The position numbers were made by a program, and so were the translations under genes. 64,000 nt of DNA from Actinoallomurus spadix (GTDB taxonomy: Bacteria; Actinomycetota; Actinomycetes; Streptosporangiales; Streptosporangiaceae), in contig NZ_JAMXMX010000037.1 in the NCBI RefSeq assembly GCF_024055725.1, positions 1 to 64,000 of the forward strand, given 5' to 3'. The notes beneath the pieces were generated by a model that made no database searches, was not told where the DNA came from, and saw nothing but the letters and a program-made list of their open reading frames with translations. Below, in pieces: positions 1 through 64,000 of this stretch (position 1 is its first letter; every line of letters starts with the position of its first letter).

Positions 1-53
1 CGTTCATCGCGGTGCCGGTGGTCGCCGGAGAGCGGGCGTTCGGGTGGCTCGGG

Positions 54-236
54 TCAGCGCGGAGAGACGTCCTCGTCGTCCTCGGCCTTGCCCTGTTCGC
101 GCTGCTCGCGCACGAAGGCGTCCTGGGTCGAGTCGTAGCCGCGTCCGACGTGCTCGGCGGCCTGCTCCGACAGGCGCGCGGCGTCGTCCTCCTGCCGGGC
201 GCCCTCCGGGTCGCGCGGCTCGTGCCGAGAGTCCAT
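54..236 (-). CDS. small acidic hypothetical protein (60 aa)
   Basis: I do not recognise this protein. It is very hydrophilic and rich in Glu, Asp, Arg and Gln, with no membrane segment and no cysteine, so it is probably cytosolic and partly disordered. The ATG at 236 was chosen because GGAGG lies five bases before it; the frame stays open further upstream but that part has no ribosome binding site and reads as biased sequence. It lies 56 bp downstream of the thiamine-diphosphate enzyme on the same strand and may be co-transcribed with it. Nothing in the sequence gives a function. Confidence 0.6.
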   Translation of the reverse strand: MDSRHEPRDPEGARQEDDAARLSEQAAEHVGRGYDSTQDAFVREQREQGKAEDDEDVSPR

Positions 237-292
237 GAGTACCTCCACGGGTCGGTGGTGTGGTCGTCCGGATCGGTGCCCCGCCCCGCGGG

Positions 293-2077
293 TCAGCGGT
301 GGATGAGCTCCTGCATCTTGGTCTTGATGCCCTTCTTGACGATGCCGACCCGATCGGGGTCGCCCTTCAGCACCGCCTCGGTCATGTCCTTGATCTGGGA
401 GAACTCCGCGTGCGGCGGGATCGGCGGGATGTCGGGGTCGCATCGGACGTCGAGGACGACCGGTCCGTCCGCGCTCAGCGCGCGGTCCCAGGCGGGCCCG
501 ATCTCATCGGGCTTGTCGACGTGGATCCCCTCCAGGCCGACCATCTTCGCGAACCCGGCGTAGGAGACCTCGGGCAGCGCCTGCGACTCCACGAACTTCG
601 GGGCCCCGCCCATCGCCCGCAGCTCCCAGGTGACCTGGTTCAGATCGTTGTTGTGCAGCACGGCGACGATCAGCCGCCGGTCCTCCCACAGGTCGGCGTA
701 GCGGCGGATCGTGATCAGCTCCGCCATGCCGTTCATCTGCATGGCGCCGTCGCCGACGAACGCGATCGCCGGCCGGTCGGGGTGGGCGAACTTCGCGCCG
801 ATGGCGTACGGCACGCCCGGGCCCATGGTGGCCAGCGTGCCGGACAGCGTGCCGCGGACGCCCGACGGCAGCCGCAGGTCGCGGGCGTACCAGTTCGCCG
901 CCGACCCGGAGTCGGCGGTCAGGATGGCGTCCTTGGGCAGCCGCTCGTTCAGCTCGTAGAACAGCCGCATCGGGTTGATCGGATCGGCCTCGACCATGGC
1001 CTCGCGCTGGACGGTCTCCCACCAGCGCTCGATGTTCTTCTCGACCTTCTTGCGCCAGGACCGGTTCTTGTTCTTCTTCAGCAGCGGGATGAGCCGCCGC
1101 AGCGTCTCGGCCGCGTCACCGACCAGGTTGACCTCGGTCGGGTAGCGCATCCCGATCAGCTTGCCGTCGACGTCGATCTGCACGGCGCGCGCCTGCCCGA
1201 ACTCAGGGAGGAACTGCGTGTACGGGAAGTTCGACCCGACGATGAGCAGCGTGTCGCAGTCGCGCATCATCTCGTACGACGGCCGGGTGCCGAGCAGGCC
1301 GATGGAGCCGGTGACGTACGGCAGGGTGTCCGGCAGGACGTCCTTGCCGAGCAGCGCCTTGGCCACGCCGGCGCCGGTCAGCTCGGCGACCTCGTGCACC
1401 TCGGCGGCGGCCCTGCGGGCGCCCTGCCCGATGAGGATGGCGACGCGCTCTCCGGCGTTCAGGACCTCCGCCGCCCGCTCGATCTCCTGCGGCGGCGCGA
1501 CGGTGACCGGCGGCGTGTACCCCGGCGCGCTGGATGGGACGTTCTTGAACGCGTGCGCGGGCGGCGTGTACTCCTCCTCCTGCAGGTCCGACGGGATGAT
1601 GATGGCCGTCGGAGCCCGCTCGTCCAGGGCGATCCGGATCGCGCGGTCCAGCAGGTTCGGGAACTGCGACGGAACGGTCGCCATCTGCACGTAGTCGCTG
1701 GCCACGTCCTTGAACAGCGACAGCAGGTCGACCTCCTGCTGGTAGTTGCCGCCCATCGCGGACCGGGCGGTCTGCCCGACGATCGCCACCACCGGGACGT
1801 GGTCGAGCTTGGCGTCGTACAGGCCGTTCAGCAGGTGAATGGCGCCCGGACCGCTGGTCGCCGTGCAGATGGCGGGCCTACCGCTCATCTTGGCGTACCC
1901 GACGGCCTCGAAGGCGGCCATCTCCTCGTGGCGGGCCTGGATGAACTTGGGATCGTCGTCCGCCCGCTCGAGGGCGGCGATGATGCCGTTGATACCGTCT
2001 CCCGGATACCCGAAGAGGTACTCCACGCCCCACTCGCGGAGGCGCTCCAGCAGGTGGTCGGCGACAGTGCGCGTCAT
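293..2077 (-). CDS. thiamine-diphosphate-dependent enzyme, pyruvate oxidase / acetolactate synthase-like
   Basis: A 594-residue enzyme with the three-domain layout of the pyruvate oxidase/acetolactate synthase family: N-terminal PYR domain, central domain, C-terminal PP domain. RHEE at 49-52 carries the conserved glutamate (E51) that activates the cofactor. The diphosphate/Mg motif starts at GDGAMQMN (442) and ends at the NND near 475. It should decarboxylate a 2-oxo acid such as pyruvate, but I cannot tell oxidase from synthase or from a decarboxylase of another substrate. No small regulatory subunit (ilvH) is adjacent, which argues against the biosynthetic acetolactate synthase. The start is ATG at 2077 behind GAGGAGGAGAG. 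It is divergent from the FAD/Fe-S oxidoreductase at 2158, with about 80 bp between them. Confidence 0.85.
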   Translation of the reverse strand: MTRTVADHLLERLREWGVEYLFGYPGDGINGIIAALERADDDPKFIQARHEEMAAFEAVGYAKMSGRPAICTATSGPGAIHLLNGLYDAKLDHVPVVAIVGQTARSAMGGNYQQEVDLLSLFKDVASDYVQMATVPSQFPNLLDRAIRIALDERAPTAIIIPSDLQEEEYTPPAHAFKNVPSSAPGYTPPVTVAPPQEIERAAEVLNAGERVAILIGQGARRAAAEVHEVAELTGAGVAKALLGKDVLPDTLPYVTGSIGLLGTRPSYEMMRDCDTLLIVGSNFPYTQFLPEFGQARAVQIDVDGKLIGMRYPTEVNLVGDAAETLRRLIPLLKKNKNRSWRKKVEKNIERWWETVQREAMVEADPINPMRLFYELNERLPKDAILTADSGSAANWYARDLRLPSGVRGTLSGTLATMGPGVPYAIGAKFAHPDRPAIAFVGDGAMQMNGMAELITIRRYADLWEDRRLIVAVLHNNDLNQVTWELRAMGGAPKFVESQALPEVSYAGFAKMVGLEGIHVDKPDEIGPAWDRALSADGPVVLDVRCDPDIPPIPPHAEFSQIKDMTEAVLKGDPDRVGIVKKGIKTKMQELIHR

Positions 2078-2157
2078 CTCTCCTCCTCGTGCGGTTACGA
2101 AGGTTGCCGTTCCCGGCGCACGCGGTTGAAACCTGCTCTGCGGGTAACCGGACTCCT

Positions 2158-5040
2158 ATGAGCCTTCAGCGAGATCTCGAAGCGCGGGTCGACGGGGAGG
2201 TCAGGTTCGACGCGGGCTCGCGCGCGGCGTACTCACATGACTCGTCGAATTACCGGCAGACGCCGATCGGGGTGGTGGTGCCCCACAATGTCGACGCCGC
2301 CGTCGAGGCGGTCCGGGTCTGCCGGGAGCATGACGCGCCGGTGTTCTCGCGGGGCGGCGGGACCAGCCTGGCCGGAGAGTGCTGCAACGAGGGCGTGGTC
2401 ATCGACTGGTCCAAGTACTGCAACAACCTCATCCGGCTCGACGAGGACCGGCGCCGCGCGCTCGTGCAGCCGGGCATCTGCCTGGACGACCTGAACGACC
2501 TGCTGGCCCCGCACGGGCTGCAGGTCGGGCCGAAGCCGTCCACCCACGACACGTGCACGATCGGCGGGATGATCGGCAACAACTCGTGCGGCGCGACCGC
2601 GCAGGCGTACGGCAAGATGGCCGACTCGGTGATCCGCCTGGAGGTGCTGACCTACGACGGCGTCCGGATGTGGGTCGGGGAGACCTCCGACGAGGAGTAC
2701 GAGAAGATCCTCGCCGAGGGCGGCCGGCGCGCCGAGATCTACCGGGCGATGCGCGGGCTCATCGACGACAATCTCGCCCTGATCCGCACGCGGTACCCCG
2801 ACATCCCGCGCCGCATCTCCGGCTACAACCTCGACTCCCTGCTCCCGGAGAACCACTTCAACGTGGCGCGGGCGCTCGTCGGCAGCGAGTCGACGCTGGT
2901 CACCGTGCTGCACGCGGAGATCGAGCTGTTCCCGGTGCCGAACCACCAGACGCTCGCCGTTCTGGGGTACCCCGACATCTTCCGGGCCGGCGACGCGGTC
3001 ACCAGGGTCGCGAGCTACAAGCCGCTCGCGCTGGAGGGCCTCGACGAGACGCTGATCGACATCGCCCGCGCCGAGAACGTCGCGGGCAAGCAGGCCCTGG
3101 GAGGGCTGCCCGAGGGATCGGGCTGGCTCATGGTCCGCTTCGGCGGCGACACCCGGGAGGAGGCCGACGAGCGCGCGGAGCGCATGATCAGGGACCTGAA
3201 GGGGACCGAGCACGATCCGCACGTGGCCTTCCTGGACGACCCCGGCGAGGAGGAGCGCCTGTGGAAGATCCGCGAGGCGGGCCTCGGCGCGACCGCGTAC
3301 CCGCCGGGCCACCCCGACACCCATGAGGGCTGGGAGGACGCCGCGGTCCCGCCCGACCGGCTCGGCGACTACCTGCGCGACTTCCGGGCCCTGCTGAACG
3401 AGTTCGACTACGGGCAGGCGTCGCTGTACGGCCACTTCGGGCAGGGCTGCGTGCACACCCGCATCGCCTTCGACCTGGAGGACCCGGACGGGGTCGGGAA
3501 GTACCGCCGGTTCGTCGAGCGGGCGGCCCGGCTGGTGGCCTCCTACGGCGGGTCGCTGTCCGGTGAGCACGGCGACGGCCAGTCCCGCGCCGAACTCCTG
3601 CCGATCATGTTCGGCGACGAGGTCGTGGCGCTGTTCGGCCGGTACAAGCGGATCTTCGACCCCGGCGACCGGATGAACCCGGGCAAGGTCGCGGCCCCGC
3701 CCGGCCGGCGCGTGCACCGGCTCGACGAGAACCTCGACCACCTGGACTACAACCCGCGCGAGCCACGGACCCACTTCTCGTACCCGGAGGACCACCACCG
3801 GTTCACCCACGCCGCCGCCCGGTGCGTCGGCATCGGCAAGTGCCGGTCGTCATCCGGCGGCGTGATGTGCCCGAGCTACCGGGTGACCCGCGAGGAGGAG
3901 CACTCCACGCGGGGCCGCGCGCGCGTCCTCATGGAGATGATGCGCGGCGAGACGATCACCGACGGCTGGCGGTCCGAGGACGTCAACGACGCCCTGGACC
4001 TGTGCCTGGCCTGCAAGGGCTGCCGCGGCGAGTGCCCCGTCCACGTCGACATGGCGACCTACAAGGCGGAGTTCCTGTCCCACCACTACCGGTGGCGGAT
4101 CCGGCCGCGCGAGCACTACTCGATGGGCTGGCTGCCTCTGTCGGCGCGGCTGGCCGCGGCGGCGCCGGGCCTGGTCAACAAGGTCACGCACGCCCCCGGC
4201 CTGAACCGGGTCGTCAAGTGGGCCGGCGGCGTCGACCGGCGCCGTGACCTGCCGCACTTCGCCGGGGAGCGCTTCACCGACTGGTTCGCCCGGCGCGGAT
4301 CCCAGGGGGACGGCGACCCGGTCGTGCTGTGGCCGGACACCTTCACGAACAACTTCCACCCCGACGCAGGCAAGGCCGCCGTCCGCGTGCTGGAGGCCGC
4401 CGGGTTCCGCGTCGAGGTGCCACCCGTCCCGCTCTGCTGCGGGCTGACGTGGATCTCCACGGGTCAGCTCGGCACGGCCGCGCGCGTGCTGCGCCGTACG
4501 GTCCGCGCCCTCGCGCCACGGCTGCGCCGGGGCGTGCCCGTCATCGGCCTGGAGCCGAGCTGCACGGCGGTCTTCCGTTCCGACGCTCCGGAGCTGCTGG
4601 ACGGCGAGCCGGTGGCCGAGGACGTGCGGCTGCTGGCGAAGCGGACGCACTCGCTGTCGGAGTTCCTTCTCGACCGGGCGCCGGGGTTCGTCACCGCGCC
4701 GCTGCCCGGAACCGGGGTCCACGCCATCGCCCAGCCGCACTGCCACCAGCACGCCATCTGGGGGTTCGACGCCGACGGCGAGCTGCTGGCCCGCGCCGGG
4801 ATCCAGGCCGAGGTCCTCGACGAGGGCTGCTGCGGCCTCGCCGGCAACTTCGGCTTCGAGCGCGGCCACTACGAGGTGTCCGTCGGCGTCGGCGAGCTGG
4901 GCGTGCTGCCCGCCGTACGGAAGGCGCCGGACGGCACCCGGATCCTCGCCGACGGCTTCTCCTGCCGGACCCAGATCGAGCAGCGGACCGACGCCCGGCC
5001 CGTCCACCTCGCCGAGCTCCTGGCCGAGGTGCTCACATGA
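2158..5040 (+). CDS. FAD-linked oxidase fused to Fe-S/CCG domain (D-lactate/glycolate dehydrogenase-like)
   Basis: A 960-residue fusion. The N-terminal half is an FAD-binding PCMH domain (SRGGGTSLAGECC and GGMIGNNSCGA are the pyrophosphate-binding loops) followed by an FAD-oxidase C-terminal domain ending in SGEHGDGQSRAE. The C-terminal half has cysteine clusters for Fe-S centres (CVGIGKC then CPSYR; CLACKGCRGECP) and CCG-type repeats (PLCCGLTW, EPSCTAVF, GCCGLAGNFG). This is the single-chain version of GlcD plus GlcF or of Dld/LutA-type enzymes that oxidise 2-hydroxy acids and pass electrons to the membrane pool; the exact substrate is not visible. ATG at 2158 was chosen as the first in-frame start that gives a normal family N-terminus. 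Its stop overlaps the enolase-superfamily gene by four bases (ATGA), so the two are translationally coupled. Confidence 0.85.
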   Translation: MSLQRDLEARVDGEVRFDAGSRAAYSHDSSNYRQTPIGVVVPHNVDAAVEAVRVCREHDAPVFSRGGGTSLAGECCNEGVVIDWSKYCNNLIRLDEDRRRALVQPGICLDDLNDLLAPHGLQVGPKPSTHDTCTIGGMIGNNSCGATAQAYGKMADSVIRLEVLTYDGVRMWVGETSDEEYEKILAEGGRRAEIYRAMRGLIDDNLALIRTRYPDIPRRISGYNLDSLLPENHFNVARALVGSESTLVTVLHAEIELFPVPNHQTLAVLGYPDIFRAGDAVTRVASYKPLALEGLDETLIDIARAENVAGKQALGGLPEGSGWLMVRFGGDTREEADERAERMIRDLKGTEHDPHVAFLDDPGEEERLWKIREAGLGATAYPPGHPDTHEGWEDAAVPPDRLGDYLRDFRALLNEFDYGQASLYGHFGQGCVHTRIAFDLEDPDGVGKYRRFVERAARLVASYGGSLSGEHGDGQSRAELLPIMFGDEVVALFGRYKRIFDPGDRMNPGKVAAPPGRRVHRLDENLDHLDYNPREPRTHFSYPEDHHRFTHAAARCVGIGKCRSSSGGVMCPSYRVTREEEHSTRGRARVLMEMMRGETITDGWRSEDVNDALDLCLACKGCRGECPVHVDMATYKAEFLSHHYRWRIRPREHYSMGWLPLSARLAAAAPGLVNKVTHAPGLNRVVKWAGGVDRRRDLPHFAGERFTDWFARRGSQGDGDPVVLWPDTFTNNFHPDAGKAAVRVLEAAGFRVEVPPVPLCCGLTWISTGQLGTAARVLRRTVRALAPRLRRGVPVIGLEPSCTAVFRSDAPELLDGEPVAEDVRLLAKRTHSLSEFLLDRAPGFVTAPLPGTGVHAIAQPHCHQHAIWGFDADGELLARAGIQAEVLDEGCCGLAGNFGFERGHYEVSVGVGELGVLPAVRKAPDGTRILADGFSCRTQIEQRTDARPVHLAELLAEVLT

Positions 5041-6107
5041 TCCGGCTCACGGCCGCCGCGTACACGATCCCGACCGACGGGCCCGAGGCCGACGGCACCC
5101 TGGAGTGGACCTCCACGACCATGGTGCTCGTCGAGGCCCGCGCGGACGGCCGCTCCGGCCTCGGCTGGACGTACGGCCCGGCCGCCATCGCCGACCTCGT
5201 GACCTCCGAGCTGGCGCCGGTGGTGACCGAGGACGTCCAGGGGTCGCACGAGGAGATGTGCCGGGCGGTCCGCAACGCCGGGCGGCCCGGGATCTGCTCC
5301 ATGGCGATCTCCGCGGTCGACTGCGCGCTGTGGGACCTGCGCGCCCGCACCCTCGGGCTCCCGCTGCACCGGCTCCTCGGCGCCGTGCGCACCGAGGTGC
5401 CGGTGTACGGCTCCGGCGGTTTCACCACGTACGACGCGGCCCGGACGCGGGAGCAGCTCGGCCACTGGGCGGGGGACCTCGGCATCCCCCGGGTGAAGAT
5501 CAAGATCGGTGAGTCGTGGGGGACCGACGAGAGCCGCGACCTGCGGCGCCTCGAACTCGCCCGGGAGGTCATCGGCGGCGGCGTGGAGCTGTACGCCGAC
5601 GCCAACGGCGCCTACTCCGCGAAACAGGCGATCCGCGTCGCCCACCGGGCCGCCGACGTGGACCTGCGGTGGTTCGAGGAGCCCGTCACCTCCGACGACC
5701 TGCCCGGTCTGCGGGAGGTCCGCCGGGAGGTCGAGTGCGAGGTGGCCGCCGGGGAGTACGGCTACGACCTGCCGTACTTCACCCGGCTGATCGACGCCGT
5801 GGACTGCCCGCAGGCCGACGTCACCCGCGTCGGGGGCATCACCGAATTCCTGCGGGTGGCCGGTCTCGCCCGCGCGCACGGCAAGGACCTGTCGGCGCAC
5901 TGCGCGCCGCACCTGCACGCGGCGGTGATGGCGGCGATCCCGAACGCCCGGCACATCGAGTGGTTCCACGACCACGTGCGGATCGAGTCGATGCTGTTCG
6001 ACGGCGCCCTGTCGCCGAAGGGCGGCCGCGTCCGCCCGCGCGAGGACGCGCCGGGCCTCGGACTGTCCTTCAAGCACGCCGACGCCGAGCGCTACCGGGT
6101 CCGGTGA
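5037..6107 (+). CDS. enolase-superfamily enzyme (mandelate racemase / muconate-lactonizing type)
   Basis: A 356-residue enolase-superfamily protein with all the catalytic landmarks visible: the KIKIG pair on strand 2, metal ligands in DANGAY, FEEP and AAGEYGY, then DVTRVGG and the SAHCAPHLH histidine. It should abstract the proton alpha to a carboxylate, acting as a sugar-acid dehydratase, racemase or cycloisomerase; the specificity cannot be read here. The ATG overlaps the stop of the upstream oxidoreductase (ATGA). The pair looks like a two-gene catabolic operon in which this enzyme converts an acid and the flavoprotein oxidises a hydroxy acid. It ends six bases before a convergent gene. 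Confidence 0.85.
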   Translation: MIRLTAAAYTIPTDGPEADGTLEWTSTTMVLVEARADGRSGLGWTYGPAAIADLVTSELAPVVTEDVQGSHEEMCRAVRNAGRPGICSMAISAVDCALWDLRARTLGLPLHRLLGAVRTEVPVYGSGGFTTYDAARTREQLGHWAGDLGIPRVKIKIGESWGTDESRDLRRLELAREVIGGGVELYADANGAYSAKQAIRVAHRAADVDLRWFEEPVTSDDLPGLREVRREVECEVAAGEYGYDLPYFTRLIDAVDCPQADVTRVGGITEFLRVAGLARAHGKDLSAHCAPHLHAAVMAAIPNARHIEWFHDHVRIESMLFDGALSPKGGRVRPREDAPGLGLSFKHADAERYRVR

Positions 6108-6113
6108 CCCCGG

Positions 6114-6476
6114 TCAGGTGGCGGAGGGCAGGGCGACCACGGTGCGGATGCGCCGTGCCACCTCGGTGATCTCCTCGACCGGCCGGATCGGCTCGGACTC
6201 GTGCCCGTCGCGGCCGGGGTCGGTCCACACCCAGCACCACCAGAGCCGGCCGTCGTGGGACTCGATCGTGACGGACTGAGTGAGCGGCTCGGCGGGCGCG
6301 AGGAGCGCGGCGAGCCGGTCACCGTCCTGCTCCTCGGGCGCGGGCGGCTCCCCGCTCACCGCCAGGGTCAGGGGCCCGGTCGGCACGACATGCAGCCCGA
6401 GCCCGGTCACCGCGTCGGCGAGGGCGCGTAGTGCGTGTTCGAGGGTTTCGCGGTGGGGAGTGGGACATGCGCCCAT
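6114..6476 (-). CDS. hypothetical protein (120 aa)
   Basis: Not assigned to a known family. It is a compact soluble protein of 120 residues with an aromatic stretch (LWWCWVWTDPG) near the middle and an Ile/Val-Arg-rich C-terminus; there are no membrane segments. ATG at 6476 follows AAGGGA with good spacing. It is divergent from the XRE regulator at 6641, and the 164-bp gap contains a perfect TGTTCGAACA palindrome at 6501-6510 and the dyad at 6615. In actinomycetes, genes paired in this way with XRE/TPR regulators are often the regulator's target. That link is an inference from position. Confidence 0.65.
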   Translation of the reverse strand: MGACPTPHRETLEHALRALADAVTGLGLHVVPTGPLTLAVSGEPPAPEEQDGDRLAALLAPAEPLTQSVTIESHDGRLWWCWVWTDPGRDGHESEPIRPVEEITEVARRIRTVVALPSAT

Positions 6477-6614
6477 CGGAGTTCCCTTCCGGAATCACCG
6501 TGTTCGAACAGGTCATCGACCCATGCTGTTTCGACCGGTCAATGACGGTGTTGCGAACGTCCGCTGTGTGCTTTAAATGATGCACGCCTTCCGTATGGCG
6601 ACGGTAGCCGGGTG

Positions 6615-6640
6615 AGTGCGTTGCGCACTACTCTGCGAAT
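6615..6640 (+). promoter_or_regulatory. dyad operator overlapping a leaderless-type promoter of the XRE gene
   Basis: AGTGCG-TTG-CGCACT (6615-6629) is a perfect inverted repeat. Its last base is the first base of TACTCT (6629-6634), a good actinobacterial -10, and only six bases separate that from the ATG at 6641. No Shine-Dalgarno sequence is present, so the transcript probably starts at or next to the start codon. A dyad at the -10 is where an autorepressor would bind. Confidence 0.5.
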
Positions 6641-7765
6641 ATGGACGGTCACGGTCTCCCGGAGGCGCTTCGTTCCATCATGGGGCTGCACGGCTGGTCG
6701 CAGCTCGATCTCGCTCGTGAGCTGGGAGTATCGCAGAGTTGGGTGTCCCAGGCTTCCCGCGGGATGCGCGATCCTGGTATCGGCCGTACGGAACGGCTGC
6801 TGAGTCGCATAGGTTGGGAAGTACGCATATCGCCCATTTCGGAGGACGATCCCGTGAGGCGCAGAGAGTTCGTCGCAGCGGCCGCATCCATCACGTTCGT
6901 TCCCTCTCCGAAGGTCGGTCCCTACCAGGATCCCGGCTACGTACGGCAACTCGCCGAACGCCTCGCGCACGACCGTTATCAGCAGGGCGGAGCCCCGGTC
7001 GTCTCCGCGGCGCTGCGCCATCTCCGCAAGGTCGGGCCGGCCGTCCACGGCACCGATCGGGCGCTCCAGGAGGCGTCCTCCGACCTCGCCTGCGAGGCCG
7101 CGCGCGTGCTGTACGACTCCCGGCGCTACTCGGCGGCCGAGCGGACCGGGGTCTTCGCCCTCGCCCTGGCCCGGCGCTCCGCCAGCATCCGCGCCCAGGC
7201 CGACGCGTACAGCACGCTGAGCCGCATCAACATCGACCAGCGGCGGGGCGACCGCGGCGCGATGTACGCGCGGCTCGGCCTGCGGCTCGGCGATCTCCCA
7301 CCGGCCCGCCGGGCGTGGCTGCGACTGCGGCTCGGGCGCTCCCTTGCACTGCTGCCCGGGCAGGAGCGCGCGGCGCGGGAGGTGCTGGAGGAGGCCCTGA
7401 CGGCCGGCGGCCTGCCCACCTACGAGACCGCCGACATGCTGGGCAACGTCGGGGTCGCCATGCTCGGGATGCGCGAGCACGACGACGCCCGATCGGCCAT
7501 CGCCGAGGCCGTCCGCCTCGGCGCGCAGTGCTCCACGCTCCTGTTCGTCGCCTACCAGGCGTGGGAGGTCGAGGCGGCGCTCCGGGCGGGCGACACGCCG
7601 ATGGCCGCCGACCGCATGACCGCGCTGGCCCGCATCGCGCCGCTCATCTCCTCCGCGCGGGTGGGCACCCACATCGCCGACGTCTACCGGCTGTCCGGCC
7701 GCTGGGCCGGCGCTCCGGAGATGCACGACGCCCGCGAGCACCTCCGCTCCGTCATCCGCGCCTGA
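6641..7765 (+). CDS. XRE-family HTH regulator with TPR-like C-terminal domain
   Basis: 374 residues. Residues 8-65 form a Cro/CI-type helix-turn-helix (LHGWSQLDLARELGVSQSWVSQ). A charged linker (DDPVRRREFVAAAASI) resembles the start of the long helical-repeat region seen in many actinomycete XRE regulators. The remainder is alpha-helical and rich in Ala, Arg and Leu, like TPR-type ligand-sensing domains. It probably binds its own divergent promoter region, where a perfect dyad overlaps the -10. The start is the ATG at 6641, likely leaderless. The ligand is unknown. Members of this class often control development or secondary metabolism in actinomycetes, but nothing here shows that for this one. 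Confidence 0.8.
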   Translation: MDGHGLPEALRSIMGLHGWSQLDLARELGVSQSWVSQASRGMRDPGIGRTERLLSRIGWEVRISPISEDDPVRRREFVAAAASITFVPSPKVGPYQDPGYVRQLAERLAHDRYQQGGAPVVSAALRHLRKVGPAVHGTDRALQEASSDLACEAARVLYDSRRYSAAERTGVFALALARRSASIRAQADAYSTLSRINIDQRRGDRGAMYARLGLRLGDLPPARRAWLRLRLGRSLALLPGQERAAREVLEEALTAGGLPTYETADMLGNVGVAMLGMREHDDARSAIAEAVRLGAQCSTLLFVAYQAWEVEAALRAGDTPMAADRMTALARIAPLISSARVGTHIADVYRLSGRWAGAPEMHDAREHLRSVIRA

Positions 7766-7897
7766 GCGCGACCCGGACGAAGTCCCGAGTCCGATCGACC
7801 ACTTCGACGCCGGTGGTGACGTAGCAGGCCGGGTGAATCGGACACGCTCCGTCAACGGCGACGGCGACCATGCCGATGGCATCCAGCCGACGCGACA

Positions 7898-7929
7898 GGG
7901 GGCCGGGTGCGCGAACGCACCCGGCCCCC
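7898..7929. terminator. GC hairpin between convergent genes
   Basis: A perfect 14-bp stem, GGGGGCCGGGTGCG paired with its complement around a CGAA tetraloop. It sits between the XRE gene and the S53 peptidase stop and could serve both strands. There is no T-tract, as is usual for high-GC actinomycetes. Confidence 0.7.
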
Positions 7930-7963
7930 GCTTCGCCGGCCGGTCACGGCCGGCGGCGAGCCG

Positions 7964-9976
7964 TCAGAACCGGTACGACAGCAGGTACTTCGCCGTCGGG
8001 GTGCCGACGCCGGTGATGCTGTCGTAGCCGCGGACCGCGGGCAACGCGTCACCCTTGGGGATGCCGTAGTTGCCGGTGGTGCGCAGCACGTAGACCAGCG
8101 GGCCCTGCTTGAGGTACGGGTTCGTGTAGTTCGTCCGCACGAACGCCACCGGGTTGTTCTTCCCGAGCGGGGTGTCGGTCACGTCGTGGAGGAGGCCCTT
8201 GCCCGCCCGCAGGTAGATCGCCGGGTTGGCGAAACCGATCGGCGCGCCGCCCTGACGCTGCTGGGCGAGCGCCTGCAGGCCGGCGATGACCGGGCAGGCG
8301 AGGCTGGTGCCGCCCACACGGCTCTCCGCGTAGCCGTACGTCCCGTCCGGCAGCTCGGACCACGCCGGGTACCGGATGCCGGTGGTCGAGTCCGCCACGG
8401 CCGCGATGTCCGGGATGACGCGCATCGGCTTGGCCGCCTTCGAGCCGTTCGGCAGCGTACGGCTCAGCGACGACGGCACGACCGCCCGCTGGTAGCCGGG
8501 CTGGGTGAACAGCTCGCTGGTGCCGCCGCCGGAGCCGCCCGCGTAGTTGTCCGGGTAGTGGCCGGGAGGCGCCGGGTCCCACTTCTTGCCGTCCGCGGAC
8601 AGACTGTCGGTGGTGAAGTTCCAGCCGGTCTCGAACTTGTAGTCGTTGCGCTTGCCGACCGCCAGGGTCGTGCCGCCGACCGCGGTCACCCACGGGTCGG
8701 AGGCGGGCATGTCGGTCTGGCGCCTCGTCGAGCCGTAGTCGCCGTAGCGCGCCTGGCACGGCGTGCCCGGCACCTCGTAGCCGCAGTCACCGGTGGAGAA
8801 GTAGAAGCCGATGCCCTCGATGGCGCCCTGCTTGTAGATCGACTCTTCCGCGTCGATCATCGCCTGCGTGTAGTGCTCCGACAGGTCGCCCCAGGAGTTG
8901 CTGACGATGTCGGCCAGGTGATGGTCGACGATGTTCAGCATGGCGTCGTCGAGGCCGGTGTCGAGGCAGTTCTGCGCGCCCGCGTACACGACCTTGGCCT
9001 TGGGCGCCACCGCGTGCACGGCCGTGACGTCCAGGGCCTCCTCGCCGTACCAGCCGGCCGCGCCGCACTCCTCGGTGTAGTCGAACGTCGCGGGCAGCAC
9101 CTCGCGGTACTGGCCCTTGGCGAACGGCTGCTCACCGTACTTCTTGGAGAAGATGTTCGAGACCTCGAGCATCTTCGGCGCGGCGTAGGCGTCGACGATC
9201 GCGACCGTCGCGCCCTTGCCGGTCAGGCCGCTCGACGTGGCGCCGTACGCGCCGCGCAGCTGTTTGGGCAGCAGGCCGCACATCGCGTACGGCTGGTGCT
9301 TGCCGTACGCCTTGGGCTGCTCGGTGGCGATCTTCTGGCCGTAGTACTGCTCGCACGGCTGGGCGACCCAGTAGTTCTGCTCGGGCGGGGGCAGCGTGTC
9401 GCTGTGGACCCGGACGTGCTTGGCGCCGTCCAGGCCGGTGATCGTGCGCACGGCCGAGGCGACCGAGGCGGGGACGGTCGCCTCACCGGCGGGCGCCCGC
9501 ACGATCGTGCGCTGGGCGGCGTAGTCGTGGAAGTCGGTGGCGAACGCCTTCTTCGCGTCGGCGACGCGCCCGGTGACGTGGATGTAGTGGCTGTTGACCG
9601 CGTCGACCGTCAGGCCCGCGGACGTCAGCCAGGACCGCACGGCGTTCTTCTGCGCGTCCGTGGGGCCGAAGAGCCTGTCGAAGTCGGCGGGACTGAGGAA
9701 CTTGCGGTACAGCGGGCCGCCGGGCGTGGAGACCGCCTGGGCGTAGGCGTCGAGACCCTTGGGGTCCTTGCCGGCCAGCCAGATCCTCGCGTCCAGCCGC
9801 TGCGCGTCGTTGGTCTTGCCGCGGTCGGCGGAGGCACGGGCCCACGTGGGGCGGGTGCCGGCGACCGGTCTGCGGTCGTTCGCCTGTGCCGTGGTCGTGG
9901 CCGCCAGGCCCGCCGCGAGGAGCGGCAGGGCCACGGCCGCGGCCGTCAGCACGCGGCGTCGTCCGTCTCGGGACAT
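7964..9976 (-). CDS. secreted S53-family serine peptidase (sedolisin / pro-kumamolisin)
   Basis: A 670-residue secreted peptidase of the acid-active sedolisin family. Residues 1-32 are a signal peptide (RRR, hydrophobic core, AQA cleavage site). Residues about 40-190 are the pro-kumamolisin activation domain and about 235-670 the catalytic domain. The triad is visible: E312 and D316 in GEEALDV, S558 in GGTSLACP, with the oxyanion aspartate D397 in FSTGD. The C-terminal DSITGVGTP is the calcium site. It should be exported as a zymogen and self-process at low pH to digest extracellular protein. It is a single gene; about 200 bp separates it from divergent ctaD. Confidence 0.93.
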   Translation of the reverse strand: MSRDGRRRVLTAAAVALPLLAAGLAATTTAQANDRRPVAGTRPTWARASADRGKTNDAQRLDARIWLAGKDPKGLDAYAQAVSTPGGPLYRKFLSPADFDRLFGPTDAQKNAVRSWLTSAGLTVDAVNSHYIHVTGRVADAKKAFATDFHDYAAQRTIVRAPAGEATVPASVASAVRTITGLDGAKHVRVHSDTLPPPEQNYWVAQPCEQYYGQKIATEQPKAYGKHQPYAMCGLLPKQLRGAYGATSSGLTGKGATVAIVDAYAAPKMLEVSNIFSKKYGEQPFAKGQYREVLPATFDYTEECGAAGWYGEEALDVTAVHAVAPKAKVVYAGAQNCLDTGLDDAMLNIVDHHLADIVSNSWGDLSEHYTQAMIDAEESIYKQGAIEGIGFYFSTGDCGYEVPGTPCQARYGDYGSTRRQTDMPASDPWVTAVGGTTLAVGKRNDYKFETGWNFTTDSLSADGKKWDPAPPGHYPDNYAGGSGGGTSELFTQPGYQRAVVPSSLSRTLPNGSKAAKPMRVIPDIAAVADSTTGIRYPAWSELPDGTYGYAESRVGGTSLACPVIAGLQALAQQRQGGAPIGFANPAIYLRAGKGLLHDVTDTPLGKNNPVAFVRTNYTNPYLKQGPLVYVLRTTGNYGIPKGDALPAVRGYDSITGVGTPTAKYLLSYRF

Positions 9977-10179
9977 CCACCAGTCCTTTCGTGAGCGGCG
10001 TAGGGGAACGCCGCGTCGCGAGGATTTCGGTGGGGCCCGTGTTAATCAAGAGTCGTTATGAAATAGATGCTCAAATCGGGAACTGGGGGCCACAATTGGA
10101 CATCCAGCGCCGCTCTTGCGGATGGCGGACCGACCGCTGATAGTGGAAGGCGGCGGTGCATGAGGGCAGGGGAGACCTC

Positions 10180-11856
10180 ATGGTCCTACTCGGGCGTACG
10201 CCTCCGGCCGCGGCTGAACCGTCCCAGCCCCGTTCCAAGGGGCAGACCCTCGTCAACTGGGTGTCGTCGACCGATCACAAGGTGATCGGTTATCTGTATC
10301 TGACCACTTCTTTCATCTTCTTCCTGATCGCCGGGCTGATGGCGATGCTCATCCGCGCCGAGCTCATGCACCCCGGCCGGCAGTTCGTGAGCAACCAGGA
10401 GTACAACACGCTGTTCACCCTGCACGGCACGATCATGCTGCTGCTGTTCGCCACCCCGCTGTTCGCCGGGTTCGCCAACGTGATGATGCCGCTGCAGATC
10501 GGGTCGCCGGACGTCGCGTTCCCACGGCTGAACATGTTCAGCTACTGGGTGTTCCTCTTCGGCGGGCTCATGGTGCTGGCGTCCGGGTTCATCCCGAACG
10601 GGCCGGCGGACTTCGGCTGGTACGCCTACGCGCCGTTGAACAGCGTCGTGCGCACCCCTGGCATCGGGCCCGATCTGTGGATCATGGGGCTCGTCCTGTC
10701 CGGGCTCGGCACCATCCTGACCTCGGTCAACTTCATAACGACGATCATCTGCATGCGGGCGCCGGGCATGACGATGTTCCGAATGCCGATCTTCACGTGG
10801 AACATCCTGTTCACCGCCATCCTCGTCCTGCTGGCCTTCCCCGTCCTGGCGGCGGCACTGCTCGTGCTGTTCGCGGACCGCAAGCTCGGCGCGCACGTGT
10901 TCGACCCGCAGGTCAACGGCGCCATGCTCTGGCAGCACCTGTTCTGGTGGTTCGGCCATCCGGAGGTCTACATCGTCGCGTTGCCGTTCTTCGGCATCGT
11001 GACCGAGATCATCCCGGTCTTCGCCCGTAAGCCGCTGTTCGGGTACGTCGGCATGGTCGGCGCGACGATGTCGATCACCGGGCTGTCGGCGGTGGTGTGG
11101 GCGCACCACATGTTCCCAACCGGGCAGGTGCTGCTGCCGTTCTTCTCCTTCATGACGTACCTGATCGCCATCCCGACCGGAGTGAAGTTCTTCAACTGGG
11201 TCGGGTCGATGTGGCGGGGACACCTGTCCTTCCAGTCGCCGATGCTGTGGGCGATCGGGTTCCTCGTCACGTTCCTGTTCGGCGGCCTGACCGGCGTGAT
11301 CCTCGCGTCACCGCCGCTGGACTTCCACGTCAACGACTCCTACTTCGTCGTGGCGCACTTCCACTACGTGCTGTTCGGCACGGTGGTCTTCGCGATGTTC
11401 GCCGGGTTCTACTACTGGTGGCCGAAGATGACGGGGAGGATGCTCAACGACCTGCTCGGGAAGATCCACTTCTGGATGCTGTTCATCGGGTTCCACACGA
11501 CGTTCCTGATCCAGCACTGGCTCGGCGCGGAGGGCATGCCGCGCCGCTACGCCGACTACCCCCGGGCCTTCACCCTGCTGAACCTGATCTCCACCCTCGG
11601 CGCGTTCCTGCTGGGGGCCTCGACGCTCGTGTTCATCTACAACGTGTACCTGACCTGGCGGAAGGCGCCGCGCGTCGGAGTCGACGACCCCTGGGGCTTC
11701 GGCAACTCCCTCGAGTGGGCGACGTCCTGCCCACCGCCGCGGCACAACTTCACCTCGATCCCGCGGATCCGCTCCGAGCGGCCGGCGTTCGACCTGCACT
11801 ATCCGCGCCTGCCGACCACGCCGACCGAGGAGCTCCCGGCCGGGCGCCGGGAGTGA
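10180..11856 (+). CDS. ctaD: cytochrome c oxidase subunit I
   Basis: 558 residues with about twelve membrane helices. Haem a ligands are H82 (LHGTIM) and H395. Haem a3/CuB ligands are H393 (AHFHYVLFG), H260 with its cross-linked Y264 (GHPEVY), and H309-H310 (WAHHMF). It is the catalytic core of the aa3-type terminal oxidase that reduces oxygen with electrons from cytochrome bc and pumps protons. ATG 10180 was preferred over 10156 because AGGGGAG lies six bases before it. No ctaC, ctaE or ctaF gene is adjacent, so this is a separately placed copy; actinomycetes often carry a second, unlinked ctaD. Confidence 0.95.
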
Positions 11857-11860
11857 GCGG

Positions 11861-11884
11861 CGCTCCCGTACGGCCCCGGGAGCG
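11861..11884 (+). terminator. terminator hairpin after ctaD
   Basis: CGCTCCCG and CGGGAGCG form an 8-bp stem with an 8-nt loop, starting four bases after the ctaD stop. Confidence 0.55.
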
Positions 11885-11991
11885 ACGGCCTCTCCCGTAC
11901 GCCCCCGGTGCGGGCGGCCGACCGCCGGCAGATGGACGACCGGCGGCGGGCCGTGCCCGGGACCGGGGCCCGTACGCGGCGCGGGCCGCCG

Positions 11992-12813
11992 TCAGCCGCC
12001 GAGCCGGCGCATGCGCCGCACGCTCAGGCCCGCGATGCGGACCGCCGCCCGCGGCGACAGCCGCGCGCCCCGCCAGGCCGCCCGGCCCGACGCCGGCGCC
12101 ACGATGAGCGCGTCGTTCCGGTCGATCCCGCGCAGCACGTCGCGGGCCAGCGCGGAGGCGGAGTAGAGCCGGCGCTGCACCTGCTGCGCCGCCCGCCGGG
12201 CGTTCCTGCCGGTCTCGGTCGCCGGCAGGCCCGGGTTGGCGTTGTCGAGCAAGGGCGTGTCGACGAATCCCGGGCAGATCACGCTCACCCGCACGCCCCG
12301 GCTCGCCGCCTCCGCGCGCAGCGCCAGGCTCATCCCGACGACCGCGTGCTTGGTGGTCGTGTAGGGCAGCATCAGCGGCGCGGGCACGAGGCCGGCCAGC
12401 GACGCGGTGTTGACGATGTGCCCGTACCCCTGCTCCAGCATGATCGGGTACGCCGCGTGGACGCCGTGGACGACGCCCCGCAGGTTGACGTCGATCGTGC
12501 GGTTCCAGTGGTCGAGGGTCATCTCCTCGGTGAGGCCGCCGACGGCGATGCCGGCGTTGTTGAAGACGAGGTCGAGGCGGCCGTGCTCCTCCCGGACCGA
12601 CCGGTAGAGCGCGGCGACCGCGTCGGCGTCGGTCACGTCCAGGGCGGCGGCCGTGGCGGGCGCGCGCTCGGACAGCCGGGCCGCGACCTTCTCGGCCCCG
12701 GCGACGTCGATGTCGGCGACGGTCACGATGTCACCGCGCGCCGCGAGGGCGGCCGCGATGGCCCGGCCGATGCCGGAGGCTCCGCCGGTGACGATGGCGA
12801 TCCGGGAGGACAT
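11992..12813 (-). CDS. SDR-family oxidoreductase
   Basis: A 273-residue classical short-chain dehydrogenase: TGGASGIG cofactor motif at 9-16, NNAG near 89, and the YTTTK active-site pair near 156-160. D37-D39 after the second strand (VADIDVAG) suggests a preference for NAD(H). After the core there is a basic C-terminal tail. The start is ATG at 12813 behind AAGGAG. It is the last gene of a TetR / diiron oxygenase / SDR operon (19 bp after the oxygenase) and may act on the same substrate or product, for example an alcohol or ketone formed by oxygenation. The substrate is unknown. Confidence 0.88.
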   Translation of the reverse strand: MSSRIAIVTGGASGIGRAIAAALAARGDIVTVADIDVAGAEKVAARLSERAPATAAALDVTDADAVAALYRSVREEHGRLDLVFNNAGIAVGGLTEEMTLDHWNRTIDVNLRGVVHGVHAAYPIMLEQGYGHIVNTASLAGLVPAPLMLPYTTTKHAVVGMSLALRAEAASRGVRVSVICPGFVDTPLLDNANPGLPATETGRNARRAAQQVQRRLYSASALARDVLRGIDRNDALIVAPASGRAAWRGARLSPRAAVRIAGLSVRRMRRLGG

Positions 12814-12832
12814 GCGGGCTCCTTGGGAGTTC

Positions 12833-13828
12833 TCAGCGGGCGGCTCGGGCCCGGCGCGGTTTCGGGGTGTCCCAGAGCCCGACGGCCTTCCAGACCCGTA
12901 CGCTGACGGGGTCGAGCAGGTCGAGCTCGGCGGCGAGGTCGCGGATCTTGGCGACGCAGTTCTTGAACTCCCCTGCCCAGGCGGCCGAGCCGTACGCCTC
13001 GCGCACGACCTCCTTCGGGATGCCGAAGTACTTCACCATCGGGCCCGGGGGAGCGAGCATGATCCGCGCCATCCGGCCGAGGACGAGCGGAGTGGCCACG
13101 GCCAGGGCCCGGCGGCGCGGGGCGGGCATCTCGGGCACGCGGTGGCGCAGGTAGTGGCGGGCGAACGAGATGTGCCGCGCCTCCTCCGCGATGTGGATCC
13201 GCATGATCGTGTCCTGCAGCGGGTGCAGGTCGTCGCCGCTCTTGATGGTCTTGCGCTGGACGTAGTCGATGGGGTCCTCGCCGCCCAGCACGAAGATGAA
13301 GAACAGCTCCGTCGAGATGCGCGGGATGTGCGGGAAGACCTGCGCCAGCAGGTCGAGGGCCTTGGGCATCCCGCGGATCGGCATCTTCGTCCGGTTGACG
13401 AACTCCTGGAACATCATGGCGTGCTGACATTCCTCGCTCGTCTCGTGCAGGACGTAGCGGAACTCCGGGGAGCCGTTCGGCAGCCGGTAGGCGTAGTTCA
13501 GCAGCCCGCGCTTGAGCAGGTTCTCGAACTGCAGGCCGATCTTCATCATGGTGGCCACGCGCCACAGCCCGATCCGGGACTGCACGCCCGGCGGCTGTGA
13601 GCGGTACCACTCCGTACGGCCGAGGGGGTCGACGGGCGGCAGGATCCAGCGGGGGTCGTCGGGGTCGACCGCGAAGTCCGGGTCGGCCCAGGGGATGTCG
13701 GCGTAGGCGTCCCAGTGCTTGTCGACCGATGCCTTCGACAGGCGCTCGATCACACCGGTGTAGGCCGCGCGGTCCTCGACCTTCGCGCGGATCTCCTCGT
13801 CCAGGGTCTTGCTCGGGGGATTGGACAT
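12833..13828 (-). CDS. AurF-like diiron oxygenase
   Basis: 330 residues with the carboxylate/histidine pattern of a ferritin-like diiron enzyme: E102, then EECQH (E133, H136), E174, and EEARH (E216, H219). This matches the AurF/p-aminobenzoate N-oxygenase group, which in actinobacteria includes many enzymes of unknown substrate. It should use two irons and oxygen to hydroxylate or N-oxidise a small molecule. ATG 13828 was chosen because GGGAGAG precedes it; the frame is open further upstream only over the TetR gene. It is 10 bp after the TetR stop and 19 bp before the SDR start, so the three are one transcript. I saw no partner reductase gene nearby. Confidence 0.8.
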   Translation of the reverse strand: MSNPPSKTLDEEIRAKVEDRAAYTGVIERLSKASVDKHWDAYADIPWADPDFAVDPDDPRWILPPVDPLGRTEWYRSQPPGVQSRIGLWRVATMMKIGLQFENLLKRGLLNYAYRLPNGSPEFRYVLHETSEECQHAMMFQEFVNRTKMPIRGMPKALDLLAQVFPHIPRISTELFFIFVLGGEDPIDYVQRKTIKSGDDLHPLQDTIMRIHIAEEARHISFARHYLRHRVPEMPAPRRRALAVATPLVLGRMARIMLAPPGPMVKYFGIPKEVVREAYGSAAWAGEFKNCVAKIRDLAAELDLLDPVSVRVWKAVGLWDTPKPRRARAAR

Positions 13829-13838
13829 GATCTCTCCC

Positions 13839-14477
13839 TCAGGCGGGATCGGGGATGAGCAGGCGGGCCAGCGCCTTGATGCGGCCGAGCACCGCCGCCT
13901 GGTGGCCGTGGGCGTCATCGTCCAGGGAGTGCTGCAACGTGAGCCCGACGAACATGGCGAACACCGCTCGGATGAGCGTCGCCGCGGTGTCCTCGTCCAC
14001 CGACTCGGGGAACAGCCGATGGAACACCTCGAGGATGACCGCGATGATCCGCTCGTTGATGTCGATGCTCAGCTCGCGCAGCGTCACGTCGGTGCGCGCG
14101 GCCATCGCGAGCTCCATGAGGGCGAGCGCGGGTGCCTGGCGGAAGGTCTCCCACAGCAGGTCCAGCGCGCCCTCCACGTTGCGGCGCTCCGCCGGCAGCG
14201 CGGCGAACGCCCGCTCGAACGCGAGTCGCTGCCGCTCCAGGAGGTGCTCGAGCGCGGCCCCGACCAGCAGCATCTTGGTGGGGTAGTGATGCTGCTGGGC
14301 GCCCCGCGAGACGCCGGCACGGCGGGCGACCTCGGTCGTCGAGGTGCCCGACCAGCCCAGCTCGGCGAGGCACTCCACGGTGGCGTCCAGCAGGCGGGTC
14401 CGCGTCTCCGCCCGGCGCTCCTCTTGGGTGCGCGGGGCGCGGCGCGGGGCCTGCTCGTGACGTCGGCGGCTGCTCAC
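13839..14477 (-). CDS. TetR-family regulator
   Basis: 212 residues. An N-terminal HTH (ATVECLAELGWSGTSTTEVA then AGVSRGAQQHHY) is followed by a helical ligand-binding domain. It leads the operon with the diiron oxygenase and the SDR and probably represses it and itself. GTG 14477 is preferred over GTG 14483 because GAAG stands eight bases before the former and only two before the latter. The 160-bp region to the divergent aminotransferase holds the promoter; it contains relatively AT-rich sequence near 14500-14545, but I did not find a clean dyad. Confidence 0.85.
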   Translation of the reverse strand: MSSRRRHEQAPRRAPRTQEERRAETRTRLLDATVECLAELGWSGTSTTEVARRAGVSRGAQQHHYPTKMLLVGAALEHLLERQRLAFERAFAALPAERRNVEGALDLLWETFRQAPALALMELAMAARTDVTLRELSIDINERIIAVILEVFHRLFPESVDEDTAATLIRAVFAMFVGLTLQHSLDDDAHGHQAAVLGRIKALARLLIPDPA

Positions 14478-14627
14478 TGACACATCTTCGACGGTAGGCG
14501 CGAGAAAACATGCAATCAAGACTGATTGTTTGTTGTCCCGGTCACATTGTTGGACGCCATGCCAATAACGGCGCGCGGGGCCCGCCGCGGCGGGGTAATC
14601 CCGGCGACGGGGCGGGGAAGACCCCGT

Positions 14628-14639
14628 TAGGGTGTCCCC
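14628..14639 (+). promoter_or_regulatory. -10 box directly before the aminotransferase start
   Basis: TAGGGT at 14628-14633 stands six bases before the ATG at 14640. This spacing puts the transcript start on the start codon. The AGGG inside it could alternatively act as a weak Shine-Dalgarno sequence for a longer transcript. Confidence 0.4.
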
Positions 14640-15851
14640 ATGCAGGTCAGCCAGTCGGACAAGCTCGCCAACGTCCTGTACGACATCCGGGGCCCGGTCC
14701 TCAAGCGGGCCATGCAGCTGGAGGCCCAGGGCAACCAGATCCTCAAGCTGCACATCGGCAACCCCGCCCCGTTCGGGTTCGAGGCGCCCGACGAGATCCT
14801 CCAGGACGTCATCCGCAACCTGCCGGCGGCGCACGGCTACAGCGACTCCAAGGGCATCCTGTCCGCCCGCCGGGCGGTCGTGCAGCACTACGAGCAGCAG
14901 GGTTTCCCCGGCGTCGGCGTCGACGACGTCTACCTCGGCAACGGCGTGTCCGAGCTGATCGTCATGGCCCTGCAGGCCCTGCTGAACAACGGCGACGAGG
15001 TGCTGATCCCGGCCCCGGACTACCCGCTGTGGACGGCGTCGGTCTCCCTCTGCGGCGGCACGCCGGTGCACTACCTCTGCGACGAGGACCAGAACTGGAT
15101 GCCCGACCTCGAGGACATCGAGGCGAAGATCACCCCGGCCACCAAGGCCATCGTCATCATCAATCCGAACAACCCCACCGGCGCGGTGTACACGCGCGAG
15201 CTCCTGCAGGGCGTCGCCGAGCTCGCCCGGCGGCGGGGCCTGCTGATCCTCGCCGACGAGATCTACGACCGGATCCTGTACGACGGCGCCGAGCACGTCT
15301 CGATCGCGCCGCTCGCCCCGGACGTGCTGTCGCTGACCTTCTCCGGCCTGTCCAAGGCGTACCGCGTCTGCGGGTTCCGCTCCGGCTGGATGGTCGTCTC
15401 CGGGCCCAAGGACCACGCCGAGTCCTACATCGAGGGCCTGGACATGCTCGCCAACATGCGGCTGTGCCCGAACGTCCCGGGCCAGCACGCCATCCAGGCC
15501 GCGCTCGGCGGTCACCAGAGCATCAAGGACCTCGTCCTGCCCGGCGGCCGGCTGCGTGAGCAGCGCGACCGCGCCTGGCGGCTGCTCAACGAGATCCCCG
15601 GTGTCAGCTGCGTCAAGCCCTCCGGCGCGCTGTACGCCTTCCCGCGGCTGGATCCCGAGGTCTACCCCATCGAGGACGACCAGCGCTTCGTGCTGGACCT
15701 GCTGGAGAGCCGGCAGATCCTCGTCGTGCAGGGCACCGGCTTCAACTGGCCGTCCACCGACCACTTCCGGATCGTCACCCTGCAGCACGCGGACGACCTC
15801 GAGGAGGCGATCGGCAGGCTGGCCGAGTTCCTGGCCGCCCGCCGCGCCTGA
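14640..15851 (+). CDS. class I aminotransferase, AlaA-like (glutamate-pyruvate)
   Basis: 403-residue fold-type I PLP enzyme. Visible landmarks are the substrate-side IGNPAPFGF, the PLP-ring NNPTG near 179, DEIYDRILYDG, and the Schiff-base lysine in FSGLSKAYR (near 239) followed by the phosphate-binding RSGW. The sequence character (QSDKLANVLYDIRGP at the N-terminus, HIGNPAPFGF) matches AlaA/YfbQ-type alanine aminotransferases that make alanine from pyruvate and glutamate. It is cytosolic and a single gene, convergent with the SnoaL-like gene. Confidence 0.88.
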   Translation: MQVSQSDKLANVLYDIRGPVLKRAMQLEAQGNQILKLHIGNPAPFGFEAPDEILQDVIRNLPAAHGYSDSKGILSARRAVVQHYEQQGFPGVGVDDVYLGNGVSELIVMALQALLNNGDEVLIPAPDYPLWTASVSLCGGTPVHYLCDEDQNWMPDLEDIEAKITPATKAIVIINPNNPTGAVYTRELLQGVAELARRRGLLILADEIYDRILYDGAEHVSIAPLAPDVLSLTFSGLSKAYRVCGFRSGWMVVSGPKDHAESYIEGLDMLANMRLCPNVPGQHAIQAALGGHQSIKDLVLPGGRLREQRDRAWRLLNEIPGVSCVKPSGALYAFPRLDPEVYPIEDDQRFVLDLLESRQILVVQGTGFNWPSTDHFRIVTLQHADDLEEAIGRLAEFLAARRA

Positions 15852-15903
15852 CCCTCCCCGCCGCCGGTGCCGGCTCCGGCTCCGGCCCGATCCGGTGGGC
15901 CGG

Positions 15904-16392
15904 TCAGCCTCGCACGGCGCGCTGGTAGGCCGCCAGGGCCTCCGGGTCGTCGATGCTGCCGTGATGGTGGAACTGGCGCCAGCGCCCGTCCTCGTAGCGG
16001 AAGTACCGGCTCGTCCGGATCCGCAGCGGGACCGGCGTGCCGTCCGGGCCGGTGTACGTTCCGACCTCGCGCCCGGCGAACACCGCGTGGTCCGCGCCGA
16101 CGTACTCCACCACGTCGCCGAAGGTGACCTCCACCCGCACCGGGCCGGTGAAGATCTTCTCGTACAGCCCGGCGACCGCGTCGCCGCCGCGCAGGACGCC
16201 GCCGAGGGGGTTGTTGAGCTGGGCGAGGGGGTGGTCGCTCCAGTCCTCCCGCAGGGCCTGCGCGTCGCGGTTGTTGAGCGCGTAGTAGAAGGACTCCAGG
16301 GCCGCGTACGCCCCCGCGGGAGAGGGATCCGCCGTCTCGGACAGGCGGTTGCGCGCGTTCGGGCCGTACGCCGGGTCGGTGTGCCTGATCAC
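15904..16392 (-). CDS. NTF2 / SnoaL-like domain protein
   Basis: 162 residues with a cone-shaped NTF2-like fold pattern: an N-terminal helix (ALESFYYALNNRDAQALRE), then GGVLRGGDAVAGLYEKIFTG, and beta strands ending in WRQFHHHGSIDD. Such proteins bind or isomerise small polar molecules or act as stress-response enzymes; no catalytic role can be read. GTG 16392 was chosen because GAGGAG precedes it by five bases; upstream in-frame sequence belongs to the divergent ArsR gene. It shares a 40-bp intergenic region with that regulator, so it is the likely target. Confidence 0.78.
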   Translation of the reverse strand: MIRHTDPAYGPNARNRLSETADPSPAGAYAALESFYYALNNRDAQALREDWSDHPLAQLNNPLGGVLRGGDAVAGLYEKIFTGPVRVEVTFGDVVEYVGADHAVFAGREVGTYTGPDGTPVPLRIRTSRYFRYEDGRWRQFHHHGSIDDPEALAAYQRAVRG

Positions 16393-16406
16393 TGGAACTC
16401 CTCGCC

Positions 16407-16458
16407 TAGAGTGTTCGATGGAGGTCGACCATATGAGTGTACGACGGGAATCGAACAC
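16407..16458. promoter_or_regulatory. ArsR promoter region with a 9-bp inverted repeat
   Basis: GTGTTCGAT (16411-16419) and ATCGAACAC (16450-16458) are perfect inverted arms flanking the ArsR start at 16433. TAGAGT (16407-16412) is a -10 for the regulator. The string GTTCGATGGAGGTCG (16413-16427) recurs exactly at 42374-42388 in front of the paralogous ArsR gene. Confidence 0.45.
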
Positions 16459-16792
16459 CGAGGTGCGCGGGGCGTCCGCGCGCGCCCGCGGGCTGACGCA
16501 TCGCCATCCGTCCGAGGTGCCGCTCCAGGACGCCCTCGACGCGGTCGCCGACCCGGTGCGCCGGACGATCCTCCGCGAACTCGCCGGGCAGCCCGACTGG
16601 ACGCGCGCCTGCGGCACCTTCGACCTGCCGGTGTCCAAGGCGACCCGGAGCCACCACTTCGCCGTGCTGCGGGCCGCCGGTCTGATCGAGCAGCGCGACG
16701 AGGGGCCGCGCCGGTTCAACCGGCTCCGGAGAGCCGAGTTCGACCAGGTGTTCCCCGGCCTCCTGGCGCTCGTGCTGGCGGAACGCGCCTGA
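16433..16792 (+). CDS. ArsR-family winged-helix regulator
   Basis: 119 residues. The winged helix runs from VPLQDALDAVADPVRRTIL through DLPVSKATRSHHFAVLRAAGL. No cysteine cluster of the metal-sensing ArsR type is present, so it probably senses something other than a metal. ATG 16433 is supported by GGAGG eight bases upstream; ATG 16418 is an alternative. It is divergent from the SnoaL-like gene, its probable target, and is closely similar in sequence and promoter to the regulator at 42401. Confidence 0.85.
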   Translation: MSVRRESNTEVRGASARARGLTHRHPSEVPLQDALDAVADPVRRTILRELAGQPDWTRACGTFDLPVSKATRSHHFAVLRAAGLIEQRDEGPRRFNRLRRAEFDQVFPGLLALVLAERA

Positions 16793-16914
16793 CCGTTCGC
16801 GGCCGCGGCCGGTCCCCATGATCCGGGCCGTCCGGATCACCGGCCAACGGCCGGAGGCCGCTGAGACGGCGGGGAAAAGCGTGGCTGTGGCGGCGAGCGG
16901 TCACCATCGGCCGG

Positions 16915-16927
16915 TAGCGTTGACCGG
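16915..16927 (+). promoter_or_regulatory. -10 box directly before the DinG start
   Basis: TAGCGT (16915-16920) is seven bases before the GTG at 16928, with no Shine-Dalgarno sequence between: the leaderless arrangement. Confidence 0.45.
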
Positions 16928-19030
16928 GTGGCCGAAGACCTCCTCGACTCCCCGGAAAAGACCGACGTCCCCGGCGTCGGACCCCTTCTCGCCGCGGCGG
17001 TCGCCGGCGTCGGCGGCGCCGAGCGGCCGGGGCAGGTCAAGATGGCCGAGGCCGTCGCGCACGCCATCGAGTCGGGCGAGCACCTCGCCGTGCAGGCGGG
17101 CACCGGCACCGGGAAATCCCTGGCCTACCTCGTCCCCGCCGTCCGCCACGCCGTCTCCGAGAACGCGTGCGTAGTGGTCTCCACGGCGACGATCGCGCTG
17201 CAGCGCCAACTCGTCGAGCGCGACCTGCCGCGGCTGGCCGAGTCGCTGACGCCGCTGCTCGGCCGCGAGCCGGCGTTCGCGATCCTCAAGGGCCGGCGCA
17301 ACTACCTGTGCCTGCACCGGATGCAGGTGGAGGAGCCCGACGACCCCGACGAGATCCTGTTCGACGCCCAGTCGGTGTCCGCGACGGGGCGGCAGGTGCA
17401 GCGCATCCACGAGTGGGCCGAGACCACCGAGACCGGCGACCGGGACGAGCTCGTCCCCGGCGTCTCCGAGCAGGCGTGGCGCCAGGTCGCCGTGAGCGCC
17501 CGCGAGTGCCTGGGGGCGCAGCGCTGCCCGTTCGGCACCGAGTGCTACGCCGAGCGGGCCCGGGACAAGGCCGGGGAGGCCGACGTCGTCGTCACCAACC
17601 ACGCGCTGCTGGCCATCGACGCGCTGGAGGAGTTCCAGGTCCTCCCCGAGCACGACGTCGCCGTCATCGACGAGGCGCACGAGCTCGTCGACCGGGTGAC
17701 CTCGGTGGCCACCGCGGAGCTGTCCGCGTCGGCCGTGGAGTTCGCCGCGCGCCGCTGCGGCCGCCTCATCGAGGACGACCTCGCCGACCGCCTCAAGGAG
17801 GCGGGCGAGGCGCTGCAGCCCCTCCTCGCCGACACCCCGGCGGGCCGCATGGACGTCCTGCCGCAGGTGCTCGGCGGGGCCCTCCTCGCGATCCGCGACG
17901 CCGCGTACGGCTGCGCGACGGCCCTGCGCACCACGCTCAAGACCACCGAGGACGACGCCGAGCGGCTCGGCGCCGGCCGCGCCGCGCTGACCGCGCTGGA
18001 GGAGATCCACGACACCGCCGGGCGGCTCCTGGAGACGTTCGAGACCGACCTGGCCTCCCGGCACGACGTCGTCTGGCTGGACCGGCCCTTCAACGAGGAC
18101 TCCCGGCGGCCGACCGCGCTCCGGGTCGCGCCGCTGGGCGTCGGCGGCCTGCTGCGCGAGCGGCTGTTCGGCCGCCGTACGACCGTGCTGACCTCGGCGA
18201 CCCTGTCGCTCGGCGGGTCGTTCGAGCCCCTCGCGCGGCAGTGGGGCCTGCCGCCGCTCGGCACGGCGGCTGGAGCGCCGGCCGACGGAGCGGCGGAGGC
18301 GGCCGAGCCGTCCGAGCCGCCGGAGGGGGACGCGAAGAAGGACGGCGGGCAGCGGCCGCTGCGCTGGTCGGGGCTGGACGTCGGCTCGCCGTTCGACCAC
18401 GCGCGCAGCGGGATCCTCTACATCGCGCGGAGCCTGCCGCAGCCGGGCCGCGACGGACTGCCGGAGGCGTACCTCACCGAGCTGACCGAGCTCATCGAGG
18501 CCGCCGGAGGCCGCACCCTCGGGCTGTTCTCCTCCATGCGCGCCGCCAAGCAGGCCGCCGAGGCGTTGCGCGGCCGCCTCGCGCAGCCGCTGCTGTGCCA
18601 GGGGGACGACTCAACCTCCCAGCTCATCAAGCAGTTCACCGACGACGAGGCGACCTGCCTGTTCGGCACGCTGTCCCTGTGGCAGGGCGTCGACGTGCCC
18701 GGGCCGTCGCTCCGCCTGGTCGTGATCGACCGCATTCCCTTCCCGCGCCCCGACGATCCGTTGTCCTCGGCGCGGCAGCGGGCGGTCGCCGCGCAGGGCG
18801 GCAACGGCTTCATGGCCGTCGCCGCGACCCACGCCGCGCTGCTGCTCGCGCAGGGCGCCGGGCGCCTGCTGCGGTCGATGACCGACCGCGGGGTCGTCGC
18901 CATCCTCGACCCGCGGCTGGCCACGGCGCGCTACGGCACGTTCCTGCGCTCGTCGCTGCCGCCGTTCTGGACGACGTTCGACTCCGCGACGGTCAAGGCC
19001 GCGCTGCGCCGCCTCGACACCGCGGACTGA
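16928..19030 (+). CDS. dinG: DinG/XPD-family ATP-dependent DNA helicase
   Basis: 700 residues. Walker A is AGTGTGKS (57-64) and the DEAH box is VIDEAHEL (248-251). Four cysteines, C128, C194, C200 and C206, lie in the right place to hold the [4Fe-4S] cluster of XPD-like helicases. The C-terminal motor domain carries the TLSLWQGVDVPG region and QGAGRLLRS. It unwinds DNA 5'-3', acting on R-loops, D-loops and possibly G-quadruplexes during repair. It starts with GTG and is probably leaderless. A low-complexity Glu/Ala/Pro insert near residues 450-475 lies between the cluster domain and the second motor domain. No LexA box was seen upstream. Confidence 0.9.
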   Translation: MAEDLLDSPEKTDVPGVGPLLAAAVAGVGGAERPGQVKMAEAVAHAIESGEHLAVQAGTGTGKSLAYLVPAVRHAVSENACVVVSTATIALQRQLVERDLPRLAESLTPLLGREPAFAILKGRRNYLCLHRMQVEEPDDPDEILFDAQSVSATGRQVQRIHEWAETTETGDRDELVPGVSEQAWRQVAVSARECLGAQRCPFGTECYAERARDKAGEADVVVTNHALLAIDALEEFQVLPEHDVAVIDEAHELVDRVTSVATAELSASAVEFAARRCGRLIEDDLADRLKEAGEALQPLLADTPAGRMDVLPQVLGGALLAIRDAAYGCATALRTTLKTTEDDAERLGAGRAALTALEEIHDTAGRLLETFETDLASRHDVVWLDRPFNEDSRRPTALRVAPLGVGGLLRERLFGRRTTVLTSATLSLGGSFEPLARQWGLPPLGTAAGAPADGAAEAAEPSEPPEGDAKKDGGQRPLRWSGLDVGSPFDHARSGILYIARSLPQPGRDGLPEAYLTELTELIEAAGGRTLGLFSSMRAAKQAAEALRGRLAQPLLCQGDDSTSQLIKQFTDDEATCLFGTLSLWQGVDVPGPSLRLVVIDRIPFPRPDDPLSSARQRAVAAQGGNGFMAVAATHAALLLAQGAGRLLRSMTDRGVVAILDPRLATARYGTFLRSSLPPFWTTFDSATVKAALRRLDTAD

Positions 19031-19049
19031 GTCCCCGGAGGACGCAGGG

Positions 19050-20750
19050 TCAGGACAGGGCGTTCTCCTCGCGGAGGACGCGGCGCAGGACCTTGCCGAG
19101 CATGTTGCGCGGCAGGTCCGGACGGAACTCGACGAAGGTGGGCACCTTGTACCCGATGAGCTGCTGCGCGCAGTAGGCCCGCAGCTCGTCCCGGCTCGGC
19201 CGGTGCGGCCGCCGGGGGATGACGTACGCGGCGACCGCCTCGCCGTGGCCGGGCTCCGGCACTCCGACGACGGCGGCCTCCTCGACGGCCGGGTGCGCCT
19301 GCAGGACGGCCTCCACCTCCGAGGGGTACACGTTGAAGCCGTCGACGATGATGACGTCCCGTTTGCGGTCGATGAGGGTGAAGTAGCCGTCCGGGCTCAT
19401 CACCGCGATGTCCCCGGTCCGGAACCAGCCGTCGGGGGAGAGGCTCTCGGCGGTCTCGGCGGGCTGGTTCCAGTACCCGGCGAAGACCTGGGGACCGCGG
19501 ATCAGGAGCTCGCCCGGATATCCGACCGGAAGGACGCGGCGGGGGTCGTTCTCGTCGACGATCCGTGCCTCGGTGCCGGGCAACGGGGTCCCCACGGACA
19601 CGTGCCGGGCGTTCCCGTCGAGGGGGTTGGCCATGACCACCGGTGACGTCTCCGTCATCCCGTACCCCTGGATGACGTGGCCGCCCGTTCCCGCCCTGAA
19701 CGCGTCGACCGTCGTACGGGCGAGTCTCATCGCCCCCGACACGCAGGTCCGGATCGAGCCCACGCCCGCCTTCTTCGCCTCGGGCGCGGCGGCGAGCTGC
19801 TGGAACAGGGGAGGAACGCCGGGGAACAGGGTCGGCCGGTGCTTGCGGACGGCGTCCAGCACGAGCTCCAGGTCGAAGCGGGGGACGAGCACGACCGTTC
19901 CGCCGATCAGGATCGTGCAGGTCAGGCAGAACGTCAGGCCGAAGACGTGGAACAGCGGCACGACGGCCAGGGCGACGTCCTCACCGGGCCGGATCCCCGG
20001 GTCCCACGCCGTGGTCTGCAGCGCGTTCGCGACGAGGTTCCGGTGGGTGAGCATGGCGCCCTTCGGCCGGCCCGTGGTGCCGCCGGTGTACTGCAGGACG
20101 GCCAGGTCGCGGACCGGGTCGACCATCGCCTGCGGGTGGGCCTCGGCCGTCTCCTTCAGCAGGTCGTCGAACCGGAGGACCGACGCGCCGGCCGGCACCT
20201 CCGTGCTCAGCTCCGAGGCCAGCCGGCGCGCCCTGGCGAGCGGGAGCTTGAGCAGTTCCCGTTTGACGAAGGGGAGGTAGTCGGGCAGTGAGGTGACGAT
20301 GACGTGCTCGACCGACGTTCCGGGCGCCGCGTCGTGGACCGTCGCGTACGCCTTGTCGAAGACGATGACGACGCGGGAGCCGCTGTCGGCGAGCTGGTGC
20401 CGCAGCTCCGACGACGTGTACAGCGGGTTCGTGGGCACCACGACCGCGCCGAGCCGCAGCACCGCGTAGAAGGCGATGACCTCCTGCGGGCAGTTGGGCA
20501 GGATGACCGCGACCCGGTCTCCCTTACGGACGCCCAGCCGGGCCAGCGCCGCCGCGAACCGGTCGACCGCGTCGCGGAGCCGGGCGTACGTCATCGAACG
20601 GCCGAGGAACTCCAGCGCCCGGTGGTTCGGGAACCGGTCGGCGGACGCGTCGAGCAGGCGGGTGAGCGGCACGTCCGGCACGTCGACGTCGGCAGGAACC
20701 CCGTCCGCGTAGTAACGGAGCCATGGTCTCTCGTCGTAGGGAGTGCGCAT
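19050..20750 (-). CDS. long-chain fatty-acid-CoA ligase
   Basis: A 566-residue ANL-superfamily enzyme. The P-loop YTGGTTGRPKGAMLTH is at 221-236 and GYGMTETSP is the adenine-binding motif. DGWFRTGDIAVMSPDG leads into the hinge DRKRDVIIVDGFNVYP, and the catalytic lysine is in NMLGKVLRR near the C-terminus. It activates a carboxylate (probably a fatty acid) to acyl-AMP and then acyl-CoA; it is cytosolic or membrane-associated. The RKRDVI(I)VDGFNVYP hinge is typical of FadD. It is monocistronic, convergent with dinG, with a clear promoter just upstream. Confidence 0.9.
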   Translation of the reverse strand: MRTPYDERPWLRYYADGVPADVDVPDVPLTRLLDASADRFPNHRALEFLGRSMTYARLRDAVDRFAAALARLGVRKGDRVAVILPNCPQEVIAFYAVLRLGAVVVPTNPLYTSSELRHQLADSGSRVVIVFDKAYATVHDAAPGTSVEHVIVTSLPDYLPFVKRELLKLPLARARRLASELSTEVPAGASVLRFDDLLKETAEAHPQAMVDPVRDLAVLQYTGGTTGRPKGAMLTHRNLVANALQTTAWDPGIRPGEDVALAVVPLFHVFGLTFCLTCTILIGGTVVLVPRFDLELVLDAVRKHRPTLFPGVPPLFQQLAAAPEAKKAGVGSIRTCVSGAMRLARTTVDAFRAGTGGHVIQGYGMTETSPVVMANPLDGNARHVSVGTPLPGTEARIVDENDPRRVLPVGYPGELLIRGPQVFAGYWNQPAETAESLSPDGWFRTGDIAVMSPDGYFTLIDRKRDVIIVDGFNVYPSEVEAVLQAHPAVEEAAVVGVPEPGHGEAVAAYVIPRRPHRPSRDELRAYCAQQLIGYKVPTFVEFRPDLPRNMLGKVLRRVLREENALS

Positions 20751-20765
20751 TCGCCGACGATCACC

Positions 20766-20794
20766 ACCGTAAGCAGACGAAACCTTTCTGTCAC
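20766..20794 (-). promoter_or_regulatory. promoter of the acyl-CoA ligase
   Basis: Read on the minus strand, GTGACA (-35, 20794-20789) and TACGGT (-10, 20771-20766) are separated by exactly 17 bp and lie just before the ATG at 20750, giving a very short leader. Confidence 0.55.
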
Positions 20795-20870
20795 CTTTGC
20801 ATCATCCGTCGCATCTTGCCCAGCGTTCGAGCGATGTAACCGATCGTGCCTTTCGCCGGGTGTGTGGGCG

Positions 20871-21950
20871 TCAGGTGAGCGCGTTCAGGGCGAGGTCCAC
20901 GTCCGCCTCGGTCGTGTAAAGGTGGAAGGCCGCCCGCAGCCGCCCGTCCCGTACGGCGGCGCGCACTCCCGCGGCCGCGAGCCGCTCCGCCGCGCCGGGC
21001 AGGTCGACGCTCACGATCGCGCTGCCCGCCGGCGGCAGACCCAGGCCGCGCAGGAACCGGTCGGCGAGCGCGACGTCGTGGGCGTGCACCCGCTCCACCC
21101 CGACCGCGTTCAGGACGTCCAGCGCGGGCGCGGCGCCGACGAAGGAGAACCACGCCGGGGACAGGTCGAACCGCCGGGCAGACGGCGCCAGCCGCAGCGG
21201 CGGCCCGTAGTACGCGTGCGGTTCGCCGCCGGGCTCCTCTCCGGCGTACCAGCCCGCCGCGACCGGCCGGATCCGCTCCCGCACCGCCGGGGCGACGTAA
21301 CAGAACGCGGCACCGCGCGGCGCCATCAGCCACTTGTACGCCGCGCACACGAGCACGTCGAACCGCGTCGCGTCGATCGGCAGCCAGCCGGCGGCCTGGC
21401 TGGCGTCGGCGACCACGAGCGCGCCGTTCGCCCGCGCCGCCGCGAGGATGTCCTCGACCGGGGAGACCTCGCCCGTGGCCGACTGCACGACGCTGAACGC
21501 CACCAGCGCCGTACGGCCGTCGACGGCGTCCGCCACCTCGCTCAGCGGCACCGTCCGCACGTCCAGGTCCTGGACCAGCCAGGGGAAGAGGTTGGAGGTG
21601 AACTCGATCTCCGGTACGACGACGCGGGACCCCGGCGGCAGCGACGCGGCCACCGGGGCGAGCAGCTGGGAGACGGCGGAGCCCACCGCGACGTCATCGG
21701 TCTCGACGCCGACCAGCCGGGCGAATCCCGCCCGCGCCCGCCCGGTGGAGGCGTCCCACACGAACCAGGGCGCGTCCCCTCGCTGCCACTCGCCGAGTGC
21801 CCGCCGCAGCGCCTCCACGGCCGGGCGCGGCGGCAGTCCGTAGCTGGCCGTGTTCAGCCAACCCGGCGTCGGTTCCCACAGGTGTACGGCGTCGCGAATC
21901 TCCACCCGGCCAGTCTGCCCCGGCCGGCCGATCCGCAGTTCCCATGCCAT
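20871..21950 (-). CDS. aminotransferase class V-fold PLP enzyme
   Basis: About 359 residues of the class V (cysteine-desulfurase-like) fold: LNTASYGLPP near the N-terminus, the PLP aspartate in VVADASQAAG, and the Schiff-base lysine in CAAYKWLMAPRG. It could be a desulfurase, an amino-acid lyase or an aminotransferase; I see no cysteine loop of a canonical sulfur carrier-loading enzyme. ATG 21950 was chosen as the start; GTG 21905 is almost as good, and neither has a clear Shine-Dalgarno sequence. It is divergent from the DUF4192 gene. Confidence 0.75.
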   Translation of the reverse strand: MAWELRIGRPGQTGRVEIRDAVHLWEPTPGWLNTASYGLPPRPAVEALRRALGEWQRGDAPWFVWDASTGRARAGFARLVGVETDDVAVGSAVSQLLAPVAASLPPGSRVVVPEIEFTSNLFPWLVQDLDVRTVPLSEVADAVDGRTALVAFSVVQSATGEVSPVEDILAAARANGALVVADASQAAGWLPIDATRFDVLVCAAYKWLMAPRGAAFCYVAPAVRERIRPVAAGWYAGEEPGGEPHAYYGPPLRLAPSARRFDLSPAWFSFVGAAPALDVLNAVGVERVHAHDVALADRFLRGLGLPPAGSAIVSVDLPGAAERLAAAGVRAAVRDGRLRAAFHLYTTEADVDLALNALT

Positions 21951-22055
21951 GGCCGGGTCGGCGGCCGCCTGCCGCGCCTGCCGCCGGAGCTCTTTGTCCA
22001 CAGATCTTCGGGTGGGCCTGCCGGGGATACCCCGGGGAGCGGGAGGCTCGGGGGC

Positions 22056-23072
22056 ATGAGACCGAACACGTTGCGGCTCCGGTCGCCCGCCGACGTCGTC
22101 GCCGCCATCCCCTACCTCGTCGGATTCCACCCCGCCGACAGCGTCGTCGTGCTGTGCTGCGGCGGCGCGGACGGCGCATACGCGATCCGGCTCGACTTAA
22201 CCGCCTCCGACGCGCTCCTCGACCACGTCACCGAGCTCATCACCCGGCGCCGGCCCGCCGACGTCATCCTCACCGGCTACGGCCCTGGCGCGCGGGTGAC
22301 ACCCGTCGTCGAGCGGGTCGGCGACCGCCTCACCCGCGACGGCGTCCGGCTCCGCGAGGTGCTGCGCGTCGAGGACGGCCGCTACTGGTCCTACCTCTGC
22401 ACCGACCCGGCCTGCTGCCCGCCGGAGGGCACGTTCGTCGACGTGCGCGGCAGCGCGGTGGCCGCCGCCGCCATCGCCGGCGGCCTGGTCGCCCTGCCGG
22501 ACCGTGAGGAGCTCGCGCGGATGATCGCCCCGATGGGCGGCGAGGCGATGCGGCAGGCCACCGAGCGGGCCGAGCGCCGCCTGACCTCATGGGCCGACGT
22601 GCCACGGGACGGCGTGGCGAGGGCCGACGCGACGCGGGGCCGCATGGCGCGGCGGGTGGCCGAGGAGGGAGTGCGGCTGGTCCGGCTCCTCATCGAGCGC
22701 GCGCGGGCGGGCGGCGATCCGCCCACCGACGAGGAGGTCGCCTGGCTCGGCGTGCTCCTGGTCAACCTGCGGGTCCGCGACGAGGCGTGGGTGCGCATCG
22801 ACGACGGTGAGATCGGCGCGCACATCCGGCTGTGGCGCGACGTCATGCGGCGCGTGGCCGAGCCGTACCTGCCGGGGCCCGCCTGCCTGCTGGCGTTCGC
22901 GGCCTGGCGGGCGGGCGAGGGCGCGCTGGCCAACCTCGCACTGGACCGGGCGCTGGCCGCCGACCCGCACTACTCCATGGCCCGGCTGCTGCACGAGTTG
23001 TTCGTCAGCGGCCTGCCGCCCTGGTCCGTGCCCCTCGACATCACCTCGGAGCAGCTCGACGAGGCGAGCTGA
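22056..23072 (+). CDS. DUF4192 domain protein
   Basis: 338 residues matching the actinobacterial DUF4192 family: the opening LRLRSPADVVAAIPYLVGFHPADSVVV is its signature, followed by ITRRRPADVILTGYG and a helical C-terminal half with WLGVLLVNLRVRDEAW. The role is unknown; these are soluble proteins conserved across actinomycetes. ATG 22056 follows GGGAGG with a nine-base spacer; the long open frame upstream is antisense sequence over the PLP enzyme and the acyl-CoA ligase. Confidence 0.88.
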   Translation: MRPNTLRLRSPADVVAAIPYLVGFHPADSVVVLCCGGADGAYAIRLDLTASDALLDHVTELITRRRPADVILTGYGPGARVTPVVERVGDRLTRDGVRLREVLRVEDGRYWSYLCTDPACCPPEGTFVDVRGSAVAAAAIAGGLVALPDREELARMIAPMGGEAMRQATERAERRLTSWADVPRDGVARADATRGRMARRVAEEGVRLVRLLIERARAGGDPPTDEEVAWLGVLLVNLRVRDEAWVRIDDGEIGAHIRLWRDVMRRVAEPYLPGPACLLAFAAWRAGEGALANLALDRALAADPHYSMARLLHELFVSGLPPWSVPLDITSEQLDEAS

Positions 23073-23107
23073 GGGAAACGGGGGCGGCGCGAGGCGACGC
23101 CTCCTGG

Positions 23108-23136
23108 CGGGTGCTGTCACCCACCGGCAGCACCCG
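23108..23136. terminator. hairpin between convergent genes
   Basis: CGGGTGCTG (23108-23116) pairs with CAGCACCCG (23128-23136). A second copy of the 3' arm at 23141-23149 could pair instead. It lies between the DUF4192 gene and the minus-strand gene ending at 23243. Confidence 0.45.
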
Positions 23137-23242
23137 TCGGCAGCACCCGCCGCAGTGGGCTCGGGCTTCAGGGCACGCCGCGGCCCCTGACGGCGACCTT
23201 CATGACAGGGACGGGCTCGGGCGGCGGAGCCGTCCCGCCCGG

Positions 23243-23593
23243 TCAGAGGGAGGCGGCGCCGCCCTGGCGTTTGCGGCGCTCGTTGTAGTCGCGCATCCGC
23301 TGCGGATAGCCGGTGATCTGGACGTCGTACACCGGCAGGCGCAGGTCACGCGCGACCTTCCGGATGACCTGCGGTGATCCGACGCGGCGGCGGGTCCACT
23401 CGCCGTCGGCGGCGATGGCCACCGCCGTGGTGTCGGTGGCGAAGGTCTCGGGTTCGACGTAGAACTCCACGCCCTTGCGGCTGCGGGCGAAAGCCCTGAG
23501 CGACTCGATGTCGGCGTTCGTCGCCTCCCGATCCAGAATCGTCACCCGGCTACCCCGCCAGCGGCGAATCCCGAAGCGATCGCCCCACCTCAT
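23243..23593 (-). CDS. conserved hypothetical protein (116 aa)
   Basis: I do not recognise a named domain. It is a basic, soluble protein of 116 residues. A central alpha/beta part (KGVEFYVEPETFATDTTAVA, then DGEWTRRRVGSP) ends in LPVYDVQITGYPQRMRDYNER and a short Lys/Arg tail. Similar small proteins are widespread in actinomycetes. It is convergent with the DUF4192 gene and starts at the ATG at 23593, about 220 bp from the divergent deacetylase. Confidence 0.7.
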   Translation of the reverse strand: MRWGDRFGIRRWRGSRVTILDREATNADIESLRAFARSRKGVEFYVEPETFATDTTAVAIAADGEWTRRRVGSPQVIRKVARDLRLPVYDVQITGYPQRMRDYNERRKRQGGAASL

Positions 23594-23815
23594 CGGACGT
23601 CCTCCCCACGAGTTCGTCGCGATCCCCGCCTCCGTCCCCCGACGACGCTTCGTGGGTGGATCGCGCGATTTGTCACGATGTCAACGCCGACCCATCGTGC
23701 AGGGTTCCCGAAGATGGCACCATGCTTTTTCGGCGTTTGACCGACAACGGAACCTCAACGGGAAAAGGGAACTAAGGTGCCCAATGTCGCGCGGCAGGTC
23801 ACGAACGGAGGTCGG

Positions 23816-24931
23816 ATGCGCTTCGCCGTCCCGAGGACCTTCCGTAGCTCGAGGACCTTCCGCAGGGCGATGACGATCGTCGCGGCCGTGCTCGGGCTGG
23901 GCTGGCTCAGCGGCCTGGGGACGCACCCGGCCGCACCCCTGGCGGGTCCGCACGCGACCGCCCAGAGTTCCGCCGCGCAGCCGCCCGACGCGCACCTCAT
24001 GGCCGGAACGGCCCGAACGACCGGGCGGCCCGCCGGGCCGCCCGGCCGGCCGAGATCGCGTTCCGCGGACGGCGCGCCGGCCGGACCCGCCGCGCACCCG
24101 AACGACCTCATCGCGCGGCTGCGATCCACGACCTGGCCGCCGGGAGCCAAGGCCGCGGCGGCACCCGAGCCGAAGGTCGACTGCACTAAGGCTAAGTGCA
24201 TCGCGCTGACGTTCGATGACGGCCCCGGCCCGTACACCGCGAAGCTGCTCGACATGCTCGCCGCCCGGCACGTGAAGGTGACGTTCTTCCTCATCGGCGG
24301 CAACATCCGCGGCCGCGAGGCGGTGGTCCGGCGTGAGCTGGCCGAGGGGCACGTGGTCGGTGACCACACCTGGTCGCATCCGTCGCTGAGCTCGATGCCG
24401 GACGGCGCCGTCAGGTCGCAGCTGGCCCGTACGCTCGGTGAGATCCGCCGGGCCTCCGGCCACGGGACCGTCCTGATGCGGCCGCCGTACGGCGCGACGA
24501 GCCGGCGGGTGGCGGCGGTGGCACGCCGCATGGACATGGCGCAGATCCTCTGGAGCGTCGACACGAACGACTGGCTCGACCGGAACTCGGCGATCGTCGC
24601 GCATCGCGCCGTGTCCTGGGCCCACCCCGGCGACATCATCCTGATGCACGACATCCACCCGACGACGGTGAACGCCGTGCCGAAGATCCTGGCCGGTCTG
24701 TCCCGGCGCGGCTTCACGTTCGTCACCGTGCCCGAGCTGTTCGGGAACCGGTCGCTCAAACCCGGCCGGACCTACTTCGACGGGCCGGTGCCCCGGCCGA
24801 AGAGCCCGCGTTCGAAGGCCGCTCCGCGCCCGGGGAGCTCGCCTGCCGCGGGCGCTCCGGCCGGCGTTGGAGCGCCCGCCGGAGCGTCCAGGTCACCGGC
24901 GGCACGGGGCTCCGCGAAGCCGGGACGCTGA
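23816..24931 (+). CDS. secreted polysaccharide deacetylase (NodB/CE4 family)
   Basis: 371 residues. A basic N-terminus and hydrophobic stretch (AMTIVAAVLGLGWLSGLG) form a signal peptide or membrane anchor. After a Pro/Ala/Arg linker of about 90 residues comes the NodB domain: LTFDDGPGPYT with the catalytic Asp pair, the metal-binding HTWSHPS, RPPYGAT, and the final LMHDIHPTT histidine. It should de-N-acetylate peptidoglycan or another amino-sugar polymer outside the membrane. A Pro/Ala/Ser tail follows. ATG 23816 sits behind GGAGG; GTG 23777 with AAGGGA upstream is the alternative and would lengthen the N-region to about 31 residues. Confidence 0.88.
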   Translation: MRFAVPRTFRSSRTFRRAMTIVAAVLGLGWLSGLGTHPAAPLAGPHATAQSSAAQPPDAHLMAGTARTTGRPAGPPGRPRSRSADGAPAGPAAHPNDLIARLRSTTWPPGAKAAAAPEPKVDCTKAKCIALTFDDGPGPYTAKLLDMLAARHVKVTFFLIGGNIRGREAVVRRELAEGHVVGDHTWSHPSLSSMPDGAVRSQLARTLGEIRRASGHGTVLMRPPYGATSRRVAAVARRMDMAQILWSVDTNDWLDRNSAIVAHRAVSWAHPGDIILMHDIHPTTVNAVPKILAGLSRRGFTFVTVPELFGNRSLKPGRTYFDGPVPRPKSPRSKAAPRPGSSPAAGAPAGVGAPAGASRSPAARGSAKPGR

Positions 24932-25057
24932 CCCGCCTCGGGGCACGGGTGTCCGTGCGGCGGGGACGCAGGCCCGCCGGACCTGGGGTTCTCCCCAGGG
25001 ACGGATCAGGGGTTTCCCCGATGGCTCCCCGGCCGGGCGCGGCGCACGATCGAGAAC

Positions 25058-25579
25058 ATGACCATCTCCACACCGCCCGGCGCGTTGCGCGTCTCCGCCG
25101 CCGAACGCGAGCCGATCGTCGACCGGCTGCAGCAGGCCTTCGCCGAGGGCCGTATCGACAAGGAAGAACTCGACCTGCGGCTGCATCTCGCGATGACGTC
25201 CAGGACGCGGGCCGACCTGGACGCGGCCCTCGCGGACCTGGCGCCCGCGCCCACCGCGTCACAGGTGCCGGCGCCGGTCGGTGAGCCGACCGCGGAACAG
25301 CGGGTGCTGGCCGCGCTCGCGCACGTCCTCGGCGCCACCACGCTGTTCCTGGGACCGCTCGTCATGCTGTGCACCCGGGCGCGCCGGTCACCGTACGTCC
25401 GGCGCCACATCGTGGAGGCCCTCAACTTCCAGCTCACCCTGCTGATGGTGACGGTCGTGACGTTCGGCATCGGGGCGATCGCGTACGCGGTGAGCTGGAT
25501 CGTCTGCGGAGTGGCCGCGCTGCTGGCGCTCGCCGGCACGCCGTTCCGTTACCCCTTCACCCTCCGGATGGTGCGCTGA
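25058..25579 (+). CDS. DUF1707 + DUF4870-like membrane protein
   Basis: 173 residues. The first 55 are a DUF1707 (SHOCT-like) domain: LRVSAAEREPIVDRLQQAF, then GRIDKEELDLRLHLAM. A short Ala/Pro linker leads to a membrane part with two or three helices (ALAHVLGATTLFLGPLVML; LTLLMVTVVTFGIGAIAYAV; WIVCGVAALLALAG) and YVRRHIVEALNFQ, which is typical of DUF4870. The role is unknown; proteins of this build are common actinobacterial envelope proteins. It is a single gene, 75 bp before tmsA. Confidence 0.85.
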   Translation: MTISTPPGALRVSAAEREPIVDRLQQAFAEGRIDKEELDLRLHLAMTSRTRADLDAALADLAPAPTASQVPAPVGEPTAEQRVLAALAHVLGATTLFLGPLVMLCTRARRSPYVRRHIVEALNFQLTLLMVTVVTFGIGAIAYAVSWIVCGVAALLALAGTPFRYPFTLRMVR

Positions 25580-25654
25580 CCGGGTCCGGTCCTCGCCGCG
25601 CGAGAGGCGTGCCCAGGCTGTGCGGCGGGAGAGCGGGGATGAGAAGATCGACAG

Positions 25655-27019
25655 GTGACAGGTCACCAAACAGCGGTCGAGAGGCTCCTGGCCTCCTACC
25701 GGGCCATCCCCGAAGGCTCACCGGTCCGGCTGGCGAAACGCACCTCGAACCTGTTCCGGTTCCGTGACGAGATCCAGGCGCCCGGTCTCGACGCCAGCGG
25801 CTTCGACAAGGTCCTGAGCGTGGACCCCGAGGCCCGCGTCGCCGACGTCCAGGGCATGACGACGTACGAGGACCTGGTCGACGCGACCCTGCCGCACGGC
25901 CTGATGCCGTTCGTCGTACCGCAGCTCAAGACGATCACGCTGGGCGGTGCGGTGACCGGGCTCGGCATCGAGTCGTCGTCGTTCCGCAACGGGCTGCCGC
26001 ACGAGTCGGTGCTGGAGATGGAGATCCTCACCGGCGCGGGTGAGGTCGTCACCGCGACGCCGGACAACGAGCACCGCGAGTTGTTCTACGGCTTCCCCAA
26101 CTCGTACGGCACGCTCGGGTACGCCCTGCGGCTGAAGATCAAGCTGCAGCCGGTGAAGCCGTACGTCGCGCTGTGGCACGTGCGGTTCTCCTCCGCCCAG
26201 GAGTGCGCGCAGGCCATCGACGAGCTCGGCGCCGACGTGGACTTCATCGACGGCACGGTCTTCGGCCCGGACGAGCTGTACCTCACGCTGGGCCGCTTCG
26301 CCGACACGGTCCCGCGCGTGTCCGACTACACCGGGCAGGGGATCTACTACCGGTCGATCCGCGACCGGTTCGTCACGCCGCGGTGGCTGCGGCCGGACGG
26401 CCCGCCGACCGACGCGCTCACGACGCACGACTACCTCTGGCGGTGGGACACCGACTGGTTCTGGTGCTCGCGGGCGTTCGGCGTGCAGAACTCCCTGGTC
26501 CGCCGGGCCTGGCCCGCGTCGAAGAAGCGTTCCGACGTGTACCGCCGGCTGGTCGCGCTCGACAAGCGCCTGCAGACGTCGGCGCGCGTGGACCGCTGGC
26601 TCGGCCGGCCGGCCCGCGAGGACGTCATCCAGGACGTCGAGGTGCCGGTGGAGCGGCTCCCCGAGTTCCTCGACTTCTTCCACCGTGAGATCGGGATGAG
26701 CCCGGTGTGGCTGTGCCCGCTGCGGGCACAGGACAAGTGGCCGCTGTACCCCCTGGAGCCCGGGCGGACGTACGTCAACGTCGGGTTCTGGGGGACGGTG
26801 CCGCAGAAGCCCGGCCGGGTCCCCGAACACCACAACCGGCTGATCGAGCGCGAGGTCGCCCGCCTCGACGGCCACAAGTCGCTGTACTCGACGGCGTTCT
26901 ACACCCGTGAGGACTTCTGGCGGCACTACGACGGCGCTACGTATCGCACCTTGAAGGAGGAGTACGACCCGGAGCGACGGCTGCTGGATCTCTACGACAA
27001 AACCGTACGGGGCAGGTGA
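25655..27019 (+). CDS. tmsA: FAD-binding oxidoreductase, TmsA/BfaA-type (10-methylene reductase), DHCR24-like
   Basis: 454 residues with a PCMH-type FAD domain (ADVQGMTTYEDLVDATLP; LKTITLGGAVTGLGIESSSF) and a C-terminal domain related to delta-24-sterol reductase. It is directly followed by a cyclopropane-synthase-like methyltransferase. This pairing is known from mycobacteria and other actinobacteria (bfaAB/tmsAB), where the methyltransferase makes a 10-methylene fatty acyl chain in a phospholipid and the flavoprotein reduces it to the 10-methyl branch (tuberculostearic acid type). The symbol rests on that gene order and family, not on a search. It starts with GTG, and its stop overlaps an in-frame GTG upstream of the next gene. 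Confidence 0.8.
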   Translation: MTGHQTAVERLLASYRAIPEGSPVRLAKRTSNLFRFRDEIQAPGLDASGFDKVLSVDPEARVADVQGMTTYEDLVDATLPHGLMPFVVPQLKTITLGGAVTGLGIESSSFRNGLPHESVLEMEILTGAGEVVTATPDNEHRELFYGFPNSYGTLGYALRLKIKLQPVKPYVALWHVRFSSAQECAQAIDELGADVDFIDGTVFGPDELYLTLGRFADTVPRVSDYTGQGIYYRSIRDRFVTPRWLRPDGPPTDALTTHDYLWRWDTDWFWCSRAFGVQNSLVRRAWPASKKRSDVYRRLVALDKRLQTSARVDRWLGRPAREDVIQDVEVPVERLPEFLDFFHREIGMSPVWLCPLRAQDKWPLYPLEPGRTYVNVGFWGTVPQKPGRVPEHHNRLIEREVARLDGHKSLYSTAFYTREDFWRHYDGATYRTLKEEYDPERRLLDLYDKTVRGR

Positions 27020-27021
27020 AC

Positions 27022-28305
27022 ATGAAGCTGGCGGAGGCATTCGAACGCGTCGTCGGACGTGACGCGCAGGTGGAGTTCCGGGCGTACGACGACAGTCGCG
27101 CCGGGGCTCTCGGCGCGGACGTCCGCGTGGAGGTCAGGTCGCCGTACGCGGTGTCCTATCTCGTCCACGCGCCCGGCGCGCTCGGGCTGGCCCGCGCGTA
27201 CGTCGCCGGGCATCTCGACGTGATCGGGGACATGCACACGGCGCTCTTCCGGATGCAGTCGGCCATGGGCCAACTGAGCTGGGCCGACAAGGCGACCCTG
27301 CTACGCGGGATCCTGAACGACCCGCTGCTGCGCGCGGCCGCGCTGACGCGGCTGGACCCGCCGCCGCAGGAGGTGCGGCCGGCGCGCGTGCCGCTGCGGT
27401 CGGGCCTGCGGCATTCCAAGCGCCGCGACGCCAAGGCGATCTCCCATCACTACGACGTCTCCAACACCTTCTACGAGTGGGTGCTCGGCCCCTCGATGGC
27501 CTACACGTGCGCGTGCTTCCCCGCGGAGGACGCGACGCTGGAGCAGGCGCAGTACCACAAGTTCGACCTCGTGGCGCGCAAGCTCGGGCTGCGGGAGGGC
27601 ATGCGGCTGCTCGACGTGGGCTGCGGCTGGGGCGGCATGGTCATGCACGCCGCGCGGGAGTACGGCGTGAAGGCGCTCGGCGTGACGCTGTCCAAGCAGC
27701 AGGCCGAGTGGGCGCAGAAGGCGATCGCCGAGGCGGGGCTGTCGGAGCTCGCGGAGGTCCGCCATCTCGACTACCGCGATGTCACGGAGGACGGCTTCGA
27801 CGCCGTCAGCTCGATCGGCCTGACCGAGCACATCGGCAAGGCGAACGTCCCGGGTTACTTCGAGTTCCTGTACGGCAAGCTCAAGCCGGGCGGCCGGATG
27901 CTGAACCACTGCATCACCCGCCCGGACGACAAGGAGCCCTCGATCCGCGAGGAGGGCTTCATCAACCGGTACGTCTTCCCGGACGGCGAGCTGGAGGGCC
28001 CGGGCTGGCTCATCTCGCGGATGAACGACGCCGGCTTCGAGATCCGGCACGAGGAGAACCTCCGCGAGCACTACGCCAAGACCCTCACCGGCTGGTGCCG
28101 CAACCTCGACGACCACTGGGACGAGGCGGTCGCCGAGGTCGGCGAGGGAACCGCGCGCGTGTGGCGGCTGTACATGGCCGGCTCGCGGCTCGGCTTCGAG
28201 CTCAACTGGATCCAGCTGCACCAGGTGCTCGGCGTCAAGCTGCGGGAGGACGGGGGCTCCGGCATGCCGCTGCGGCCGTCGTTCGAGCCGCCGTCGGCGG
28301 GCTGA
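27022..28305 (+). CDS. tmsB: SAM-dependent fatty-acyl phospholipid methyltransferase, TmsB/CFA-synthase type
   Basis: 427 residues of the cyclopropane-fatty-acid synthase family. An N-terminal lipid-binding part is followed by the methyltransferase: HYDVSNTFYEWVLGP, then the SAM site LDVGCGWGGMVMHAA, and the active-site region SSIGLTEHIG. With the adjacent flavoprotein it should add the C10 carbon to an oleoyl chain of membrane phospholipid. ATG 27022 fits the ribosome binding sequence CAGGTGAAC; GTG 27016, which overlaps the tmsA stop, is the alternative. Three bases or fewer separate the genes, so they are coupled. A strong hairpin follows the stop. Confidence 0.85.
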   Translation: MKLAEAFERVVGRDAQVEFRAYDDSRAGALGADVRVEVRSPYAVSYLVHAPGALGLARAYVAGHLDVIGDMHTALFRMQSAMGQLSWADKATLLRGILNDPLLRAAALTRLDPPPQEVRPARVPLRSGLRHSKRRDAKAISHHYDVSNTFYEWVLGPSMAYTCACFPAEDATLEQAQYHKFDLVARKLGLREGMRLLDVGCGWGGMVMHAAREYGVKALGVTLSKQQAEWAQKAIAEAGLSELAEVRHLDYRDVTEDGFDAVSSIGLTEHIGKANVPGYFEFLYGKLKPGGRMLNHCITRPDDKEPSIREEGFINRYVFPDGELEGPGWLISRMNDAGFEIRHEENLREHYAKTLTGWCRNLDDHWDEAVAEVGEGTARVWRLYMAGSRLGFELNWIQLHQVLGVKLREDGGSGMPLRPSFEPPSAG

Positions 28306-28318
28306 CCGTACGGTCACG

Positions 28319-28346
28319 GGTGGTCGCGGCCGGCGCCGCGACCACC
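28319..28346 (+). terminator. terminator of the tmsAB operon
   Basis: A perfect 12-bp GC stem (GGTGGTCGCGGC and its complement) with a CGGC loop, 13 bp after the tmsB stop. Confidence 0.65.
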
Positions 28347-28388
28347 TCAGGCCGCGCCGGGGACCGTGACGCGAGCGGGGCGGCGGCC

Positions 28389-28401
28389 TACCGTCGGCCT
28401 C
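28389..28401 (+). promoter_or_regulatory. -10 box directly before the hydrolase start
   Basis: TACCGT (28389-28394) is followed seven bases later by the ATG at 28402, with no Shine-Dalgarno sequence: the leaderless arrangement. Confidence 0.45.
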
Positions 28402-29295
28402 ATGACGGACATCGCGACCATCCGGGCGAACGGCCTGACGTTCGGCTACCTGGAGGCGGGCAGCGGGCCGCTGGCGCTGTGCCTGCACGGTTTCCCCGAC
28501 TCGGCGTACACCTGGCGGCACCTGCTCCCGGCGCTGGCCGGCGCGGGCTACCACGCGGTGGCGCCGTTCCTGCGCGGTTACGCGCCCACGGATGTGCCGG
28601 GCGACGGCGCGTACCAGGTCGGCGCGCTGGCGGCCGACGCGAACGCCCTGCACGAGGCGTTCGGCGGGGACGACGGCGCGGTGCTGCTCGGGCACGACTG
28701 GGGTGCCGCCGCGACGTACGCCGCCGTCGCGCACGCTCCGGAACGGTGGCGGCGGGCGGTGGCGATGGCGTTCCCGCCGCTCGGGGCCGTTCTGTCGGGG
28801 TTCTTCGACTACGCGCAGCTGAAGCGGTCCTTCTACATCTTCCTGTTCCAGACGCCGCTGGCCGAGACGGCGGTGCTGATGGACGACCTGGCCTTCCTGG
28901 ACGGCCTGTGGGCGGACTGGTCGCCGGGGTACGACGCCGCCCGTGACGTCGCGCACGCCAAGGACTGCCTGCGCGACCCGGTGAACCTGGCCGCGGCCGT
29001 CGGCTACTACCGAGCGATGCTCGACCCGTCCCTGCACCGTCCGGCGTACGCGGCCGAGCAGGAGGCGGCCGGGCGCGTCGGCGAGCGGCCGGTCCTGTAT
29101 CTGCACGGCGCGGCCGACGGTTGCCTGGACGCCGGGCTCGCCGGTGGCGCCGAGGGTCACCTGCCGGCCGGTTCGCGGTCGGGGACCGTCGCGGACGCGG
29201 GACACTTCCTGCACCTGGAGCGGCCGGAGGAGGTCGGCCGGCTGGTCCTGGAGTGGCTGGCCGTGGATCGGCCCTCGCGAACCGGTGCGGGGTAA
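28402..29295 (+). CDS. alpha/beta hydrolase, epoxide hydrolase / haloalkane dehalogenase-like
   Basis: 297 residues with an alpha/beta-hydrolase core. The HGFPDS oxyanion motif precedes the nucleophile elbow GHDWGAA, where the nucleophile is aspartate rather than serine, as in epoxide hydrolases and haloalkane dehalogenases. LHGAADGCLD should supply the acid and DAGHFLHLE the histidine. It probably hydrolyses an epoxide or a halide in the cytosol. ATG 28402 was chosen over the upstream GTG because of the -10 box just before it. It is transcribed just upstream of the P450 (55 bp gap), so an epoxide formed by the P450 is one possible substrate; that is inference. Confidence 0.83.
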   Translation: MTDIATIRANGLTFGYLEAGSGPLALCLHGFPDSAYTWRHLLPALAGAGYHAVAPFLRGYAPTDVPGDGAYQVGALAADANALHEAFGGDDGAVLLGHDWGAAATYAAVAHAPERWRRAVAMAFPPLGAVLSGFFDYAQLKRSFYIFLFQTPLAETAVLMDDLAFLDGLWADWSPGYDAARDVAHAKDCLRDPVNLAAAVGYYRAMLDPSLHRPAYAAEQEAAGRVGERPVLYLHGAADGCLDAGLAGGAEGHLPAGSRSGTVADAGHFLHLERPEEVGRLVLEWLAVDRPSRTGAG

Positions 29296-29350
29296 GTGGT
29301 CACTTTGGCAGAATGGAGCAGAATCGCGTTCTAGTTCGAGGAGGAACCGC

Positions 29351-30598
29351 GTGGAGAAGACCCGGCCCGACGGGATCGATCTGACCGAGTGGGACTTCTG
29401 GGCGCGCCCGCTCGACGAGCGTCACGCGGCGTTCCGCACGCTGCGAGGGCTGCCGGAGCCGGCGTTCTTCCGGGAGCCGGAACTGTCCTTCGTGCCGATG
29501 GGCCCCGGGTACTACGCGCTGGTCACCCACGCGGACGTCGTCGAGGCCTCGCGCCGGCCGGCCGACTTCTGCTCCGGGCGCGGCGCGATCAACATCAACG
29601 ACATGCCGGCCGACCTCAATGAGTACTTCGGCTCGATGATCAATATGGACGACCCTCGGCACGCCAAGATCCGCCGGATCGTCTCGCGCGCCTTCTCGCC
29701 GCGCATGATCCAGCGGTTCGAGGACCAGGTGCAGGCCGTCGCCGAGCAGGTCGTCGAGGAGGTCCTCGCCAAGGGCGGCGGCGACTTCGTCACCGACGTC
29801 GCCGCCCGCCTCCCGCTGAAGATCATTTGTGACCTGATGGGGATCGACGAGGCGCACTACAAGACCGTCTTCGACAACTCCAACATCATCCTCGCCGGCG
29901 CGGACCCCGAGTTCGTCTCCGATGACGCCGACCAGGTCGCGCTGCAGCTCCTCCAGGCGGGGCAGACGCTGAAGGACCTCGTCGAGGAGCTCGGCCGCAG
30001 GCGCCGCGAGGAGCCGACCGGCGACCTCACCTCCGCCCTGGTGAACGCCAACATCGACGGCGAGTCGCTGACCGACCAGGAACTCGGCTCGTTCTTCATC
30101 CTCCTGGTCGTCGCCGGCAACGAGACCACCCGCAACGCCATCGCCCACGGCCTGCACCTGCTCACCGAGAACCCCGGCCAGCGCGAGCTGCTGGCCTCGG
30201 ACTTCGAGCGGTACATCCCGGGCACGGTGGAGGAGATCGTGCGGTACGCCTCGCCGGTCATCTGGATGCGGCGCACCGCGACCCGCGACACCGAGCTGAA
30301 CGGCCGCGACGTCAAGGCCGGCGACAAGCTGATCCTCTACTACTGGTCGGCCAACCGGGACGAGGCCGTCTTCACCGACCCGGAGGTCTTCGACATCACC
30401 CGGGATCCGAACCCGCACGTCGGTTTCGGCGGCCCCGGCCCGCACTTCTGCCTCGGCGCCCACCTGGCCCGCCGGGAGATCAGCGTGATGTTCCGCGAGC
30501 TGTTCCGCCGGGCTCCGGGCATCCGCGCCACGGGCGAGCCCGACCGCCTGCTGTCCAACTTCATCAACGGCATCAAGCACCTGCCCTACACCGTCTGA
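29351..30598 (+). CDS. cytochrome P450
   Basis: 415 residues. The I-helix oxygen-activation motif is AGNETTRNA. The K-helix has EEIVR and the haem loop FGGPGPHFCLGAHLAR carries the axial cysteine C367. The overall character (INMDDPRHAKIRRIVSRAF; the GxGPHFCLG loop) resembles bacterial soluble P450s such as the CYP124/125/142 and linalool hydroxylase groups that oxidise terpenoid, steroid or fatty chains. The start is GTG at 29351 behind GGAGG. No ferredoxin or reductase gene is next to it, so electrons must come from elsewhere. A palindromic terminator follows. Confidence 0.93.
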   Translation: MEKTRPDGIDLTEWDFWARPLDERHAAFRTLRGLPEPAFFREPELSFVPMGPGYYALVTHADVVEASRRPADFCSGRGAININDMPADLNEYFGSMINMDDPRHAKIRRIVSRAFSPRMIQRFEDQVQAVAEQVVEEVLAKGGGDFVTDVAARLPLKIICDLMGIDEAHYKTVFDNSNIILAGADPEFVSDDADQVALQLLQAGQTLKDLVEELGRRRREEPTGDLTSALVNANIDGESLTDQELGSFFILLVVAGNETTRNAIAHGLHLLTENPGQRELLASDFERYIPGTVEEIVRYASPVIWMRRTATRDTELNGRDVKAGDKLILYYWSANRDEAVFTDPEVFDITRDPNPHVGFGGPGPHFCLGAHLARREISVMFRELFRRAPGIRATGEPDRLLSNFINGIKHLPYTV

Positions 30599-30625
30599 CG
30601 CGCGGCTCCGCGCGGATCCCGCGGC

Positions 30626-30651
30626 GGACCCGGGCCGGCCGGCCCGGGTCC
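30626..30651 (+). terminator. palindromic terminator after the P450
   Basis: A perfect 26-bp palindrome made of GGACCCGGGCC, GGCC and the complement, 27 bp after the P450 stop. Confidence 0.7.
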
Positions 30652-30683
30652 GCTGTCGAAGCCCGGTGTCCTTGCGTCTGCGA

Positions 30684-30695
30684 TAGTCTTGGTAT
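30684..30695 (+). promoter_or_regulatory. -10 box of the leuS leader transcript
   Basis: TAGTCT (30684-30689) is six bases before the ATG of the leader peptide at 30696. The leader would thus be translated from the very 5' end of the transcript. No convincing -35 is visible. Confidence 0.5.
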
Positions 30696-30731
30696 ATGCG
30701 ATCTCGGCTGCTCCTCAGCCGGCCGCGTTGA
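30696..30731 (+). CDS. leucine leader peptide upstream of leuS
   Basis: An 11-codon ORF, MRSRLLLSRPR, with three consecutive leucine codons (CTG CTC CTC) at codons 5-7 and a TGA at 30729. It has no other plausible role. The run of leucine codons upstream of the leucyl-tRNA synthetase gene is the hallmark of ribosome-mediated attenuation, in which stalling for lack of charged leucyl-tRNA changes the folding of the downstream RNA. The peptide itself is probably inert. A GC hairpin with a short T-run (30752-30777) follows, and leuS starts 101 bases after the leader stop. Confidence 0.65.
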   Translation: MRSRLLLSRPR

Positions 30732-30777
30732 CCCGAGCCGTCGACGCGGCAGCCCCTCCTGCGTGAGGGGCGTTCTC
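30705..30777 (+). promoter_or_regulatory. candidate leucine attenuator of leuS
   Basis: Three hairpins can be drawn. The first is CGGCTG (30705-30710) with CAGCCG (30716-30721), spanning the leucine codons. The second is GCCGCGT (30722-30728) with ACGCGGC (30744-30750). The third is GCCCCTC (30752-30758) with GAGGGGC (30765-30771), followed by GTTCTC, a weak intrinsic terminator. GCTCCTC (30710-30716) can also pair with the 3' arm of the third hairpin through one G-U pair. Which pairing is the antiterminator is not settled by eye. Confidence 0.55.
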
Positions 30778-30832
30778 ATGCCAGGGGCACGGTCCACCGC
30801 CAGCCGAAGCCGTGCGAATCAGACGAGGAACC

Positions 30833-33298
30833 ATGACAGGCGCCGACGAGAACTACGACCCACGGACGATCCAGGACAAATGGCAGGCCCGGTGGGAGGA
30901 GCTCAAGCCCTTCGCTGCGAGTGAGGACCCCGCCGACGAGCGGCCCCGCAAGTACGCGCTGGACATGTTCCCGTACCCCTCCGGCGACCTCCACATGGGT
31001 CACGCCGAGGCGTTCGCGATCGGCGACGTGGTCGCGCGGTACTGGCTCCAGAAGGGCTACAACGTCCTGCACCCCATCGGCTGGGACTCCTTCGGCCTGC
31101 CCGCCGAGAACGCCGCGATCAAGCGCGACTCCCACCCCGCCGAGTGGACCTACACCAACATCGACACCCAGGCGGAGTCGTTCAAGCGCTACGCGATCTC
31201 CTTCGACTGGTCGCGCCGGCTGCACACCTCCGACCCGGAGTACTACCGCTGGAACCAGTGGCTGTTCCTGCGCTTCTACGAGCGCGGCCTGGCGTACCGC
31301 AAGGGCGGCCAGGTCAACTGGTGCCCGAAGGATCAGACCGTGCTGGCCAACGAGCAGGTCGTCAACGGGCAGTGCGAGCGGTGCGGCGCGGTGGTCGAGA
31401 AGCGCGTCCTGACCCAGTGGTACTTCAAGATCACTGAGTACGCCGACCGGCTGCTGGCCGACATGGCGGAGCTGGAGTGGCCCGAGCGGGTGCTGCTGAT
31501 GCAGCGCAACTGGATCGGCCGCTCCGAGGGCGCCGACGTGACCTTCCAGATCGAGGGGCGCGCCGAGCCGATCACCGTCTACACCACCCGGCCGGACACC
31601 CTGTACGGCGCGACGTTCTTCGTCGTCGCCGCCGACGCCGCGCTGGCCGACGAGATCTGCGCGCCGGAGCAGCGCGCGGAGTTCGAGGCCTACCGTGACG
31701 CGGTCCGCCGCGAGACCGAGATCGAGCGGCTGGCCACCGACAAGGAGAAGACCGGCGTCTTCCTGGGGCGCTACGCCGTCAACCCGGTGAACGGCGAGCG
31801 CATCCCCGTGTGGGCCTCCGACTACGTCCTGGCCGAGTACGGCCACGGCGCGATCATGGCGGTGCCCGCGCACGACCAGCGCGACCTGGACTTCGCCCGC
31901 AGGTTCGGCCTGCCGGTCCGTGTCGTCGTGCACACCGGCGAGGCGGACCCCGGCGAGACCGGGGTCGCCACGCCCGGAGAGGGCGAGCTGGTCAACTCCG
32001 GGCCCCTGGACGGCCTGACCAAGTCCGCCGCCATCCCCCGGATCGTCGAGGTCCTGGAGGAGAAGGGCCTGGGCAAGGCAGCGGTGAACTACCGGCTGCG
32101 CGACTGGCTGATCTCCCGGCAGCGGTTCTGGGGCACGCCGATCCCGATCATTCACTGTGACGCGTGCGGCGAGGTCCCGGTCCCGGACGACCAGCTGCCC
32201 GTGCGCCTGCCGGACGACCTGCGCGGCGCCGACCTGGCCCCGACGGGCGTGTCGCCGCGGGCGGCCGCCGAGAACTGGGTGAACGTCGCGTGCCCCAAGT
32301 GCGGTGGCCCGGCCAAGCGGGACACCGACACGATGGACACCTTCGTCGACTCCTCCTGGTACTTCCTGCGGTACTGCTCGCCGGGGTACGAGGGCGGCCC
32401 GTTCGACGCCGAGAAGGTGCGCCGGTGGATGCCGGCCGACCAGTACACCGGCGGTGTCGAGCACGCCATCCTGCACCTGCTGTACGCCCGGTTCTTCACC
32501 AAGGTGCTGTACGACATGGGCCTGGTCGACTTCACCGAGCCCTTCAAGCGGCTGGTCAACCAGGGCCAGGTGATCCTGAACGGCTCGGCGATGTCCAAGA
32601 CGACCGGCAACCTGGTGGACCTGGGCGAGCAGATCGCCGAGTACGGCGTCGACGCCGTGCGGCTGACGATGCTGTTCTCCGGGCCGCCGGAGGACGACAT
32701 CGACTGGGCGGACGTGTCGCCGTCGGGGTCGGTGAAGTTCCTGGCGCGGGTCTTCCGCGTGGCCGCCGACGTGACGTCCGAGCCGGGCGCCGACCCGGCG
32801 ACCGGCGACGTCGCGCTGCGCAAGGTGACGCACCGGACGATCGACGAGGTCACCCGGCTGGTCGAGGCGCACCGCTACAACGTGGCGATCGCGCGGATGA
32901 TGGAGCTGACCTCCGCGGCCCGTAAGGCCATCGACGCGGGTGCGGGCGCCGGTGACCCGGCGGTCCGCGAGGCCGCCGAGACCCTGGCGGTCATGCTGTC
33001 GCTGGTCGCGCCGTACACCGCCGAGGAGATGTGGGAGCGGCTGGGCCGTACGGCGCCGGCGGTCCGGGCGGGCTGGCCGGCCGCCGACCCGGCGCTGCTG
33101 GTCCAGGAGTCGGTGACCTGTGTGGTTCAGGTGGCGGGCAAGGTCCGCGACCGCCTGGAGGTGTCCCCGGACATCGCCGAGAGCGACCTGGAGCGCCTGG
33201 CGCTGGACTCCGAGAAGGTCCGGGCGGCCCTGGGCGACCGGGGCGTCCGCAAGGTCGTCGTCCGCGCTCCGAAGATCGTGAACATCGTGCCCGCCTGA
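30833..33298 (+). CDS. leuS: leucyl-tRNA synthetase
   Basis: 821 residues, complete. The class I HIGH motif appears as HMGH in [15 protein letters not shown]. The editing domain contains the [12 protein letters not shown] threonine-rich region and [15 protein letters not shown]. The zinc-ribbon-like CDACGEVP is present, and the KMSKS loop reads SAMSKTTGN. The C-terminal anticodon-binding and tRNA-interacting domain ends in VNIVPA. It charges tRNA-Leu. ATG 30833 follows GAGGAA; GTG 30812 would add seven residues. Expression is probably controlled by the leucine leader upstream. The stop codon lies in the first copy of a 20-bp triplication. Confidence 0.97.
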
Positions 33299-33343
33299 TC
33301 GGCATCGTGCCCGCCTGATCGGCATCGTGCCCGCCTGATCGGC
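33284..33343. repeat. 20-bp tandem repeat, three exact copies, over the leuS stop codon
   Basis: ATCGTGCCCGCCTGATCGGC occurs three times head to tail. The first copy encodes the last residues IVPA and the stop; the other two are untranslated. The unit is not a multiple of three. It looks like replication slippage or a recent duplication. Confidence 0.9.
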
Positions 33344-33352
33344 GGAGCGGAA

Positions 33353-33388
33353 CACCCCGGGCCGGTGCCTCGGCACCGGCCCGGGGTG
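33353..33388. terminator. strong terminator between leuS and lexA
   Basis: A 17-bp perfect stem beginning CACCCCGGGCCGGTGCC with a two-base loop (effectively a CCTCGG loop). It lies between convergent leuS and lexA and can serve both. Confidence 0.8.
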
Positions 33389-33449
33389 GATCACGCGTAC
33401 GGCGGGACCGCGGAATGGCCGCGGCGTCGCCCGGGACCGTCGGCGGGGG

Positions 33450-34154
33450 TCACATTTTGCGCAGGACCGCGACCACGCGCCCGAGAATGGTCGCGTCGTC
33501 GCCGGGAATCGGGTCGTACGCCGGGTTGTGCGGCATCAGCCACACCTTGTCGTCCCGGCGCTTGAGCGTCTTCACGGTGGCCTCGCCGTCGATCATCGCC
33601 GCCACGATGTCGCCGTTCTCCGCGACGGGCTGCTGGCGCACCACGACCCAGTCGCCGTCGGCGATGGCCGCCTCGATCATCGAGTCACCGGTGACGTTGA
33701 GCAGGAAGTGGGTGCCTTCGCCGACGAGCTGGCGCGGCAGCGCGAACACGTCCTCCACGGCCTCCTCGGCGAGGATCGGGCCACCCGCGGCGATGCGGCC
33801 GACGAGGGGGACGTACGCGGGTGCCGGGCGCGCCGGGGTCTCCTGGCCGTTGGCGACCTCGTAGGACTCGCCGTCGGCGTCGGCGGCGACCGCCGGGGAT
33901 CCGGGCATGCGGACGACGACCGCGCGCGGCCGGTTCGGGTCGCGCAGCAGGAAGCCCTTGCGCTGGAGGGTCCGGAGCTGGTGGGACACGCTCGAGGTGC
34001 TGGTCAGGCCGACCGCCTCGCCGATCTCCCGCATCGACGGGGGATAACCGCGCCGCTGCACGGAGTCCCTGATCACTTCCAGCACCTTGCGCTGGCGGAC
34101 CGTCAGGCCGCTCTCGTCGCCTGGGCCGTCCGGCATTTCCCGAACCTTGCTCAT
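33450..34154 (-). CDS. lexA: LexA repressor, SOS regulator
   Basis: 234 residues. The N-terminal winged helix ([38 protein letters not shown]) binds SOS boxes. The C-terminal peptidase has the Ala-Gly cleavage site A123-G124 (IAAGG), catalytic S158 (TGDSMIE) and K195 (ATVKTLK). DNA damage activates RecA, which triggers self-cleavage. The linker is longer than in E. coli, as is usual for actinobacteria. ATG 34154 follows GGAGACACC. Two LexA-box matches lie about 90 and 146 bp upstream, consistent with autoregulation. Confidence 0.97.
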
Positions 34155-34242
34155 GGTGTCTCCGATGGATGTCTTCCCGGTGACGCGTGGCCGCCGGTAT
34201 TCCGGTCCCGTAGTGGGACGTTATCGCTTCTGCGGGAAATGA

Positions 34243-34258
34243 TCAAACAGGTGTTCGA
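34243..34258. promoter_or_regulatory. LexA box 1
   Basis: TCAAACAGGTGTTCGA matches the actinobacterial SOS consensus TCGAAC-N4-GTTCGA at 11 of 12 fixed positions. It lies about 90 bp upstream of lexA. Confidence 0.75.
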
Positions 34259-34299
34259 AAAATGTGGAATTTTGCGGTCCGGGGTAAGTCGCGTTTAGT

Positions 34300-34315
34300 T
34301 CGCACACACGTTCGA
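34300..34315. promoter_or_regulatory. LexA box 2
   Basis: TCGCACACACGTTCGA also matches 11 of 12 fixed positions of TCGAAC-N4-GTTCGA, 41 bp beyond box 1. Confidence 0.7.
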
Positions 34316-34737
34316 TGATAATTCCCAGGGCCGGGTTCGCGGAAGGCGGCCCCATTGCGCGCGTCCCTTGCCGCCCCGTCGTGATCGACTCTTGTCGCCG
34401 CACTGTGATCACCGTCGTCGGCCCGCCGCGGCCGGCCCGGGTGCGCGGCGGTCCCGAAAGGGGTGCCCGCCGACGCGGCGCCGGTGCGCCCGTGGCAGGC
34501 TGAAGAGGCGCGGAGCCCGTGCCCGCGCGGCCATCGCCGGCGTGTGACCGACCTCACCCGACGTGGCCTCCTCGGCGTTTCCGCAGGTGATCCAGGGTGT
34601 CCCGGGTCGATGTGACCGGTCGCCGCCCTCGGTGAAGGGTGCCGACACGCCGACGGGGGCGGCGGATCGCCCTGTGAGCGGCCTCTTCTCGCCGGGCGCC
34701 TCGCGCGGGTTGCGATGCACCCGGCCGGGCTCTACGG

Positions 34738-34790
34738 TTGGACCCCAACATCTAGTAGTTACATGGATGTAGTTCACCATAGGTTGTGGT
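34738..34790 (+). promoter_or_regulatory. candidate nrdRJ promoter/operator
   Basis: TAGGTT (34780-34785) is a plausible -10. Upstream are TTGGAC (34738-34743) and two GTAGTT elements around ACATGGAT. The area is AT-richer than its surroundings and is where NrdR would be expected to bind its own operon. The match to the published NrdR box is weak. Confidence 0.35.
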
Positions 34791-34852
34791 TCGAAGGTGA
34801 GGTTCGCGCGGTTCGCGCGTGACCCGCATGTCAGGGGGAGGAGTTCGGAGCC

Positions 34853-35317
34853 ATGCACTGCCCGTTCTGCCGACACACCGACAGCAGGGTCATCGACAGC
34901 CGGACGGCCGACGACGGGGCCGCCATCCGGCGGCGCCGTTCGTGCCCGGAGTGCGGTCGCCGCTTCACCACCCAGGAGACGGTGCTCATGATGGTCGCCA
35001 AGCGCAGTGGCGTCACCGAGCCGTTCTCCAGGGACAAGATCATCGCCGGAGTGCGCCGGGCGTGTCAGGGCCGTCCCGTCAACGAGGACGCCCTCGCCAT
35101 GCTCGGGCAGCGGGTCGAGGAGGCGATCCGGGCGACCGGGAACGCCGAGATTCCCTCGCACCAGATCGGGCTGGCGATCCTCGGCCCGCTCCGTGAACTC
35201 GACGAGGTCGCGTACCTGCGATTCGCCTCCGTCTACCGGGGGTTCGAGACGCTCGACGACTTCGCCAAGGAAATCGAATCGCTGCGCGTGGCGTCCGGCG
35301 GCGACGCCCGTTCCTAG
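34853..35317 (+). CDS. nrdR: transcriptional repressor NrdR
   Basis: 154 residues. The N-terminal zinc ribbon has C3 and C6 (CPFC) and C31 and C34 (CPECG). The ATP-cone domain follows from about residue 45 ([21 protein letters not shown]). It senses the nucleotide pool (ATP/dATP) and represses ribonucleotide reductase operons. The start is ATG at 34853 behind GGGGGAGGAG. It is 73 bp before nrdJ on the same strand, the standard actinomycete nrdRJ arrangement. Confidence 0.97.
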
Positions 35318-35390
35318 GGCGGCGCCCGGACCGCGGGCTTGTACGGGTAATCCTGGAGGTGGGCCTGGTGTGCCCGAGAAGGGGGATGGC

Positions 35391-38222
35391 ATGACGGAGA
35401 CGGTGAGCGGCTCAGCCCGGCGGGGCAAGGCGGGTCGCAAGGGCCTGAAGATGGAGCGCATCTTCACACGGCCGGGCGTCCACCCGTACGACGACGTCCG
35501 GTGGGAGCGGCGTGACGTCGTCATGACCAACTGGCGCGACGGGTCGGTGAACTTCGAGCAGAAGGGCGTCGAGTTCCCCGCCGGCTGGTCGGTGAACGCG
35601 GTCAACATCGTCACCTCGAAGTACTTCCGCGGCGCCGTCGGCACGCCGCAGCGCGAGTCGAGCCTGAAGCAACTGGTCGACCGGGTCGTCGGGGTCTACA
35701 CCGAGACCGGCCGCAAGCACGGCTACTTCGCCTCCGAGGAGGACGCGGAGATCTTCGACCACGAGCTGAAGCACGCCCTGGTCAACCAGGTCTTCAGCTT
35801 CAACTCGCCGGTCTGGTTCAACGTCGGCACCGCCTCGCCGCAGCAGGTCAGCGCCTGCTTCATCCTGTCCGTGGACGACACGATGGAGTCGATCCTGGAC
35901 TGGTACAAGGAAGAGGGCGTCATCTTCAAGGGCGGCTCGGGCTCCGGGGTGAACCTGTCCCGCATCCGCTCCAGCAAGGAGCTGCTGTCCTCCGGCGGCA
36001 CGGCGAGCGGCCCGGTCTCGTTCATGCGCGGCGCCGACGCGTCCGCCGGGACGATCAAGTCCGGTGGCGCGACCCGCCGGGCGGCGAAGATGGTCGTCCT
36101 GGACGTCGACCACCCCGACGTCGAGGAGTTCATCGAGACCAAGGCGCGCGAAGAGGACAAGATCCGCGCCCTGCGCGACGCCGGCTTCGACATGGACCTG
36201 GGCGGCAGGGACATCGTCAGCGTCCAGTACCAGAACGCCAACAACTCCGTCCGCGTCTCCGACGAGTTCATGCGCGCGGTCGAGTCCGGCGGCCCCTTCG
36301 GCCTGCGCGCCCGCCGTACGGGCGAGGTCATCAGCCAGGTCGACGCCAAGGGCCTGTTCCGCAAGCTCGCCCAGGCGGCCTGGGAGTGCGCGGACCCGGG
36401 CATCCAGTACGACGACACGATCAACGACTGGCACACCAACCCCGAGACCGGTCGCATCACGGCGAGCAACCCGTGCTCGGAGTACATGAGCCTGGACAAC
36501 TCGTCCTGCAACCTCGCCAGCATCAACCTGCTGAAGTTCCTGAACGGCGACAACACCTTCGACGTCGAGCGGTTCGTCAAGCTCAGCGAGCTGATCATCA
36601 CGGCGATGGACATCTCCATCACGTTCGCCGACTTCCCGACCGAGAAGATCGGCGAGACCACGCGGGCGTACCGCCAGCTCGGCATCGGCTACGCCAACCT
36701 CGGCGCCCTGCTGATGGCGACCGGCCACGCGTACGACTCCGAGGGCGGGCGCTCGCTCGCCGCGGCCATCACCTCGCTGATGACCGGTGTGGCCTACCGC
36801 CGCTCCGCGGAGCTGGCCGGCGCCGTCGGCACGTACGACGGCTACGCCCGCAACGCGGAGGCGCACCAGCGCGTCATGCGCAAGCACGCCGCCGCCAACG
36901 ACGAGATCCGCACGCTCGACGCGGTGGACAAGTCCATTCACGGCGAGGCCACCAAGCAGTGGCGGCTGTGCCTCAAGGTCGGCGAGAAGAACGGCTACCG
37001 CAACGCCCAGGCGTCGCTGCTGGCGCCCACCGGCACGATCGGCCTCATGATGGACTGCGACACGACGGGCATCGAGCCCGACCTGGCGCTGGTCAAGTAC
37101 AAGAAGCTGGTCGGCGGCGGCTCGATGCAGATCGTCAACAACACCGTGCCGCGCGCCCTGAAGAAGCTCGGCTACCAGCAGGAGCAGATCGAGGCGATCG
37201 TCGAGTACATCGCCGAGCACGGCCACGTCGTCGACGCACCCGGCCTGCGCCTGGAGCACTACGAGGTCTTCGACTGCGCGATGGGCGAGCGGGCCATCAG
37301 CCCGATGGGCCACGTGCGGATGATGGCCGCGGTGCAGCCGTTCCTGTCCGGGGCGATCTCCAAGACCGTGAACATGCCGGAGCAGGCCACCGTCGAGGAC
37401 GTCGAGAAGATCTACTTCGAGGGCTGGAAGCTCGGCCTGAAGGCCCTGGCGATCTACCGCGACAACTGCAAGGTCGGCCAGCCGCTGTCCGTGGCCAAGA
37501 AGAAGACCGAGGAGAAGGTCGAGGAGGCGCCGGCCCCGGCGCCGGCCCCGGTGGTCGAGCGCGGCCCGGTGCGGACCCGCCTGCCGAAGCAGCGGACCGC
37601 GACCGTCACCCGGTTCTCCGTCGGCGGCGCCGAGGGCTACATGACCGCCTCCTGCTACCCGGACAACGGGCTCGGCGAGGTGTTCCTCAAGCTCGGCAAG
37701 CAGGGCTCCACGCTCGCCGGCGTCATGGACGCCTTCTCGATGGCGATCTCCATCAGCCTCCAGTACGGCGTGCCGCTGGAGACCTGGGTGGAGAAGTTCA
37801 CCAACATGCGGTTCGAGCCGGCCGGTATGACCGACGACCCGGACATCCGGATGGCGACCTCGATGATGGACTACATCTTCCGTCGCCTCGCACTCGACCA
37901 CCTGCCGTACGAGACGCGCGCCGAGCTGGGGATCTTCTCCGCCGAGGAGCGCACCGCGCAGGCGGCGGGCCAGGACCCGGCCGCGCTGAACGCCGAGGAG
38001 GACGTCGAGCGCGAGTCGCTGGCCCAGTCGGTGCCGGTCGAGCAGCCGAAGGCCAAGGAGCCGGAGCCGGCCGCGGTGGCCCACTCCTCGACCGAGCTGA
38101 TCGAGAGCCACCAGGGCCGTACGGCGGACGCTCCGCTGTGCCTCACCTGCGGCACGAAGATGCGCCCGGCCGGCAGCTGCTACGTCTGCGAGGGCTGCGG
38201 CTCCACCAGCGGCTGCAGCTGA
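35391..38222 (+). CDS. nrdJ: vitamin B12-dependent (class II) ribonucleotide reductase
   Basis: 943 residues. The ten-stranded barrel core carries the conserved ACFILSVDD, NPCSEYM and SNCNLASINL-like (SSCNLASINLL) elements with the active-site cysteines, and APTGTIGL. The C-terminal tail has redox and zinc-type cysteines (CLTCGTKM, CYVCEGCG). It makes deoxynucleotides from ribonucleotides using adenosylcobalamin, independently of oxygen. An Ala/Pro/Glu-rich linker (VEEAPAPAPAPVVE) separates the barrel from the C-terminal extension. The start is ATG at 35391 behind GGGGGAT. No cobalamin riboswitch was recognised before nrdR. Confidence 0.96.
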   Translation: MTETVSGSARRGKAGRKGLKMERIFTRPGVHPYDDVRWERRDVVMTNWRDGSVNFEQKGVEFPAGWSVNAVNIVTSKYFRGAVGTPQRESSLKQLVDRVVGVYTETGRKHGYFASEEDAEIFDHELKHALVNQVFSFNSPVWFNVGTASPQQVSACFILSVDDTMESILDWYKEEGVIFKGGSGSGVNLSRIRSSKELLSSGGTASGPVSFMRGADASAGTIKSGGATRRAAKMVVLDVDHPDVEEFIETKAREEDKIRALRDAGFDMDLGGRDIVSVQYQNANNSVRVSDEFMRAVESGGPFGLRARRTGEVISQVDAKGLFRKLAQAAWECADPGIQYDDTINDWHTNPETGRITASNPCSEYMSLDNSSCNLASINLLKFLNGDNTFDVERFVKLSELIITAMDISITFADFPTEKIGETTRAYRQLGIGYANLGALLMATGHAYDSEGGRSLAAAITSLMTGVAYRRSAELAGAVGTYDGYARNAEAHQRVMRKHAAANDEIRTLDAVDKSIHGEATKQWRLCLKVGEKNGYRNAQASLLAPTGTIGLMMDCDTTGIEPDLALVKYKKLVGGGSMQIVNNTVPRALKKLGYQQEQIEAIVEYIAEHGHVVDAPGLRLEHYEVFDCAMGERAISPMGHVRMMAAVQPFLSGAISKTVNMPEQATVEDVEKIYFEGWKLGLKALAIYRDNCKVGQPLSVAKKKTEEKVEEAPAPAPAPVVERGPVRTRLPKQRTATVTRFSVGGAEGYMTASCYPDNGLGEVFLKLGKQGSTLAGVMDAFSMAISISLQYGVPLETWVEKFTNMRFEPAGMTDDPDIRMATSMMDYIFRRLALDHLPYETRAELGIFSAEERTAQAAGQDPAALNAEEDVERESLAQSVPVEQPKAKEPEPAAVAHSSTELIESHQGRTADAPLCLTCGTKMRPAGSCYVCEGCGSTSGCS

Positions 38223-38256
38223 TTCAGGGCACCACCCAGGCGTAAAGCGCCTGGTC

Positions 38257-38294
38257 AGAGCGGGGAGCTCGGCGGGAAGCCGACTCCCCGCTCT
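38257..38294 (+). terminator. terminator of nrdRJ
   Basis: An 11-bp stem AGAGCGGGGAG / CTCCCCGCTCT is extended inside by TCGGC / GCCGA after a single bulged C, with a GGGAA loop and a short TTG tail. It starts 34 bp after the nrdJ stop. Confidence 0.75.
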
Positions 38295-38463
38295 TGCTGT
38301 GTCCGGCACCTCGTTGCGTTCGATACGACCGGTGCCAGGTCTGGGGAGCCACCTACTTGAGCGATGAATCAGCTCGCCGTAGCTGAAGCGGCGCACCGCC
38401 TCCATCCGGTCGAGCCCGCGGATGAAGGCCCTTGAGTGCGTCGCGCCGGTCGGCGGCCGGCGA

Positions 38464-39339
38464 TCAGCCTAGGCGCGGGTCGACCGTACGCAGATAATGC
38501 TCGGCGATTTCGTCGCTGGTGGTCAGCCAGACGTCCGGCTGCGCCGCCAGGTAGGCCAGCGCCTGGTCGAGGTACTTCGCGCGGAATGCCTGGCCGATGG
38601 AGAACGGGTGCAGGGCCAGCGCCATCACCCGGCCGCTGTGCGCGGAGTCGGCGTGCAACTGCTCGTACTGGTCGGTGACGATCTGGAGGAACTCCGGCCC
38701 GGTCGTTCCGTTGCCGAACAGCATCAGGTCGTTGAGCTCTACCGAATACGGGACGCTGATCATCCCGGGCACTCGCAGCGGGTACGGCTGGTCGTCGTTG
38801 GTCCAGTCCAGCAGATAGCGGAAGCCGAGGTCGGCCAGCAGTTCCGGGGTATGGAACGTCTCGGTCAGGCCTGGCCCCATCCAGCCGCGTGGTCGCCGGC
38901 CGGTGCCCTCGGCGAGGGTGTCGGTGATCTCGGTGAGGACGCGGCGCTCGTCGTCGCGGTCCATGCCGGTGTGCAGGATCGAGTTGGTCTGCCCGTGCGC
39001 CAGCCACGCCCAGTCCCGCTCGACGCCGGCCTTGACGATCTGTGGGTAGTGGTGGACGACGTCGGAGTTGAGTAGCACGCTGGCCCGGATGCCGTGCCGG
39101 TCCAGGATTTCGGTGATGCGCCAGATGCCGACCCGGGCGCCGTAGTCACGCCAGCCGTGGTTGAGCGCGTCGGGCACCAGGTTCGCGGTACCGGGCCAGA
39201 TGCTGGTGGACGGGCGGCCGAGCAGGAAGTGTTCGACGTTGAGCCCGACGTACACGGCGACCCGCGCGTTGTCGGGCCAGGTGATCGTCGGCCGCTCGGT
39301 GATCGGGGTGTACTCGAAGAGATCCAGGTCCTGTGTCAT
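38464..39339 (-). CDS. polysaccharide-deacetylase-family protein (PuuE/allantoinase-like)
   Basis: 291 residues of the NodB/CE4 superfamily in its cytosolic form, with no signal peptide. The motifs differ from secreted deacetylases: VYVGLNVEHF near the N-terminus, SVLLNSDVVHHYP, LAHGQTNS as the metal-binding region, and LALHPFSIG with the late histidine. This pattern is that of PuuE-type allantoinases and related amidohydrolysing deacetylases, so a role in purine or amide breakdown is possible but unproven. It is divergent from a MerR regulator whose operator lies between them, 14 bp from this start. Confidence 0.78.
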   Translation of the reverse strand: MTQDLDLFEYTPITERPTITWPDNARVAVYVGLNVEHFLLGRPSTSIWPGTANLVPDALNHGWRDYGARVGIWRITEILDRHGIRASVLLNSDVVHHYPQIVKAGVERDWAWLAHGQTNSILHTGMDRDDERRVLTEITDTLAEGTGRRPRGWMGPGLTETFHTPELLADLGFRYLLDWTNDDQPYPLRVPGMISVPYSVELNDLMLFGNGTTGPEFLQIVTDQYEQLHADSAHSGRVMALALHPFSIGQAFRAKYLDQALAYLAAQPDVWLTTSDEIAEHYLRTVDPRLG

Positions 39340-39353
39340 GCCGGAACGGTAGG

Positions 39354-39373
39354 ACCTAACATTAATGTCAGGT
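39354..39373. promoter_or_regulatory. MerR-type operator between divergent genes
   Basis: ACCTAACATTAATGTCAGGT is a 20-bp near-perfect dyad (one mismatch) between the deacetylase-like gene and the MerR gene. TAACAT and TAATGT within it can serve as -10 boxes. MerR proteins bind a dyad of this kind over the promoter spacer. Confidence 0.7.
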
Positions 39374-39389
39374 TCAAGCGAGGAGTGAC

Positions 39390-39782
39390 GTGCGCATCGG
39401 TGAGCTGGCGCGGCGGACCGGGGTGAGTGAGCGGTCCCTGCGGTACTACGAGCAGCAGGGCCTGCTGGCCGCCGACCGTACCCCGGGCGGCCAGCGCGAC
39501 TACCCGGACGCCGCGGTCGACCGGGTCATTCGCATCCAGGAGCTCTTCGCCGCAGGACTGCACAGCAGGAAGATCGCGGAGCTACTGCCGTGCATGCGCG
39601 ACGCGGACGGCGGCCCCTCCGAGATCGCCGACGCGAAGCTGGTCGCCGAACTCACCGCCGAACGTGACCGCATCGACCGCATGATCGGCGACCTCATCTC
39701 TTCCCGCGAGGTCCTCGACGACGTCATCACCGCGGCCTCGCAACCCGACGACCGGCCGGTGAACCTCGGCCGTCCCGGGTAG
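39390..39782 (+). CDS. MerR-family regulator
   Basis: 130 residues. The winged helix (RIGELARRTGVSERSLRYYEQQGLL) leads into a dimerisation helix (ELTAERDRIDRMIGDLISS). There is one cysteine (C80), so thiol or metal sensing is not obvious. GTG 39390 lies behind AGGAG. It probably controls the divergent deacetylase-like gene through the dyad at 39354. Confidence 0.87.
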   Translation: MRIGELARRTGVSERSLRYYEQQGLLAADRTPGGQRDYPDAAVDRVIRIQELFAAGLHSRKIAELLPCMRDADGGPSEIADAKLVAELTAERDRIDRMIGDLISSREVLDDVITAASQPDDRPVNLGRPG

Positions 39783-40131
39783 GGGCGTGGCAGGGCCATC
39801 GAGCGCGACACGGGGCTGAGGACGGTCGGCGATCTCCCCGGAGCAGAGGAACGGTCCTCGGCCCGGGGCTGTGGAATACCGCACCCTGCGAATAAGTGCT
39901 CTGCCCCAGTGTGACGGGCGCCGTCAAGGCGTGAGATGGCGGACCAGGGCGGGGAGCCGGCGAGTGATCGGCTCCCCGCTCCGTCATGGGGCCGGCGGAG
40001 CCGCGGCCGGCGGCGTAGGCGGGGCGTCGTCAGGTCGCCGGGCACGCGCACCGTGCCGGGCGACGGCGCGTTCCGGCGGGCCGTCCGCGCGGCCGGCCCG
40101 CCCTGGGACGCGTACCGCCGAAGACGGTGTG
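39783..40131. other. intergenic region without a supported gene
   Basis: 349 bp between the MerR and TetR genes. It holds one strong hairpin (39949-39979). No frame has a credible start, and I saw no family motif. Confidence 0.5.
39949..39979. terminator. hairpin in the MerR-TetR gap
   Basis: GCGGGGAGCCG and CGGCTCCCCGC form a perfect 11-bp stem with a 9-nt loop. It is about 170 bp from both neighbours, so it may end a transcript from either side or mark a lost gene. Confidence 0.55.
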
Positions 40132-40710
40132 TCAGATGACGGCGAGCCGGTCCACCAGCAGCTCCACCCTCCGCTCGGCGTCCTCCGGCGGCAGCCGTCC
40201 CGCCCTGGTCAGGGTGGCCAGCCCGTGCAGGGCCGCCCAGAACACCTCGGTGAACATCCCCGGGTGGACACCGTCCCCGGCGACCTCACCGAGGCTTTCC
40301 AGCAGGGCGGCGAACGCGTCCCGCAGAGGTTGCGGGGTGTCCTCGTGCGCGAAGGCCAGGCCGCCGTCGAGCTCGAACAGAGCGTCGTAGACCGCCGGGT
40401 TGCGAGCGGCGAAATCGAGGTAGGCGCGGGCGAGGGCGGTGACCCGGGCGCGCGGTCCGTCCGCGGCGGCGGTCGCGGCCCGGACCGCCGCGGCCATCTC
40501 GGTGGCACCCTCGAGGGCGACGGCGCCGATGATCTCCCGTTTGCCGCGGAAATGGCTGTAGAGCACGGGCTGGCTGTACTCGATGCGCTCGGCGAGCCGG
40601 CGGGTGGTGACCGCGTCCCAGCCCTGCTGCTCGGCGAGTTCGCGGGCCGTCGTCACGATGAGGCGCTCGCGCTCCGCCCGTTCGCGCTGCTTGCGTTCCT
40701 GTACCGACAT
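40132..40710 (-). CDS. TetR-family regulator
   Basis: 192 residues. The HTH is at 19-65 (TARELAEQQGWDAVTTRRLA; YSQPVLYSHFRGKREI). The C-terminal domain (ATEMAAAVRAATAAADGP; ARAYLDFAARNPAVYDALF) is of the WHG type common in actinobacteria. A perfect 15-bp dyad lies just before its start, so autoregulation and control of the divergent gene at 40802 are likely. Confidence 0.88.
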   Translation of the reverse strand: MSVQERKQRERAERERLIVTTARELAEQQGWDAVTTRRLAERIEYSQPVLYSHFRGKREIIGAVALEGATEMAAAVRAATAAADGPRARVTALARAYLDFAARNPAVYDALFELDGGLAFAHEDTPQPLRDAFAALLESLGEVAGDGVHPGMFTEVFWAALHGLATLTRAGRLPPEDAERRVELLVDRLAVI

Positions 40711-40718
40711 GGCTCGAC

Positions 40719-40733
40719 CCTAGCATTGCTAGG
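40719..40733. promoter_or_regulatory. TetR operator 1
   Basis: CCTAGCA-T-TGCTAGG is a perfect dyad eight bases upstream of the TetR start codon. Confidence 0.65.
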
Positions 40734-40770
40734 CAATCGAGCGGCAGTAGCTCTAGCGTCGCCTCGTCGT

Positions 40771-40783
40771 CTAGCAACACTAG
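40771..40783. promoter_or_regulatory. TetR operator 2
   Basis: CTAGCAACACTAG shares the CTAG arms and the TAGCA half of operator 1 and lies 18 bp before the divergent gene. Confidence 0.5.
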
Positions 40784-40801
40784 CCGGCGAGATGGGTCCT
40801 C

Positions 40802-41275
40802 ATGCTCGGCGCGCTCGGAGGCCGAGCCCGGGGCGGCCGCCGCGGGGGCGGCGGCGCCGACCTCGCGGACTGGCGGTCCCGGCCGCTCGGCGCGGATCCG
40901 GCGGGCGCGTACGCCGAGGCGGCCGAGGACGTGCTGGCCGCCTTCGCGGAGCCCGACGCGCCGTCGCGGGAGTTCCCCCTTCCCGAGGTCGGACCCGGTT
41001 CGACGTTCCCCGAGAGCCAGGCGATCGGGTTCCACTTCATCGACTACGTCGTGCACGGCTGGGACGTCGCCCGCTCCCTCGGGCTGGCGTACGAACTGGA
41101 CGACGACCTGGCCGAGGACGCCCTGCGGGTCGCCCTGGCGGTCCCCGGCGGGAACCACCGGCTCGGGCCCGGCGCCGCCTTCGGGCCCGAACCGCCCGCC
41201 CCCGTGGACCCGTCACCGCTCGACCGGATCCTGACGGCGCTCGGCCGCTCCCCGGCCTGGCCCGGCCGCGCCTGA
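40802..41275 (+). CDS. TIGR03086-family metal-binding protein, probably truncated
   Basis: 157 residues. The core from LADWRSRPLGADPAGAYAEA through FHFIDYVVHGWDVARSLG to SPLDRILTALGRSP matches the C-terminal two-thirds of TIGR03086/maleylpyruvate-isomerase-like (DinB-fold) proteins. The usual N-terminal helix with its first metal histidine is missing; the first 20 residues are a Gly/Arg run with no family similarity. A 5' deletion that brought the TetR operators close to the remaining coding part would explain this. It may still be expressed, but the metal site would be incomplete. Confidence 0.6.
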   Translation: MLGALGGRARGGRRGGGGADLADWRSRPLGADPAGAYAEAAEDVLAAFAEPDAPSREFPLPEVGPGSTFPESQAIGFHFIDYVVHGWDVARSLGLAYELDDDLAEDALRVALAVPGGNHRLGPGAAFGPEPPAPVDPSPLDRILTALGRSPAWPGRA

Positions 41276-41290
41276 GCGCCGGTCCGGGGC

Positions 41291-42289
41291 TCAGTGGGCG
41301 ACGGTGGCGACGATCTTGCCGAACTGGGCGTTGGACTCCAGGTGGCGGTGGGCCTCGACGATCTCGTTCAGGTCGAACGTGCGGTCCACGACGGGCCGGA
41401 ACGCGCCCGAACGCAGCCCGGAGGCCACGAACGCCTCCGCCCGGCGCAGCCGCTCGGGCCGGCGGGTCGTCTCGTGCAGCGTGTAGGTGCGCATGGTGAG
41501 GGCGGGCATGCCGAGGTCGATGGCCGGATAGGGGGTGGGCCGGCCGCTCAGCGCGCCGTAGACCAGGAGGGTGCCCTCGTCGGCGACGACCTTGGCCAGG
41601 TCCGTCACGCCGGGCCCGGCGACGGCGTCGAACACGAACTCGGCGCCCCGCCCGCCGGTCGCCGCGAGCACCCGCTCGACGACGTCCTCGGACTCGGTCA
41701 CGATCACGTCCGCCGCGCCGTGCCGCAACAGCGCCTCCTTCTTGGCGGCGGTGCGGGTCACGGCGATCGGCGCGGCGCCGACGCGCTGGGCGACCTGGAT
41801 CGCGGCCAGTCCCACGCTGCTGGACGCCGCGGTCAGCACGACCGTGTCCCCGGGCCGCATCCCGCCGACCTCGACCAGTCCGCCGTAGGCCGTCACGTAC
41901 GGCATCCACACCGCCGCGCCCTCGACGGCCCCGAGTCCCTCCGGGCGGCGCACCACCGCCGCGGCGGGCACGATCGCCCGCTCGGCGTAGACGCCGTAGT
42001 CGTTCGGCGAGAACGCGGGCACGGTGCTGACCGGCTCACCCACCCGGAACCCGGTGACGCCGTCCCCGATCGCCTCGATCACGCCCGCGGACTCGGTGCC
42101 CAGCCGGGCGGGGAACCGCTTGACCGGCTCGATGTAACGGCCGCTCCGGAACAACGCCTCGGCGCGGTTCAGGCCGATCGCGTCCACCCTGATCCGCACC
42201 TCACCCGGACCCGGCTCGCCGACCTCGACGTCCTCCAGCCGCATCACCTCGGGGCCGCCGAGCTCGTGGAATCGCACCGTCCTGGCCAT
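41291..42289 (-). CDS. NADPH:quinone reductase-like MDR oxidoreductase
   Basis: 332 residues of the medium-chain dehydrogenase superfamily, zinc-independent type. The N-terminal GroES-like part begins VRFHELGGPEVMRLEDVEV. The cofactor domain has AASSSVGLAAIQVAQRVGA and NADPH-type TRTAAKKEALL, followed by FVFDAVAGPG. It probably reduces a quinone or an alpha,beta-unsaturated carbonyl. It is divergent from an ArsR regulator across an 11-bp inverted repeat, so it is the likely regulated gene. A weak GAGAGGA stands just before the ATG. Confidence 0.88.
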   Translation of the reverse strand: MARTVRFHELGGPEVMRLEDVEVGEPGPGEVRIRVDAIGLNRAEALFRSGRYIEPVKRFPARLGTESAGVIEAIGDGVTGFRVGEPVSTVPAFSPNDYGVYAERAIVPAAAVVRRPEGLGAVEGAAVWMPYVTAYGGLVEVGGMRPGDTVVLTAASSSVGLAAIQVAQRVGAAPIAVTRTAAKKEALLRHGAADVIVTESEDVVERVLAATGGRGAEFVFDAVAGPGVTDLAKVVADEGTLLVYGALSGRPTPYPAIDLGMPALTMRTYTLHETTRRPERLRRAEAFVASGLRSGAFRPVVDRTFDLNEIVEAHRHLESNAQFGKIVATVAH

Positions 42290-42336
42290 CGTGTCGTCCT
42301 CTCATGACGTCGTCGTCGTGGCTCGACCCAAGCGCA

Positions 42337-42377
42337 GAACTACGATGGTTGTCAAACTTTGATGAGCATCGTAGTTC
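42337..42377. promoter_or_regulatory. ArsR operator: 11-bp inverted repeat
   Basis: GAACTACGATG (42337-42347) and CATCGTAGTTC (42367-42377) are perfect inverted arms 19 bp apart, between the quinone-reductase gene and the ArsR gene. The spacing is about three helical turns from centre to centre. The right arm runs directly into the 15-mer that is shared with the other ArsR promoter. Confidence 0.65.
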
Positions 42378-42400
42378 GATGGAGGTCGTAGGATGAGGTC

Positions 42401-42736
42401 ATGGAACGCATCCCGCCGCACCCCGACGTGCGGACGGTCCCGCTGCAGCGGGTCCTCGAGGCCCTCGTCGACCCGGTGCGGCGGAGCATCGTCACGCAGC
42501 TCTGCGACGCCGCCGCCGACCTCAGGTGTGGAGGGTTCGACCTTCCCGTGAGCAACTCGACGGCCACGCACCACTTCCGGATCCTGCGCGAGACCGGACT
42601 GATCCGGCAGTACTACGTCGGCACCGCGCGGATGAACACCCTCAGGCGCGACGAGTTCGACGAGGCATTCCCCGGCCTGCTCGACGCCGTCGTGTCCGCG
42701 GACCGGAGGTCCTCCGGGGCCGCCGCCACGGCCTGA
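42401..42736 (+). CDS. ArsR-family winged-helix regulator
   Basis: 111 residues, clearly paralogous to the regulator at 16433: both have VPLQ-xx-L-x-A-xx-DPVRRxI, FDLPVS, THHF or SHHF, and a closing EFD-x-xFPGLL. It has two nearby cysteines (C35 and C43), but not the metal-site pattern of ArsR/SmtB. ATG 42401 is six bases after TAGGAT (42389-42394), a leaderless-type start. It probably represses itself and the divergent oxidoreductase through the dyad at 42337. Confidence 0.87.
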   Translation: MERIPPHPDVRTVPLQRVLEALVDPVRRSIVTQLCDAAADLRCGGFDLPVSNSTATHHFRILRETGLIRQYYVGTARMNTLRRDEFDEAFPGLLDAVVSADRRSSGAAATA

Positions 42737-42863
42737 CCGAGGGCTCCGCCGCCCGCCGGCGGCGCGTCGCCCGCGTCGTAACGTTTCAGTGACCTGCCGG
42801 GACGGCATAGTGCGCAATCGGTACCTTTGTGCGCTATCTGCTTCCCGAAAGAAAGGTCAGATC

Positions 42864-43229
42864 GTGGCTATCCGCGACAAACTGCGAGCGAACGCGGCTC
42901 CCTTCCTTCAGCCGGGCGAGAACGTCCAAGCGGTCTTCTGCGGCCAGACGACCAGCCAGTACTTCGCCCTGATCTCGGTGTGGATCATCATCCTCACGAA
43001 CGCCTACCGCGTGGTGGTGGTCACGGATCGGCGTATCCTGATCTGCCGGTCGGGGCGGTTCCGGATGACCCCGGTGAAGGAGGTCCTCCGGGAACTGCCG
43101 CGGGCCACGCGGATCGGCCCGGCGAGCGGTCTGTGGTGGCGTTCGGAGTCCCTCGGCGAGCGGCTGTACGTCCACAAGCGGTTCCACAAGGACGTGGCCG
43201 CGGCGGACGGCCACGCGCTCGCGGCCTGA
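42864..43229 (+). CDS. hypothetical protein with PH-like domain (121 aa)
   Basis: 121 residues. After a short helix come QAVFCGQTT, a hydrophobic stretch (YFALISVWIIILTNAYRVVVV) and TDRRILICRSGRF, then WWRSESLGERLYVH. The TDRRIL step and strand pattern resemble bacterial PH-type domains. The hydrophobic stretch could be a membrane segment or a buried strand. GTG 42864 was preferred because AAAGG stands eight bases upstream; upstream in-frame codons look non-coding. The function is unknown. Confidence 0.65.
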   Translation: MAIRDKLRANAAPFLQPGENVQAVFCGQTTSQYFALISVWIIILTNAYRVVVVTDRRILICRSGRFRMTPVKEVLRELPRATRIGPASGLWWRSESLGERLYVHKRFHKDVAAADGHALAA

Positions 43230-43237
43230 CACACCCC

Positions 43238-43283
43238 CTTTCCCGGACAGGCCGGCCGCATCCCGCCGGCCCGTCCGGGAAAG
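43238..43283. terminator. strong bidirectional terminator
   Basis: An 11-bp stem CTTTCCCGGAC / GTCCGGGAAAG continues after one mismatch into GGCCGGC / GCCGGCC. It lies between convergent genes, and the outer arms end in CTTT and AAAG. Confidence 0.8.
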
Positions 43284-43298
43284 CGTCGGCCGGCGTCC

Positions 43299-44165
43299 TC
43301 ATCCGCCGGTGCCGCCGGAGGCCGGGGGCAGGTGCCGGCGGAGGAAGTCCACGAGAGTACGGGCGAGCCGCACGCGGTGGTCCGACAGCTCGTGGTCGGT
43401 CGAGAACAGCTGCTCCTCGAGGCGCTCGACCGGATGGGCCCGGTAGGCGCTCACGAGCGGATCGTGATGGAACGGGGCGGGGGTCACGTCGTCGCGGTCG
43501 GCGCCGCCGATGAGCAGCACCGCGCGGTCCGCGAGCCGCGGCGCGAGCCCGGCGAGACTCCACGAGTCGCCCGCCTCCTCCATCTCGGCGACGAGGGCCT
43601 CGGCGCCGGTGCCGCGGAGCGGGGCGAGGCTGCCGCCGAACAGGTCGAGGCACCACGCGCGCCGCGCCGGATCGGTCCGGAACGCGGCGGCCATCCGCCC
43701 GAAGTCGAACCCGGCCACCGAGGCCACCGCGGCGATCGACGGGTCCGCCGCCGCGGTCATCAGCGCGGTGAAGCCGCCGGCGCTGTGCCCGGCCACCGCG
43801 AGCCGCCCCGGGTCCAGCCGGTGGGCGGCCGCGAACTCCGGCTCCCGTACGGCGGTCGTGACCCGCGCGGCGTCCTCGAGCAGGTGCGTCCAGGAGTACG
43901 TGCCGCCGACCCCCCACGAGCCCCGGTAGTGGAAGACCAGGGAGGCGTAACCGGCCCGGCGCAGTGCCTGGGCCAGGTCGAAGTTGCGCTCGTTGCCGGG
44001 GAACCCGTGCAGGAGCACGACCACCGGGTGCGGTCCAGGTCCGGCCGGCACGTGCAGGACGCCGAGCAGCGTCTCACCCGCGCTCTCAAAGGTCACCGCC
44101 GGAGTCGCCGCGGCCGGCGTCAGCTCGGGGGCCGGGTCGGTCATGAGGAGATCGAAAGCGGTCAT
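43299..44165 (-). CDS. alpha/beta hydrolase (acyl-peptidase / dienelactone hydrolase-like)
   Basis: 288 residues of serine alpha/beta hydrolase. The oxyanion region is VVVLLHGFPGNERNFD and the nucleophile is the serine in VAGHSAGGF. The acid is near IGGADRDDVTP and the histidine near FSTDHELSDHR. It may hydrolyse an ester or a peptide; family members include BAAT-type and cephalosporin-deacetylase-like enzymes. ATG 44165 sits four bases after a perfect GGAGG; the in-frame region upstream is promoter. It is cytosolic, with no signal peptide. Confidence 0.83.
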   Translation of the reverse strand: MTAFDLLMTDPAPELTPAAATPAVTFESAGETLLGVLHVPAGPGPHPVVVLLHGFPGNERNFDLAQALRRAGYASLVFHYRGSWGVGGTYSWTHLLEDAARVTTAVREPEFAAAHRLDPGRLAVAGHSAGGFTALMTAAADPSIAAVASVAGFDFGRMAAAFRTDPARRAWCLDLFGGSLAPLRGTGAEALVAEMEEAGDSWSLAGLAPRLADRAVLLIGGADRDDVTPAPFHHDPLVSAYRAHPVERLEEQLFSTDHELSDHRVRLARTLVDFLRRHLPPASGGTGG

Positions 44166-44195
44166 GTTGCCTCCGCGAGTTAAGGGGACGGCGTG

Positions 44196-44221
44196 AGGGT
44201 AACAGCAGATCGAACCGTTCG
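44196..44221 (-). promoter_or_regulatory. promoter region of the hydrolase with a dyad
   Basis: On the minus strand TACCCT (44201-44196) is a -10. CGAAC-C-GTTCG (44211-44221) is a perfect dyad just upstream of it, in the spacer between -35 and -10. Confidence 0.4.
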
Positions 44222-44356
44222 GTACCATCAGGTTCCTCATGACTCACCCGGACGGGGGAGACGGACTTCCACGGTTCACACCGCGGGGGGTCCTGCCCGG
44301 CTCACGTCTCCGGAAGGCTCACACGTAGTCGGATCGGCTCGAGGTGAGGGGTTCGG

Positions 44357-45337
44357 ATGATGGGGGACTCGGCGGCACCGGCGGGAGGCGTGGGCGCGCG
44401 ATGGAGCGCCGCGCGCAGGATCGCCGGGTACGGCGCGGCGCTCAGCATGGGCTCCTACCTGGTCGTCAAGGTCATCTGGGTCGTCGCGGCGTTCGTCGGC
44501 CACGCCCCGGAGGGGTTCGGCACCGCCGACTGGGTGACGCTGAACGCCGTCACCGTGGCGATGGCGATGACCGGTGCCGGACTCGGGCTGGCGCTGGCCC
44601 AGCGGTGGGGACGCCGGCTGCCCGCCGTGCCGGTGGTGCTCTTCTCCTGGGTGGGCGCGGGCTTCCTGGTCCCCATGATCCCGTACCTGGTGGCCACGGG
44701 GCTCCTCGGCGCGTCCGGGGCCGGCGGGGGCGGTGCGGGGGACGACTCCGACCCCGCGCCCGGGTGGGAGACGGTGATGATCACCGTCGGCTTCACGGGA
44801 ATGGCGCTCGGGCTGGCCGTGGCCTTGCCGATCTACCTGCGGGAACGATGGCCGCGCGCCTTCCTCGGCCGGCTGCGGGGCGGCGAGGCGGGGGCGCGGT
44901 CGCTCATCACGGCGGCGATCGCCGTGGCCGCCGGGCTGGGCGTGCTCTGGTCCTTCTGGGGCCTGGGCGGCACGCTGGGCCTCGACCCGGCTCACCGCGA
45001 TCACTGGGATTCGGGCGGGCGGCTGCTGAACGCGACCTGGGGGATGTGGGCCCTGATCGGCGCCTGGAGCGGGTGGGCGCTGACGCGCGGCCGGCCCGGC
45101 GGGCTTCGGCTGTGGCTGCCGATGAGCCTGGCCTTCGCGGCGTCGGGCTCGCTGTTCGCGTGGGGAGGCTGGCTGCTGGTGATGGTGATCCTGCGGCCGG
45201 GAGGGTTCACGCCCGCCGAGTACACCGGGGTCGCGGTCGCCGAGCACGTCCTGGGCGTCGCCCTCGGGGTGACGCTGCTGACAGTGGTCCGCCGGGTCGT
45301 CGTCCGGGCGGCGGATCCCGCCGCCGGGGGCGGCTGA
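44357..45337 (+). CDS. hypothetical integral membrane protein (326 aa)
   Basis: Seven or eight predicted membrane helices, for example GYGAALSMGSYLVVKVIWVVA, VPVVLFSWVGAGFLVPMIPYL, MITVGFTGMALGLAVALPIYL, SLITAAIAVAAGLGVLWSFW and VAEHVLGVALGVTLLTVV. A Gly-rich loop (GASGAGGGGAGDDSDPAP) divides it in half. I know no functional motif in it; it resembles uncharacterised actinomycete membrane proteins. The first ATG is used; GAGGGG stands five bases before it. It is convergent with the lipase. Confidence 0.75.
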   Translation: MMGDSAAPAGGVGARWSAARRIAGYGAALSMGSYLVVKVIWVVAAFVGHAPEGFGTADWVTLNAVTVAMAMTGAGLGLALAQRWGRRLPAVPVVLFSWVGAGFLVPMIPYLVATGLLGASGAGGGGAGDDSDPAPGWETVMITVGFTGMALGLAVALPIYLRERWPRAFLGRLRGGEAGARSLITAAIAVAAGLGVLWSFWGLGGTLGLDPAHRDHWDSGGRLLNATWGMWALIGAWSGWALTRGRPGGLRLWLPMSLAFAASGSLFAWGGWLLVMVILRPGGFTPAEYTGVAVAEHVLGVALGVTLLTVVRRVVVRAADPAAGGG

Positions 45338-45363
45338 CCGCCCCCGGGTGTGGCGGAGCGTCC

Positions 45364-46269
45364 TCAGCCGTGGGACAGGCAGGTGCTGGGCGTGGCGTGC
45401 GCCGGGTCGAGGGCGTTCTCGACCTCGTGCAGGGCGACGGGGTCGAACGCGATCGCCACGTGCTCGGAGACGCCGGCCGGGCAGAGGTTCTGCAGGAGGA
45501 CGTCGTGGACGCCGGACCCGCTGAGGAACTGCGTGGCGTACGGCGTGACGACCTCGTCGTACCGGCTGGCGATCACGGTGTAGGAGACGCCGGGGACCGT
45601 GTCGCCGTCGGCGTTCAGCTTCGTCAGCAGGCTGGAGCCGGCGATCTGGTCGGCGCAGGCGGGACAGCCGGCGTTCAGCAGGTCGAGTGCGCCGGGGAAG
45701 GACGCGGCGAGGGTGGCGAGGCCGTCGAGGGTCGTCCCGTGGTTGGAGGGGGCCAGGCCGACGAGCGTGTGCACCTTGGCCGCGCCGCCGAGGAAGCGCA
45801 GGTAGTAGCGCGGCATCATGCCGCCCTGTGAGTGCCCGACGAGATCGGCCTGGGCGGCGTTCGTGGCGGCGAGGACGCCGGTGACGAACGTGGCCAGCTG
45901 TCCCGCCGACTCCGCCACCGGGGCGACGGCGCGAAGGACGGGGACGCCGGGCACCTGGCCGTAGGTCAGGGCGAAGACGCAGTAGCCGCGCGCGGCGAGG
46001 GCGGGTGCGGCGGCGAGCCAGTTGACGCTGCCGTTGGCGAAGGTGCCGTGGACGAGGACCACCGGCCGCGGGTGCGCGGCGGACGGCCGGCATGACCAGT
46101 CGTTCGCGCCGGGGACGCCCGGGGCGGCGAGTGCCTTGGCGGCCTCGACCGGGTCGGCGGCGTGCGCCGGAGCGGACAGGCCGGTGACCAGGGCGGAGGC
46201 CAGGACGGGGGAGAGAGCTGCGGCGGCGGCGAGACGGAGGGCGCGGAGCAGGCGGGGGCGAGGGGGCAC
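45364..46269 (-). CDS. secreted lipase / triacylglycerol esterase (EstA/Lip class 2 type)
   Basis: 301 residues. The signal peptide is residues 1-38 (LRLAAAAALSPVLASALV, cleavage after AHA). The mature part is a lipase: VVLVHGTFANGSVNW, the nucleophile GHSQGGMM, an acidic residue in VIASRYDEVVTPY and a histidine in EHVAIAFDP or VALHEVEN. Several cysteines (C59, C96, C203/C206, C297) suggest disulfides, fitting an exported enzyme. It hydrolyses acylglycerols or esters outside the cell. The start is GTG behind GGAGGGAAC. Confidence 0.87.
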   Translation of the reverse strand: MPPRPRLLRALRLAAAAALSPVLASALVTGLSAPAHAADPVEAAKALAAPGVPGANDWSCRPSAAHPRPVVLVHGTFANGSVNWLAAAPALAARGYCVFALTYGQVPGVPVLRAVAPVAESAGQLATFVTGVLAATNAAQADLVGHSQGGMMPRYYLRFLGGAAKVHTLVGLAPSNHGTTLDGLATLAASFPGALDLLNAGCPACADQIAGSSLLTKLNADGDTVPGVSYTVIASRYDEVVTPYATQFLSGSGVHDVLLQNLCPAGVSEHVAIAFDPVALHEVENALDPAHATPSTCLSHG

Positions 46270-46365
46270 GGTTCCCTCCCGGGTGGGGGTGGCGGGGGAG
46301 TGCCGTTGTGAACCGCGTCACGTAACCAGGCACTTATGGAGGGAAGTTACCCCGGGTTAACAACC

Positions 46366-46379
46366 TGACCAATGGGTCA
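46366..46379 (-). promoter_or_regulatory. dyad upstream of the lipase
   Basis: TGACC-AATG-GGTCA is a perfect 14-bp dyad in the AT-richer promoter region of the lipase gene. Nearby GTTACCCCGGGTTAAC (46346-46361) is near-palindromic. Confidence 0.35.
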
Positions 46380-46416
46380 CGAATAACGGTCAAGTAACGA
46401 AACCGGTCGGTGGCTC

Positions 46417-46447
46417 GCGGGGCGCCGGAAGGTCTCCCGCGCCCCGC
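46417..46447 (-). terminator. terminator of the MFS gene
   Basis: GCGGGGCGC and GCGCCCCGC form a 9-bp stem with a 13-nt loop, right after the stop of the MFS transporter on the minus strand. Confidence 0.5.
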
Positions 46448-46455
46448 CACCCCTG

Positions 46456-47937
46456 TCAGAGCGAGGAATTCTCCACCGCGACGGTGGCGGTGGGCGCGTC
46501 GCCCACGAGGCCGACGCCGGCGGGCGCGGCCGTCGTGGCGCGTGGCCGCCGCAGCACGGTCAGGGTCAGGACGAAGGCGACGGCGAGCAGGCCCGCGCCG
46601 ACGCCGAACGCCAGGTGGAACCCACCGGTGAGCGCGGACGCCCGGTCGTGCCCGTGCGCCGCCAGCCGGGTGGTGCGCGCGGCCGCCAGCGTGGACAGCA
46701 CCGCGACGCCGAGCGCGCCGCCGACCTGCTGGCTCGTGTTGAACAGCCCGGAGGCCGCTCCCGCGTCGTCGGGCCTGGCCCCCGACATGCCGAGGGCGGT
46801 CACCGCCGAGATCGCCAGGCCGAATCCACCCGCGAGCAGCATCGTCGGCAGCAGGTCCGTGACGTAGGCGGCGTGCGCGGGCAGCCGGGTCAGCAGCGCC
46901 AGGGCCGCGACGAGGGACGCCAGGCCGGTCAGCAGCACGCGCCGCTCGCCGAACCGCGCGATCAGCCGGGCCGACAGCAGGAGCGACACGGCCGCGATCG
47001 CGCCGGCCGCCGGCAGTAGCGCCAGGCCCGTGCCCAGCGCGCCGTACCCGAGGACGTTCTGGGCGTACAGCGCGATGAGGATCTGGAACCCGAACAGGGC
47101 GGAGACCATCAGGACCTGGATGAGGTTGGCGCCCGAGACGTTGCGCGACCGGAACATCCGCAGGGGCAGCAGGGGCGTGGCCGCCCGGGCCTGGCGCCGG
47201 ACGAACGCGGCGAGCAGGGCGATGGACACCGCGCCGAGGCCGAGTGTCGAGGGGGAGGTCCAGCCGTGGCCGCCCGTCCACACGATCGTGTAGACGGTGA
47301 GCATCAGCCCGCCGGTGACCAGCAGCGCGCCGAAGGCGTCGGCGCCCGCCGCGAGGCCGGGACCGCGCTCGGCCGGCAGCGCCCGCGCCGCGAGGATCAG
47401 CGTCGCCGCGCCGATCGGCAGGTTGATGAAGAAGATCCAGTGCCAGTTGATCGCCTCGGTGAGGACTCCGCCGAGGACCTGGCCGAGCGAGGCCCCGGCG
47501 GCCCCGACGAAGCTGAACGCGCCGATCGCCGTGCCGCGCTCCCGGGGCTCGGGGAAGAGCGTGACGATCATTCCGAGGCTGACGGCCGAGGTGAGCGCGC
47601 CACCGGCGCCCTGCACGAACCGGGCGGCGATGAGCGTCGCCTGGCCGGTCGCGAGGCCGCACAGCAGCGAGGCGGCGGTGAACACCGCCAGGCCGGTGAC
47701 GAACACCCGCTTTTGGCCGATCAGGTCGCCGAGCCGGCCGGCCAGCAGGAGCAGGCCGCCGAAAGCGATCATGTAGGCGTTGACGGTCCAGGTGAGGTCC
47801 GCGGGGGAGAAGTCCAGGTCCCGCTGGATGGCCGGCAGCGCGACCGTCACGATGCTGCCGTCCAAGATGATCATCAGGGTTCCGGCGCACAGCGCGACGA
47901 GCGCCGCCGTGCGCGAGCGGCCAAGGGGTGAGGGCAT
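46456..47937 (-). CDS. MFS transporter, DHA2 family (14-TM drug exporter)
   Basis: 493 residues and about fourteen membrane helices. Motif A appears as GRLGDLIGQKRVF and motif C as GASLGQVLGG; the first helix has the DHA2 signature TLMIILDGSIVTVALP. It probably exports a toxic compound using the proton gradient. ATG 47937 follows GGGAG by eight bases; GTG 47967 is weaker. It follows its MarR regulator by 91 bp and has its own promoter in the gap, over which a TTGT/ACAA dyad lies. Confidence 0.88.
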   Translation of the reverse strand: MPSPLGRSRTAALVALCAGTLMIILDGSIVTVALPAIQRDLDFSPADLTWTVNAYMIAFGGLLLLAGRLGDLIGQKRVFVTGLAVFTAASLLCGLATGQATLIAARFVQGAGGALTSAVSLGMIVTLFPEPRERGTAIGAFSFVGAAGASLGQVLGGVLTEAINWHWIFFINLPIGAATLILAARALPAERGPGLAAGADAFGALLVTGGLMLTVYTIVWTGGHGWTSPSTLGLGAVSIALLAAFVRRQARAATPLLPLRMFRSRNVSGANLIQVLMVSALFGFQILIALYAQNVLGYGALGTGLALLPAAGAIAAVSLLLSARLIARFGERRVLLTGLASLVAALALLTRLPAHAAYVTDLLPTMLLAGGFGLAISAVTALGMSGARPDDAGAASGLFNTSQQVGGALGVAVLSTLAAARTTRLAAHGHDRASALTGGFHLAFGVGAGLLAVAFVLTLTVLRRPRATTAAPAGVGLVGDAPTATVAVENSSL

Positions 47938-47976
47938 GAGCGTTCTCCCGGTGCGTGGGTGGATCACCGAGATAGG

Positions 47977-48005
47977 ACGCTAGCAAATGGTTTTGTTGTA
48001 GACAA
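47977..48005 (-). promoter_or_regulatory. promoter of the MFS gene with MarR-like site
   Basis: On the minus strand TTGTCT (-35, 48005-48000) and TAGCGT (-10, 47982-47977) have a 17-bp spacer. TTGT-N5-ACAA (47993-48005) overlaps the -35, so a repressor bound there would block the polymerase. Confidence 0.55.
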
Positions 48006-48028
48006 TCTCTCTTGGATCTAAACGGGCC

Positions 48029-48517
48029 TCACACTCGTGACTGGCGGGCCCTCCGGATCGGCCGCTCGGACTCCACGGGCGCCGACAGGTGGCCCTCGGC
48101 CAGCCGGGTCAGCGCGCGGACGAGCACGTCGCGCTCGTCCTCGGGCAGCGCCTCCAGGGCTTCGCGGTGCACCCGGTCGGCGATGCGCGTCCCCTCGTCG
48201 ACGATCCGCTCGCCCGCCTCGGTGACCGAGATGATCCGCGCCCGGCGGTCCCGGCTCGACGGCCGGCGCTCGGCGAGCCCGGCCTTCTCGAGTTCGTCGA
48301 CGGTGACGACCATGGTCGTCTTGTCCAGGTCGGAGATCTCGGCCAGCTGGATCTGAGTGCGCTCCTCCTCGAGGGCGTGGAACAGTACGCAGTAGGCCCG
48401 GGGGGTGATCCCGATCTCGCTGAAGGCGGCGGTCATCCGGGTCGTGAGCACGTACCCGGTGTGGGTGAGCAGGTACGACAGGTCCGGCGCGGTGCGCGAG
48501 GGAGCGCTCGTGGTCAT
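48029..48517 (-). CDS. MarR-family regulator
   Basis: 162 residues. The winged helix runs from ITPRAYCVLFHALEEERTQI through LAEISDLDKTTMVVTVDELEKAGL to the wing RRPSSRDRRARIISVT. It most likely represses the MFS exporter and responds to a small ligand that the pump removes. The start is ATG behind TTGGAGAC. GATAAT (48546-48541, minus) is a possible -10 box upstream. Confidence 0.88.
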   Translation of the reverse strand: MTTSAPSRTAPDLSYLLTHTGYVLTTRMTAAFSEIGITPRAYCVLFHALEEERTQIQLAEISDLDKTTMVVTVDELEKAGLAERRPSSRDRRARIISVTEAGERIVDEGTRIADRVHREALEALPEDERDVLVRALTRLAEGHLSAPVESERPIRRARQSRV

Positions 48518-48617
48518 GTCTCCAATGTAACAAGCAGCGGATTATCCGTAACCGTACGAACCAGTGCGGTCAGCGTCCGGTGCGCGGACGGTCAGCGGCG
48601 GCGCCGAGCCTGCTCCC

Positions 48618-50207
48618 ATGAACGAGAACTCCGCCGTAACCGCGGCCAGGGCGGGCCGCCGGGAGTGGATCGCGCTCTGCGTGCTCCTGCTCCCCCTCCT
48701 CCTCGTGTCCATGGACGTCTCGGTGCTGTACTTCGCCGTCCCGTTCATCAGCCGGACCCTTCAGCCGACGAGCACCGAGCAACTGTGGATCTTCGACATC
48801 TACGGCTTCGTGCTGGCCGGTCTCCTCATCACGATGGGCGCGCTCGGCGACCGGATCGGCCGGCGCCGGCTGCTGCTGATCGGCGCGCTCGGCTTCGGCC
48901 TCGCGTCGGTCGCGGCGGCGTACGCGCAGAGCGCCGGGATGCTCATCGCCGCCCGCGCCGTGCTCGGGGTCGGCGGCGCGACGCTGATGCCGTCGACGCT
49001 GGCGCTGATCCGGAACATGTTCCACGACGAGAAGCAGCGCGCCACCGCCGTCGCGATCTGGTCGGCCGCCACCACGAGCGGCATCGCGCTCGGCCCCGTC
49101 CTGAGCGGCCTGCTCCTGAACCACTTCTGGTGGGGCTCGGTCTTCCTCATCAACACCCCGGCGATGGTGCTGCTCCTCGTCTTCGCCCCGTTCCTGGTGC
49201 CGGAGTTCCGGAACCCGGCGGCCGGCCGGTTCGACCTGGTGAGCTCGGTCCTCTCGCTGGGAGCGGTCCTGCCCGTGATCTACGGCGTAAAGGAGATCGC
49301 CGCGAACGGCGCGGACCTCACGCGGGCGCTGAGCATCGTCGCCGGGCTGCTCGTCGGCGCGGTCTTCATCCGCCGCCAGGGCCGCCGCCCCGATCCGATG
49401 ATCGACCTGCGGATGTTCCGCGACCGCGGGTTCAGCGGCTCGATCCTCACCAACCTCATCGCGATGTTCGCCATGGTCGGCTTCGCGATCTTCTCGACGC
49501 AGTACCTGCAGTCCGTGCTCGCCATGAGCCCCCTGACCGCCGCCCTGTGGAGCCTGGTCCCCTCCCTGGGCGTCGGCGTCGCCGCGCCCCTGGCCACGCA
49601 GCTGGCCCGCCGGGTCAACCGGGCGTACGTGATCGGCGCCGGCTTCCTGGTCGCCGCGCTGGGCCTCGTCGCACTGACACAGGTCCGGGCGGACTCGCCG
49701 GTCGCGATGATCCTGGTCGGGGCCGGGGTGTACGCCATCGGCCTGGCGGTGGTGATGACACTCGTCACCGACATGGTGCTCGGCGCCGCGCCGCCCGAGC
49801 GCGCCGGGACCGCGTCGGCGCTGGTCGAGTGCGGCTCGGAGTTCGGCGGCGCCCTCGGCATGGCGATCCTCGGCAGCGTCGGGACGGCGATCTACCGCCG
49901 TGACGTCACGGACGCGCTGCCCACCGGCCTGTCGCACGACGCGGTGCACGCCGTACGGGAGACGCTGGGCGGCGCGCTCGCGGTGGCGGGGCGGATGCCG
50001 GGCGGGACCGGCGAGGTGATCCGGCGGGCGGCCCGCGACGCGTTCGTCGACGGCATGCACGCCGCCGCCGTGACCGGTGCCGTGGTCATGGTGGGCGCCG
50101 CCCTCCTGACCGTGGTGGTCCTGCGCCGGACCCGGATCGCCCAGCCGTCCGACCGGCCCGGCCCGGCACCGGACGCGGCGGCCGCCGAACCCGCCCTGCG
50201 TGGCTGA
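48618..50207 (+). CDS. MFS transporter, DHA2 / SmvA-like family
   Basis: 529 residues, about fourteen membrane helices: the first is LLPLLLVSMDVSVLYFAVPF, motif A is MGALGDRIGRRRLL and motif C is TSGIALGPVLSG. This matches SmvA/Stp/QacA-like exporters of biocides or antibiotics. It is divergent from the MarR regulator, about 100 bp apart, and may be controlled by it as well. ATG 48618 was chosen to begin the normal short N-terminus; there is no good ribosome binding site. Confidence 0.87.
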   Translation: MNENSAVTAARAGRREWIALCVLLLPLLLVSMDVSVLYFAVPFISRTLQPTSTEQLWIFDIYGFVLAGLLITMGALGDRIGRRRLLLIGALGFGLASVAAAYAQSAGMLIAARAVLGVGGATLMPSTLALIRNMFHDEKQRATAVAIWSAATTSGIALGPVLSGLLLNHFWWGSVFLINTPAMVLLLVFAPFLVPEFRNPAAGRFDLVSSVLSLGAVLPVIYGVKEIAANGADLTRALSIVAGLLVGAVFIRRQGRRPDPMIDLRMFRDRGFSGSILTNLIAMFAMVGFAIFSTQYLQSVLAMSPLTAALWSLVPSLGVGVAAPLATQLARRVNRAYVIGAGFLVAALGLVALTQVRADSPVAMILVGAGVYAIGLAVVMTLVTDMVLGAAPPERAGTASALVECGSEFGGALGMAILGSVGTAIYRRDVTDALPTGLSHDAVHAVRETLGGALAVAGRMPGGTGEVIRRAARDAFVDGMHAAAVTGAVVMVGAALLTVVVLRRTRIAQPSDRPGPAPDAAAAEPALRG

Positions 50208-50217
50208 CCGCCGGACC

Positions 50218-51357
50218 TCACCGGTCCACCGGCCGGCGCCCGCCCGTCTCGGCGGACCGGCGGACCGCGTCGAGCAACCGGTGCACGCGGACCCCGTGCT
50301 CGAATCCCGGTACGCGCCGGGTCCCCTCGCGGATGTCCTCCGCGAGGCGCGCGTACAGCCGTGCGACGTTCCGGGCGAACGGCGGAACCTCGCCCGGGAC
50401 GCTCCCGTGCCGGTCCGGTCCGATGTGCCGGTCCGGCACGGGCAGGTCATGCCAGGGGCCGCCGGCCTCCCGGGCCTCGCGCAGCCGGGGGTCGCCCATC
50501 TGGATCTGCGCGGTCTTCCAGTCGCCCGCCGCGACCACGGCCAGGTCCCCCTCGGTGCCGGTGAACTCCAGGACGGTACGGCTCTCGCCGAGCTTGGCGT
50601 CCTGCAGGTGGACCGAGACGATCGCCCCGCCGGCGAGCCCGCCGTGCAGCGCCACCTGGTCCGGGGCGGTCGCGGTGATCGTCTCCCCGGTCTCGGCGAC
50701 GGAGTACCGCGGGCGGGAGACCGCCAGGGCGGCCGAGAGCTCGGTGAGGTCCCCGGCCAGGTACTCCAGGACGTCCAGCGTGTGGCCGCCGACGACCTCC
50801 AGGAGACCCGCGTGCTGGTCCCGGTCGAGGGTGTAGGCGGCCCAGGCGGGGGTCCGCCCGTCCGCGCCCTTGCCCCGCGCGACGTGCACGTTCACCGCCG
50901 TGACGCGGCCGATCCGCCCGCCCGTGAGGAGCTCGCGGGCGTACGTGATCGCCGGCGCGCACCGCGCCTGCAGGCCGATCGCCTCGTGCACCCCGGCCAC
51001 CCGCGCCGATGCCGCCAGACCCTCGGCCTCGCCGGTGGTGAGGCCGAGGGGCCACTCGCAGTAGACGTGCTTGCCGGCCGCCAGGGCCGCGTCGACCAGC
51101 TCGGCGTGGGCGGCCACCTTGACGGTGACGGCCACCAGGTCGACCTCGGGATGCTCGGCGAGCCGGCGGGCGTCGGTGAACGCGTGCGCGGCGCCGAACA
51201 CCCGGGCGGCCTCGCGCGCGGTCTCCGGCCGGCTGGTGCCGACCGCCGTCAGTTCGTACTCCGGTAGCGCGCGCAGCGCGGGGACGTGCGCGTCCGCCGC
51301 CCATCCGCGCTCGGGGCTCGCGCTCGACCCCCAGCTCGCGCGGGTCCGGGAGCACAT
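50218..51357 (-). pseudogene. Gfo/Idh/MocA oxidoreductase lacking its first beta strand
   Basis: From ASPERGWAADAHVPALRALP onward this is a normal Gfo/Idh/MocA protein: AEHPEVDLVAVTVKV, GKHVYCEWPLGLT (the EKP-type motif read here as EWP), and a C-terminal domain with GGHTLDVLEYLAGDL. The N-terminal beta strand and the glycine-rich dinucleotide loop (VGxIG type) that should come before it are absent. In their place the frame continues through sequence that, on the other strand, encodes the end of a TetR protein. The nearest in-frame ATG is 51357, without a Shine-Dalgarno sequence. Cofactor binding is therefore probably lost. Confidence 0.6.
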
Positions 51358-51580
51358 CCGGTTGCTCGTCGGGCACGCCCAGGAGGCCGGGGTGCTGCGC
51401 GAGGACGTCACCTGGGAGGACGTCGCCTTCCTCCTCGCCTCGGTGACCACCGCCGACCGCACGCTGGGCCTGCCCGCCGGAGACGGGCAGTGGCGGCGGA
51501 ACCTCCGGGTCGTCCTCGACGGCCTCCGCGCCGAACGCGGGGGTCCATCCGAGGAATCCCCGGCGGGCCGGCGCGGTTGA
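51314..51580 (+). pseudogene. C-terminal remnant of a TetR-family regulator
   Basis: The plus-strand frame from LALDPQLARVREHIRLLVGH, with EDVTWEDVAFLLASVTTADR and QWRRNLRVVLDGLRAE, to the TGA at 51580 reads as the ligand-binding C-terminal end of a TetR regulator. The helix-turn-helix half is missing: upstream of about 51320 the frame runs into the antisense of the Gfo/Idh/MocA gene. It abuts that gene head to head, and both lack their 5' ends. Confidence 0.6.
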
Positions 51581-51645
51581 CGATCTCCGGAGACCGCGAG
51601 GATCGCGATCCGGAAGCGCCGGTCAGGATGGGCAGGTGGGCCAGG

Positions 51646-52695
51646 ATGCACGGTGAGTACAAGGTGCCGGGCGGCAAGCTCGTGGTCGTCGACTTCGACG
51701 TCGAGGACGGCAGACTCCGGAACACCCGGGTCAGCGGCGACTTCTTCCTCGAACCCGACGAGGCCCTCCTCGCCATCGACGACACCCTGAACGGGCTGCC
51801 CGCCCACCTGGAGGCCCGTGACATCGCGGCCCGGATCGACGCCCGGCTGCCCGCGGGCACCATGATGTTCGGGCTCTCCACCGAGGCCGTCGGGATCGCG
51901 GTCCGCCGGGCCCTGACCGACGCGACCGACTGGCGCGACTACGACTGGCGGCTGATCCACGACGAACCGCAGGACCCGGCGCTGCACATGGCCCTGGACG
52001 AGGTCCTCACCGAGGAGGTGGCGGCCGGTCGGCGGCCGCCGACCTTGCGGGTCTGGGAGTGGGCGGCGCCGGCGGTGGTGATCGGCAGCTTCCAGTCGCT
52101 GCGCAACGAGGTCGACGCGGCCGCGGCGCGCCGGCACGGCGTGACCGTGGTCCGCAGGATCAGCGGCGGCGGGGCGATGTTCATCGAGCCGGGCAACACG
52201 ATCACCTACTCGCTGTACGCCCCGGACGCGCTGGTCCAGGGGATGACGTTCGCCGACAGCTACGCGTTCCTCGACGACTGGGTGCTGGGCGCGCTGGGCG
52301 AGCTGGGCATCCGGGCGTGGTACCAGCCCCTCAACGACATCACCTCCGACCAGGGGAAGATCGCCGGCGCGGCGCAGAAGAGGCTGAGCTCCGGCGCGGT
52401 GCTGCACCACGTGACCATGTCCTACGACATCGACGCGGACAAGATGCTGCAGGTGCTGCGGATCGGCCGGGAGAAGCTGTCGGACAAGGGCATCGCCAGC
52501 GCGAAGAAGCGCGTGGACCCGCTGCGGCGCCAGACCGGCCTGCCCAGGGCACAGATCATCGACCGGATGATCGGGCACTTCCGCAGCCGGTACGGGCTGA
52601 CCGAGGACCGGATCACCGCCGACGAGCTCGAGGCGGCCGGCAAGCGGGTGGCGGCGAAGTTCGGCACCGCCGAGTGGACGGCCCGCGTGCCCTGA
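51646..52695 (+). CDS. lipoate-protein ligase A family protein
   Basis: 349 residues. The first 90 (MHGEYKVPGGKLVVVDFDV) resemble the accessory lipoyl-ligase domain. The catalytic domain follows: PALHMALDEVL, VIGSFQSLRNEVD, RRISGGGAMFIEPGNTITYSL and the catalytic lysine in GKIAGAAQKR. Here the accessory part precedes the catalytic part, an order known for some LplA-like proteins. It should attach lipoate or a similar acid to an E2 or GcvH domain. ATG 51646 was chosen as the family's usual start; ATG 51628 adds six residues. Confidence 0.82.
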   Translation: MHGEYKVPGGKLVVVDFDVEDGRLRNTRVSGDFFLEPDEALLAIDDTLNGLPAHLEARDIAARIDARLPAGTMMFGLSTEAVGIAVRRALTDATDWRDYDWRLIHDEPQDPALHMALDEVLTEEVAAGRRPPTLRVWEWAAPAVVIGSFQSLRNEVDAAAARRHGVTVVRRISGGGAMFIEPGNTITYSLYAPDALVQGMTFADSYAFLDDWVLGALGELGIRAWYQPLNDITSDQGKIAGAAQKRLSSGAVLHHVTMSYDIDADKMLQVLRIGREKLSDKGIASAKKRVDPLRRQTGLPRAQIIDRMIGHFRSRYGLTEDRITADELEAAGKRVAAKFGTAEWTARVP

Positions 52696-52803
52696 CCGGC
52701 TCGGGGGTCCGCGAGACGCGGCCCTCGGCGCTTCGGTTGGATGGCCGGGGAGAGGGCACGCGGAGAGAGTGCTCGGCTGAAATCCGATGAAGGGGAGACA
52801 AGG

Positions 52804-54447
52804 ATGTCCGACCGTGTTCGGCTGGATGAGACGGAACAATGGCAGGCGCTTCGACGGCACCGTCAGGAGCTCGGTGAGCCGTCGTTGCGCGAGCTGTTCG
52901 GCGCCGACCCCGACCGGGGCCGCCGCTACGCGCTGGAGGCCGGCGACCTCTACATCGACTACTCGCGGCACCTGATCACGGACGAGACGCTCCGGCTGCT
53001 GCGCGCGCTGGCCGAGGCCCGTGACGTCGCGGCCCTGCGCGACGCCATGTTCGCCGGTGAGAAGATCAACGTCACCGAGAACCGCGCGGTCCTGCACACC
53101 GCCCTGCGCGCGCCGCGGGACGCCGTGATCGAGGTCGACGGGAAGAACGTCGTCCCCGAGGTCCACGCGGTGCTGGACCGGATGGCGGCCTTCGCCGAGC
53201 GGGTCCGCTCGGGAGAATGGAAGGGCCACACCGGCAAGCCGATCCGCACGGTCGTCAACATCGGCATCGGCGGCTCGGACCTCGGCCCGAAGATGGCGTA
53301 CGAGGCGCTGAGGCCGTTCAGCGACCGGTCGCGCGACTTCCGGTACGTCTCGAACGTCGACGGCGCCGACCTGCATGAGAACATCCGCGACCTGGACCCG
53401 GCCGAGACGCTGTTCATCGTGTCGTCCAAGACGTTCACGACGGTCGAGACGATCACGAACGCCACCTCGGCGCGCCGCTGGCTGCTGGCCGCGCTGGGCG
53501 ACGAGGCGGCGGTCGCGCGCCACTTCGTGGCGGTGTCCACCAACACCGAGCAGGTCGCCAAGTTCGGCATCGACCCGGCCAACATGTTCGAGTTCTGGGA
53601 CTGGGTGGGCGGCCGCTACTCCGTCGACTCGGCGATCGGCCTCTCCCTGATGATCGCGATCGGGCCGGAGCGGTTCCGCGAGTTCCTCGACGGCTTCCAC
53701 CGGATCGACGAGCACTTCCGTACGGCTCCGGCGGAGCGGAACGCGCCGCTCCTGCTCGGCCTGCTGGGCCTGTGGTACGACGACTTCCACGACGCGCAGA
53801 CCCACGCGGTGCTGCCCTACAGCCACTACCTCTCGCGCTTCACCGACTACCTGCAGCAGCTGGACATGGAGTCCAACGGCAAGAGGGTGGACCGGCAGGG
53901 CGAGCGGGTGGGCTGGGACACCGGCCCAATCGTGTGGGGCACACCCGGCACGAACGGCCAGCACGCCTATTACCAGCTGCTGCACCAGGGGACCAAGCTC
54001 GTCCCGGCCGACCTGATCGGCTTCGCCCGGCCGCTGGAGGAGCTGGGGGAGCTGGCCGACCAGCACGACCTGCTCATGGCGAACCTGCTCGCGCAGGGGC
54101 AGGCGCTGGCGTTCGGCAAGACCGCCGAGGAGGTCGCGGCCGAGGGCGTGGCCCCCGAGCTGGTGCCGCACCGCACCTTCCCGGGAAACCGCCCGACGAC
54201 GACGATCCTGGCGGACGAGCTGACGCCGTCGGTGCTCGGGCAGCTGATCGCGTTGTACGAACACAAGGTGTTCGTGCAGGGCGCGATCTGGAACATCAAC
54301 TCCTTCGACCAGTGGGGCGTGGAGCTGGGCAAGGCGCTCGCCAAGCGGCTCGAGCCCCAGCTGACCGCCGCCACCGCCGACACCTCCGGCCTGGACGGCT
54401 CGACGGCCGCCCTGGTCGAGCGCTACCGCGCCCTGCGGGGCCGCTGA
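52804..54447 (+). CDS. pgi: glucose-6-phosphate isomerase
   Basis: 547 residues, full length. Sugar-phosphate binding is in [12 protein letters not shown] and [11 protein letters not shown]. The catalytic glutamate is in QLDMESNGK, the histidine in [13 protein letters not shown], and the lysine in [10 protein letters not shown] near the C-terminus. It interconverts glucose 6-phosphate and fructose 6-phosphate in the cytosol. The start is ATG at 52804 behind GGGGAGACAAGG. It is convergent with the DoxX gene, only four bases apart. Confidence 0.97.
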
Positions 54448-54451
54448 CCGG

Positions 54452-55342
54452 TCAGGAGCCTCCGGCGGACGGCCCCTTGCGCGGCCTCGCCCGCTTCGCG
54501 CGCGGCGCGTCCTTCGCGGAAGGCGCGCCGTCCGCCGGGGGCTCCTGTTCCGGCTCAGGCCCCGCGACCCGTACGTCACGGGACGTGCCGGTCGCGGCGC
54601 GCCTCGGCCGCGACGGCGCCGTTCCCCCGGCCGGAGGCTCCGGCCTGCCGTCGGCCGTCGTCCCCGGCGTCGTCGCTCCCGGAGCCGTCGCCCCTGTGGC
54701 TGTCGTCCCCGGAGCCGGCGTCCCCGGAGCGGGCGACCCCGGTGCCGGGGCCGGCGAACGCGTGGCCTCGGCGGCGGGCGGGCCAGGGAGGGGCGTCTCG
54801 GCGGACCGCGTCTCGTCCGGTCGCCTGCGGCGGCGGCGCCCCGGCGGGCGGCCGGGCCCGCCGCGCCCGAACAGCCGGTGGTCCAGTGTCAGCCGCCCGC
54901 CGCCGCCCGCGGCGAACAGCAGCGAGGCCAGGCCGAGGACGAGGACCAGTTCGAAGCCGTTCCGCGGCGTGCCCTTGTCGACGAGGAACACCCCGTGCGC
55001 GGCGTGGACGAACACGAACGCCCCGGCCATGTCCAGGAACAGCAGCGTGCCCGCCACCGGGAGGGCGAGGCCGAGGATCAGCGCCGCGCCGCCCAGCAGC
55101 TCGACGAAGGTCGAGTAGACGGCCGCGGCCGTCGGGGCGGGCACGCCCATCGCGTCGAAGTCGTGACCGGTCGCGGTCACGCCGACCTGGATCTTCTGCC
55201 AGCCGTGGGCCAGGAAGACCACTCCGACCCCGCACCGGGCGAGCAGGGCGACGGCGTCGAACACCGGCCGGCGGGGCGCGACGACCCTCTCCTCGCGCTC
55301 CTCGGTCCAGAACGCGTTCATGTCCTCGGGTGAGGTTTCCAT
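54452..55342 (-). CDS. DoxX-family membrane protein with long low-complexity tail
   Basis: 296 residues. Residues about 25-165 are a four-helix DoxX-type domain (ALLARCGVGVVFLAHGWQKI; VYSTFVELLGGAALILGLAL; FLDMAGAFVFVHAAHGVF; LVLVLGLASLLFAAGG). The last 120 residues are a Pro/Gly/Ala/Thr tail with degenerate repeats of the type PGTxAPGTTATG, followed by Lys/Arg-rich ends. The tail is probably disordered. The role is unknown; DoxX proteins take part in redox or thiosulfate metabolism in some organisms. It is divergent from rnhB. Confidence 0.83.
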   Translation of the reverse strand: METSPEDMNAFWTEEREERVVAPRRPVFDAVALLARCGVGVVFLAHGWQKIQVGVTATGHDFDAMGVPAPTAAAVYSTFVELLGGAALILGLALPVAGTLLFLDMAGAFVFVHAAHGVFLVDKGTPRNGFELVLVLGLASLLFAAGGGGRLTLDHRLFGRGGPGRPPGRRRRRRPDETRSAETPLPGPPAAEATRSPAPAPGSPAPGTPAPGTTATGATAPGATTPGTTADGRPEPPAGGTAPSRPRRAATGTSRDVRVAGPEPEQEPPADGAPSAKDAPRAKRARPRKGPSAGGS

Positions 55343-55421
55343 CGGTCGATGATCCTTCGAGAGCCGAATCGCCGTCCACCGGTTCCGGGAACGGGCCGCG
55401 TCCCCCGTCCCGGCTGTCATC

Positions 55422-56156
55422 ATGGCCCCCATGGATCACGACGGCATCATCGACGACGCGGCGTTCACCGGCGAGGCGGAGGCGAAGCCGGGGGAGACCG
55501 GGCCCGACTACTCCATCGAGCGGCGGCTGATCGCCGCCGGGGCCGGGCGCGTCGCCGGGATCGACGAGGTCGGCCGGGGCGCGTGGGCCGGGCCGGTCGT
55601 CGTGTGCGCGGCGGTCACGGACCTGACCGCGCCGCCCGCCGGGCTGACCGACTCGAAGATGCTCACCGCGCGGCGCCGGGAGCGGATCGCCGGGGAGCTC
55701 CGCGACTGGCTGCCCGCGTACGCCATCGGCATGGCGAGTCCGGAGGAGATCGACGAGGCGGGGATGACCGAGGCGCTGCGCCGCGCGGCCGTACGCGCCC
55801 TGGAGGCGCTGCCCGAGCGCCCCGACGCGATCATCCTCGACGGCAAGCACGACTACCTCGGCGGGGCCTGGCCGGTGCGCACCGAGATCAAGGGCGACCT
55901 GCGGTCGGTCACGGTCGCGGCCGCCTCGGTCCTGGCCAAGGTGCACCGGGACACGCTGATGGCCGGGCTCGGGCACGAGGAGTACGACTTCGCGCGGAAC
56001 GCCGGGTACCCCTCGCCGTCGCACCAGGAGGCGCTGCGCCGGCTGGGCCCGACGCCGCACCACCGGATGTCCTGGTCCTACCTGGACGACCTGCCGGAGT
56101 GGCGGCACCTGAAGCGGCGCCGCCCGGACATCGAGGGCCAGCTGTCCCTGCTGTGA
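55422..56156 (+). CDS. rnhB: ribonuclease HII
   Basis: 244 residues. [16 protein letters not shown] carries the first catalytic acids, DSK follows, IILDGKHDY is the third site, and [12 protein letters not shown] the fourth. It removes ribonucleotides from DNA and RNA primers. The first 30 residues ([18 protein letters not shown]) are an extension beyond the minimal fold. ATG 55422 is used; ATG 55431 is an equally likely start and has CATCAT, a weak -10, seven bases before it. It is convergent with the response regulator, five bases apart. Confidence 0.95.
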
Positions 56157-56160
56157 CCCG

Positions 56161-56762
56161 TCACAGCCAGCCGTTGTGGCGGGCGGCCCGTACGGCCTCG
56201 ATGCGGTTGCGGGCGCCGGTCTTGCCGATCGCCGCGGACAGGTAGTTGCGGACCGTGCTCTCGGACAGGTGGAGGCGCCCGGCGATGTCGGCGATCGTCG
56301 ACCCGTCGGCGGCCGCGGACAGCACGTCGCACTCCCGTGGTGTCAGCGGGCTCGGCCCGGTGCTGAGCGCGGCGGTGGCCAGTTCGGGGTCGACGACGCG
56401 TTCGCCGGCGAGGACGCGCCGGACGGCCGCGACCAGGTCCTCGACGGGGCCGTCCTTGACGAGGAAGCCGCTCGCGCCCGCCTCCATGGCGCGGCGCAGG
56501 TAGCCGGGGCGGCCGAATGTCGTGACGATCAGGATCCTGCAGTCGGGCAGCGCGGCGTGCAGGTCGGCGGCGGCGTCGAGGCCACTGCGTCCGGGCAGTT
56601 CGATGTCGAGCACCGCCACGTCGGGTCGCAGTTCGAGGGCGGCCGGAACGATCCGGTCGCCGGCGGCGACCTCGCCGACGACCTCGAAGTCGTCCTCCAG
56701 GTTGAGGAGGAGGGCCAGCGCGCCGCGCATCATGCCCTGGTCCTCCGCGAGCAGCACCCTGA

Positions 56763-56766
<4 letters not shown>
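56161..56766 (-). CDS. NarL/FixJ-type response regulator (DesR-like)
   Basis: 201 residues. Receiver domain: D54 in VLDIELPG is the phosphorylation site, D9/Q10 form the acidic pocket region, and VTTFG and FLVKDG complete it. The LuxR-type helix-turn-helix follows (LTPRECDVLSAAADGSTIADIAGRLHLSESTVRNY). The ATG overlaps the stop of the kinase by four bases (ATGA). It regulates transcription in response to the partner kinase; target genes are not visible here. Confidence 0.92.
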
Positions 56767-57995
<1,229 letters not shown>

Positions 57996-58109
57996 TTTAG
58001 AGGGGACCCCGCGTGCCGGCGTAGATCAGTCCATCCCGGTATCCGGCAGGACAAAAGTCCCGCCGGATGCGCGCCCTAAGATCACGTAGCCGGAAAAGGT
58101 GCTAGACCG

Positions 58110-58823
58110 GTGTCCGTGGATTGGATGCTCACGCACCTGGAACGCATCGAGCGGCACAACGCGGACGCGCTCGAACGCGCCTGCCGACTGCTCCTCGACA
58201 CCGTCCTGGGCGGCGGCCTGTTGTACCTCGGCGGATCGGGCCACTCCCTGGCGATGGTGCTGGAGGGCTTCTTTCGCGCCGGCGGGCTGGCCTGCGTGTA
58301 CCCGCTGTCCCGGTCGGAGATCTCCCCGCTGAACGGCGCCTGGCCGGCGACGGAGGCCGAGCGCCGATCCGGCCTGGCCGCCCCGGTGCTGGAGGCCGCG
58401 GGACCACGGCCGGGCGACCTGGTGATGATCTTCTCCAACAGCGGCACCAACCCCTATCCGGTGGAGCTGGCGACGACGGCGCGGTCGCGCGGTCTGCCGG
58501 TGATCGCCGTGGTGTCGGGCCCGTCGATGGCGGCGGCGCCGACCCGGGCGGGCGTGAAGCTGGGAGAGGTCGCGGATCTGGTGCTCGACACGCTGACCCC
58601 GCCGGGCGACGCCTCCTATCCCGTCGCCGCGCCGCGTACGGCGGCGTTGTCCTCATTGTCGTGCGTTTACCTGTGGAACCTCCTTCTCGCGCGGATGTCG
58701 GAACGCGCCGAATTGCCGCTGTGGGCGAGCGCCAACGTACCCGGGGGAGATGAACGCAATGCCGAACTCCTGGCCCGGTACTCGGAACGCGTGCCCGTAC
58801 TAAGAACGTCGGTTATGGGGTAA
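58110..58823 (+). CDS. SIS-domain sugar-phosphate-binding protein
   Basis: 237 residues of a single SIS domain. LLYLGGSGHSLAMVLEGFF is the first loop, VMIFSNSGTNPYP the phosphate-binding loop, and GLPVIAVVSG and DLVLDTLTPPGDAS follow. It matches the sugar isomerase domain/UPF0309-like group, which may act as an isomerase or lyase on amino-sugar phosphates. GTG 58110 is used (GTG 58116 is possible); AAAGGTG is nine bases upstream, and TAAGAT (58077-58082) is a likely -10 box. Confidence 0.82.
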   Translation: MSVDWMLTHLERIERHNADALERACRLLLDTVLGGGLLYLGGSGHSLAMVLEGFFRAGGLACVYPLSRSEISPLNGAWPATEAERRSGLAAPVLEAAGPRPGDLVMIFSNSGTNPYPVELATTARSRGLPVIAVVSGPSMAAAPTRAGVKLGEVADLVLDTLTPPGDASYPVAAPRTAALSSLSCVYLWNLLLARMSERAELPLWASANVPGGDERNAELLARYSERVPVLRTSVMG

Positions 58824-58850
58824 GGACCTGACCTACTTGGAGGTGGCGTC

Positions 58851-59483
58851 ATGGACAAGACGGTCAAGGCGTTGCTGTCAGAAGCCGGACGAACCTTTGC
58901 CGAAGAGGCCGGGATCCCGTTGAAGGATCAGCCGGGCGCGCTGTTCAAACTCCTCGTACTCGCCAATCTCCTCAGCACGCGGATCAGCGCCGACCTCGCG
59001 GTCGCGGCGGCGCGGGAGCTGTTCGAGGCGGGCGGCGGGACGGCGCGCGGCATGGCGCGGCTGGACTGGCAGCAGCGCGTCGACGCGCTCGGCCGGGCCC
59101 ATTACGTCCGCTACGACGAGAGCACCTCCACCCGCCTCGGCGACATGGCCGAGCTGGTCCTCGACGAGTACGACGGCGACCTGCGCAAACTGCCGTTGAA
59201 GGCCGAGCGCGACATCGGCCGTGCCAAGGAACTGCTGGAGGAGTTCCCCGGCATCGGGCCGGTGGGGGCCGACATCTTCTGCCGTGAGGCGCAGGCGGTA
59301 TGGCCGTGGCTGCGCCCGTACCTCGACGACCTGACGCTGAAGGGGGCCGAGCGCGTCGGCCTGCCGACCGACCCCAAGCGCCTGGCCGACCTCGTCAAGG
59401 ATCGCGATCTCGCGCAGCTCTCGGCCGCCCTCGTCCGCGTCGCCAAGGACAAGAAGCTCGCCGACCAGGTGGCGAAGGCCTAG
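58851..59483 (+). CDS. HhH-type endonuclease III-like protein
   Basis: 210 residues. The helix-hairpin-helix is LLEEFPGIGPVGADIF, and residues 125-165 align with the HhH-GPD core (REAQAVWPWLRPYLDD supplies an Asp after the HhH). The cysteines of the endonuclease III Fe-S cluster are absent; only one cysteine is visible. The protein may be a DNA glycosylase/lyase or a DNA-binding paralogue. The start is ATG behind GGAGGTGGC. It is 27 bp after the SIS gene. Confidence 0.72.
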   Translation: MDKTVKALLSEAGRTFAEEAGIPLKDQPGALFKLLVLANLLSTRISADLAVAAARELFEAGGGTARGMARLDWQQRVDALGRAHYVRYDESTSTRLGDMAELVLDEYDGDLRKLPLKAERDIGRAKELLEEFPGIGPVGADIFCREAQAVWPWLRPYLDDLTLKGAERVGLPTDPKRLADLVKDRDLAQLSAALVRVAKDKKLADQVAKA

Positions 59484-59668
59484 TGACGTACGCACCGGTC
59501 CCGGCCGGGGCCCGCCGCCCGGCCGGCCGGTCCACCTCGGCCCGAGGGCACGTGTCAGACGCGCCGCCACTGTGCGATAACGGTCTTGATAGGGACGCGC
59601 CACGCAATGGGTCCTGCCATTCGATGCCCAAGCTGCGCTATACACGTGCTCAGGCATGAGGGAGAGCG

Positions 59669-62038
59669 ATGCGACCGTTCGGCAGATCCCGATCGCGCCC
59701 TCCGGTGGCGCGTGATCTGTTCGAACGTGCCCGCTGGCGCTATTTCCAGATCCAGCCGGGTCTGCGGAGGCTGACGTTCCTGCTGTTGGTCGTGGGATCG
59801 GCGGCGGTGGCGATCGTCGCCGGCCTCCCCCTGCTCACCACCGTCGTGTTCGTCGCCGTCCTGCTGCTCGTCGTCGACTTCACGCTCCGCTCGCCGAGCG
59901 GAATGGCGACGGCCTTCGTCGTCGCGTGCTGGCTCGCGGCCGTCATTCCGGTCAGCCGCCTTTATCCGGTCGGCGGTCAGGAGGAGATCTTCCTCGCGGC
60001 GCTGGCGCTCCCGGTCGCGTTCCTCGCCCACCGCATCCGCGCGTACGCGCCGTGGCGCACCGCGGTCGTCTCCCTGGGCCTGGCCGGGGTCGTGGCCGCC
60101 GCGCTCGCCAATCCGCTGCCGCGGCTGAACGCCGCGCCCGCGTGGGTCGCGGCGTTCGGCGTCCTCGCCTACCGCTGGTGGCAGGCGCGCCGCATCGTTC
60201 CCGCCGAGGCGTACGACACCGGCTGGGCGCAGGAGGACTACCCGGAGGAGGACGAGTACGCCGCGCCGGGCCAGGTCCAGGGCCAGGTTCAGGGCCAGGG
60301 CCGCGCCGTCGAGGAGGTCCCCGACATCTCCGTCGACGAGGCGTTCGCCGAGCTGGAGGCCATGATCGGCCTGGAGCCGGTCAAACGGCAGGTCCGGTCG
60401 ATCGCGGCCTCGATCGAGGCCGCGCGGATGCGCGCCGCGGCCGGCTTCCCCACCGAGAAGCCGATGCGGCACTTCGTGTTCGTCGGGCCGGCCGGCACCG
60501 GCAAGACCACCGTCGCCCGCGCCATCGCCCGGATCTTCTACGCGTTCGGGCTGCTGCCGACCCCGCAGGTCGTCGAGGTGCAGCGCGCCGACCTGGTCGG
60601 GGAGTACCTCGGCGCCACCGCGATCAAGACGAACGAGGTCGTGGACCGCTCCCTGGGCGGCGTCCTGTTCGTCGACGAGGCGTACTCCCTGGTCAACGCC
60701 GGTGACGGGCAGCCCGACCGGTTCGGCAGCGAGGCCGTTCAGACGCTTCTCAAACGCGCCGAGGACGACCGCGACAACGTCGTGATCATCCTGGCCGGTT
60801 ACGAGGACGAGATGGAGGGCTTCCTCGCTTCCAACCCCGGCCTGGCCTCCCGCTTCGGGACGCGGGTGAAGTTCCCCGCGTACGAGCCGGCCGAGCTGCT
60901 GCTGATCGCCGAGTACCACACCGGTCTGCGCGGCGACCGCCTCGGCGTGGACGCGGGGCCCTGCCTGCGGTCGAAGTTCGAGGAGGTCTCCCGGCGCGGC
61001 GTCCTCGACGAGCTGGGCAACGGGCGGTTCGTGCGCTCGCTGGTCGAGTCCGCGGCCCGCGCCCGCGACGTCCGGATCGTCCACGGCGGCGACGAACCCA
61101 CCCCGGACGAGCTCGTGACGATCCACGCGGTCGACGTCGAGCTGGCGTTCGCGGAGCTCACCGAGCGCTACCGCGGCTACGCCGAGACGCCGACCCTGGA
61201 GGAGGCGCTCGCCGACCTGGACGGCATGATCGGCCTGGAGCCCGTGAAGCGGCAGGTCCGGGCGATCGCCGCGCAGCTGCAGGTCGCGCAGCTGCGCGAG
61301 GAGCAGGGGCTGCGCACCCATCCGCCGACGCGGCACTTCGTGTTCGCCGGGCCGCCCGGCACCGGGAAGACGACCGTCGCCCGGGTGCTCGGCCGGGTGT
61401 TCGCCGCGCTCGGCCTGCTGGCCCGTCCCGAGGTCGTGGAGGCCCAGCGCGCCGACCTCGTCGGCGAGCACCTGGGGGCGACGGCGATCAAGACCAACAA
61501 GGTGATCGACTCGGCGCTCGGCGGAGTCCTGTTCGTCGATGAGGCGTACTCCCTGGTCAACCCCGGTTACTCCGGGGGTGACGCGTTCGGCGCCGAGGCG
61601 GTGCAGACCCTGCTCAAACGCGCCGAGGACGACCGCGACCGCCTAGTGATCATCCTCGCCGGATACGACGAGGACATGGACCGGTTCCTGCGGTCCAACC
61701 CGGGCCTGGCCTCTCGCTTCGCCGAACGCGTGGCCTTCCCGTCGTACGGCCCGGACGAGCTGCTGCAGATCGCCCTGACGACCGCCGAGCGGGCCGGCGA
61801 CATTTGGGAGGAGGGTGCGCTGGACGACCTGGCGGGCGTCTTCCAGCGCGTCTGCGGCCTGGGAAGGATCGACGAGCTGGGCAACGGCCGGTTCGTGCGC
61901 TCGCTGTACGAGAAGGCGTGCGGCTTCCGCGACCTGCGGGTCGCCGGGCTCGGCGCGGCCGTCACCACCGCCGACCTGACCACCCTGACCGCCGAGGACG
62001 TCCGGGCCGCCTACGCCGACCTCGCCCGCCATCACTGA
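59669..62038 (+). CDS. membrane protein with two tandem CbxX/CfxQ-type AAA+ domains
   Basis: 789 residues. Residues 34-170 have five or six membrane helices. A short Gln/Gly repeat (GQVQGQVQGQG) leads to AAA domain 1 (about 230-500: Walker A GPAGTGKTT at 273-281, Walker B VLFVDEAYSL). AAA domain 2 (about 520-789) has GPPGTGKTT and a second FVDEAYSL. The two domains are about as similar to each other as recent duplicates and share MIGLEPVKRQVR and LASRF motifs at equal positions. CbxX-type ATPases remodel or unfold protein partners, such as Rubisco or type VII secretion substrates (EccA, SpoVK). The partner here is unknown. The start is ATG behind GAGGGAG. Confidence 0.88.
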   Translation: MRPFGRSRSRPPVARDLFERARWRYFQIQPGLRRLTFLLLVVGSAAVAIVAGLPLLTTVVFVAVLLLVVDFTLRSPSGMATAFVVACWLAAVIPVSRLYPVGGQEEIFLAALALPVAFLAHRIRAYAPWRTAVVSLGLAGVVAAALANPLPRLNAAPAWVAAFGVLAYRWWQARRIVPAEAYDTGWAQEDYPEEDEYAAPGQVQGQVQGQGRAVEEVPDISVDEAFAELEAMIGLEPVKRQVRSIAASIEAARMRAAAGFPTEKPMRHFVFVGPAGTGKTTVARAIARIFYAFGLLPTPQVVEVQRADLVGEYLGATAIKTNEVVDRSLGGVLFVDEAYSLVNAGDGQPDRFGSEAVQTLLKRAEDDRDNVVIILAGYEDEMEGFLASNPGLASRFGTRVKFPAYEPAELLLIAEYHTGLRGDRLGVDAGPCLRSKFEEVSRRGVLDELGNGRFVRSLVESAARARDVRIVHGGDEPTPDELVTIHAVDVELAFAELTERYRGYAETPTLEEALADLDGMIGLEPVKRQVRAIAAQLQVAQLREEQGLRTHPPTRHFVFAGPPGTGKTTVARVLGRVFAALGLLARPEVVEAQRADLVGEHLGATAIKTNKVIDSALGGVLFVDEAYSLVNPGYSGGDAFGAEAVQTLLKRAEDDRDRLVIILAGYDEDMDRFLRSNPGLASRFAERVAFPSYGPDELLQIALTTAERAGDIWEEGALDDLAGVFQRVCGLGRIDELGNGRFVRSLYEKACGFRDLRVAGLGAAVTTADLTTLTAEDVRAAYADLARHH

Positions 62039-62061
62039 GGATTCCTGTCGGCGGGGCGCGC

Positions 62062-62075
62062 TAACGTGCCGTGCC
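62062..62075 (+). promoter_or_regulatory. -10 box near the AlkZ-like start
   Basis: TAACGT (62062-62067) is eight bases before the ATG at 62076, with no Shine-Dalgarno sequence between. Confidence 0.35.
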
Positions 62076-63158
62076 ATGGAGGCGGTGACATGGGAGCAGG
62101 TGCTGGCCTGGCGGCTGCGGCGGCAGTTCCTCGACCCGGTCGCGGGCGGTGACCCGGTCGAGGTCGCGCGGCGGCTCGCCGGAGTCCAGGCACAGGTGGC
62201 CTCGGCGGCCGAGCTGGCGATCGCCCTGCGGCAGGCCGACCCGGCGCCGGGCGCGGTGGCGGCCGCCATCGCCGGCCGCCGGCTGGTGAAGACCTGGGCC
62301 ATGCGCGGCACCCTCCACCTGCTGCCCGCCGACGAGGCCGCCGCCTACCTCGCCCTGTCCGGGGCGCACCGCAACTGGGAGCGCGGCAGCTGGCAGAAGA
62401 CGTTCGGCGCCACGCCCGCCGACCTGGAGGCCATCGCCGCGGCCGCGTCCGACGCCCTGTCCGGCGGCGCGACGCTCAGCCGTGAGGAGCTCACCGCCGA
62501 GATCGTCGACCGTACGGGCTCGGCCCACCTCGCCGAGGTGCTCGGCTCCGGGTGGGGCACTCTCCTCAAGCCGCTCGCGTGGTGGAAGGTGCTGTGTTTC
62601 GGCCCGCCGCGCGGCAACCGGGTCACGTTCGTCGGCGCCGGCTGGCTGCCGGAGGCACGCGACCCGGCGGCCACCGTGCTCCGGGCGTACCTCGGCGCCC
62701 ACGGGCCGACGACGCCGGAGCTGTTCGACAAGGTGTGGCTGAGCCGGGGCGTCACCCCGAGGGCGCGGCTCAAGGGCTGGTTCGCCGCGCTGGGCGACGA
62801 GCTCACCGAGGTCGACGTCGAGGGCGAGCGCCGCGTCATGCTCGCCGAGCACGTCGCGGAGCTGGCCGCGACCCCGCCGAGCCGGGCCGTCCGCCTCCTC
62901 GGCGCGTTCGACGCGTACGTCCTGGGCGCCGGCACCACCGCGACGGAGATCGTTCCGGCGGAGCGGCGCGCGGCGGTCAGCCGCAGCGGCGGCTGGATCT
63001 CCCCGGTCGTGCTGTGCGGCGGCCGGGTCGCCGGGGTCTGGGACGGCGACGCGACGACGCTCTGGGAGGACGTCCCGGAGGACGCCCTCGCCGCCGAGCG
63101 GGCACGCCTGGCCTCGGCCACCGCGGCCCTCTCCCAGGAGCCGGGGCCGGCGCGTTAG
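62076..63158 (+). CDS. winged-helix DNA-binding protein, AlkZ-like (DNA glycosylase family)
   Basis: 360 residues of the HTH_42/AlkZ family. The N-terminal part has GVQAQVASAAELAI, with the QAQ motif that holds the catalytic glutamines in AlkZ, and RRLVKTWAMRGTLHLL, the family signature. Winged-helix repeats follow, with a C-terminal LGAFDAYVLGA. Streptomyces AlkZ unhooks azinomycin crosslinks, and relatives act on other alkylated bases; this one's substrate is unknown. It lies in the same direction 37 bp after the AAA+ gene. Confidence 0.82.
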   Translation: MEAVTWEQVLAWRLRRQFLDPVAGGDPVEVARRLAGVQAQVASAAELAIALRQADPAPGAVAAAIAGRRLVKTWAMRGTLHLLPADEAAAYLALSGAHRNWERGSWQKTFGATPADLEAIAAAASDALSGGATLSREELTAEIVDRTGSAHLAEVLGSGWGTLLKPLAWWKVLCFGPPRGNRVTFVGAGWLPEARDPAATVLRAYLGAHGPTTPELFDKVWLSRGVTPRARLKGWFAALGDELTEVDVEGERRVMLAEHVAELAATPPSRAVRLLGAFDAYVLGAGTTATEIVPAERRAAVSRSGGWISPVVLCGGRVAGVWDGDATTLWEDVPEDALAAERARLASATAALSQEPGPAR

Positions 63159-63292
63159 GTCTGCCCTCGACCTGCACGGGACGGAGACGGTGCACGCCGC
63201 GAGGGAGCTCGGCGTCCCGGATGGCCGTGTCCGCGCCATCGCCGCGCAGGTCGACCGGCATGTCACCGGACCTCGTTCTCGTGGTCACCGCA

Positions 63293-63838
63293 CTAGGCGG
63301 TCCGATGGCGGGCGTAGTGGCGCGAGGACTTGGCCCGGTTGCCGCAGGCGGCCATCGAGCACCAGCGGCGGGTGCCGTTCTTGGACGTGTCGTAGAAGTG
63401 CAGGACGCATTCGGGGTTGGCGCAGCCGCGGATGCGGGCGGGACGGTCGGCGAGCAGCCGGAGATAGTCCTGGGCGGCCGTCCAGGCCGGCAGCCAGGCG
63501 GGGTCGTCGGTCTCGGGCTGCTGCGCGGGGCCGTCCTCGGTGAGGACGAGCCGTATCCGGCCGTGGTCGAGGGCGGCGTTGAGTCGTGCCCGGGCCGCGG
63601 CATCCGCCGGTGAGCCGATGACCTCGGCCAGGGCGGCGCGGACCCGCAGCAGCGCCTGGCGGGTGGGCTCGTCGGGGCGGACCGCCCGTGTCCGCAGCTC
63701 AGGGCGGCCGGCGAGCCAGGTGGCCAGCCCGTCGGCCGAGTCGAGCAGGTCGTGCATCCGCCCACCGTCGATCCAGCGGGTGTTGAGCAGGTCGATCGAA
63801 AGGGGCTCGCCGGTGAGCGGCCGGGGATCTGAACTCAC
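63293..63838 (-). CDS. ABATE / CGNR zinc-finger domain protein
   Basis: 181 residues. The N-terminal ABATE domain (SIDLLNTRWIDGGRMHDLLDS) is followed by a C-terminal zinc finger. CANPECVLHFYD supplies two cysteines and WCSMAACGNRAK supplies two more with the CGNR motif. These proteins act as transcriptional regulators in many actinomycetes. The start is GTG at 63838; upstream GAGGAG is 13 bases away, which is long, so the start is not certain. It is divergent from the VOC gene at 63953, its probable target. Confidence 0.83.
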   Translation of the reverse strand: MSSDPRPLTGEPLSIDLLNTRWIDGGRMHDLLDSADGLATWLAGRPELRTRAVRPDEPTRQALLRVRAALAEVIGSPADAAARARLNAALDHGRIRLVLTEDGPAQQPETDDPAWLPAWTAAQDYLRLLADRPARIRGCANPECVLHFYDTSKNGTRRWCSMAACGNRAKSSRHYARHRTA

Positions 63839-63872
63839 CCACCCAGTCTAACTCCTCATTCGTCTTTAGCCG

Positions 63873-63902
63873 GTTGACGGCAACTTCCTATAACCGTTAA
63901 AG
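63873..63902 (+). promoter_or_regulatory. promoter of the VOC-family gene
   Basis: TTGACG (-35, 63873-63878) and TAAAGT (-10, 63897-63902), 18-bp spacer. The transcript would have about a 45-nt leader before ATG 63953. Confidence 0.5.
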
Positions 63903-63952
63903 TCTCGTTCACTGGTTGGAGATCGCCTCTGACCTCGAATGCGAGGACGTTG

Positions 63953-64000
63953 ATGACCGTGAACACGCTGCAGACCGGCCACGTTGGCCTGAACGTCACC
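63953..64000 (+). CDS. VOC/glyoxalase-fold protein, 5' end only
   Basis: The first 16 codons, MTVNTLQTGHVGLNVT, begin at the ATG at 63953 behind GAGGACG. GHVGLNVT is the first strand with the metal-binding histidine of VOC-superfamily proteins (glyoxalases, dioxygenases, bleomycin-type binding proteins). The window ends inside the gene, so its product cannot be refined. It is divergent from the CGNR regulator. Confidence 0.55.
   Translation, partial: MTVNTLQTGHVGLNVT

What the first reader, a model, noticed from the sequence alone, without database searches (positions are those of the whole stretch)
30684..30832. Leucine leader peptide and candidate attenuator before leuS
Directly visible: TAGTCT -10, then an 11-codon ORF with three adjacent leucine codons, stop at 30731, a 7-bp GC hairpin with a short T-run, and leuS 101 bases further on. 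Leader-peptide attenuation is established for amino-acid biosynthesis operons; here the controlled gene would be the leucyl-tRNA synthetase. The leader appears to be translated from a leaderless mRNA. I could not decide by eye which pairing is the antiterminator.
Basis: partly seen in the sequence, partly recalled or inferred. Interest (0 to 1): 0.75.

Follow-up and report, generated by a model that had tools for sequence, protein, structure and literature searches.

The report
Leucine-sensing leader before leuS
A tiny leucine-rich reading frame and two back-to-back RNA hairpins sit in front of the leucyl-tRNA synthetase gene and very probably switch it on when leucine runs short; the element is already known from Streptomyces, but how its hairpins switch is less obvious than the textbook model.

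Summary
In detail: TAGTCT, an 11-codon ORF (MRSRLLLSRPR), a terminator-like hairpin and leuS lie where stated. It is not chance: 59 of 80 leuS upstream regions (79 relatives and the window) carry the signature, against 1 of 2000 shuffles. In a class-wide sample 45 of 100 regions, in 19 of 34 families, carry the element. Hairpins B (30722-30750) and C (30752-30771, terminator) covary: 14 of 18 pairs show compensatory changes. The kind is known: leuS attenuators were predicted in Streptomyces in 2005, and RNA-seq reported leaderless LeuL2 (MRAVRLLLSEPR) before S. lividans leuS. What I add is anatomy. The third leucine codon lies 8 nt before B in 43 of 44 sequences, C follows B within two bases and the stop codon lies in B in 102 of 102, and I found no conserved pairing that excludes C. 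B is the antiterminator candidate; that it brings the stalled ribosome next to C is inference. A similar layout recurs before ilvB and cimA. New member of a known kind, with a mechanistic puzzle.

The parts
30684..30689 (+). -10 element TAGTCT (TANNNT), preceded by TGCG at 30679-30682
   Evidence: in 47 representatives, which were chosen for TANNNT, T at -12 78%, A at -11 80%, T at -7 82%; not chosen for: TGCG at -17 to -14, 57-76% per base, and no conserved -35
30696..30731 (+). leader ORF MRSRLLLSRPR, probably leaderless, stop TGA 30729-30731
   Evidence: a leader in 63 of 80 loci
30708..30716 (+). three control leucine codons CTG CTC CTC
   Evidence: of 44 aligned sequences the last two are Leu in 44 and the first in 36 (leaders were chosen for LL); CTT and CTC strongly enriched over leuS coding usage
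30722..30750 (+). hairpin B, arms 30722-30732 and 30740-30750: ribosome-gated hairpin, antiterminator candidate; its 5' arm contains the leader stop codon
   Evidence: 9 of 11 pairs with compensatory change; stop codon in B's 5' arm (66) or loop (36) of 102
30752..30771 (+). hairpin C, arms 30752-30758 and 30765-30771: intrinsic terminator stem, one base after B
   Evidence: 5 of 7 pairs with compensatory change
30772..30777 (+). U-tract GTTCTC, weak in this species
30833..33298 (+). leuS, leucyl-tRNA synthetase, the controlled gene
   Evidence: TIGR00396 match over the family cut-off; relatives

Best explanation
This is a ribosome-mediated, leucine-responsive transcription attenuator of leuS. 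Transcription starts at or beside the leader's ATG (inferred from the -10), and a ribosome translates the 11-codon leader. With charged tRNA-Leu it runs to the stop codon, which lies inside hairpin B, so B cannot form; C forms and transcription ends. When leucyl-tRNA is scarce the ribosome stalls on the first leucine codon with its front edge at the foot of B. B then forms whole, and read-through into leuS follows. Shown here by sequence: leader, control codons, both hairpins, spacing. Inferred: the direction of the response, and how B blocks C. The favoured step is proximity: B loops out the intervening RNA and brings the stalled ribosome to within a base or two of the terminator's 5' arm, leaving no room for C to close.
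For: Leader conserved far beyond chance, in 45 of 100 class-wide regions and 19 of 34 families. B and C covary: 14 of 18 pairs compensatory, 0 of 500 shuffles as high on any of five measures, slid pairings far lower (44 sequences). The third Leu codon is 8 nt from B in 43 of 44 sequences, while the B loop runs from 6 to 33 nt. B thus starts 14 nt after the first Leu codon of an LLL run, about where the front edge of a ribosome on that codon lies. The stop codon is in B in 102 of 102, and a ribosome there leaves at least 7 nt before C. Control codons are CTT 51, CTC 45, CTG 35, TTG 5 in 47 leaders, against CTG 4246, CTC 485, TTG 55, CTT 39, CTA 6 in the leuS genes of 80 relatives read in frame. 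S. lividans RNA-seq: leaderless LeuL2 before leuS. In M. tuberculosis ilvB1, replacing the four control codons abolished induction (PMC13236596, passages).
Against: C is predicted stable in every ribosome position: median P 0.83 with a Leu stall (below 0.5 in 6 of 102) and 0.78 at the stop (below 0.5 in 18 of 102). The folding energies thus show no switch, and what difference there is goes the wrong way. The U-tract in this species is weak. The ribosome edges and truncated RNAs are crude. No expression data exist for this organism in what I saw. In S. coelicolor, replacing candidate control codons before ilvB had no effect (as cited in PMC1262725), so a leader of this look need not act by codon sensing. 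More than half of the class sample (55 of 100 regions) showed no such element.
Confidence: 0.8

Rival explanations
1. Attenuation by true base competition: B steals bases from the foot of C, as in the boundary-trinucleotide switch of C. glutamicum ilvBNC, or a third pairing like trp 2:3 exists that I missed.
For: B and C abut in nearly all leaders, as in C. glutamicum, where the hairpins share GCC (PMC11857589). 10 of 102 share three boundary bases, and in 16 of 102 B could take two or more bases of C across a small bulge. trpS of this genome has the overlapping repeats expected of the classical type (my reading).
Against: Shared boundary bases are 0 in 76 of 102 sequences including the window. 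No third helix occurs at fixed positions in 30% or more of 102 (which left out the two loops and the leader before the leucine codons). In 47 representatives no region upstream of C pairs with C's 5' arm in 20% or more. RNAalifold finds only B and C.
Confidence: 0.3
2. The leucine codons themselves pair with the 3' arm of C (GAGGGG) as an antiterminator when not covered by a ribosome.
For: Such helices are more frequent than after shuffling within regions (39 of 47 against 22.5). With a stricter count 29 of 47 have one, more than when the leucine codons are redrawn from the leaders' own pool (mean 16, highest of 40 draws 22) or from gene usage (mean 4.5).
Against: Swapping partners between species gives the same rate (mean 28.7 of 47), so there is no sign of coevolution; the codon order that favours it is shared by the leaders for whatever reason. 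All nine family-f16 (Streptomyces-type) leaders lack it. A ribosome on the leucine codons would prevent it, giving the wrong sign.
Confidence: 0.06
3. The leader mainly affects leuS translation or RNA stability and C is an incidental hairpin, at least in this species where the U-tract is poor.
For: GTTCTC after C in the window and in L080; no terminator called in the window stretch.
Against: The 102 leaders have a median of 6 T in 9 after C; C's base pairs covary; C ends 61 nt before the leuS start, away from its ribosome site.
Confidence: 0.1

Closest known systems
Streptomyces leuS attenuator: Seliverstov et al. 2005 (PMC1262725, passages) and leuL2 of S. lividans TK24 (PMC8079986, passages)
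   Same: Same gene, same place, leader with LLL, leaderless in S. lividans. MRAVRLLLSEPR is reproduced letter for letter in 8 of the 9 family-f16 leaders. Hairpin plus U-run follow.
   Different: The window peptide is MRSRLLLSRPR and its U-tract is poorer. The 2005 paper calls it a classical attenuator with an antiterminator; I found no pairing that excludes the terminator (its figure 4 was not available to me).
Attenuator of C. glutamicum ilvBNC, three-hairpin model (PMC11857589, abstract, passages and section 3.2) and the ilvB-II motif (PMC10272879, passages)
   Same: Branched-chain leader, start codon at the transcript start in C. glutamicum, antiterminator and terminator hairpins side by side.
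   Different: There the two hairpins are said to share a boundary trinucleotide, or the terminator's right arm to pair with the P1 loop. In leuS 76 of 102 share no base, and pairing of the B loop with C's 3' arm is not enriched (16 of 47 against 17.5).
trp-type classical attenuators; trpS of this genome (L210)
   Same: Leader with control codons a short way after a -10-like TANNNT, hairpins, terminator-like repeat.
   Different: In trpS the Trp codons lie at the first hairpin and the repeats overlap so that a 2:3 pairing would exclude 3:4 (my reading of the sequence). In leuS the stalled ribosome leaves B intact and no such overlap was found.

Membership tests
Actinobacterial leuS leader attenuator (leuL2 type) | short ORF with a leucine run directly upstream of leuS | tested here: met
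Actinobacterial leuS leader attenuator (leuL2 type) | leaderless transcript of the leader | tested here: inconclusive
   -10 to ATG distance of 12 nt, as in 89 of 102 leaders (set chosen for 11-13); no 5' end mapped in this organism
Actinobacterial leuS leader attenuator (leuL2 type) | terminator hairpin with U-run between leader and leuS | tested here: inconclusive
   hairpin C covaries; U-run good in most relatives (median 6 T of 9) but weak here
Classical trp-type attenuator | antiterminator that shares bases with, and excludes, the terminator | tested here: not met
   no conserved competing pairing found, 0 shared bases in the window; the energy test is not decisive because the trpS control did not switch either
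Classical trp-type attenuator | response to limitation of the cognate amino acid | not testable with these tools
   needs expression data
C. glutamicum ilvBNC boundary-trinucleotide attenuator | three bases shared by the feet of both hairpins | tested here: not met
   0 shared in 76 of 102, 1 in 12, 2 in 4, 3 in 10; window 0
T-box and other Rfam families | match at the family's gathering score | tested here: not met
   0 matches in the window; with the lax threshold on 30601-30860 only a hammerhead match on the other strand far below its gathering score (E 0.6)

The most novel reading that the evidence does not exclude
Branched-chain attenuators of Actinobacteria (leuS, ilvB, cimA) share one design in which no RNA pairing competes with the terminator. 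The hairpin set 8 nt after the last control codon acts as a shortcut that places the stalled ribosome at the foot of the terminator and blocks it by bulk, so the ribosome itself is the antiterminator.
Probability: 0.35. Interest if true: 0.65.

Novelty: new member of a known kind. Interest (0 to 1): 0.42.

Why it matters
Control of an aminoacyl-tRNA synthetase by reading its own codons is a direct feedback loop. The known Streptomyces case here becomes an element spread over much of the class, with a tight geometry. The near-invariant spacing and the missing antiterminator make an old muddle testable: how leader peptides of branched-chain genes work in Streptomyces and relatives, where codon mutants gave paradoxical results (as cited in PMC1262725). 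Two spacer insertions would go far to decide between base competition and ribosome proximity.

Tried and rejected
Hairpin A (30705-30710/30716-30721) over the leucine codons looked like a trp 1:2 hairpin in the window, but no such pairing is conserved at fixed positions. Pairing of leucine codons with C's 3' arm was enriched over shuffles and over redrawn leader codons, but not over partner swaps between species. B stealing bases from C was tested and not supported in most leaders. Rfam gave nothing. The trp control did not show a minimum-energy switch either: truncated folds of trpS kept the terminator in all three states, so the energy calculation cannot by itself exclude a kinetic switch, and I rely on the helix surveys instead.

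Dropped rows and limits. L116 was dropped from the 103 leaders because its automatic hairpin assignment failed, leaving 102. Three of the 47 representatives (L061, L066, L144, long B loops) were left out of alignment A1, leaving 44. In one search C was only sought within 8 nt after B. Leaders were chosen for LL and TANNNT, so those two features are conserved by construction; spacing, hairpins and stop position are not. Ten of 100 class loci could not be oriented by the motif search; the covariance model recovered four of them (L087, L095, L120, L122). Five of the 100 regions were cut short by contig ends (L102, L104, L111, L114, L168), L111 too short to judge. L104 is a truncated model hit, and L163 has no leucine run as I read it. 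My first count of leuS leucine codons read some loci out of frame; one search replaces it. In the ilvB and cimA scan the automatic choice of ORF is sometimes wrong and B was only sought ending within 6 nt of C.

Full report
What is there. The window (an 8.0-Mb assembly) carries leuS at 30833-33298. Among the 80 fetched relatives the nearest LeuS, 92% identical over the best segment, is that of Actinoallomurus purpureus (L080). Ahead of leuS lie TAGTCT (30684-30689), ATG six bases further on, the ORF MRSRLLLSRPR with stop at 30731, hairpin B (30722-30732/30740-30750, 10 of 11 pairs complementary by the repeat finder, all 11 counting one G-U), one spacer base, hairpin C (30752-30758/30765-30771) and GTTCTC. 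The upstream gene reads as a cytochrome P450 ending at 30598 (my reading).

Is it more than chance. Of 80 upstream regions of 400 nt (79 relatives and the window), 59 hold a TANNNT placed 11-13 nt before a short ORF with LLL, and 64 one with LL. Dinucleotide shuffles give 1 and 9 of 2000. A leader was found in 63 of the 80 fetched loci. The 17 misses include all Nocardiopsis, Streptomonospora, Microbispora and Planotetraspora loci of the set and one locus with only 3 nt upstream; the covariance model picked up weak, altered copies in L031, L077 and L079. In a class-wide sample of 100 leuS regions (chosen by me from the 158 genomes to spread over families), 39 have the leader by signature and 6 more by model, in 19 of 34 families; 55 showed none. 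Family f16 carries MRAVRLLLSEPR in 8 of 9 loci, identical to the LeuL2 peptide of S. lividans, so I take it for the Streptomyces family. The leuS-trained model hits 28 of 296 genomes drawn across the phylum, not all at leuS: of 12 places inspected, by my reading of the translations, 3 lie before leuS, 4 before ilvB, 1 before leuA, 1 before a leuC-like gene, 1 before cimA and 2 were not identified.

Structure. In 44 aligned representatives, 95.6% of cells pair, 14 of 18 pairs show compensatory change, and none of 500 shuffles reaches any of the five measures; sliding the partners by 1-3 columns drops pairing to 36-52%. RNAalifold, left free, returns only pairs of the same two helices. Over 102 sequences the helix survey finds no third pairing at fixed positions in 30% or more (loops and the first leader codons not covered). 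In 47 representatives, counting any register, no region upstream of C pairs with C's 5' arm in 20% or more.

Geometry. The first base of the third leucine codon lies 8 nt from B in 43 of 44 sequences and 9 in one; loop B varies from 6 to 33 nt (4 to 56 over 102 with maximal helices). With maximal helices instead of aligned columns, B starts 14 nt after the first leucine of an LLL run in 45 of 84 leaders, 13 in 28, 12 in 7, 11 in 3 and 15 in 1, because B is often extended by a pair or two. C follows maximal B with no gap in 86 of 103, with one base in 14, two in 2 and five in one (the misassigned L116). The stop codon lies in B's 5' arm in 66 and in its loop in 36 of 102, and a ribosome there leaves 7 nt or more before C. 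A 26-nt footprint centred on the regulatory codon, as used in PMC13236596, would end about 14 nt after the first leucine codon, at the foot of B. The leader therefore looks built so that a stall on the first leucine codon just permits B, and a ribosome at the stop forbids it.

Codons. The 47 representative leaders use CTT 51, CTC 45, CTG 35 and TTG 5. leuS genes of the 80 relatives use CTG 4246, CTC 485, TTG 55, CTT 39 and CTA 6. Rare CTY codons are thus strongly preferred at the sensor.

What does not fit the textbook. In trp-type attenuation the antiterminator shares bases with the terminator. Here B can take a base from C by contiguous extension in only 3 of 102; counting both directions, 76 of 102 share none and 10 share three; the window shares none. 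Across a 1-2 nt bulge B could take two or more bases in 16 of 102. C is predicted to form whether the ribosome is on leucine or at the stop, if anything slightly less at the stop. Energies are a blunt tool: the trpS leader of the same genome, whose repeats overlap in the classical way, also kept its terminator in my truncated folds. The best supported statement is that B is gated by the ribosome and C terminates; how B, or the ribosome beside it, defeats C is open. I favour proximity because both spacings are nearly fixed and the loop is not.

Wider pattern. The leuS-trained model also hit the leader of cimA in this genome (MRNSLVIIGWRAGT, G000:C35:30363-30478, gene at 28772-30304). ilvB of this genome has MNRNLILVLGRRAS with the last control codon 8 nt before a hairpin that lies one base from a terminator (my reading). 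In 40 ilvB regions, of 88 genomes searched, 38 gave a leader with two hairpins, 36 with at least three branched-chain codons; the gap is 0-1 in 33 of these 36 and the spacing 7-9 in 21 of 36. In 20 cimA regions, of 59 genomes searched, 13 gave one, 8 with at least three such codons; the gap is 0 in 8 of 8 and the spacing 8-9 in 6 of 8 (with the limits named under tried and rejected). A TANNNT at leaderless distance was seen in only 5 of the 36 and 2 of the 8, so leaderless starts are not shown for these. The stem cores differ between gene families (mostly GCCGCG for leuS, GCGCGC and variants for ilvB and cimA), so the layout rather than the sequence is what they share.

Prior art. PMC1262725 (passages) predicts classical attenuators before leuS in S. 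avermitilis and S. coelicolor. PMC8079986 (passages) reports leaderless leuL2. PMC11857589 (abstract, passages, section 3.2) and PMC10272879 (passages) treat ilvB in Corynebacterium; PMC13236596 (passages) treats ilvB1 in M. tuberculosis. In the listings of searches (searches showed 20 of 72 and 20 of 36 papers) I recognised no mutational study of leuS attenuation and no description of the fixed spacing; one search listed one paper for citramalate synthase with attenuation and leader peptide, a methanogen study seen only in the listing. These cover only the held open-access library.

Verdict. It is a new member of a known kind; the unusual point is the lack of a visible competing antiterminator in a very rigid layout.

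Noticed in passing
G000:C35:30363-30478 (- strand), locus L186: Leader peptide MRNSLVIIGWRAGT with the same two-hairpin layout directly before cimA (citramalate synthase); one search found no paper on cimA attenuation in Actinobacteria in the held library.
   Followed up: partly
L199 (G000:C8, upstream of ilvB at 153402): Leader MNRNLILVLGRRAS with two nearly abutting hairpins and TTTTTT before ilvB.
   Followed up: partly
L207 and L210 (own genome): Trp leaders MRTQSTQWWWRR (TAGCCT 13 nt before the start) before a trpE-like gene below the family cut-off and MRGSLHSSSWWAA (TACAAT 13 nt before) before a trpS; trpS shows classical overlapping repeats by my reading.
   Followed up: partly
window 30679-30689 and relatives: TGCGNTANNNT at the leader promoter in most of 47 representatives with no conserved -35.
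   Followed up: no
window 30624-30653: Perfect 15-bp inverted repeat without loop, 25 nt after the upstream P450-like gene, with partly similar places on contigs C15 and C20; perhaps a terminator without U-run.
   Followed up: no
L031, L079 (Planotetraspora), L077 (Sinomonas): Weak copies of the leuS leader in which terminator C is kept while the leader ORF or B has changed, by my reading.
   Followed up: no
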